Below, in pieces: positions 1-33,461 of a DNA stretch of 33,461 nt (position 1 is its first letter; each line of letters begins with the position of its first letter). Source of the DNA: Candidatus Altimarinota bacterium (lineage in GTDB: Bacteria > Patescibacteriota > Gracilibacteria > UBA1369 > LOWO2-01-FULL-3); assembly GCA_016763975.1 (NCBI GenBank), contig JAESSS010000083.1, forward strand, positions 1 through 33,461, written 5' to 3'. A program made the position numbers and the translations under genes. The notes under the pieces are model-generated. The model worked only from the letters and a program-made list of their open reading frames with translations. It had not been told where the DNA came from and did no database searches.

Positions 1-770
1 GGAATACGAAAAGTTCTAGCCTGATCCGCAATAGCTCTAGTAATCGCCTGCCTAATCCACCAAGTCGCATAAGTAGAAAATTTAAAACCACGATTATAAT
101 CAAATTTTTCAACTGCTCTAAACAAACCAATATTTCCTTCCTGAATTAAATCCAAGAACGACAAACCTCTTCCGATATATTTTTTTGCAATACTTACAAC
201 CAAACGCAAATTAGCCTCAGCCAAATTCTGCTTAGCTGCTTGATCACCTTTCTCAATTCTCTTCGCAAGATCAACCTCTTCCTTTGCAGTCAAAAGATCA
301 ACTTTACCAATTTCACAAAGATAAAGACGAATAGAATCATTAGCTATTTCTTTGTAATCAGCCTCCCTCTTTGCACGCTTCTCCTTTAACTCTTTTAAGT
401 TAATTCTCCTAGGTTTAACTTCTTCTTCCTTCTCTTCTTTTTTAGGTTTTTTAGCCTTCTTCTTACTTCCTTTCACCTTCTTATCCTTTTTCTTCTTATC
501 ATCCCTTCTATTCTGGCTCTCCCAGTCAGTAATATCAAATTGCAAAGCATCCTTAGTATCCAAAACTTCGATACCAAGATCCAAAAACAAAGTATAAAGA
601 TCATCCAAAAGAATCAGATCAGTCTCAATCTTCGGTACCGCCTTAAGTAATTCATCCTGCGTAACAAAACCCTGCTGTCGACCTTTTATAAACAAAGTCT
701 TAACCTCTTTAGGGTATTTTTCCAACTGCTCATCAGTCGGCTGCGTAATGAATTTTGTAGTTCTTGCCAT
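1..770 (-). CDS. rpoD: RNA polymerase primary sigma factor RpoD (3' part outside window)
   Basis: Housekeeping sigma factor directing RNA polymerase to -35/-10 promoters. The visible 256 codons start at ATG 768-770. They contain a region 1.1-like N-terminus (about residues 10-72), a very lysine-rich linker (about 92-117) and region 1.2 from about residue 145. Region 2 then runs to the edge, with the motifs [19 protein letters not shown] (207-225) and [16 protein letters not shown] (229-244), the core-binding and -10-recognition helices. Regions 3 and 4 lie beyond the window. dnaG ends 37 bp upstream on the same strand, the classic dnaG-rpoD pairing, here without rpsU. No Shine-Dalgarno is visible before the ATG. 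Identification is firm; only completeness of the gene is unknown. Confidence 0.96.
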
Positions 771-807
771 TTAGCTTGATATTAACTTCTGCTGCTCTTG
801 CAACAAT

Positions 808-2532
808 TCAATTAATTTTTTCCTCGTCACTAACTTTTTCAGCCTCTAATACAGCCAAATGAATCTCTTTTAACCTCCTCGCCTTACGATCTCTCTGCGC
901 TTTGTCAACTAGCTTTTCTATCTCCAAACTCAATGTCCGCTCAGCAAAATCTTGATATTTCTCTTCAATATACAAGACCCAAACCTTCAACTTGTCGGCT
1001 ACTGTAGCCAAGAAACCTTTATCAAAATCCCAGCGATCTAATTGACCTCGGGCTCGATTATACTGATCGCTAATCTCCTTGTAAATAGTATTAATTTCAC
1101 CTTCAAAATACTGATCCGGCAATATCTTCTCTAAATTTTTGAATAATTTCGGAAATGACAAAACCAAAGCAATCAAAAGCTCATCCACACTATATTTTCT
1201 AACCTGAACCACAACAGTTGGATCTTGTTTTGCAGGATGATTCGAAGAAAGCTTAAAACCATCAATCTCATCATACAAAGACTGCTCCGAAACCATCAAC
1301 TTCTTAGACAACTCCCGTACATAAAAATCCTTCACCGTTGGAGACATCTCCTTATACAAAGGCAAAAGCTCCCTAATCACCGCCACCCTTCCCTCCAAAA
1401 CAGTAACATCATGCCGCAGCACCAACTGATCAATATAAAAAGAAACAAAACCCTGCGCCTCCTTCACCATACTTTTAAATTTATCACCATCCTTTATGAC
1501 AAATTCTGCCGGATCCTTTGCATCAAAATCTCCAACAGTTTTCATCGCAATATCCACTCCCTGCAAAACAGAATAAGCCCTCTTGGTCGCATCAAAACCC
1601 GCATTATCCTTGTCAAAACAACTCACAGCCTTCTTCGTAATACGTTTCAGCATTTTGGCATGATCCTTGGTCAAAGCTGTTCCACTCGTCGCCACAACAT
1701 TCTTCACCCCTTCCTGAAAAGGCAAAATCACATCAAAGTACCCCTCAACCAAAAGCACACTGCCCTCCTCCTTGATCGCCTTTTTTGCAAAAGAAAGCCC
1801 GTACATCACCTTACTTTTTGAATAAACCGGATTTTCAGGAGAATTCAAATACTTTGGCGTCTGTTCCTTGCTCAATGCCCTGCCCCCAAAACCACAAATC
1901 CTTCCTAAGTAATCAAAAATTGGAAACATCAATCGACTACGAAATTTATCGTAAAACTTCTCTGCAGTAATATCTTTAGAAGAAATGAAACCTGACTTCA
2001 ACAAAACATTTTTAGAAATCCCCTTCTCCAAAAGAATCGGATAAAGAGCGTTAAAAGAATCCGGCGCAAAACCAATCCTAAACTCCTTAATAGTATCTTC
2101 CGTTAATCCCCTTCTCTTCAAATAATCTAAAACCTTCGCCCCTTTATTAGTTTTCCATAAAGTTTTCTCAAACAACTCACAAGCCAAATCATGAGCCTTG
2201 AAATACTCATCCTTCTCACTTTTGCTCGGCCCCTTCTTCTTATAATCTTTTTTGTCCAAAGTAACACCAGCCCTATCCGCCAAAATCTGCAGAGACTCCG
2301 AAAAAGTCACTCCTTCCACCTCCTGCACAAAAGTAAAAATATCCCCACCTCGATTACACCCAAAACAATGGCAAATTTGCTTTTCCGGGCTCACCACAAA
2401 ACTAGGAGTGCTTTCACTATGAAAAGGACAAAGCCCCTTCCAATTCAAGCCCGCCTTCTTTAATTCAACATATTGCGAAACAACATCTTTGATGCCCAAG
2501 CGCCCTTTGATTTCCTCAACATTATCAGCCAT
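808..2532 (-). CDS. dnaG: DNA primase DnaG
   Basis: Synthesises RNA primers for replication. At 574 residues it is of normal length. An N-terminal CHC2 zinc ribbon has ligands C35, H38, C56 and C59 (CPFH...CHCFGC). It is followed by the primase core and a TOPRIM domain with the acidic motifs LLVEGYFDV and CFDKDNAGFDA, about residues 260-320. A poorly conserved C-terminal part, probably for helicase binding, ends in a charged helix. The stop is TGA. The gene follows the sugar-phosphate transferase after a 12-bp gap and precedes rpoD. A weak extended -10 (TGA-TAGATT) lies six bases before the ATG and shares the TGA stop codon of the upstream gene. No Shine-Dalgarno is present. Confidence 0.96.
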   Translation of the reverse strand: MADNVEEIKGRLGIKDVVSQYVELKKAGLNWKGLCPFHSESTPSFVVSPEKQICHCFGCNRGGDIFTFVQEVEGVTFSESLQILADRAGVTLDKKDYKKKGPSKSEKDEYFKAHDLACELFEKTLWKTNKGAKVLDYLKRRGLTEDTIKEFRIGFAPDSFNALYPILLEKGISKNVLLKSGFISSKDITAEKFYDKFRSRLMFPIFDYLGRICGFGGRALSKEQTPKYLNSPENPVYSKSKVMYGLSFAKKAIKEEGSVLLVEGYFDVILPFQEGVKNVVATSGTALTKDHAKMLKRITKKAVSCFDKDNAGFDATKRAYSVLQGVDIAMKTVGDFDAKDPAEFVIKDGDKFKSMVKEAQGFVSFYIDQLVLRHDVTVLEGRVAVIRELLPLYKEMSPTVKDFYVRELSKKLMVSEQSLYDEIDGFKLSSNHPAKQDPTVVVQVRKYSVDELLIALVLSFPKLFKNLEKILPDQYFEGEINTIYKEISDQYNRARGQLDRWDFDKGFLATVADKLKVWVLYIEEKYQDFAERTLSLEIEKLVDKAQRDRKARRLKEIHLAVLEAEKVSDEEKIN

Positions 2533-2538
2533 AACCGA

Positions 2539-2547
2539 AATCTATCA
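2539..2547 (-). promoter_or_regulatory. Candidate extended -10 for dnaG (leaderless geometry)
   Basis: On the minus strand TGA-TAGATT occupies 2547-2539 and is followed by exactly six bases, then the dnaG ATG. The TGn part is the stop codon of the preceding gene. The hexamer matches 4 of 6 consensus bases and no good -35 is visible. The call rests on the same geometry recurring at many other starts here. Confidence 0.35.
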
Positions 2548-3606
2548 CTTTTTTCGCGGAATCAAAACAAGAGCCATTGCCAAAATAAGCATAAAAAAGC
2601 CTAATCCAACAATCATGAAAAATTTCTGCTCAGTACTGACAAAAGTAATTGCCGAAAATCCCAAAAAGCCCGTAACCAAAAGATACAGAGTCACCACCTT
2701 TTTTTCTGAAAAGCCCACATCCAAAAGACGATGATGCAAATGTTTCAAATCCCCTTGCCACGGTTTGCGCCCAGCCATCAACCTCCGCCCCACTACCCAA
2801 AGCAAGTCCAAAATAGGCAAACCCAAAACCAAAAAGGCCGTCGCAATCTTTCCCCCTGACAAAATAGCCAAAACCGCAATCATCAAACCAAAAAAGGTCG
2901 AACCACTATCCCCCATCAAGATCTTGGGTTTAGGGAAATCAAAAATAAAAAATGCCAAAGCAATCATAGCCAAGATAAGCGACAAACTCGCTACTAAAAA
3001 TTGAGAACTAGGATCTTCATGAATCGAAGGATGCACACTCAAAGCAAAAATTGTCATACCCGCAATAAAAGTAACCCCGGAAGAAAGCCCCGAAACACCA
3101 TCCACAAAATTCATAGAATTCAAAATAGTCATCACCCAAAAAATAGTAAACAAAGCACTCAACAAAGGAGCACCAAGCAAATACCAACCAGTTACATGAG
3201 AAAAGCCCACAAAATCAACAACACCAAGAATCGGCAAATTAACTGAAAAGATAAAAACACCAGCAAAAACCAATACAAGCCCCGCCAAAAACTGCACCAA
3301 AAGCCTCAACCAAGGACTAACATTATATTTATCATCCAAAAACCCAACAAGCACCACCATTCCAGATGCCAAAAGCAAATACTTCACATCCTCAAAAGGC
3401 AAAAAAATCCCCACCACAATCAAAAAACTAGCGAAAATAGCCAAACCACCATAATAAGGAATCGCCTTGCGCACCTTTCCATAAAGATGAGGCCGATCCA
3501 TCAATCCCCACTGAGGAAAAAACTGCACAGCAGCCTTAACCATCACAAAAGTGATCAAAAACGCTACAAGTGCCAAGATTCCATATTGAGAAATGAGATT
3601 TTGCAT
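2545..3606 (-). CDS. WecA/TagO-type undecaprenyl-phosphate sugar-1-phosphate transferase
   Basis: Polytopic membrane enzyme (353 residues, about ten or eleven hydrophobic segments) of the polyprenyl-phosphate GlcNAc/MurNAc-1-phosphate transferase family. It would transfer a HexNAc-1-phosphate from a UDP-sugar to undecaprenyl phosphate at the cytoplasmic face. Visible motifs are the DD pair (D91-D92, GFLDDKYNVSP), NSMNFVDGVSGLSSG (163-177), ILMGDSGS with D233, and KHLHHRLLDVGFS (288-300). The HLHHRLL signature points to WecA/TagO rather than MraY, so the likely job is to start a cell-wall or surface glycopolymer, not lipid I. Substrate cannot be told from sequence. It lies between truB and dnaG, 24 bp after truB. 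Confidence 0.85.
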   Translation of the reverse strand: MQNLISQYGILALVAFLITFVMVKAAVQFFPQWGLMDRPHLYGKVRKAIPYYGGLAIFASFLIVVGIFLPFEDVKYLLLASGMVVLVGFLDDKYNVSPWLRLLVQFLAGLVLVFAGVFIFSVNLPILGVVDFVGFSHVTGWYLLGAPLLSALFTIFWVMTILNSMNFVDGVSGLSSGVTFIAGMTIFALSVHPSIHEDPSSQFLVASLSLILAMIALAFFIFDFPKPKILMGDSGSTFFGLMIAVLAILSGGKIATAFLVLGLPILDLLWVVGRRLMAGRKPWQGDLKHLHHRLLDVGFSEKKVVTLYLLVTGFLGFSAITFVSTEQKFFMIVGLGFFMLILAMALVLIPRKK

Positions 3607-3615
3607 AACGGAGAG

Positions 3616-3624
3616 ATTCTAACA
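3616..3624 (-). promoter_or_regulatory. Candidate extended -10 upstream of the WecA/TagO-type gene
   Basis: Minus-strand TGT-TAGAAT lies nine bases before the ATG at 3606. TAGAAT matches 5 of 6 consensus bases and has the TGn extension; no clear -35 is seen. It would give a leader of only a few nucleotides. Confidence 0.45.
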
Positions 3625-3630
3625 CAAGTA

Positions 3631-4473
3631 CTAAAGAATCTTCTTCTCAAACTTCATTCCCGCCTTCAACACACCAACCATTTCACCCTTGTAGAAAGCC
3701 ATTTTCAACTCCCCTTGTTCAACTTTATTGCTCTCGACCGTATGTCCATTTTGCAAACCCTGCCATTCCTCATCATTTAGCTCTATAAAAGGAAAACTAC
3801 GAGCCATTTCTTCCATAGAAATCAATCGTTGTTCAACATTATTATTCAACTCCTCCACTTTGCAGCTATGCATAGAGAAAAACTTCCCCACACGCGTCCT
3901 ACGAAGCTCTTTTACATAGGCTCCAACTTCTAGCTTAGCACCAAGATCATGAATCAAAGAACGGATATATGTGCCCGTCGAACATTTCACACTAAAAGAA
4001 ACTTCCGGCCAAGCAAATTCCAGAATCTCAAACCGTTCAATGCGCACGCTACGACTCTTCATCTCAACCTCCTTGCCTTCACGCACCAAATCACAAGCTC
4101 TACGCCCAGCAATCTTCAAAGCCGAGTACTTCGGCGGCACCTGCTCTATTTCGCCCACAAAGCCCTCCACAGCCTTCTGCAAGTCGGCCGGGCACACTTC
4201 CCCATCGGAAACCAACGTCACTTCACCGGCCGCATCAAAAGTATCCGAAACTGAACCAAATCTAGCCACAACCTCATAAGCCTTGTCACAACCAATCAAG
4301 TATTCCAATAATTTAGTGCCCTGCCCCAAAGCCAATACCAAAAGACCGGTCGCCAATGGATCTAATGTGCCACTATGACCAATTTTTCTTTCACCTGTAA
4401 TGCCCTTCACTTTCTTCACCACATCAAAAGAAGTCCAATCCTTTTCCTTATCTAACAACAAAAATCCATTCAT
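3631..4473 (-). CDS. truB: tRNA pseudouridine-55 synthase TruB
   Basis: Converts U55 of the tRNA T-loop to pseudouridine. The protein is 280 residues, normal for bacterial TruB. The N-terminal catalytic domain shows LLLDKEKDWTSFDVV and HSGTLDPLATGLL, with catalytic Asp38 inside GTLDP. YEVVARFGSVSDTFDAAG and GTYIRSLIHDLG follow, and a short C-terminal PUA-like tail ends the protein. Its ATG overlaps the murE stop in an ATGA arrangement (4470-4473), which suggests translational coupling. The usual neighbours (rbfA, infB, ribF) are not adjacent, although a riboflavin kinase lies just beyond murE. Confidence 0.96.
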   Translation of the reverse strand: MNGFLLLDKEKDWTSFDVVKKVKGITGERKIGHSGTLDPLATGLLVLALGQGTKLLEYLIGCDKAYEVVARFGSVSDTFDAAGEVTLVSDGEVCPADLQKAVEGFVGEIEQVPPKYSALKIAGRRACDLVREGKEVEMKSRSVRIERFEILEFAWPEVSFSVKCSTGTYIRSLIHDLGAKLEVGAYVKELRRTRVGKFFSMHSCKVEELNNNVEQRLISMEEMARSFPFIELNDEEWQGLQNGHTVESNKVEQGELKMAFYKGEMVGVLKAGMKFEKKIL

Positions 4474-5759
4474 AACTTCCCAATTAATTCTTCAATCACA
4501 TCACGATCATTCCACTTTATCCTCTTGCCTCTAAGCATCATTACCTCCTCACAGCCCTTGCCCGAAACAATAACTGAATCACCTTTTTGAGCCAAAGACA
4601 AAGCCAAACAAATCGCTTCCTTTCTATCTGGAATTTTCCAAAAACTATCCCCTTCAACACGCTCCACACCCTCAGATATTTGATCTAAAATCTCATACTC
4701 ATCCTCGGTATATGGATCATCATTGGTCAAAACAATATAATCCGCATATTTATGAGCCACCTTACCCATCTCTGGACGTTTATGTTTATCACGTCCTCCA
4801 CCAGTCGCCCCAAAAACAACAAACAAACGACCTTCCGTCAGTTTTTTGTAGGTAGAAAACAAATTCTTCAAAGCCACAACATCATGTGCATAATCCACTA
4901 CCACAGTAAAATCCTGCCCAGCATTCACGATTTCATAACGCCCGGGAACAGCTCCCAGATTATCTAAACCTTTTTTCACTTGTTCAATCGAAAGCCCCAG
5001 TGCCACACAAACAGCACTTGCCGCCAAAGCATTATAAACATTAAAACGCCCGGGCATTTTCAGCGAAACAGGCAAAGCCTCATTGGGCATATGTAAAATA
5101 AATTCAGAACCTTTTGAATCACTTTTTAAATCACTAACATGAAAAATACCCTTATCTAAACCATAAGTAAATTTGCGATCGGCCACAAAAGAATCAAAAT
5201 ACTCAAAATTTTCATCCTCAGCATTCAAAACCAAAACTTTCTGCATATCTTTCTTCCTACGACCACGAGAAACTTTCTTAAACAATTGCCCTTTCGCCCT
5301 CAAATAAGCATCAAAACTACCATGATACTCCACATGTTCCGGCGTCACATTAGTAATCACCGCAACATCGATATTGATACCCAACACACGAGACTGAGTC
5401 ATTGCGTGAGAAGAAACTTCCAAAATCGCATATTTACAACCAGCCTTTACCATCCTCCTCAAAATCTTCTGCAAACCAAAACGCCCCATAGTCGTTTGTT
5501 TCGAAACGTTACTCCACTGCTCATCCCCAACTCGAAAACGAATGGTCGAAGTCATACCTACCTTTTCTCCGGCACCATGCAAGATACTCGTAATCATATT
5601 AACCGTAGAAGTCTTGCCATTGGTGCCCGTAACCCCCACCACTATCAATTCTTTAGCCGGAAACCCATAAATCACCGCCGCCATTGCCGCAACAAATTTG
5701 TGATAAAGAAGCCGAATCGGATGCCTATCCGGAATTAAATTTCTAAGGTAAGAAAACAT
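4470..5759 (-). CDS. murE: MurE-type UDP-N-acetylmuramyl peptide ligase, short form
   Basis: Mur ligase (429 residues) adding the third amino acid of the peptidoglycan stem. The ATP-binding P-loop is GVTGTNGKTS (42-51). The central domain carries TSTIRFRVG, LEVSSHAM, NVTPEHVEYHG and the YLRAKGQLF lysine site. The C-terminal domain carries VVDYAHDVVALKNL and GATGGGRDKHKRPEMG. The family is usually about 480-500 residues. Here only about 38 residues precede the central domain, so the N-terminal UDP-binding domain is mostly missing. The specificity loop reads TNDDPYTEDE, where DAP-adding MurE has DNPR, so the amino acid added cannot be assumed. It starts 12 bp after the riboflavin kinase and overlaps truB by 4 bp. 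Confidence 0.85.
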   Translation of the reverse strand: MFSYLRNLIPDRHPIRLLYHKFVAAMAAVIYGFPAKELIVVGVTGTNGKTSTVNMITSILHGAGEKVGMTSTIRFRVGDEQWSNVSKQTTMGRFGLQKILRRMVKAGCKYAILEVSSHAMTQSRVLGINIDVAVITNVTPEHVEYHGSFDAYLRAKGQLFKKVSRGRRKKDMQKVLVLNAEDENFEYFDSFVADRKFTYGLDKGIFHVSDLKSDSKGSEFILHMPNEALPVSLKMPGRFNVYNALAASAVCVALGLSIEQVKKGLDNLGAVPGRYEIVNAGQDFTVVVDYAHDVVALKNLFSTYKKLTEGRLFVVFGATGGGRDKHKRPEMGKVAHKYADYIVLTNDDPYTEDEYEILDQISEGVERVEGDSFWKIPDRKEAICLALSLAQKGDSVIVSGKGCEEVMMLRGKRIKWNDRDVIEELIGKL

Positions 5760-5765
5760 GCGAAA

Positions 5766-5794
5766 AGTGTACTACCCCGCCCAATCTCTTGCAA
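5766..5794 (-). promoter_or_regulatory. Promoter of murE with leaderless spacing
   Basis: On the minus strand TTGCAA (5794-5789), a 17-bp spacer and TACACT (5771-5766) are followed by six bases and then the murE ATG. With the hexamer at -12 to -7, +1 falls on the A of the ATG. It overlaps the end of the upstream kinase gene. Confidence 0.55.
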
Positions 5795-6119
5795 ACTGAA
5801 TATCCTTCTTAATCTGTTTTTTCAGAGCATCTGCATCTTCAAATTTTTCTATATCACGAATTTTCTCAAAAACCTGAACATCAATTTTTGTTCCTAAAGC
5901 CACATGTCCCTTCCAATCAACAACATGAACCTCACAGAATTTTTTGTCATCAAAAGTCGGCCTTCCACCCAGATTTATGGCAGCCAACAGCCATTCACCT
6001 TTAATCAAAACTTTACCGACAAAAACCCCGGAATCTTCACCTTTATAAGGAATATTAATAGTGTGAATTCCCATTTCACCTCCTCGACCACTGCCTTTCA
6101 TAACTTTACCTTCAAGCAT
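5772..6119 (-). CDS. Standalone riboflavin kinase domain (RibF C-terminal half)
   Basis: A 115-residue protein matching the flavokinase half of bifunctional RibF, which makes FMN from riboflavin and ATP. Visible are the opening MLEGKVMKGSGRGGEMG, then GVFVGKV, AAINLGGRPTF, CEVHVVDW (Glu63 in the catalytic-Glu position) and a final helix KKQIKKDIQFARDW. The metal-binding PTAN motif is degenerate (HTIN, T20 and N22 kept). The FMN adenylyltransferase half is absent; a separate RibL-like gene is at 22496. I start it at the ATG at 6117-6119, where the kinase homology begins and a -10-like TATATT lies six bases upstream. A start at 6155 would add 12 unrelated residues and overlap the divergent gene. 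Confidence 0.82.
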   Translation of the reverse strand: MLEGKVMKGSGRGGEMGIHTINIPYKGEDSGVFVGKVLIKGEWLLAAINLGGRPTFDDKKFCEVHVVDWKGHVALGTKIDVQVFEKIRDIEKFEDADALKKQIKKDIQFARDWAG

Positions 6120-6133
6120 ATTTAAAATATACT
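6105..6133 (+). promoter_or_regulatory. Promoter of the O-antigen-ligase-like gene, overlapping a divergent -10
   Basis: TTTACC (6105-6110), a 17-bp spacer and TATACT (6128-6133) are followed by seven bases and then the ATG at 6141. This is leaderless geometry. The hexamer overlaps the opposite-strand TATATT at 6126-6131. Confidence 0.5.
6126..6131 (-). promoter_or_regulatory. -10 element of the riboflavin kinase gene (leaderless geometry)
   Basis: Minus-strand TATATT is followed by six bases and then the ATG at 6119. It shares four positions with the plus-strand TATACT of the divergent gene, so the two promoters should exclude each other. The -35 is weak. Confidence 0.45.
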
Positions 6134-6140
6134 CAAAGCC

Positions 6141-7295
6141 ATGAAAAAACTCCACCTATTCCTATTATATACGACAATATTCTTCCTGCAGGCATACCTG
6201 ATCCGTTTTAACATCGGATCTTATCCAACAAACGGCCAAGAAATCCTCATCGCACTAACAACTCTAAGTTTTTTGAGCATCAAAGTTTTCTCAAACAAAC
6301 TAATACAAACAATCAAAAACATTCACAAACACTGGGTATTAATATCTTTTATACTACTGACAATTTACTCAATAGTCGCAAGCGGACTGCACAGCAACCT
6401 CGATTTTTATCGACATCTCAAATTCACATTCTTTGCAATCACACTCTCATTTATCTTTTTAGAAACTTTTCAAACAGCAGAAGAAAGAGAAAAAGGAATA
6501 AAAGTAATGGGCATGGGAGCGATTATGTTTGGAATATTTTCCGCATTTTATAACTTTGCAGGACTAAACCTCGCCCACGACTTAAGACTCACTGGACCGC
6601 TAGACGCAGCAGTTTACCTCGCATTCTACATCGCACCATTCTTCATATATTTCACAATCAAAACACTTCAAAAAAAAGAAGCCCCAATTCTAGCAATCGC
6701 TGCAGCTCTCATCCTCCTTGCTACAAAATCAATGGGCGCAATCGCCGCAGCATTCTTTGTAATTTTATTTTATTTAGTCACTCGCAAAAAATTAAACAAA
6801 AAATCAAAAGCAGGATTAGCTTTAATTGCAATAATTATAGCTGCCGTAATATTTAACAACAAAATCCTCCCAACAATCCAAACAGAATACTCCAGCCTGG
6901 ATGAACGCGGCCAAATATGGCAAGTCTCAGCCGAATTCCTCAAAGAACCCAGCACTTGGATTGGCGGACTCGGACTCGGACAATTCCAAGAAAACTACGC
7001 CTCCAACGTCAAAGAAATCATCGGCCAAGAACCCCTCGACTACATCGTACTTCAACCCCACAACATTCTCTTACTCTTCATTTTTAACTATGGAATCTTC
7101 GGACTAATTTTCCTACTTTTCCTCATTTACAAAATATCAAAAAATGAAACATCGATATTCAGTCTAATATTCCTATATTTCTTGATTCACGGATTAATAG
7201 ACACGCCCTTTTTCAAAAACGATCTATTAATACTCTTTATGATATTCTCTCAATTAAGTTTGGGAAAGCCCTCCCACAAGTCCCCTCAAAACTGA
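6141..7295 (+). CDS. O-antigen ligase/Wzy-like polytopic membrane protein
   Basis: A 384-residue integral membrane protein with about ten hydrophobic segments. In its C-terminal half it has the Wzy_C/WaaL ligase-family pattern: ERGQIW near residue 255, a tryptophan then GGLGLGQF near 275-282 in the large outer loop, and QPHNILLLFIFNYGIFGL near 305-322. Members ligate or polymerise lipid-linked glycans outside the cytoplasmic membrane. That fits the WecA/TagO-type initiator encoded 2.5 kb away. The acceptor could be a lipid or a surface protein. Its 3' end overlaps the opposing tpiA gene by 42 bp, leaving no room for a terminator between them. The stop is TGA. Confidence 0.72.
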   Translation: MKKLHLFLLYTTIFFLQAYLIRFNIGSYPTNGQEILIALTTLSFLSIKVFSNKLIQTIKNIHKHWVLISFILLTIYSIVASGLHSNLDFYRHLKFTFFAITLSFIFLETFQTAEEREKGIKVMGMGAIMFGIFSAFYNFAGLNLAHDLRLTGPLDAAVYLAFYIAPFFIYFTIKTLQKKEAPILAIAAALILLATKSMGAIAAAFFVILFYLVTRKKLNKKSKAGLALIAIIIAAVIFNNKILPTIQTEYSSLDERGQIWQVSAEFLKEPSTWIGGLGLGQFQENYASNVKEIIGQEPLDYIVLQPHNILLLFIFNYGIFGLIFLLFLIYKISKNETSIFSLIFLYFLIHGLIDTPFFKNDLLILFMIFSQLSLGKPSHKSPQN

Positions 7296-7919
7296 TTCAG
7301 GATCATCGGCCTTAGTCACTCCAGAAGCCAATAAAACCCCAACAGAACCCAATTTTAAAGCAATTGTAACGTCTTCAGGATCACGAATTCCGGCACCAAC
7401 CAAAGTCTTGCCTTTACCACAAATTTTCACAGCTTCCTCAATTATTTCTGGACCAGCTTTGGAAACTGAAATATCACCACCAATCAACTCCGGAGGTTCC
7501 ACAGCAATCAAATCTGGATAATACTGAAAAATTTCCCGAGCACATTCTGGATCATTCGCACAAACTATAGTAAAAAGCCCAGCATCTTTAGCAGCTTTTA
7601 CATGATCTCTAATCTGATCTTTTGGAATTTGTCGTTCAGCATGATTCAAAATAGTACCAAAAGCACCCATTTTTTTCACCAAAGTAGGCAAAACATGACC
7701 AGTATTACTACCAAAACCAACATCATCAATATGTTGAGCAAAAACCGGAATATCAACCGCAGCTATAACCGCAGCCAAATCTAAGGCATTTACCGCAATA
7801 GCAATTGAAGCACCGGTTTCTTTTGCCACTTTTTCATGAATTTTAGCCAACTCGACAGCACGCTCCCCCACGGCACTTTCATAAACCTTAAAATTTACAA
7901 TTATTACTGGTAGCTCCAT
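7254..7919 (-). CDS. tpiA: Triose-phosphate isomerase, archaeal type
   Basis: Interconverts dihydroxyacetone phosphate and glyceraldehyde 3-phosphate in glycolysis/gluconeogenesis. At 221 residues it is about 30 shorter than typical bacterial TpiA and matches the archaeal form: VNFKVYESAVG with N9 and K11, AQHIDDVGFGSNTGHVLP, GTILNHAER with catalytic H93, AVEPPELIG with catalytic E141, and GVLLASGVTKADDP near the phosphate site. All catalytic residues are present. Its promoter lies back-to-back with that of the giant-gene operon. The C-terminal 13 codons overlap the convergent membrane protein gene. Confidence 0.93.
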   Translation of the reverse strand: MELPVIIVNFKVYESAVGERAVELAKIHEKVAKETGASIAIAVNALDLAAVIAAVDIPVFAQHIDDVGFGSNTGHVLPTLVKKMGAFGTILNHAERQIPKDQIRDHVKAAKDAGLFTIVCANDPECAREIFQYYPDLIAVEPPELIGGDISVSKAGPEIIEEAVKICGKGKTLVGAGIRDPEDVTIALKLGSVGVLLASGVTKADDPESVLRGLVGGLSQT

Positions 7920-7943
7920 AAATTTGAGATTAATTTCACAGGA

Positions 7944-7972
7944 AATATATAGAAAAACCTAAGCTAAACCAA
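7944..7972 (-). promoter_or_regulatory. Promoter of tpiA
   Basis: Minus-strand TTGGTT (7972-7967), a 17-bp spacer and TATATT (7949-7944) lie 24 bases before the ATG. This predicts a leader of about 18 nt with no Shine-Dalgarno. Its -35 directly abuts the -35 of the divergent promoter starting at 7973. Confidence 0.6.
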
Positions 7973-8001
7973 TTGACGATTGAGGCTATTTTTGCTATAA
8001 T
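7973..8001 (+). promoter_or_regulatory. Near-consensus extended -10 promoter of the giant-gene operon
   Basis: TTGACG (7973-7978), exactly 17 bp, then TATAAT (7996-8001) preceded by a TGC extension (7993-7995). This is the best sigma-70 promoter seen in the window. The ATG follows 24 bases after the hexamer, giving a leader of about 18 nt that is almost all A/T and lacks a Shine-Dalgarno. Confidence 0.85.
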
Positions 8002-8025
8002 AATAAGAAATAAAAAAATAAAAGC

Positions 8026-11000
8026 ATGACCCTCAACAGACTTAACAGCATTGAAACAAAAGCTGAGAGACACGGCGAAAGCATCTCCAGCCGTTTTGCC
8101 AAAGAATGTCCAGAACCAAAAGACATAAAATTCAATAAATTTGAAAGTAGCGATTTAGGCACAGACGACAATCGTGTACAAAAAATGAAAGAGCTTTTTC
8201 TCGAAACTATTGCAAAGGAAATCTTTCCAAACGACAACATTTTAGGAGAAAGGTTAGCAACAGATCTCGCATACTCATTCAAAGAATCTGCAACAGAATT
8301 AACAGATGAAAAAATTGCAGAACTGAAAATAACAAAACTTAGCTTCAAAAAACACGACGATGCCGGAAAAGATCTTCACATGATGAAGCTCACAGCACAT
8401 GGAAACAAAAATCTAGAATTCGAAATACCTCTACGTTCTAGTCTAACAGAAGCTTGGATTAAAAGACGGCACGAAGTAAAAAATAAGGCAATTAACAATC
8501 GAAAAAACGACTTATTCCAAGTATATACAAATGAAAGTAAAGGAATGGTCGGCTTTCAATTTAAACAAAGAAACCTAGAAATAGATAAAAAACCGGAAGA
8601 TAGCATCACAGAAAAAGGCTACGCTGGTTATTTAATTCGCAACGCAAAAAACGAAGTAGTATACGGAGTTCAAATAAGCGTAGAAGATCCAAACAAAATA
8701 AAACTACTAAAACTTATCGTTTCAGAAAGTCTGCCGCTACAATACATAATTGAAAAAAGCAGAGAAACAACTGTGAAAAAATTCACAATTAACGACATCG
8801 ATAACATCGGTGAAGCTGAAGTAGAAAACAATCCACAAGTAGAAAATCCACGAGAAACCCAAGAAGTTACAGGCGAAGATAAAGACAAACTTTTCAAAGA
8901 AGCTGGAATAGATATGTCTGACGCAATTAGTTATAAATTCCAAATAACAGGAGTAGAAAGAAGTTTCAAAAAACGAGCAACGGAAGAATTCATGAAAAAA
9001 TTCGATACACTTTTCAAAAACAAAAAAACATCACGTGCAGAAAAAGTACAATTAGTACAACACGCTTTTTATGCTCGACTTCTATCAATCATCAAACGCG
9101 ATGGTTCCATAGATAAAGAAAGCAAAAGCTACAACAAATGGAATGTCGGAAATGGAAAAGTAGGAACAGATGAATTCAACAAATCTTTTGACAACTCAAA
9201 TGCTGAACTAATAAAGTTAGTATCAAACACCCCAACAACAAGAGTAGATAGAACAACTGTCGCTCAAGGTGAAAGAAGAGCAGGGCAAACAACAGCAAAA
9301 CCTACAGTAAGACCTCGCCCAGAACCTCGTACAGAAGAAACTCCAAAAAGATCTACGGGCAAAACTCGAAGAACAGCACGTGAAAATCTAGACACACAAC
9401 AAACAAAAATTAGACACACAACATATCTCCAAGAATATAAAACTCTTTCAAAAAAAGAATTCACGTTAACCAAAAATGTTGGAGAAATGTACGAAGAAAA
9501 AATGAAAAACCGCTTCCTCAAAATGAATGGCAATAAAGCCGTCATAAACATCATGAAAAAAGAACCCTTTAAGCTACACCACACAGACATACCAAGAATT
9601 TTTGCTGAAATTGTTTCAGAAGACGACAATGACAAAGTTCATCTGAAAGACATTTTCAAATTCATGAAAGGATTCTCCACACAAGCTCAGTTCATCGTCG
9701 GAGAATCACTATTAAAAGACAAAGATAAGTTCATAGAAGAATTCCAAAAACTCGCAGACAACAAAAATAAAACCGCAGATGAAGAAAGAAAATACGCATA
9801 CATGTTTAAAGTTCTTTCCAAATCATTCGATCTCCTCAATGCGATCTCCAAATTAACTCACGGAAAAGTTGCACCGACAGATTGGGACAAAGGGCGCAGT
9901 CCAGGAACAAGAATTCAAACAAAAATGAAAGAGCAAAAGGATTTTTACGAAAACTTATACAAAAACCAAATCCCTCAAATGAAAGCCCTCTTCAAACTTT
10001 GTTCTTATGAACAAAATAAACAAGGAGATTGGGCAAAAATCATCGCACTACTTTTTGCAAATAACGTGGATCAAATGACAATGGTCAACATCGATGGCAA
10101 AACCTCAACAATAGACAGAGGAGAATTCCAAAGATACAACAGTCCACGCTCAGCATTTGACGACCTAATCAACACACCAGGAATGACAGCACCAGGTGAC
10201 AAAGGCGTAGAGATGATTCAAGAAGCACCAATGATCAAAGAATTAAATCGACTAATTACACTTGGCTTTTTAAACCAATACTTAAGAGAAAATACCGAAA
10301 AAGGAAATAAAACAAATTTTAAAGGATTAAAAAAAGACACAATATTTCAAAAAAGATTAAAACTAAGACTTTTAACAAGCCTGGATGCGGACACAATGAG
10401 TCCCCTCTCTATCATCGCTTTTCAAGCAGGATATTTAATCGATAGAACAGCAAAATTCGAAAATCAATTTGATAGACTCGAAACAAAAGAAGGTGAAAAC
10501 GTAAAACCTCAACATCCAGCATTAGAAAAAATGGTCAAAACAATGATCGCAGCTGGATACGGCAAAAAAGATATTACAAAAGTACAAAGCGCCGTACTTG
10601 GTGGAGCCATGACTCAAGTAACAGAAACTAGTCCAGGAAAGTATGAATTAACAGCCGGCGGTGTAGGCTCATCAATCAAACTCAGCGATGGATCAACACT
10701 AAACTGGGGATTTGGCGCAACAAAAGATGGAGAATTCCTAGGTGGTCTTGCACTAAAATGGGACATAGTAAAAACAGATGGATACTCACTACAAGGAGTT
10801 GCAGAAATTGGAGTCAACGGAGCTGCATTAGGAATGGGACACAATGCAGAAACGAAATACATTAATTTCTCACTATTTATAGGAGGCAATTTTTCATTCG
10901 CAAATATTATCCCAACAGTGGGAGGAAGTTTCATGCTTTCATGGAATGCAAAAGCGCAATTCGAAAGAGAAAGAACATCAAAAGAAGAAAAAAGCCAATT

Positions 11001-13356
11001 CCACAAACTATGGAATGACTGGAAAAAACTACCTTCCGGATCAAGTAAAAGTAAATTCGAATCACTACAAAAAATAAAACCACTGTGGGACAAACTAAGA
11101 CCACTACAAGACGATTTCAATCTTACTCCAGCTCACATCATAAAGATGATAGACAGGATTAAAGAAGAAATCACCAGTGAAACACTAGACGAATTAGCAT
11201 CATCCCCTATCCCTATAATTTCATCAGTTGGAATAGTTATGGTGGGGGCAGTGCCAATTCCAGTAATCGGTCTTAAAATCGGTTCTGCAAAATTAAACAC
11301 ACCAAATAGAAAAGAAATTTCAAAATTACTACCACTAATATCTGATAGAAGAACTTTTGAAAAAGCTCTGAAAACAGTGGAAGCAGGAAAAACTAAATTT
11401 CACAACGAACTTCCACAACTAGTTTATGGAAGAGATGGAGAAATCTTAATTTTAGAAAAAAGTCGTGAAACAAATCTAACAACAATCAAAAAAGAACCAG
11501 ATTTAAAAGAATATAACGAAGCACTAAAACCAAGTCGCATACGTTTAGAAAAAGATGAAAATGGAAATACAGAATTAATAATTGAAAAAACTGAAGACAA
11601 AGATAGTGAAATTTATCTCGATCCAAACGTAATTGGCATCCGAATTAGAAAAGAAAATGGAAAATTATACTTGGAAGGAGATATTAGTGATTTAATTATT
11701 TCTAGAGAAAGATTTAAACTGCCTTTCCCACGAGATCGATTCAAAGCATCAATTCGCGACGTAATAGTGATCAGACAAAGCTCATCACTAAAAGCTGGAA
11801 ACGGAACAATGTACATCCAAGAAAAGTCTGGATCGATGTTTCAAAAGCTTAGAGCAGAAAAAAACTATGAATTACAAAGAGGCGCATCTGATAGAGCTCA
11901 AACAAACATCTACGAAGGACACGCACGTGCACCACTGTCAAGAATTGACCCTACAATAGAAAAAAACAAAGACCGAAAAACAGCAGTCAAAGAAAGACTG
12001 TTAACAATGAATACAATCAAATATCAAGACTTTGCCGAACAATCACTCGGAAAAGACTTTTTCATAGAACTTGATGATTTTTACACAAAAAACAAAAAAG
12101 CATTTGCTGCGGTGGCAGATAATCCGACAAAAATAATTCAAATCTTTGCAAAAGCCGGAGTAAAACTAAATGATCGACAAGCAAGTGTCGCTACAATGTA
12201 TATTCTCGATAAACACTTCACAACATTGGTGAAAAAGAAAAACGCACCAGCAATAAAACGGGGAATTGAAAATCGAATCAAATGGATCAGACCAATTTTC
12301 AAAAAACAATTTGGAGAAATTTTAACAAGAATAGGAGAAGACCCTACAAGAGCTGGAGAACTAACTGACATGATCATGATGAACATTTACGATGATGTCC
12401 TACAAAAATTGAAAAGCGGAAATCTAGAAAGTTTCACAAATCAATTTGCTATGGCAGTACCAGCAGGTGCAGCATTCTTCTCAGGATCACGCACCATAGA
12501 AAAAGGAACAAAACGAGCCATGGTAATGACACGCACACCAAACTCAGCAAGCATGTCACAAATGCCAAGAGTATTTGGTTTCCTCAGTGACACAATCGAA
12601 ACATACGAATTAGATGAAGAAAACCCTACAAAAAGACTTCTAGCACAAGTACTTCTCGAAGCTGCAAGTCCAACACCAAAAGAAGATTTAGATTTCCTCA
12701 CAGCTCCCTTGGCATTAAAATTAGCTTCAATGAGTGTGAAATCAAAAAGTGGAAAAGAATTAGCTCCACTAATGGTAGGAGGATTAGAAAACTATAAACT
12801 AATAAACGAAATCTTTATTGATAATTCAAAACTTAACTCTCCTAAACACAAAAAAGCATTCCAATATTTCAAAGAACTTGTGACCGGAGTACGCAATGCG
12901 CAACTAGCTGGAAAAACTTTCGAAAGAAAACTCAGTAACGGTGCACAAATAAAAATAAGAATGACCACAGAAATAATGTCAGGAGCATACACAAAATGTG
13001 CAAACGCATCCTTCTATGTAAGAGAACTCGGATCAATCGAAGTAACTGAAACAATAAAAGGATTAGGAGTTCGTGGCGTCTACAACGAAACAATTGACCG
13101 CATAGAATCAAAACAATCCAAAATCCACGCTTCCGCATTTGCCGGAGTGGCAGTCGTTCAAGCAACTCCCAAAAGAACACCAGTACAGAAAGAAGGTGGC
13201 AAACATTCAAAAGGTGGACCAAAAGAAAACCCACCAAAAGGAGCAGGAGGAAACCCAAACAGGAGACCAACTGACACAGAACCAATCGTATATTCAAAAG
13301 GCCAAGCAAAAGGACCAAACAAAGCATCAGGATCAATTAGCCCATCAGGACACTAA
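8026..13356 (+). CDS. Giant protein of unknown function (1776 aa)
   Basis: I do not recognise a family. No signal peptide is seen at the N-terminus. Residues 1-400 are charged and mixed alpha/beta. A basic, Pro/Arg/Thr-rich, probably disordered linker spans about 402-470. A long, mostly helical, lysine-rich stretch runs to about 860. Residues about 865-985 are glycine-rich with short alternating strands (for example LSDGSTLNWGFGAT, KYINFSLFIGGNFSF), like strands of a beta-barrel or curved sheet. A hydrophobic segment rich in Pro, Gly, Ile and Val lies near 1057-1090. The last 60 residues are a Gly/Pro/Lys-rich disordered tail. Cysteines are very rare. It has the strongest promoter in the window and is followed 5 bp later by the giant exported protein, so the two are almost certainly co-expressed. 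Confidence 0.9.
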   Translation: MTLNRLNSIETKAERHGESISSRFAKECPEPKDIKFNKFESSDLGTDDNRVQKMKELFLETIAKEIFPNDNILGERLATDLAYSFKESATELTDEKIAELKITKLSFKKHDDAGKDLHMMKLTAHGNKNLEFEIPLRSSLTEAWIKRRHEVKNKAINNRKNDLFQVYTNESKGMVGFQFKQRNLEIDKKPEDSITEKGYAGYLIRNAKNEVVYGVQISVEDPNKIKLLKLIVSESLPLQYIIEKSRETTVKKFTINDIDNIGEAEVENNPQVENPRETQEVTGEDKDKLFKEAGIDMSDAISYKFQITGVERSFKKRATEEFMKKFDTLFKNKKTSRAEKVQLVQHAFYARLLSIIKRDGSIDKESKSYNKWNVGNGKVGTDEFNKSFDNSNAELIKLVSNTPTTRVDRTTVAQGERRAGQTTAKPTVRPRPEPRTEETPKRSTGKTRRTARENLDTQQTKIRHTTYLQEYKTLSKKEFTLTKNVGEMYEEKMKNRFLKMNGNKAVINIMKKEPFKLHHTDIPRIFAEIVSEDDNDKVHLKDIFKFMKGFSTQAQFIVGESLLKDKDKFIEEFQKLADNKNKTADEERKYAYMFKVLSKSFDLLNAISKLTHGKVAPTDWDKGRSPGTRIQTKMKEQKDFYENLYKNQIPQMKALFKLCSYEQNKQGDWAKIIALLFANNVDQMTMVNIDGKTSTIDRGEFQRYNSPRSAFDDLINTPGMTAPGDKGVEMIQEAPMIKELNRLITLGFLNQYLRENTEKGNKTNFKGLKKDTIFQKRLKLRLLTSLDADTMSPLSIIAFQAGYLIDRTAKFENQFDRLETKEGENVKPQHPALEKMVKTMIAAGYGKKDITKVQSAVLGGAMTQVTETSPGKYELTAGGVGSSIKLSDGSTLNWGFGATKDGEFLGGLALKWDIVKTDGYSLQGVAEIGVNGAALGMGHNAETKYINFSLFIGGNFSFANIIPTVGGSFMLSWNAKAQFERERTSKEEKSQFHKLWNDWKKLPSGSSKSKFESLQKIKPLWDKLRPLQDDFNLTPAHIIKMIDRIKEEITSETLDELASSPIPIISSVGIVMVGAVPIPVIGLKIGSAKLNTPNRKEISKLLPLISDRRTFEKALKTVEAGKTKFHNELPQLVYGRDGEILILEKSRETNLTTIKKEPDLKEYNEALKPSRIRLEKDENGNTELIIEKTEDKDSEIYLDPNVIGIRIRKENGKLYLEGDISDLIISRERFKLPFPRDRFKASIRDVIVIRQSSSLKAGNGTMYIQEKSGSMFQKLRAEKNYELQRGASDRAQTNIYEGHARAPLSRIDPTIEKNKDRKTAVKERLLTMNTIKYQDFAEQSLGKDFFIELDDFYTKNKKAFAAVADNPTKIIQIFAKAGVKLNDRQASVATMYILDKHFTTLVKKKNAPAIKRGIENRIKWIRPIFKKQFGEILTRIGEDPTRAGELTDMIMMNIYDDVLQKLKSGNLESFTNQFAMAVPAGAAFFSGSRTIEKGTKRAMVMTRTPNSASMSQMPRVFGFLSDTIETYELDEENPTKRLLAQVLLEAASPTPKEDLDFLTAPLALKLASMSVKSKSGKELAPLMVGGLENYKLINEIFIDNSKLNSPKHKKAFQYFKELVTGVRNAQLAGKTFERKLSNGAQIKIRMTTEIMSGAYTKCANASFYVRELGSIEVTETIKGLGVRGVYNETIDRIESKQSKIHASAFAGVAVVQATPKRTPVQKEGGKHSKGGPKENPPKGAGGNPNRRPTDTEPIVYSKGQAKGPNKASGSISPSGH

Positions 13357-13361
13357 AAATT

Positions 13362-16300
13362 ATGAAAAAATTCTTACAAAAATTTACAGTCGGACTATTC
13401 GCATCATTGCTAATATTTTCTAATGCTTCAGCCGTAGAAAATATATCAAACTTCACACCAGAACGACCTGGCATCCCCTTTATAGAAGGACAGTCAGGAT
13501 TATCATTCCCCTCTTTCAACAATTTCACCAATAACCCAAATATTTCAATTGGGAGTAGATTCGGAGACGAAAGACTATTTTTAGTAGCAAAACATTGTTC
13601 CGGCGGAGAAAGCGGGTGTAAAGATCAAAATTATTTCAATACAGTTCCAAGCGAAACAACAGGCAAAACCATGAAAGAAGGTGATGTAATTCGTTTCGAA
13701 TTGTATTTTCACAATAATGGTGAAGACTCCTATGATGGAGCCGCAGGAGGAAGTCCTGACGCTGAAAGCGTAGACATTGGAATCGACCTGAACAACATTT
13801 TAGGTCAAGGAGGTGTGATGAGACCAAGAGGTTTCATAAAATGGAATAAAGACTCTCATGACACAATCCCTACATCATTCACTGAAAATGGAACAGAAAA
13901 AAGAATAGTAACAGACGATATTCAAGCAGTTTTCCCTGCAGGAGAATTTGGACTGGAGCCTGTTAAAGACTCGGCATGGCTGACAGTCCTTCTTTCAGAA
14001 CCAAACACATTCTATGATAAAGCGGTTACAGAAAAGACTGAACTAAAATTTGATACGGTTGTGCCAAATAATATCCTTATCAACGCAACACCACATTTCA
14101 AAGAAGATAAGATGTGGATAAGCTTCGACAGAATCCCAGGATGTTTCCGTTATAGCGGTGCCGCATATTTCGATGTAATAGTAACTAAAAAAACTCCACC
14201 ACCTCCACCACCTCCAGTAAAAGAACCTCTTTGTACTAATTTAGACATTACTCAAGTAAATGGAGATGGATTACACGAACTCTCAGGCAAATTTGGATTG
14301 AAAGACGTAATCACAGCTGACCTTGAGATTGGTTTACAATGGACATCAGATGATGCGAATAGTCAATTTACAAAAGCAGACGGAAGCCTAAGCAAAGGAT
14401 CAGCCAACAGCTCCCCCACTGAGAAGATCTTCTACAAAGGAGATTCGCCAGTAAATGTAAAACTAGTAAATGTACCAGCAGGAATAGACATCTCAGCTTG
14501 TACAAAAAAACTAGTCTTCCCAGAAACTTCAAACTTTTGTACTGAACTCAACTCAACAGCAGTACCACAAGGATTTATCAATGGAAAGCCAGCCTTTAAG
14601 CTAGATACCAACTTTAAATTCAAAGAAGAAACACCTACATCAACAACAATAAATTACTCTTCACCAAACTCTACGAACAAATTCTTTGAACAGCTTGGTG
14701 TAGCAAATCAAAAAATAAAAGAAATTACACAAAAATTCTTTGTTGGAGACACAAAAGTCGATGTATCAGAAAATAGTGAAATTTTCTTTACAGGAGATGG
14801 ACCAATTGAGGTGAAACTCTCAGGAATATCAAAAGAACTCGCAAACGAAACAGTTTGTAAGGCCAGCCTAGAGTTCCCAATCTGTAACAAACTAAGAGTT
14901 AACTACCAAACACCAAAAGTAGGAACAGTAACAATATTTAGCGCAAAATCTCTAGACCAAAACGGAAAACTATTCAACGGAGCAATGACCTACAAAGTAT
15001 TGCCTGGATATGGCCAATTCTTCAAGGATCAACCAGAAGGAATAAAAATCAACGAAGAAGATCAATTCATTGAATGTGAAGACTGTCACAAACTCTCAGT
15101 CAAAAGCGATTTAATCTGTAGTGAACAAAAAAGTAATACTATCTCTGGACAAGACATTATCAACGTATTCAAAGGAACAAATATTCTAAAAATACCGGTA
15201 ATCAAACAAAAAATCGAAATAGTTCCACAAAAAAAGACAATTCCAAACATGGAAAACTTTTTACAAACAATTATCGACCTCAATAACGGGAAATTTACAA
15301 CAACCCCACCAATAAAAAAGAAATTTAATCCCCTACTTGGGCTAACTAAAGCTGAAGAAGAAATAATCGACAACATAAAAAACGGTAGCGAAATAATCAC
15401 AGTCAACCCAGGAGAAAAAGTATATTTCCTAGCTGAAAAAGCTGGAACAAACGTCATAGAAATTTCTACTGATTGTTCAACAAACAACTGTAACCGAAGT
15501 TTTAACATTATTGAAGAAAATTTCTGTACAGAACTTCAAGTAAGCAAACACCACGATCTAATCAAAAACACTGTTTCAGAATTCACTGCAAAAGCACAAG
15601 GCTCAAGCAATGACAGCTTTAATAGCATGATCACCTACTCCGTCGACGAAGGCTTCGGATCATTTTCAACTGAAAAACCAAGAGGCATTCCAGATAGCAA
15701 TTCTGAAATCGACCTTATCCCCGGAACAGATCAAACACCAAGAGAACCAATCGGTGGATTCTGCCAAGACATCCGCAAAGCAAATTCAATCACCGTAAAA
15801 CCAGGTACAAAAGTATATCTACATGCCTTAAAAGAAGGTGAAAACGTCGTACACGTAGAAACAAACTGTGCAGATGGAAATTGCAAAAAGGACTATGACA
15901 TCCTAGGTGAACCTCCAACAATCCCATTATTCTGTATCGCCATCGATACCTTTGACGATGGAGTACAACTAGAAAAAATTGAGATCTCAAAAGATTTCTA
16001 CAAACTTTCTACAAAAACCAGCTACACAGAAACAGTTGAAAACGCTAAATCCAAATTCACTTCTAACGGAGGTGTTTTCCTCAAAAGACCAACAGATCCT
16101 CTATTAGCAGGAATCTTTGACACACTTTTACAAGTGGATGACATCGAAAAATTAGAAAAACTATTCGGCCTCGACGACACAACTATCGACGATATCACCG
16201 GAGAAATATACTTCAAAGCTGATCCAAACGCCGATATAAACTCAACACTAAAAGTAGTTGCAGTCGACCACGAGGCAAGTTGTAACGAAGAATTTAAATT

Positions 16301-18488
16301 CGTAGCACCTGAAACTCCAGACGAATGTACAAACTTAAACCTCGATCCTGTAGCCACTAATTTTGACCGCATCACTGCACCAGAATTAAAAATCACAGGA
16401 GACTTCAAAGACCACGACGGAAATATGACCGTCACCGTAAAAGATGGCAAAGGAGGAATCATCAAATTTGGTGACAAAAAATCAGAAGCAAAAAAACAAT
16501 TAGTTTTCACAAAAGAAGAAATCGACTCAGCAACAAGTGAACTACTAATCGATTACGTTGCAGAAAACAGTGAAGACAACAAAATAACTATAGAAGCATT
16601 TGCCTCAAACATCTGCCAAGATCAATTCACTACAAAAATACAAATAGAATGTAAAGATCTCGAAATTGTCCGTCCTGACTCCCCTTGGGAAATTGACGAC
16701 AACGACGACGAGCAACTATTCAAAATCAAAGTAAGTCCTTCTAGTAGGGCAAAAGATTTCACATATGTTTGGGAAGTAATTTCCGGAGATGGTGAATGGG
16801 AAAACGGGGACGAAGATGACAAAACCCACGGAGTACTCTACAACCGACTCGAAGATTTTGACGACGATACAAAAGTAAAAGTATATGTCCAAGGTCAAGA
16901 ATCTGAATGTTACGACACCATCAGGACTCGAAGTGAAGAAGAACCTGAACGTAAACCAGAAATAAAAAAATACGTTTATCCAACAAATAACTCACAAAAA
17001 TACGAAGATAATGTATTAAATGTCGGTGGAAGCACAAATTACATCACATACAACATTATTTTTACCTCAGGATCTGAAACTACTTCAGTAAAATTAAAAG
17101 AAGATAAATTTAAATCTGCAGGAAAAATCGGCTCAATCAATATCTCTAACGGCGGAAACCTCATTGCAGAATCAATGAAAATTACCGTTAAAGAAAATGA
17201 CAGAACTTCTTACACAATATTTAACGGAGAAACCAGAGACGATCTTAAACCTTATGCCAAAGCTTACAACTGTTCAAACGGTACACAAAATCGAAGGGTA
17301 TGTTTAGACGACAAAGACTTCCTTGACGCAAAACAAGATTTCTTTAATGGAAAAGACTTAGAATTCAAAAACATTAAAAAAGGATCAGAAACAAAAATCT
17401 ATATTGATGTGAAAATGAAAAATCGTTCAAACATCAACACTGCTTTCTGTGAACAATTAACAAAAGTAAGTGGCTGTGGAGCGGAATTCCGCAACGTTGC
17501 CAGTTACAAAGACAATAAAGGAAACATCGGCCAAGACGATGCAAAAGTAATCATACTCTGCCCATTCATCCTTACTAGACAAGGTGGCGACGTTTTTTAC
17601 CACGACATTCTCAACACAGGAATCGATGTATCACAATGTTCTGAAGTCAAAGGATCAACCGGAACGGGAATCACTCCTGAAAAAGAACGTCCTGGAGAAG
17701 TACCAAGAACCGGCTCCGGCGACCTTCCACAAGAAGCAAAACTCCTAGAACTCCCATCCCACGACGTATGTCGCTTCTCAAACCAAGCTGACAACGTAGA
17801 AGGCTACAACAACGCCCTCAAAAACTTCTCATCCACTATTTGTGAGCTACGTGCAGACGTTGCCGAAGACTGGAAAGAAAGAAACATCAACGCAAAAATC
17901 GCTGCAAACGTCACCAGAATTTCACGTTGGGGCGGATTAAACAAAAATACAACTATCAACTCTACAAGCGACTTATCTCAATTCGACAATTCATCTAGCG
18001 GAGTATTCGTTGTTGAAAATAACGATCTAATCATTGGAGCAAACGGTACATACCGAATCCAAGGAAAAGGATCTATTCCAGCTGCACAAACCTATATTGT
18101 GAAAAACGGAAACATCCGCATCGAATCAAATATCGAATACGGAACAACTAACTTTTCAAAACAAAGAGAAATTCCATCAGCTGCATTTATCGTAATCGAC
18201 GGTGACATCATTATTTCAAGCAATGTCACAACCATCGACGGAATCTTAATGGCAGTAGATTTAGACCAAAGTGGCAACGACGGACAAATCAAAGCCAAAG
18301 GCCAAAGTACTAAACTACTGAAAATTAACGGTAGTGTATTCGGAAACGTCTACGACCTATTCCGCAACCGTGTCGGGGCTGGTGACCCAACTCGCAACGA
18401 AGGATCAGTCACAATTCACTACGATTCAAGACTGATGCTCAACACTCCACCGGTAATCACTGAGTTCGTGGATTTGATTCCAAACTAG
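13362..18488 (+). CDS. Giant exported surface protein with seven Cys-bounded modules (1708 aa)
   Basis: A Sec signal peptide (MKKF..., hydrophobic core, ASA cleavage near residue 26) shows export. Residues about 65-275 form a domain with the RFELYFHNNG motif of DUF11-like surface repeats. Seven proline residues (279-285) then lead into a tandem array. Seven modules each open with a cysteine in a (F/L/I/E)C-x-x-(L/I) context and close with another: 291-380, 393-499, 508-710, 722-841, 858-974, 989-1085 and 1097-1183. A further beta-rich domain spans about 1195-1395. The final 309 residues, from C1400, form a distinct beta-rich module with repeated short strands (YIVKNGNIRIESN, AAFIVIDGDIIIS). 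No C-terminal sortase signal or membrane anchor is evident. Function is unknown; a surface adhesin, stalk or S-layer-like role is plausible. Confidence 0.9.
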   Translation: MKKFLQKFTVGLFASLLIFSNASAVENISNFTPERPGIPFIEGQSGLSFPSFNNFTNNPNISIGSRFGDERLFLVAKHCSGGESGCKDQNYFNTVPSETTGKTMKEGDVIRFELYFHNNGEDSYDGAAGGSPDAESVDIGIDLNNILGQGGVMRPRGFIKWNKDSHDTIPTSFTENGTEKRIVTDDIQAVFPAGEFGLEPVKDSAWLTVLLSEPNTFYDKAVTEKTELKFDTVVPNNILINATPHFKEDKMWISFDRIPGCFRYSGAAYFDVIVTKKTPPPPPPPVKEPLCTNLDITQVNGDGLHELSGKFGLKDVITADLEIGLQWTSDDANSQFTKADGSLSKGSANSSPTEKIFYKGDSPVNVKLVNVPAGIDISACTKKLVFPETSNFCTELNSTAVPQGFINGKPAFKLDTNFKFKEETPTSTTINYSSPNSTNKFFEQLGVANQKIKEITQKFFVGDTKVDVSENSEIFFTGDGPIEVKLSGISKELANETVCKASLEFPICNKLRVNYQTPKVGTVTIFSAKSLDQNGKLFNGAMTYKVLPGYGQFFKDQPEGIKINEEDQFIECEDCHKLSVKSDLICSEQKSNTISGQDIINVFKGTNILKIPVIKQKIEIVPQKKTIPNMENFLQTIIDLNNGKFTTTPPIKKKFNPLLGLTKAEEEIIDNIKNGSEIITVNPGEKVYFLAEKAGTNVIEISTDCSTNNCNRSFNIIEENFCTELQVSKHHDLIKNTVSEFTAKAQGSSNDSFNSMITYSVDEGFGSFSTEKPRGIPDSNSEIDLIPGTDQTPREPIGGFCQDIRKANSITVKPGTKVYLHALKEGENVVHVETNCADGNCKKDYDILGEPPTIPLFCIAIDTFDDGVQLEKIEISKDFYKLSTKTSYTETVENAKSKFTSNGGVFLKRPTDPLLAGIFDTLLQVDDIEKLEKLFGLDDTTIDDITGEIYFKADPNADINSTLKVVAVDHEASCNEEFKFVAPETPDECTNLNLDPVATNFDRITAPELKITGDFKDHDGNMTVTVKDGKGGIIKFGDKKSEAKKQLVFTKEEIDSATSELLIDYVAENSEDNKITIEAFASNICQDQFTTKIQIECKDLEIVRPDSPWEIDDNDDEQLFKIKVSPSSRAKDFTYVWEVISGDGEWENGDEDDKTHGVLYNRLEDFDDDTKVKVYVQGQESECYDTIRTRSEEEPERKPEIKKYVYPTNNSQKYEDNVLNVGGSTNYITYNIIFTSGSETTSVKLKEDKFKSAGKIGSINISNGGNLIAESMKITVKENDRTSYTIFNGETRDDLKPYAKAYNCSNGTQNRRVCLDDKDFLDAKQDFFNGKDLEFKNIKKGSETKIYIDVKMKNRSNINTAFCEQLTKVSGCGAEFRNVASYKDNKGNIGQDDAKVIILCPFILTRQGGDVFYHDILNTGIDVSQCSEVKGSTGTGITPEKERPGEVPRTGSGDLPQEAKLLELPSHDVCRFSNQADNVEGYNNALKNFSSTICELRADVAEDWKERNINAKIAANVTRISRWGGLNKNTTINSTSDLSQFDNSSSGVFVVENNDLIIGANGTYRIQGKGSIPAAQTYIVKNGNIRIESNIEYGTTNFSKQREIPSAAFIVIDGDIIISSNVTTIDGILMAVDLDQSGNDGQIKAKGQSTKLLKINGSVFGNVYDLFRNRVGAGDPTRNEGSVTIHYDSRLMLNTPPVITEFVDLIPN

Positions 18489-18491
18489 TGT

Positions 18492-18497
18492 TACACT
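18492..18497 (+). promoter_or_regulatory. -10 element of holA (leaderless geometry)
   Basis: TACACT lies just after the stop codon of the giant exported protein gene and is followed by seven bases and then the holA ATG at 18505. No good -35 is visible. It would let holA be transcribed separately from the giant operon. Confidence 0.4.
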
Positions 18498-18504
18498 CGG
18501 CTCC

Positions 18505-19476
18505 ATGAACAACCTCTTTCTCTTTTACGGTGAAAACACTTTTGCAAGTTCCGAGAAACTAAACACTTGGAAAAAAGCCTTTATACAAAAATATGGCGAA
18601 GAAGGTTTAGAGGAGATAGAAGGAAAAAAACTTATTATAAAAAATTTCATCACAGACGCCGAATCCCTACCTTTTCTCTCTGAGAAAAGAATGTTAATCG
18701 TAAAAGATTATTTAAAAAAAGGAAAAACCGACGATCAAAAAATACTCGCAGCAAACTTAGAAAAAATACCAGAAAGCACTGTCATCATCTTTCAGGAATC
18801 AGAAAGTCCAGACAAACGACTAAGCCTCTACAAAAAATTAAAGAAAATAGCCAAAACTGAAGAATTCAAAACTCTCACAACATCCCAATTAAACAAATGG
18901 ATTCTCGACAGATCACAAACCCTAGGCCTAAACATGTCATTTTCCGCAGCCAGCTACCTATCTGAACACTGCGGCAGCGACCTCTGGACCATCAAAAATG
19001 AAATCCAAAAACTAGAGTCCTACGCAAATGGCCGCACCATTACCGCACAAATGATCAACGAAATCACCACACCATCACTACACAGCTCAATATTTAAACT
19101 AACTGACTCTATTGCCGCAAAAAAAGCCAAAGGAGCTATCCAAACCCTCACCATTCTCAATGAAAGCGGCGAAGACCTGATCCGCAGCTTTTACATGATA
19201 GTGCGCCATTTCCGCATTCTAATTCAAATCAAAGAATTATCCCAACAAGGAGAAAGTCGCAGTTCAATGCAGAAAAAACTAAAACAACACCCTTTCGTAA
19301 TCCAAAAAAGTGCATCCCAATGCCAAAACTTTAGCCAAGAAAAACTGACACAAATATACGCAAATCTCCTCATAATCGACACCAAAACCAAAACAGGCCA
19401 AATCCAAATCTCCAGCGTAGACAACAGAGCCCTACAATTAGAAGTGGAAAAGCTAATTTTGCAATGCTGCAGCTGA
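18505..19476 (+). CDS. holA: DNA polymerase III delta subunit HolA
   Basis: Clamp-loader subunit that opens the sliding clamp. At 323 residues it is of normal length. It begins with the characteristic LFLFYGENTFASSEKLNTW. An AAA-like fold follows without Walker catalytic residues, as expected for delta, with FLSEKRMLIVKDY and STVIIFQESESPDKR. The C-terminal collar domain includes SAASYLSEHCGSDLWTIKNE and RSFYMIVRHFRILIQIKEL. It starts 16 bp after the giant exported protein gene on the same strand. Read-through from the strong upstream promoter is possible, as no terminator is seen. The link with the surface-protein genes is probably only positional. Confidence 0.9.
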   Translation: MNNLFLFYGENTFASSEKLNTWKKAFIQKYGEEGLEEIEGKKLIIKNFITDAESLPFLSEKRMLIVKDYLKKGKTDDQKILAANLEKIPESTVIIFQESESPDKRLSLYKKLKKIAKTEEFKTLTTSQLNKWILDRSQTLGLNMSFSAASYLSEHCGSDLWTIKNEIQKLESYANGRTITAQMINEITTPSLHSSIFKLTDSIAAKKAKGAIQTLTILNESGEDLIRSFYMIVRHFRILIQIKELSQQGESRSSMQKKLKQHPFVIQKSASQCQNFSQEKLTQIYANLLIIDTKTKTGQIQISSVDNRALQLEVEKLILQCCS

Positions 19477-19494
19477 TTTGCAAAGTCAAAAAAA

Positions 19495-19522
19495 TTGCCA
19501 ACAAGGAGACATTTGATAAACT
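19495..19522 (+). promoter_or_regulatory. Promoter of the TrmB-like regulator gene
   Basis: TTGCCA (19495-19500), a 16-bp spacer and TAAACT (19517-19522) with a TGA extension at 19514-19516. The ATG at 19548 lies 25 bases after the hexamer, matching the short-leader class seen at several other genes here. A TTG in frame at 19530, seven bases after the hexamer, is an alternative leaderless start. Confidence 0.5.
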
Positions 19523-19547
19523 TAAAGTGTTGAAATTTTCTACAACT

Positions 19548-20420
19548 ATGCAAAACAACCTTACAAAAATCCTTACAAACATCGGCTTAAGTGAAAAAGA
19601 AGCCCGTGTCTATCTCTCCTGTATTGAAAAAGGAACAGCACCCGTATCCGAAGTTGCCAAAGGAGCCGCAATCAACCGCGTCACCTGTTATGACATTCTA
19701 GAAAAGTTAAAGAAAAAAGGACTGGTAAGCTATTTCACCAAACAAAAAATCAAATATTTCACAGCCACAAGTCCAGAAACACTTGTCGATGAATACGAAA
19801 AACGCAGCAACGACCTTCGTGCCAGCCTACCGCAATTCAAACGCCTTACAGGTGAAACAAATCATCCCCGCATCCGCTATTTCGAGGGAATAGAAGGTAT
19901 CAAAGCAATTTACGCAGACACTCTCACCAGCAAAAGTGACATCCTTAATTTTTCCAATTCACACGAAATTCGTCACATGTGGCCAGAATACGACAAAGAA
20001 TATGTAGAAAAACGTGCCAAAAAGAAAATCTACCTCCGCGGTATCTCCCCAAAAGATGCTGAAGGTGAAATCGTAAAAGCCGAAAACAAAATATACTTCC
20101 GTGAAATCCGCCTGATCGACCGCGACCAATTCGATTTCAGCAACGAAATAAACATCTACGATGACAAAGTCGCCATCATCTCATTTAAAGACGAACTAAT
20201 CGGCATGATCATCGAAAGTCCCGAAATCGCCAACAGCCAACGCGCTATCTTCAACATGTGCTGGCAACTCACCGACCTACTCGGCAAAGGCGACATCAAA
20301 GGCAAAATGATGGAACCTCTCAACCCAACCGAAATCAAAACAACCATCCTCCGAGAAAAAGGCGAACTCGAAATCCCTCCAGAACCAGAAATAAAAGACT
20401 CAAACCTGTCCATGTTCTAA
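19548..20420 (+). CDS. TrmB-family transcriptional regulator
   Basis: A 290-residue protein with an N-terminal winged-helix domain of the TrmB family (about residues 1-75: ILTNIGLSEKEARVYLSCIE, then INRVTCYDILEKLKKKGLV as recognition region) and a linker helix. A C-terminal regulatory domain (about 100-255) begins IRYFEGIEGIKAIYADTL, as in many TrmB-like regulators. Archaeal TrmB proteins sense sugars; no ligand can be named here. I chose ATG 19548 because the HTH homology begins there. An in-frame upstream extension into the holA end would add 28 unrelated residues. Its stop overlaps the convergent gatA stop by 4 bp. Confidence 0.8.
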   Translation: MQNNLTKILTNIGLSEKEARVYLSCIEKGTAPVSEVAKGAAINRVTCYDILEKLKKKGLVSYFTKQKIKYFTATSPETLVDEYEKRSNDLRASLPQFKRLTGETNHPRIRYFEGIEGIKAIYADTLTSKSDILNFSNSHEIRHMWPEYDKEYVEKRAKKKIYLRGISPKDAEGEIVKAENKIYFREIRLIDRDQFDFSNEINIYDDKVAIISFKDELIGMIIESPEIANSQRAIFNMCWQLTDLLGKGDIKGKMMEPLNPTEIKTTILREKGELEIPPEPEIKDSNLSMF

Positions 20421-21844
20421 GCCCCCAGCACTCCAGCCAACTGCAAACACCTCCCCTCTTCAAACTGAGGAGTAATTATTTGTAATCCAATCGGCAAACC
20501 TCCACTAGAAAGCCCAGCTGGACATGCCAAGGCAGCCAAACCAGCAGCTGAAGACGGAATCGTCAAAGCATCAGCCATATACTCTTTCATTGGATCATCT
20601 CCAAACTCCCCTATCTTCCAAGCCGTAAATGGTGAAACTGGCGCAATCAAAGCATCAACTTCTTCAAAAACCCTTTTGAAATCATTAATAATCAAAGTCC
20701 TCACTTTTTGAGCCTTTTTGTAATAAGCATCATAATAACCGGCCGAAAGCACATAAGTCCCCACCATTATTCTTCTCTTAACCTCGTCACCAAATCCCCT
20801 TCCCCTAGCCTCATAATAATATTCAACCAAATCCTCAACCTTATCAGGCTTCGCACCATAACGAACTCCATCAAAACGTTCTAAATTAGCAGAAAGCTCA
20901 GCTGGCATCGTCACATAATAAACCGCCACAGCATACTTGGTAGTAGGCAATTCAACTTCTACAATCTCACATCCGGCCTTTTCCAACTTCAAAACCTCAG
21001 CACGCACAATATCCGCAGTTTCTTTTTCTACACCTTTGCCAAAATATTCCTTGGGCAAACCAATTTTCATTCCCTTCACATCTTTGCCAATAAAACTCAT
21101 ATAATCCGGCACCGCCACATCTGGCATTGTTGAATCTCTCAAATCCTTACCGGCCATCGCCTGCAAAACATATGCAATGTCTTCGGGGCTTCGACCAAAA
21201 GAGCCGATAGTATCCCACGAAGAAGCCATCGAAGTCACTCCTGAACGACTAACACGACCATATGTCACCTTCATGCCATAAACCCCACAAAAACTCGCAG
21301 GCTGGCGTATAGAACCTCCAGTGTCAGTTCCTAATGAATAAGTACACATCCCCGCAGCTAATGCCGCAGCGGAACCACCGGAAGAACCTCCCGCAACCCT
21401 CTCCATATCAAAAGGATTCTTGGTCACACCAAAACAAGAATGTTCAGTAGACGCTCCACAAGCAAATTCATCTAAATTAGATTTACCAATCATCACCATA
21501 TCCTCAGCACGCAACCTTTCAATCGCAGTTGCATCATAAGGTGGCACAAAATCTTTCAAAATTGGTGAAGCACAAGTCGACTTCACCCCTTTAGTATTAA
21601 ACAAATCTTTTACCGCACATGGAATACCTGCCAAAGGAGCAATGTCATCACCTTGAGCAATTTTATTGTCCACCTTTTTTGCCTGCTCTCTGGCACTTTC
21701 ATCACAAACGGTAATCATCGAATTCAATTCACCATCCTTTTCTTTTACAGCCCCCAAACAAGAATCCAACAATTCTTCCGCAGAAAAATCCTTAGATTTC
21801 AATCCTTGATGCGCCTCTCTTATATTTAATTCGTTTAAATTCAT
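20417..21844 (-). CDS. gatA: Aspartyl/glutamyl-tRNA amidotransferase subunit A
   Basis: Glutaminase subunit of GatCAB, supplying ammonia to convert Glu-tRNA(Gln) or Asp-tRNA(Asn) to the amide form. At 475 residues it is full length. The amidase-signature triad is visible: K79 (CAVKDLFNTKG), S154 in GGSSGGSAAALAAG and nucleophile S178 in GTDTGGSIRQPASFCGVYG. Its ATG overlaps the gatC stop by 4 bp (ATGA), giving a gatC-gatA unit. gatB is not in this window. The 3' end overlaps the convergent TrmB-like gene at CTAA. Confidence 0.96.
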   Translation of the reverse strand: MNLNELNIREAHQGLKSKDFSAEELLDSCLGAVKEKDGELNSMITVCDESAREQAKKVDNKIAQGDDIAPLAGIPCAVKDLFNTKGVKSTCASPILKDFVPPYDATAIERLRAEDMVMIGKSNLDEFACGASTEHSCFGVTKNPFDMERVAGGSSGGSAAALAAGMCTYSLGTDTGGSIRQPASFCGVYGMKVTYGRVSRSGVTSMASSWDTIGSFGRSPEDIAYVLQAMAGKDLRDSTMPDVAVPDYMSFIGKDVKGMKIGLPKEYFGKGVEKETADIVRAEVLKLEKAGCEIVEVELPTTKYAVAVYYVTMPAELSANLERFDGVRYGAKPDKVEDLVEYYYEARGRGFGDEVKRRIMVGTYVLSAGYYDAYYKKAQKVRTLIINDFKRVFEEVDALIAPVSPFTAWKIGEFGDDPMKEYMADALTIPSSAAGLAALACPAGLSSGGLPIGLQIITPQFEEGRCLQLAGVLGA

Positions 21845-22131
21845 TTAATAGCAGGTAAAACACGTATTTGATTTGAATCCACAGGCAATTCAGAGCAAGC
21901 CAAAAGCTCCTCAGGACTAGACTGAGACTTAACAACTTCATCTTTGTCACAAACATTCTCCAATCCAGTCACTTGATTGGTGCCTTCTACTTCACTGACA
22001 TCACATTCATTTAATATATCCATATAATCCAAAACAACTGAAAGCCGTTTTGCAAACTTCGAAACGTCCTCATCACTTAGCGCAATTCGCGCTAACTTGG
22101 CTATATGTCGTACATCTTCCTCGCTAAGCAT
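21841..22131 (-). CDS. gatC: Aspartyl/glutamyl-tRNA amidotransferase subunit C
   Basis: Small subunit (96 residues, family-typical) that wraps between GatA and GatB. It shows the characteristic start LSEEDVRHIAKLARIALSDEDV, then VVLDYMDILNECDVSEVEG and the C-terminal LPVDSNQIRVLPAIK. It is translationally coupled to gatA by a 4-bp overlap. A TTGCAA-17-TAGACT promoter places +1 on the ATG. That promoter interlocks with the divergent promoter of the small membrane protein. Confidence 0.93.
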   Translation of the reverse strand: MLSEEDVRHIAKLARIALSDEDVSKFAKRLSVVLDYMDILNECDVSEVEGTNQVTGLENVCDKDEVVKSQSSPEELLACSELPVDSNQIRVLPAIK

Positions 22132-22137
22132 GACGCA

Positions 22138-22166
22138 AGTCTACAAAAAGGTTTTTGAAATTGCAA
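22138..22166 (-). promoter_or_regulatory. Promoter of gatCA with leaderless spacing
   Basis: Minus-strand TTGCAA (22166-22161), a 17-bp spacer and TAGACT (22143-22138) are followed by six bases and then the gatC ATG at 22131. It occupies the same DNA as the divergent promoter at 22155-22182. Confidence 0.58.
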
Positions 22167-22182
22167 GCAAGCCCACTATAAT
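22155..22182 (+). promoter_or_regulatory. Promoter of the small membrane protein/RibL-like pair, leaderless spacing
   Basis: TTGAAA (22155-22160), a 16-bp spacer and a perfect TATAAT (22177-22182) are followed by seven bases and then the ATG at 22190. No leader long enough for a Shine-Dalgarno can exist. Confidence 0.65.
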
Positions 22183-22189
22183 CAAATAA

Positions 22190-22495
22190 ATGAACACCAC
22201 ACTCGACAACATCAAAAAAGTCTCATTAGTCTTCTTTATCGTCACTGGACTGATACATTTCAGTGCAAACATCCTCTTATCAAACACACTTTTCCTCGAA
22301 GAAGCCTCAGTTATAAGCAAAATAACCGACATTCCATTTTTGCTCACAGGACTAATTTATGGGCTCAGTAGTTTGAGAATTGCTTTTACCGACACCGAGA
22401 AATCACACAAAAAACTAGACATTTTTCTTTTTTCAACGATAATAGTAGCCCTTCTCATTTTAATCATAGTTAATATTTTTATTCCCGACCTTTAA
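22190..22495 (+). CDS. Small three-helix membrane protein, unknown function
   Basis: A 101-residue protein with three hydrophobic segments: about 11-30 (VSLVFFIVTGLIHFSANILL), 45-66 (ITDIPFLLTGLIYGLSSLRI) and 77-98 (IFLFSTIIVALLILIIVNIF). I recognise no family or catalytic motif. Its TAA stop is directly followed by the ATG of the RibL-like gene with no base between, so the two are translated from one message. The gene has its own TATAAT promoter seven bases before the ATG. That it is real is supported by the promoter, the exact junction and the hydrophobic pattern; a role with the nucleotidyltransferase is only a guess. Confidence 0.75.
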   Translation: MNTTLDNIKKVSLVFFIVTGLIHFSANILLSNTLFLEEASVISKITDIPFLLTGLIYGLSSLRIAFTDTEKSHKKLDIFLFSTIIVALLILIIVNIFIPDL

Positions 22496-22945
22496 ATGAA
22501 ATTTTCAGAGAAAAAAAAGTTAGTAATGGTATTTGGCACTTTCGACTATCTGCACGCTGGACACGAAGACCTTTTCAAACAAGCTCGTGAACTCGGACAT
22601 GAACTAATTGCCATTATTGGTCGTGGCAAAACAGTTAAAACAATTAAAGGAGATTTTCCCGACCACAATGAAAAAGAACGCCTCAAAAACCTCAAAGAAA
22701 CGAATTGGGCAGACAAAATCGTACTTGGAAACGACAAAGACAAAATGAAAGTAATCAAAATATATCGCCCCGACGTTATTGCACTCGGTTACGACCAGTT
22801 TGTATTCACCTACGGCATAAAAAAACTACTGATCGAACTAAAAATGGATACCGAAGTAATAAGACTGACTCCCTACAGCCCAAATCTATACAAATCTTCC
22901 ATTATCAAAGAGTCTCTGAAAAAAGCTAAACAACTTGCACAGTAA
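22496..22945 (+). CDS. RibL-like FAD synthetase (FMN adenylyltransferase), archaeal type
   Basis: A 149-residue cytidylyltransferase-like nucleotidyltransferase. GTFDYLHAGH (14-23) supplies the HxGH nucleotide-binding motif. IAIIGRGKTVKTIKGDFP and the signature RPDVIALGYDQ follow, with YKSSIIKESL near the C-terminus. The GYDQ motif and overall layout resemble archaeal RibL, which makes FAD from FMN, more than glycerol-3-phosphate cytidylyltransferase (TagD). Both belong to the same superfamily, so substrate is not proven. A standalone riboflavin kinase at 5772-6119 supplies the complementary half-reaction and supports the FAD role. Stop and start abut the upstream membrane protein gene. Confidence 0.75.
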   Translation: MKFSEKKKLVMVFGTFDYLHAGHEDLFKQARELGHELIAIIGRGKTVKTIKGDFPDHNEKERLKNLKETNWADKIVLGNDKDKMKVIKIYRPDVIALGYDQFVFTYGIKKLLIELKMDTEVIRLTPYSPNLYKSSIIKESLKKAKQLAQ

Positions 22946-22955
22946 ACGCTATACT
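22927..22955 (+). promoter_or_regulatory. Promoter of ftsX-recO with leaderless spacing
   Basis: TAAACA (22927-22932), a 17-bp spacer and TATACT (22950-22955) are followed by seven bases and then the GTG start of ftsX at 22963. The -35 matches 4 of 6 consensus bases and lies inside the upstream gene. Confidence 0.45.
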
Positions 22956-22962
22956 AACTCGC

Positions 22963-23871
22963 GTGAACTCATCCCTATTAATAAAAAGAGCATTTAAGCT
23001 TGGATTCCAAAATATTTGGCGTAACAAATTACTTTCTATCGCCACAATATTCGTCATTGGAATCATTATTTTCATATTCAATGTAGTATTAGCAATCAAC
23101 TTCATCTCCCAAGAAGCTTTAATCGACTTAAATAAAAAAATAGACGTAGTTGTTTACCTAAAAGAAAGCGCAACCACAAGCCAACAACAATCACTCATAA
23201 AGGATCTTGAAAATTTAGAAGAAACTGAAGCAGTGAAATTCACTTCAAAAGAAGACGCACTAAGGGACATGAAAAACAAACACCCAAATATCTCAAACGT
23301 CTTCGAAAAATATCGTCTCGGCAATCCCCTTCCCTCCAGCATCAACATCATTACCAAAAGCGCCAGCGATCACGTCAAACTCGAAACATTTTTACAACAA
23401 GACAAATACATTCAATTTCTCTCAAACATAAAGACAAACACCAGCAACACAAACAATCCAATTATATCCTCCGTCTCAAAAAACCTAGTCAAACTCTCAA
23501 ATTTTGCTGACAAAATAACTTTCTGGATCATCATCACCTTCATAATCGGCAGCATCCTAATCATCATCAACGCCCTACAAATAACAATTTTTACCCGAAA
23601 AAAAGAAATCCAAATAATGAAACTCGTTGGAGCATCACACTGGTTCATCCGACTACCATTTATGATTGAAGCAATCGTTTACGGCATCCTCTCCATAATT
23701 CTCAGCGCGATAATGCTCAAAATAGTCATCGCTAATATCGACATTTCAGGCACAAACCTCCAAGATTACTTCTCTTCACTAGCCTTCACAAAAGTCTTCC
23801 TTTACGAACTAGTAGCAACCGTAATAATTGCCACACTTTCTTCTATAATTGCAGTTCACAAGCAATTATGA
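22963..23871 (+). CDS. ftsX: Cell-division protein FtsX
   Basis: ABC-transporter-like membrane partner of FtsE, which transmits ATP hydrolysis to peptidoglycan hydrolases during division. At 302 residues it has the expected plan. The N-terminal cytoplasmic tail has the typical FQNIWRNKLLS. Transmembrane segment 1 is about residues 25-49. An extracellular domain (about 50-180) contains IDVVVYLKESATTSQQ and TSKEDALRDMKNKHP. Three further segments are near 186-211, 228-255 and 278-299, with KKEIQIMKLVGAS between the second and third. The start is GTG. ftsE, its usual upstream neighbour, is not adjacent. The stop overlaps the recO ATG by 4 bp. Confidence 0.92.
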   Translation: MNSSLLIKRAFKLGFQNIWRNKLLSIATIFVIGIIIFIFNVVLAINFISQEALIDLNKKIDVVVYLKESATTSQQQSLIKDLENLEETEAVKFTSKEDALRDMKNKHPNISNVFEKYRLGNPLPSSINIITKSASDHVKLETFLQQDKYIQFLSNIKTNTSNTNNPIISSVSKNLVKLSNFADKITFWIIITFIIGSILIIINALQITIFTRKKEIQIMKLVGASHWFIRLPFMIEAIVYGILSIILSAIMLKIVIANIDISGTNLQDYFSSLAFTKVFLYELVATVIIATLSSIIAVHKQL

Positions 23872-24497
23872 AAAATCTAAGTACAAAAGCAATTATCCTC
23901 GGCCACAAAAATATCGGAGAAAATGACAAATTCATTTTTTTGTATACAGAAGAATTCGGCAAATTAAGAGTCGTCGCCAAAGGCGCTCGCAAAATAACCA
24001 GCAAATTCACAGGCCACCTAGAAACACTCAACATTTGCAATATCTCCCTATACTTCGGCCCAAAAACAACCATCCTCCGAGAAACAGAAACAATAAGATG
24101 CTCGCTCCGCTCGCATCAAAACCTCGAAAAAATAAAGTCAGCCCTACAAATCGCAGAAATAACAGAACAAGTTCTTTTTGAAAGACAATCACTACAAAAC
24201 CTCTTAGCACTATTAGAACATAGTATTATTCAGCTCGAATCAAGCGACAAACCCGGACTAATCTCAATCGCTTACCTCATCAAACTTCTAGACCTAATGG
24301 GAATCCTCCCCGACCTCAGCCAAACAAAAACTTCCCTCAAAGAAAAATACCAAAAATTCTTCCAATACGTACAAACCCACCCATTAGCAGAACTCACAAA
24401 CATCGCACTAAGCCCCACAGAAGAGAAAGATCTGAAATTCATCCTACAAGGCATCATCGAAAAAGAAACAGAGCACAAAGTAAGCAGCTTCTTTTAA
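23868..24497 (+). CDS. recO: DNA repair protein RecO
   Basis: Recombination mediator that helps load RecA on SSB-coated DNA. The 209-residue protein begins with the RecO OB-fold (STKAIILGHKNIGENDKFIFLYTEEFGKL in pieces, then VVAKGARKITSKFTGHLE). A helical domain follows, with LKLLDLMGILP-like text (LIKLLDLMGILPDL). It is somewhat shorter than the usual 230-250 residues and lacks the four-cysteine zinc site present in some members; only two scattered cysteines are seen. It overlaps ftsX by 4 bp. Its stop codon shares TTAA (24494-24497) with the convergent rel gene. Confidence 0.88.
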   Translation: MKNLSTKAIILGHKNIGENDKFIFLYTEEFGKLRVVAKGARKITSKFTGHLETLNICNISLYFGPKTTILRETETIRCSLRSHQNLEKIKSALQIAEITEQVLFERQSLQNLLALLEHSIIQLESSDKPGLISIAYLIKLLDLMGILPDLSQTKTSLKEKYQKFFQYVQTHPLAELTNIALSPTEEKDLKFILQGIIEKETEHKVSSFF

Positions 24498-26650
24498 AGC
24501 ACACGACTAACCTGCAAAACTCCCGGAACTTCTTCCAACTTATCCAAAAGCAAATCAAACTGATCCAGATTTTCTAAATCCAAAACAAAACAATAATTAT
24601 GAACCCGACCACTGGTTTGTTTAGTAGAAACATCCACCACATAAATACCCACATTAGACATAATCGAAGTCACATCCCGCATCAAATCAAGACGCAAAAG
24701 TACCTTAATCAAAATCTTCACACGATATTTATACTGAACCTGCCCATCATCTAAACCAGACCAAGAAGCACTAACTTTCCTTTCCAAACCCAATGCTTCC
24801 AAAACTGCACACTTAGAAGCATGGATAGTAACTGAATTCCCCCTAGTGACATAAGCCATGATGTCCTCAGCAAAATGCGGCTGACAACATTTTGCAATTT
24901 TCACAGGCAAACCATCTTCACCACCAACCAAAATTTCTTCCTCAAACAAATCGTTACCCTTAACAAACTTTGTCTCTTCTTCAATCTCATCAATTACTTT
25001 GCGTACAATCACATCTTCATAAGGAAAGACCTTACGAACAACATCTGAAGCCAATTTTGAGCCCTGACCAACCTCCACAATCAAACTTTCCCTCAAAGCC
25101 ACCGTCAATTTTTTGCCAACAAATTTCTTCAAAATAGAATAATTCTGATCTAAATGAGCATGCCCCAACCTCGCCAATTGAGCATTCATTAATCGACGAC
25201 CTTCCTTTAAATGATGATCACGATTAAGTCGACTAAAATAAGCTTTAATTTTTGATTTAGCCTGAGAAGTAACAACAGTAGAAAGCCATTTCAACTTTGG
25301 CTCAGCATCTTTTTTTGTAACAATCTCCACAACATCTCCATTATTTAACTCATAATCCAAAGCAACAATCTCTCCATCAACCTTGGCCATCACACAACGA
25401 TTTCCCACATCAGTATGAACCAAATAAGCAAAATCTATCGGCGTCGCACCAACAGACAAATCCTTCACTTCTCCCCTAGGAGTCAAAACAAAAATCCTAT
25501 CAGAAAACACACCTGTAGAAGCTAATCCCAACAACTCACCCCCAGCAGCCAAATCATCTCTAATTCTTTCCAAACCTCTAAGCCAATCTATCTGAGACTT
25601 CAAACTCCCCTTCACAGTCTTATAAAGCCAATGAGAAGCAATCCCGTATTCCGCTTCGCTATGCATCGCATCACTACGTATCTGAATCTCCACAGGCTGA
25701 TCCCTATCCTTTGGCGCCAAACCAAGCACAACCGTATGCAGAGAACGATATCCATTCGGTTTTGGCACAGCAATATAATCCTTAAATCGTCTGGAAATAG
25801 GCTTCCACTCACCATGAATCATGCCCAAAACTCCATAAAGATGATCCACTATTTCATGTTCAGATTCATCATACTGCGCCGGTAAAATAACTCTCATCGC
25901 AAAAATATCATAAAGCTCCTCAACCGCATCAACTCCTTTTTTCTTTAACTTTTTATTAATACTAGAAACACTTTTTAAACGTCCCAAAACTCTCACATCT
26001 GCATAACCACGTGCCTTCAAAAAATCTTCTAATTCATGTGTAATCAAAGAAATCACAACTTTTCTACTATCTCCAAATTGAGAAAGTTGATCCACAATTG
26101 CTTCATAACTCCTAGTATCCACAAACTTAAAAGCCAAATCCTCTAAACGCGTTTTGATCCTATACACACCCAAACGAGAGGAAATTGGCACATACAAATC
26201 TAAAGTTTCTTTGGCAAACAAAACTCTCTCTCCAGCATCTTCAATAATATCCAAAAGATGATTCATCTTGTAAAGCCTCACCGCCAAACCAATCAAAATA
26301 ACCCTAATATCCTTAGCCATAGCCATAAACAATTTCCTCAAAACTTCCAACTGATTAGATTTGTCATTTTTGGCATACTTAAAAGACAACAACCTCTTCA
26401 CATTCTGCAAAATCGTAAAAACATGCATACCAAAATTATCCTTCACTTCTTTGTCACTAATTCCCCCTTCAACATAAATAGGCTCCAAAAGTGCAGCCAA
26501 AATCATATTATCATCCGGTTTCAAGGGCAAAATAATCTCTAAAATTTCTAAGGCATAAGGAAATTTGGCAAAGTCTAAAACCCTCCTGACCTTTTCCTGA
26601 TCAATACCTTCGTTATAAGAAACTATTTTTGCCATCACCTGATCAACCAT
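24494..26650 (-). CDS. Rel/SpoT-family (p)ppGpp synthetase with degenerate HD domain
   Basis: Long RelA/SpoT homologue (718 residues). The N-terminal hydrolase domain has lost its metal ligands: the usual LLHD is LLEP (54-57), the expected ED pair is absent, and the LADRLHNM motif reads LAVRLYKM (122-129). The synthetase domain looks intact, with RFKDYIAVPKPNGYRSLHT (288-306), EIQIRS with catalytic-type E321, and AEYGIASHWLYK. RFKD is the RxKD form found in bifunctional Rel enzymes. A TGS domain (RIFVLTPRGEVKDLSVGATP), a cysteine-containing zinc-finger-like region (AKCCQPHFAEDIMAYVTRGN) and a C-terminal ACT domain follow. The protein probably makes but does not degrade (p)ppGpp. It has its own TATAAT six bases before the ATG. 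Confidence 0.9.
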   Translation of the reverse strand: MVDQVMAKIVSYNEGIDQEKVRRVLDFAKFPYALEILEIILPLKPDDNMILAALLEPIYVEGGISDKEVKDNFGMHVFTILQNVKRLLSFKYAKNDKSNQLEVLRKLFMAMAKDIRVILIGLAVRLYKMNHLLDIIEDAGERVLFAKETLDLYVPISSRLGVYRIKTRLEDLAFKFVDTRSYEAIVDQLSQFGDSRKVVISLITHELEDFLKARGYADVRVLGRLKSVSSINKKLKKKGVDAVEELYDIFAMRVILPAQYDESEHEIVDHLYGVLGMIHGEWKPISRRFKDYIAVPKPNGYRSLHTVVLGLAPKDRDQPVEIQIRSDAMHSEAEYGIASHWLYKTVKGSLKSQIDWLRGLERIRDDLAAGGELLGLASTGVFSDRIFVLTPRGEVKDLSVGATPIDFAYLVHTDVGNRCVMAKVDGEIVALDYELNNGDVVEIVTKKDAEPKLKWLSTVVTSQAKSKIKAYFSRLNRDHHLKEGRRLMNAQLARLGHAHLDQNYSILKKFVGKKLTVALRESLIVEVGQGSKLASDVVRKVFPYEDVIVRKVIDEIEEETKFVKGNDLFEEEILVGGEDGLPVKIAKCCQPHFAEDIMAYVTRGNSVTIHASKCAVLEALGLERKVSASWSGLDDGQVQYKYRVKILIKVLLRLDLMRDVTSIMSNVGIYVVDVSTKQTSGRVHNYCFVLDLENLDQFDLLLDKLEEVPGVLQVSRVL

Positions 26651-26656
26651 GGCAAA

Positions 26657-26662
26657 ATTATA
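26657..26662 (-). promoter_or_regulatory. -10 element of the rel gene (leaderless geometry)
   Basis: A perfect minus-strand TATAAT sits in the 15-bp gap after the upstream membrane protein gene, exactly six bases before the rel ATG. The -35 is poor. It would allow rel to be expressed independently of its upstream neighbour. Confidence 0.55.
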
Positions 26663-26665
26663 CCC

Positions 26666-28459
26666 CTATTCTAGACGAATAACAGCATTTATGTCGGAAT
26701 CTATAATATCAAATACACGTACCCCTTTAATCACAGCATCCGTATTCACAGTGATATCAACCAATCTTGGCCTCAATACATTCAAAGAATTAGCAAACAT
26801 GTCTCTCAAAGTTTGATATGCACTAAATCTAGCCTTTAAATCAGCACCCAATTGCTCCGCTTCAATAAAGTTATTCAAATTGAAAAAAGAATCTTGCCCC
26901 TCAAGATTCTGAGCTGAACTGAAATAAGCCTGCTCAAAAGCATCTCTCTGAACGGCCAAAGCATCAAACTCAGCATCCATTTCCTCCATTTTTAAACCTA
27001 AAACATCATAAACCAAAAGCCCTTCATCAATGATTACGGTCATTTCAACAATATGAGATTCTATCGCAACACGACGATCAACCCTCAAATCCAACAAAGC
27101 ATAAACATCTGTCGAATAAATATTCTGCATTTTCCTCAAAAGATCAAAATACTGAATATAGGCTTCATCAAAACCAACAGCAAAAGCTTCTCCCAATTCA
27201 AAAGAAGTCAAAACACCATCAATACTCCCGGCCCTCGCCAACTCCCCTTCACCCAAAACATAAGCAGATTCCACACCATCAGAATCAGCACCATCATCCT
27301 CCACCACTGGACGTTCCTGCACATTCTCAACCGGTGCAGGCCGATCACTCACAGTTCCACTATCAGAACCAAACAAAAAGTTTAATCCACCAAACATGAA
27401 AAGTAATAGCCCAATAGCCAAAATCAAAATCGTAGAACATCCAACAATCAAACGTTTTTTAGTAATACCCGCCTGTTTTAAAATATCCCAAACCTCAGAT
27501 TTGAAACCATGTAAATCCTCAACATTATGCTCCATTACTTCATCAATGCCACCCTCAGCACCAAGTTCAATAAGTTCAGGATCATCAGCTTTTTCCGAGA
27601 CACTAGTCTCCTCAGCATGATATTCATCCACCTCATCACTCTCCTGCTCCTGGGCTTGATCAATATCATCAGGCGAAGGCAAATCAGACTCAACAATATC
27701 CTCAACTTCATCCACAGCTGCCTCCTCCACCTTATCTTTTTCAATCAAAAATGGATTACTTGGCACCTCCTCTTCAATAACCTCCTCCTTCAAAGATTTT
27801 TCACCTCCACTCTTATGCTCAACTGGAGGAAGCTCTGGCAAATCACCACTAACTAAAAATGGATTCACCGGCGGAACTACATCAGCTTGCGCTTCCACAA
27901 CTGGCTCTGGAACTGGCTCTGGAACTGGCTCTGGAACTGGCACTACCTCAGACTCTAGCACCGGTTCCACAACTGGCTCTGGCTCAGCTTGCACTTCCAC
28001 AACCGGCTCTACTACTGGCGTCACTTCAACCGAAGAAGCATCAATACCTCCAGGTTCCGCCTCAGGCTCTGCTACTGGCTCCGATCCACCTTCAACCGCA
28101 AAAGGATTAAAGGGATTTGCTGGCACTTCAGCTTCTGAAACAGACTCAACTTTTGCTTCAACAGAAGTTTCAGCCGAAGCTTCCACAGCATTATCTTCAG
28201 GAGATTTTTTCCTACGACGACGCCTTCTACGTTTTTTCTTTGGTGCAGCATCTTCCTGCCCTGAAGACTCATTATTCACAACATCTTTCTTAAGAGAATC
28301 ACGATCTAAATCGCTCTTAACCTTTGTTTTTTCTTCAGAAGAAGTTTTTTTAATCTTTTCCCAAACATCCGCAGCACTATCCTGCCTCTTTTTTGAAGCA
28401 TCATTGCCTTTTTCAGAACCATCATTACCAGTGCCGATATTTCCTTTATCCTCAGCCAT
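26666..28459 (-). CDS. Bitopic membrane protein with long disordered acidic cytoplasmic arm
   Basis: A 597-residue protein of no family I recognise. From the ATG at 28457-28459, residues 1-330 are low complexity. They hold a polybasic run (KKKRRRRRRRKK, about 74-85), a Pro/Glu/Val repeat (PEPVPEPVPEPV, about 176-187) and four NPF motifs (115-117, 118-120, 199-201, 235-237). One transmembrane helix lies at about 337-363 after a KKR stop-in signal, so the arm should be cytoplasmic. The last 230 residues, outside, are mostly helical. An in-frame TTG three codons upstream is an alternative start. It is 15 bp upstream of the rel gene. Function unknown. Confidence 0.85.
   Translation of the reverse strand: MAEDKGNIGTGNDGSEKGNDASKKRQDSAADVWEKIKKTSSEEKTKVKSDLDRDSLKKDVVNNESSGQEDAAPKKKRRRRRRRKKSPEDNAVEASAETSVEAKVESVSEAEVPANPFNPFAVEGGSEPVAEPEAEPGGIDASSVEVTPVVEPVVEVQAEPEPVVEPVLESEVVPVPEPVPEPVPEPVVEAQADVVPPVNPFLVSGDLPELPPVEHKSGGEKSLKEEVIEEEVPSNPFLIEKDKVEEAAVDEVEDIVESDLPSPDDIDQAQEQESDEVDEYHAEETSVSEKADDPELIELGAEGGIDEVMEHNVEDLHGFKSEVWDILKQAGITKKRLIVGCSTILILAIGLLLFMFGGLNFLFGSDSGTVSDRPAPVENVQERPVVEDDGADSDGVESAYVLGEGELARAGSIDGVLTSFELGEAFAVGFDEAYIQYFDLLRKMQNIYSTDVYALLDLRVDRRVAIESHIVEMTVIIDEGLLVYDVLGLKMEEMDAEFDALAVQRDAFEQAYFSSAQNLEGQDSFFNLNNFIEAEQLGADLKARFSAYQTLRDMFANSLNVLRPRLVDITVNTDAVIKGVRVFDIIDSDINAVIRLE
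27899..27941. repeat. 12-bp tandem repeat, about 3.6 copies
   Basis: The unit AACTGGCTCTGG occurs three times in succession, followed by a partial copy. It lies in frame within the bitopic membrane protein gene and encodes the four-residue repeat PEPV on the minus strand. Degenerate copies flank it. In-frame slippage would lengthen or shorten the proline-rich arm without frameshift. Confidence 0.9.
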
Positions 28460-28483
28460 AATAGTCAATTAACCTATCTTAAT

Positions 28484-28512
28484 ATTATACCAGAAATCAC
28501 TCTTTTTTTGAA
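28484..28512 (-). promoter_or_regulatory. Promoter of the bitopic membrane protein gene
   Basis: Minus-strand TTCAAA (28512-28507), a 17-bp spacer and TATAAT (28489-28484) preceded by a TGG extension. The ATG at 28459 is 24 bases after the hexamer. No Shine-Dalgarno is present in the predicted 18-nt leader. Confidence 0.65.
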
Positions 28513-28583
28513 GCTAAACCACCTTCGGAAAACATTAAATAGAGGGTAGTATTATCCACCTGTATTCAATTAGCAAGCTCTCA

Positions 28584-29456
28584 ATGAACTACATCCACCC
28601 AAGGATAAATATTCAAGAAATAGCAGAGGCTTGTTCAAAAGGCACCGATAACAAAATAATCACCAGTTTAGAACAAATTCCCCCAAGCAAAGTCACAGGA
28701 ATCATAGAATCAGTCAAACACGACATACTAAACTCCCCTCTTCTTACCCTAAACATCGCTAAACGTTTTATACACGCCCAAATACGCAAAAGAACCAACG
28801 GTCATCACCGCACAATTCCTGACCCAACACATCCTGCTTTCTTAGTCATGCCTGGATATTTCGGCCCAAACGACTACCTCCGACCTCTTTTAAAAGTAAT
28901 ACAAAGAATCACGGGCTGGGAAGTAATAAACCTGCCAGAATTCGACAAAATCAGACCGAGAGGACGAATAAAAAGAGACACTGAAACTTTCATGAAAACT
29001 TTAAGAGAACGAAAAGCCCCTACAATAGGACTTGGACACTCAAAAGCCGGGAAAATACGCCCTGAGGTAAAAAAACAACTACGTGAAGAAGGGCTTGAAC
29101 ACATTATGCCTGGCAGCATACTAATCGCCCCAGTTTCCAACGGCATACGCCCTGAAGCAGATCTCATCGCTAGATTCATCCCCAGCAAAACTATTCAAGA
29201 AATGCGCGCCAAAAACGCCCCAGACCACCATACCGAAGAACCAGACGAAGATCTTTTGATCATTACACCAGAAAACGGAGATATCTTCACCTCACCCGAA
29301 GAAAGCTTCGTTAATGGATGTACAATGATCCTCACTCAAGGCCACGAAGGACATCTGCAACAATGTATCGATCCTCGCACAATAATCTTCCAAACAGCAG
29401 TAAATGCAGCTGTAATAATGGCCGAACAAATCGATGCACTAAAAATTGCCGCATAA
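28584..29456 (+). CDS. Alpha/beta-hydrolase-like protein with GHSKAG nucleophile elbow
   Basis: A 290-residue soluble protein without a signal peptide. An N-terminal helical region (1-80) precedes a hydrolase-like core. LVMPGYFGPNDYLRPLL (87-103) resembles the strand and oxyanion loop of lipase-type alpha/beta hydrolases. GLGHSKAG (149-156) fits a G-x-S-x-x-G nucleophile elbow with S153. ENGDIFTSPEES could provide an acid (D233), and TQGHEGHLQQ a histidine (H254 or H257). Family members include lipases, esterases and acyltransferases; no substrate can be assigned. It is a single gene between divergent and convergent neighbours. The nearest -10-like sequence, TATTAT at 28550-28555, is weak. 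Confidence 0.7.
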   Translation: MNYIHPRINIQEIAEACSKGTDNKIITSLEQIPPSKVTGIIESVKHDILNSPLLTLNIAKRFIHAQIRKRTNGHHRTIPDPTHPAFLVMPGYFGPNDYLRPLLKVIQRITGWEVINLPEFDKIRPRGRIKRDTETFMKTLRERKAPTIGLGHSKAGKIRPEVKKQLREEGLEHIMPGSILIAPVSNGIRPEADLIARFIPSKTIQEMRAKNAPDHHTEEPDEDLLIITPENGDIFTSPEESFVNGCTMILTQGHEGHLQQCIDPRTIIFQTAVNAAVIMAEQIDALKIAA

Positions 29457-29490
29457 AAAAAAGACCTCCGTATCAAACGAAGGCCTTTTT
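29453..29490 (-). terminator. Rho-independent terminator of the pyrophosphatase gene
   Basis: Inverted repeat with left arm AAAGACCTCCG (ending 29470), a 7-base loop TATCAAA (29471-29477) and right arm CGAAGGCCTTT. In minus-strand RNA the two imperfect positions become G-U wobbles, so the stem is continuous and is followed by a run of Us. In plus-strand RNA they are C-A mismatches. It should therefore work best for the minus-strand gene, and less well for the convergent hydrolase-like gene. Confidence 0.8.
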
Positions 29491-29500
29491 AAATTTGTTC

Positions 29501-31573
29501 TTATAGAAGTCCATCAGTTGTGAAAACAGTAGCGAAGATCAAAGAAACAACAGTCATAAGCTTAATAAGAATATTAATACTTGGACCAGAAGTGTCTTTG
29601 AATGGATCACCAACAGTATCACCAACTACAGCAGCAGCATGAGTATCAGTACCCTTGCCACCTAGTTTTCCAGATTCAATGTATTTCTTAGCATTATCCC
29701 AAGCACCACCTGAGTTAGCCATAGAAATCGCTAGCATTACACCTGAAACAAGTGAACCCGCGATCAAACCACCAAGTGCCACTGAACCAAAAGCGAAACC
29801 AAATAGAATTGGAACCACAACAGCCATCACACCTGGAAGAATCATTTCACGAATCGCAGCCTGAGTTGAAATATCAATACATCTTTTACTATCACCTTTT
29901 GCTTTACCTTCCATCAAACCTTCAATCTCACGGAACTGACGTCTAACTTCTTCGATCATTGCGTTAGCAGCACGTCCCACAGCAGCCATTGTCATTGCTG
30001 AGAAAAGGAATGGAAGCATTCCACCGATAAAGAGCCCAATAATTACTTTAGGCTGTGTAAGGTCGATTACGTCGATACCAGCAGCAGCAGTAAAAGCTGC
30101 GAATAGTGCCAACGAAGTCAAAGCAGCAGAACCAATAGCAAAACCTTTACCAATAGCAGCTGTAGTATTTCCAGCTGAATCTAGAGCATCTGTCTTTTTA
30201 CGAACATCAGCACCAAGACCAGCCATTTCAGCAATACCACCAGCATTATCAGCAACTGGACCGTAAGCGTCCACAGCTAGAGAGATTCCAAGTGTAGAAA
30301 GCATTCCAACCGCTGCAATAGCGATTCCATACAATCCCGCAGCCCAGAAAGAAACTCCGATACCAATACATATAAAAATAACTGGTAGTGCAGTTGAAAG
30401 ATATCCAAGTGCCAAACCAGTAATGATGTTTGTAGCAGCACCAGTCTTAGAAGACTCCGCTAGCTTTTTTACAGGTGAATAATGATCAGAAGTGTAATAT
30501 TCAGTAATAAGACCAATAATAATTCCTACAGCAAGACCGGCAACCATAGCAACAAATACTCCAGACGCAGCAGAGAAACTTACAGCTCCTTCACCCAAGA
30601 AAGCATGAGCACCCAAGAAGTGAGCAGTCAAATACCAAGAAGCAATTACCACTAGTACAGAAGCAGACCAAAGTCCGTTTTTAAGCGCACCATGGATATT
30701 GTCATTTTTACCAACTCTTACAAAGAATGTTCCAATAATAGAAGCAATAATTCCCGCTCCAGCAATAGCCAAAGGAAGATAAACACCGCTCATCCCTTCG
30801 AAAGCCGCAAGACCCAAGATCATCGCAGCAACAATAGAACCAACATATGATTCAAAAAGATCAGCACCCATTCCAGCTACATCACCTACGTTGTCACCAA
30901 CGTTATCAGCGATTACAGCAGGATTACGAGGATCGTCTTCTGGAATTCCAGCCTCAAGTTTACCCACTAGATCAGCTCCTACATCAGCAGCTTTTGTGAA
31001 GATACCACCTCCAACTCTTGCAAAAAGAGCGATAGATGAAGCTCCAAGTCCAAAACCAGTCATAATTGATAGAGCAGAAGCAGGATCAAGTGCCATTACA
31101 TCAAAGAAAACATAAGAAAGCACTGAAAGTCCCAACAATCCCAATCCCACAACAGAAAGTCCCATTACGGCACCTGAGCGGAAAGCGATTGTCAAAGCCT
31201 TACCAAGACTCCCACGAGCGGCATTTGCAGTACGAACATTTGCTTTTGTAGCAATCTTCATACCAAAATAACCAGCCAACACAGAAGAAATAGCTCCATA
31301 TACAAAAGAAAGAGATGTTAGCATCCCTTCATTTATATTTGGTGTCGCAGCATTATCTAGGAAAACCCAGAGAACAACTGCCAAAATAACAACAAACACA
31401 GAAAGTACTTTGTACTCTCTAGCAAGAAACGCCATTGCACCTTCGTAGATAGCATTAGCAATTTCTTTCATTTTCTCGTCACCTGCAGGTTTTTTGACAA
31501 TACCAGCAGCAAAAATAAAAGCTGCAAGTAAAGCGCCTACACTTACGAGACCCATCCATAGAGGATAATTCAT
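29501..31573 (-). CDS. hppA: Membrane-bound ion-pumping pyrophosphatase
   Basis: Integral membrane pump (690 residues, about 16 segments) coupling pyrophosphate hydrolysis to H+ or Na+ export. The active-site motifs are all present: [11 protein letters not shown] (197-207), [19 protein letters not shown] (213-231), [16 protein letters not shown] and the C-terminal [18 protein letters not shown]. The [10 protein letters not shown] motif (about 466-475) has alanine where potassium-independent enzymes carry lysine, so it should be K+-dependent. The pumped ion is not settled by what I can see. Codon choice looks more uniform than in neighbours, suggesting high expression. It follows a lipoprotein gene and ends in a clear terminator. 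Confidence 0.96.
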
Positions 31574-31600
31574 AGGTAAAATGTTAAAAAAAATTTACCT
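31574..31600 (-). promoter_or_regulatory. Inverted repeat in the pyrophosphatase leader
   Basis: AGGTAAA (31574-31580) and TTTACCT (31594-31600) form a 7-bp stem around a 13-base A/T loop. In the transcript the 3' arm ends immediately before the AUG, so folding would hide the start region. Stem stability is modest. Confidence 0.35.
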
Positions 31601-31604
31601 GAGA

Positions 31605-31632
31605 ATTCTATAGAAAAATGAGCGAAAAGCAA
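31605..31632 (-). promoter_or_regulatory. Candidate promoter of the pyrophosphatase gene
   Basis: Minus-strand TTGCTT (31632-31627), a 16-bp spacer and TAGAAT (31610-31605) lie 31 bases before the ATG. The predicted leader of about 25 nt includes the inverted repeat at 31574-31600. Confidence 0.45.
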
Positions 31633-31664
31633 GTTCTTAAGCTAGCAAGAGAGCATTCTCGATT

Positions 31665-32156
31665 TTAGTAAACGTCAACATTCAATAATGCTACAACATC
31701 ATCATAGAAAGCTTTTAACATTTGATCTCTTTCATCATTACAAACATGAATATCTTCACTCGAATCAAATCGATCATCTGCATTATCCATTGCTAGAGTG
31801 AAATCAACTCCCCCACTACACTTTTCTTCGCTTGTAGAAGAGACTTCTCCACGATTCATACCACCAACAATTTCTTCAAATCTATCAAAGAAATCATCTC
31901 CGATCACACCTTCAGCAAATTTATCAGCATCAAGAGTCGAATCAGTACGACCTGGAAAAACACGATTATACTTAAAAGACAAAGTACGATCATCATAGTT
32001 AGGAACAAGTTCAAGATCAGTTTCAGAATATTGTTCAGCAGGAACATCTCCATCATCAAGATCAAAATCTAAACTTAAAACACTGGCACTACCATTATCA
32101 GCTGCAGAACAACCTGCAAAAACTAATACACTAAATAAAATGAGAAACTTTTTCAT
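31665..32156 (-). CDS. Small acidic lipoprotein, unknown function
   Basis: A 163-residue protein with a lipoprotein signal peptide: MKK, hydrophobic core, and FAGC at 13-16 with C16 as the lipidated residue. The mature part is rich in Asp and Glu. It has two further cysteines (EEKCSGG and IHVCNDE) that could form one disulfide. No known domain is recognised. It lies 58 bp after the L25 gene and 91 bp before the pyrophosphatase gene on the same strand, and has its own extended -10 promoter. The gene is clearly real from its signal peptide and promoter; its role is unknown. Confidence 0.85.
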   Translation of the reverse strand: MKKFLILFSVLVFAGCSAADNGSASVLSLDFDLDDGDVPAEQYSETDLELVPNYDDRTLSFKYNRVFPGRTDSTLDADKFAEGVIGDDFFDRFEEIVGGMNRGEVSSTSEEKCSGGVDFTLAMDNADDRFDSSEDIHVCNDERDQMLKAFYDDVVALLNVDVY

Positions 32157-32182
32157 AGGAAAATAAGGTTAAAATCGCAAAG

Positions 32183-32210
32183 ATTATATCACAACTAAAG
32201 TGCTTCCCAA
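32183..32210 (-). promoter_or_regulatory. Promoter of the lipoprotein gene
   Basis: Minus-strand TTGGGA (32210-32205), a 16-bp spacer and a perfect TATAAT (32188-32183) with a TGA extension. The ATG at 32156 lies 26 bases after the hexamer. The leader ends in TTTTCCT and has no Shine-Dalgarno. Confidence 0.6.
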
Positions 32211-32214
32211 AGAA

Positions 32215-32874
32215 CTACTCTCCACCTTCTTCAGTGGATTCAGCAGACTCACCTTCAGCACCTTCGGCAGCTTCGCCTTCAGCACCTTCAGCAACCACTT
32301 CTGTAGTAGATTCTTCTTCAACACGTGGAGCAACAACAGTACACACAACATCTCCTTCATTGTGTTCTATTGTAATAGCCTCACCTACATTCAAATCCTT
32401 AACACGAATGAATGATTGAAAATCAACTAAAGAAGAAACATCTACTTCAATTGAGTGAATCAAATCTTTTGGTAAACATGTAATATTAATTTGGTTCAAA
32501 TGAGCCATGAATGTACCAGCAAGTTCTTTGACAGCTGGAGCTAATCCAACAAAAGAAACCGGAACATGCGTATGAATCGATTCTCCCATTCTTACATTAA
32601 TAAAATCAACATGAACAATTTTGTCATCAATAGGATGTCTAGCAACTTTATGAACTAGAACATTAACAGAATCCTTTCCTTCAACTTTAAGTTCGATAAT
32701 TGTGTTTGAACCAGTCTTACGAAACAACCTTCTGAAAGTTTGGTAATCAACCTGAAGAGATTGATTCTCAACTCCTCTCCCATAAAATTCGAGTGGAATA
32801 AGGTCAGCCTTAAGCAAATTCTTTGCTTTCACGGCCTTATCACGAGTTTGTACATCTAGTGCTACTGCATCCAT
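32215..32874 (-). CDS. rplY: Ribosomal protein L25/CTC (general stress form)
   Basis: 5S-rRNA-binding protein of the large subunit, long CTC type (219 residues). The N-terminal L25 domain (about 1-90) shows KNLLKADLIPLEFYGRG and HPIDDKIVHVDFINV. A C-terminal beta domain contains HVPVSFVGLAPAVKELAGTF and DVSSLVDFQSFIRVKDL. A very acidic Glu/Ala/Gly tail of about 30 residues ends it, common in CTC proteins. I start at the ATG at 32872-32874. An in-frame TTG five codons earlier would add MTILN, which the family lacks. A -10-like TATATT lies only four bases upstream. Confidence 0.92.
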   Translation of the reverse strand: MDAVALDVQTRDKAVKAKNLLKADLIPLEFYGRGVENQSLQVDYQTFRRLFRKTGSNTIIELKVEGKDSVNVLVHKVARHPIDDKIVHVDFINVRMGESIHTHVPVSFVGLAPAVKELAGTFMAHLNQINITCLPKDLIHSIEVDVSSLVDFQSFIRVKDLNVGEAITIEHNEGDVVCTVVAPRVEEESTTEVVAEGAEGEAAEGAEGESAESTEEGGE

Positions 32875-32974
32875 ATTTAATATAGTCAATAAACTAAGCC
32901 TGCATAACTTAACGAAAAAGCCTTAGCCGCGCAATAGAATTTATGTTATTTTGGATGAAATTAACTCAAACACT

Positions 32975-33268
32975 ATGTTCGACAAAGCAAAAGATCTCTA
33001 TAAAATGCAAAAACAGGCAAGAGAAATCAAAAAAAAGCTGAAAAAAACTCACATTGAAGCTGAGCAAGACGGAGTAGTAGTAATCATCACTGGTGAACAA
33101 GAAGTAATAGAAGTACGAATTAGTGACGAAGCAATGCAAGATAAAAGAATGCTTCAAGAAAATATAACAAAATGCTTTAACAAAGCCGTAAAAAAGTCCC
33201 AACAGATTGGCGCCGAGATGATGAAAGACATCATGGGTGGCTTTCCTGGACTAGGAGGCGGTGCTTAA
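32975..33268 (+). CDS. YbaB/EbfC family nucleoid-associated protein
   Basis: Small DNA-binding protein (97 residues) forming dimers that grip DNA. It begins MFDKAKDLYKMQKQAREIKK, followed by VVVIITGEQEVIEVRISDEA and a C-terminal helix ending in the glycine-rich GGFPGLGGGA, all typical of the family. I start at the ATG at 32975-32977, where the homology begins; a TTG 24 bp earlier is in frame but adds residues the family lacks. In many bacteria it sits beside dnaX and recR. Here the next gene, four bases on, is an MltG-like gene. Confidence 0.9.
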   Translation: MFDKAKDLYKMQKQAREIKKKLKKTHIEAEQDGVVVIITGEQEVIEVRISDEAMQDKRMLQENITKCFNKAVKKSQQIGAEMMKDIMGGFPGLGGGA

Positions 33269-33272
33269 AAAA

Positions 33273-33461
33273 ATGTACAAAAGAAGACGCAAAAAAAAGA
33301 ATCCTCTTATTAAGCTTAGCCTAATTACCCTAGTAATTCTGCTCATTGGCTTCTGGAAATACACTTCATACATTAATACCCCTGTAGACGAAAATGACGA
33401 CAGCGAAGTGTCCTTTCAAGTGAAAAGTGGTGAAAGAGTGAGAGAAATAGCCGACAAACTA
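33273..33461 (+). CDS. mltG: MltG-like endolytic murein transglycosylase (5' part only)
   Basis: The first 63 codons from ATG 33273-33275 are visible. A strongly basic N-terminus (MYKRRRKKK) precedes one transmembrane helix (about 13-30). The start of the LysM-like subdomain follows: VSFQVKSGERVREIADKL (46-63), which resembles the opening of MltG/YceG. MltG cuts nascent glycan strands at the membrane and so limits their length. The catalytic domain with its Glu lies beyond the window, so the call rests on the N-terminal layout. It begins four bases after the YbaB gene. AGGAGG 14 bases upstream is part of Gly codons and too distant for a good ribosome site. Confidence 0.7.
   Translation, partial: MYKRRRKKKNPLIKLSLITLVILLIGFWKYTSYINTPVDENDDSEVSFQVKSGERVREIADKL

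Follow-up and report, generated by a model that had tools for sequence, protein, structure and literature searches.

Two giant genes, here called P1 and P2, stand side by side in the window (the whole stretch analysed, 33,461 nucleotides, corresponding to contig G000:C68 of a 1.45-Mb genome in 103 contigs from the Ca. Peregrinibacteria/Peribacteria lineage), and the same pair recurs throughout the order. We tentatively read P1 and P2 as a cell-envelope operon with a strong promoter that is ancestral in the Peregrinibacteria order and has recognisable counterparts elsewhere in the class. The investment of 10 kb of a 1–1.5-Mb genome, placed under a near-consensus promoter and kept across the order and beyond, must serve something central to the lifestyle of these ultra-small, uncultured and probably host-dependent bacteria.

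The gene pair, its promoter and its neighbours

The features of the locus are as follows.

7254–7919, minus strand: tpiA, triosephosphate isomerase (Pfam and synteny), the fixed divergent upstream neighbour in the order
7973–8001, plus strand: sigma-70-type promoter TTGACG-N17-TATAAT with an extended -10 TG, 11/12 matches, ending 24 bp before the P1 start
8026–13356, plus strand: P1, 1776 aa, without signal peptide, cysteine-poor (3 Cys), with a variable N-terminal third, a conserved core at about 440–1720 and a Gly/Pro-rich tail
8896–9267, plus strand: P1 residues 291–414, a module common with a 549-aa protein lacking a signal peptide (BLASTP E 9e-16, 35% identity)
10606–10944, plus strand: P1 residues 861–973, glycine-rich amphipathic eight-strand beta meander, porin-like (DSSP of the AF2 model)
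12997–13005, plus strand: C-x-N motif of P1 (KCAN; Cys1658/Asn1660), within the conserved domain at the C-terminus
13362–18488, plus strand: P2, 1708 aa, Sec-exported by sequence, cysteine-rich (31 Cys), acidic
13362–13433, plus strand: P2 signal peptide, residues 1–24 (sequence and hydrophobicity)
13437–14186, plus strand: P2 N-terminal conserved domain, residues 26–275 (conservation profile)
17544–18485, plus strand: P2 C-terminal domain, residues 1395–1708, the best-conserved part, beta-solenoid-like
18505–19476, plus strand: holA, DNA polymerase III delta subunit (Pfam and synteny), the fixed downstream neighbour in the order

Reading of the open reading frames places the two genes on the plus strand with a 5-bp intergenic gap, as the initial annotation had described; its further claims of a signal peptide on P2 but none on P1, and of a near-consensus promoter before P1, were confirmed as well. 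A TrmB-like gene also lies downstream of the pair, and most of the other nearby genes are housekeeping genes. Two further open reading frames in the window (26666–28468, minus strand, 600 aa, and 28584–29456, plus strand, 290 aa) have no Pfam match.

The promoter is the sole 11/12 site in 12.6 kb; taken together, promoter-like sites are no more frequent than in shuffled sequences (27 vs 27.6). An 11/12 element with a 17-bp spacer precedes 12 of the 25 complete P1 genes, as against 2.8% of the 702 genes of the complete relative genome G005, a control in which many genes sit inside operons; because of this difference, the P1 promoter is not a chance occurrence. With the threshold lowered to at least 10/12, the proportions are 16/25 and 9.5%. 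As the genomes are related, the count reflects conservation and not 12 independent events. Judged by its sequence, the P1–P2 promoter is among the most consensus-like in these genomes, P1 and P2 are probably made from one transcript, and under the reading preferred below the module would be highly expressed.

P2 starts with MKKFLQKFTVGLFASLLIFSNASA|VEN, by its sequence a typical Sec signal peptide, and a hydrophobic N-terminal segment (1.5–3.0) is seen in each of the 35 P2 homologues whose N-terminus is complete. The best 19-residue hydrophobicity window within the first 60 residues of P1 reaches -0.83, so that a hydrophobic N-terminal segment is absent, and no P1 homologue has one (-1.8 to 1.0). 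Mean cysteine content is 1.9% in P2 vs 0.2% in P1, and the high value for P2 fits an oxidising, extracellular place. Being large, cysteine-rich and equipped with a Sec signal peptide, P2 conforms to the type of giant exported CPR surface proteins; of the surface system proposed in the initial annotation, it is the P2 part that these features support. Three other lines of argument were discarded. Cysteine poverty of P1 is not diagnostic of export, because 19% of the G005 proteins of at least 300 aa are equally poor; the complementary charges seen in the window (P1 +58, P2 -64) are not kept in relatives, where the net charge of P1 ranges from -149 to +156; and an odd number of cysteines in P2, which might have pointed to a disulfide with P1, occurs in 14 of 32 sequences, which is no signal.

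Neither P1 nor P2 scores high enough for any family of Pfam, NCBIfam, PHROGs or PADLOC; sequence searches of PDB returned no significant match for either, so the pair deserves the label undescribed that it had been given. Of the two outcomes that the initial annotation named as speaking against its proposal, a strong match to a characterised family and homologues that never co-occur, neither was observed. A ketoacyl-synthase hint in P1, below threshold (17.9 bits vs a cut-off of 20.8) and present in a single homologue, was rejected, as was assignment to an anti-phage defence system, for which no PADLOC model matched. A literature search in one open-access library found no paper on the pair. 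The P1–P2 pair, the P1 family and its C-x-N signature are absent from the families and literature searched; large exported proteins as such are a known feature of the clade (PMC8080830, PMC4736985).

Conservation of the pair in the order and in the class

The named relatives of the P2 C-terminal domain belong almost exclusively to Candidatus Peregrinibacteria or Peribacteria. Searching 60 relatives with single sequences detected P1 in 28 of them and P2 in 53. Reading of 40 loci revealed that, where the search had missed P1, its place is occupied by an open reading frame of 1574–2671 aa without a signal peptide, which is recognised as P1 by the P1 C-terminal profile or by the C-x-N motif; the lower count for P1 is therefore a matter of search sensitivity. 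The order tpiA< P1> P2> holA> was observed, as far as contigs reach, at 36 loci (window included) from 10 families, it is interrupted solely by contig ends, and none of the intact loci of the order in this set has only one of the two genes. Thus P1 and P2 co-occur wherever contigs permit the test within the order, as the conserved adjacency suggested earlier would have it. The gap between them falls between -8 and +45 bp in 26 of 32 measured cases, and the proteins range from about 1480 to 3340 aa (P1) and from about 1010 to 2290 aa (P2). In two loci of family f8 (L077 and L079), a gene for a 178-aa product separates P1 from P2. Adjacency within the order is weak evidence when taken alone, because tpiA, holA, gatA and other genes are likewise syntenic across it.

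The P2 C-terminal domain is found across the class, including the lineages that read through TGA. In the recoded lineages and in one other, P2 is preceded by a large open reading frame without a signal peptide (1465 aa in L255, 1299 aa in L256, 1021 aa in L257 and 683 aa in L260). These four partners have exactly one cysteine each, always within a C-x-N located 63–158 residues from the C-terminus (GCMN, ECLN, VCMN and ECTN, respectively). Comparison of P1 with the class-level partners gave no HMM match, and hhalign gave nothing significant, its lowest E value being 0.02, with L256 over the beta meander of P1; from the motif, position, size and missing signal peptide, we infer that these partners are homologous to P1. 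Homologues of the L256 and L257 partners were sought in 192 genomes of the class, and in all 11 genomes with both genes on one contig, from lineages that translate TGA as an amino acid (G194, G188, G098, G175, G162, G157, G183, G219, G216, G134 and G144) the partner is followed by P2 on the same strand within a few kb; this count leaves out G186, where the two lie on different contigs, and weak partner matches in G164 and G065. The class-level pairing is the best evidence that P1 and P2 are functionally paired, because there the flanking genes differ. One of these counterparts (L256:6736–10635, from the TGA-recoded genome G194) carries a peptidoglycan-binding domain, PF01471 (34.8 bits vs a cut-off of 23).

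Another family of the class (L252, L254 and L259) has a P2-like protein with no P1-like neighbour, which shows that not every lineage of the class has the pair. In these three loci a divergent DnaJ-like gene lies upstream of the P2-like gene, and in L252 and L254 a membrane protein of 935–942 aa follows it. The two-gene system put forward in the initial annotation holds with respect to the pairing, and its scope proved wider than envisaged: it is a core operon of the whole order, and further lineages of the class have counterparts.

Domain anatomy of P1 and P2

The conservation profile of P1 shows a variable N-terminal third and a conserved core that starts near residue 440. In the C-terminal alignment of 33 sequences, the cysteine and asparagine of C-x-N are the sole invariant columns, and the motif is present in every P1 with an intact C-terminus. 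As a control, C-x-N was found in the same interval in 9 of 300 other large proteins; among 68 cysteine-poor large proteins only two had it, and both turned out to be P1s (L082 and L091) that had been missed earlier. This signature lets the P1 family be recognised where sequence search fails.

An AF2 model of P1 residues 532–1726, built from a 32-sequence alignment, was of moderate quality (pLDDT 72.6, pTM 0.49) and consisted of a large helical part (532–860), an eight-strand antiparallel meander (861–973) and more strands near the C-terminus. Foldseek comparison of P1 with PDB and viral structures gave nothing significant; the top matches of the meander were porins (OprD/Opd family, OmpG and OmpU), with a best E value of 0.4. 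Most meander strands show alternating hydrophobicity, and the amphipathic-beta score of this region lies at the 94–100th percentile in all 30 homologues, with 12–24% glycine. The Omp85 family (PF01103) was not found in 10 genomes, including the source genome, in which positive controls were detected; P1 thus has a barrel-like look, but none of the known machineries would insert it.

The 549-aa protein that has the module of P1 residues 291–414 in common with P1 is encoded elsewhere in the source genome (contig G000:C83; L208:5649–7298) and carries an apparently intact C-terminal M23 peptidase domain (E 1.8e-11). Its gene sits between rpsG-like and fusA-like genes. The common module is present in few relatives, and a search of 33 order-level P1 sequences or N-terminal parts revealed no wall-binding domain. 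The link to the M23 protein and the peptidoglycan-binding domain of the G194 partner make an extracytoplasmic location of P1 likelier.

Many P1s, and also unrelated Peregrinibacteria proteins that lack signal peptides, have the motif K-E-x-R-[LF]-[VIL]-[FY] within about 45 residues of the start (L201:1449–3998, L202:1788–5456, L203:4298–7972, L204:12435–15122, L205:4918–5550, L206:6404–7018, L212:2–10678 and G005:C1:235665–237797). Of its 8 occurrences in an unbiased sample of 1184 proteins, 5 fell within the first 50 residues (p 0.002), or 4 of 7 when P1 is excluded; no enrichment was seen with a looser pattern, and the window P1 is without the motif. It is possible that this motif is a sorting tag. 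The L212 region (G012:C6) comprises three consecutive genes for proteins without signal peptides (over 1868, 360 and 1325 aa) and without Pfam families, all of which begin with a form of E-x-R-[LF]-[VIL]-[FY]; relatives of the 1325-aa protein occur in 20 of 60 genomes.

In P2, the N-terminal conserved domain is followed by a poly-proline linker and then by cysteine-bearing repeats, which may be beta-sandwich domains of an extracellular type. The C-terminal domain of about 310 aa is modelled by AF2 as a short beta-solenoid, with pLDDT about 90 over most of domain residues 150–280. The DUF7305 model matched this domain below threshold (E 0.037, 14.4 bits vs a cut-off of 27), and the first-ranked Foldseek match in PDB, the ComZ pilin, was not significant (E 1.4). 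A second, distant version of the solenoid domain of the P2 C-terminus is present in a 1312-aa protein of G005 (C1:160953–164891), whose gene lies two genes away from one for a protein that has a PilX-like N-terminus.

Interpretation and comparison with known systems

In the envelope reading that we tentatively favour, P2 would leave the cell through Sec, become oxidised and be presented at the surface as a large modular protein, with its beta-solenoid C-terminus as a fixed working or assembly end. P1 would end at the membrane or wall, probably by a non-Sec route, and would assemble with P2 via its conserved beta and C-x-N domains, so that the two form a structure on the surface or across the wall that serves contact with other cells. 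A role in attachment to a host cell, the example given in the initial annotation, is possible. This reading is supported by the pairing across the order and at class level, the C-x-N motif, the promoter, the cysteine content of P2, the P1 meander, and the links of proteins without signal peptides to the wall; it is weakened by the moderate AF2 model, the non-significant Foldseek matches, the lack of Omp85 in the genomes searched and of a wall-binding domain in order-level P1s, and the existence of P2-like proteins without P1-like neighbours.

A real possibility, if a less probable one, is that P1 is a cytoplasmic scaffold or inner-face organiser, targeted through its N-terminus, which supports envelope assembly or P2 export from inside. 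Such a role would agree with the missing signal peptide in every P1, with the large helical part of the model and with an N-terminal motif common to other large proteins without signal peptides, some of which have hydrophobic segments. However, a beta meander of this porin-like, glycine-rich kind would be unusual in a cytoplasmic scaffold, and the modules that P1 has in common with wall-acting proteins also argue against it. An unlikely extension of the envelope reading would make P1 the founder of a class of giants that lack signal peptides and are exported by an unrecognised non-Sec route, several of them with the K-E-x-R-[LF]-[VIL]-[FY] tag, and would have P1 and P2 together form a contact apparatus that crosses the wall, contains a barrel and goes back to the ancestor of the class.

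Likewise unlikely is an attachment-plus-pore module, in which P1 would be released toward another cell to form a pore or insert into a membrane, and P2 would be the adhesin drawing the partner cell near. The porin-like meander, together with the lack of an own Omp85 in the genomes searched, would suit such a role, as would the lifestyle of Vampirococcus, of the related Absconditabacteria, which fastens itself to its prey, consumes it and has giant surface proteins (PMC8080830). However, P1 shows universal vertical retention and not a patchy, fast-changing distribution, no export route for it was found, and its Foldseek matches are not significant. That P1 and P2 are mere neighbours with unrelated functions, held under one promoter by slow rearrangement as the synteny of tpiA, holA, gatA and others might suggest, is improbable given their tight spacing, the lack of an intact order locus with only one of them, and the recurrence of the pairing beside different neighbours in other class lineages.

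The pair, which has no annotation in any resource searched, is a defined target for studying the cell-surface make-up of CPR bacteria and whether they export very large proteins without a Sec signal.

Among known systems, an S-layer role would be compatible with the strong promoter; no SLH or S-layer domain was found in P1 or P2 with Pfam and NCBIfam. Two-partner secretion (type Vb, TpsA/TpsB) resembles the pair in its adjacent genes and in combining a large, secreted, solenoid-like protein with one that has barrel-like strands. However, TpsB is an Omp85-family outer-membrane protein with a signal peptide and POTRA domains, and P1 has neither a signal peptide nor an Omp85 match; membership was rejected because of the lack of Pfam matches in P1, its non-hydrophobic N-termini and the absence of PF01103 from the 10 genomes. 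Outer-membrane porins (OprD/Opd family) and VDAC/Tom40 are the top Foldseek matches of the P1 meander by local geometry, at E values of at least 0.4 and TM-scores of at most 0.09 on the query, and outer-membrane insertion machinery was not found in the genomes searched. The best structural match of the P2 C-terminus, itself not significant, is ComZ of Thermus thermophilus, a type IV pilus-tip pilin with a beta-solenoid (PMC6561018; DUF7305). P2 differs from type IV pilins in its length of 1000–2300 aa and in having a Sec signal and, by inspection, no prepilin leader; with DUF7305 below cut-off and Sec-type N-termini, it was not assigned to the ComZ/DUF7305 pilins. The nearest parallels are the giant surface proteins of CPR bacteria, as described in the parts of the reports consulted on Vampirococcus lugosii (PMC8080830) and on the large, exported, cysteine-rich proteins of Peribacteria (PMC4736985). 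Those parts describe single proteins with known domains, and neither a conserved pairing with a giant partner that lacks a signal peptide nor a C-x-N motif nor a class-wide operon; like P2, these proteins are very large, exported and cysteine-rich, come from the same broad clade and have proposed roles in contact with other cells.
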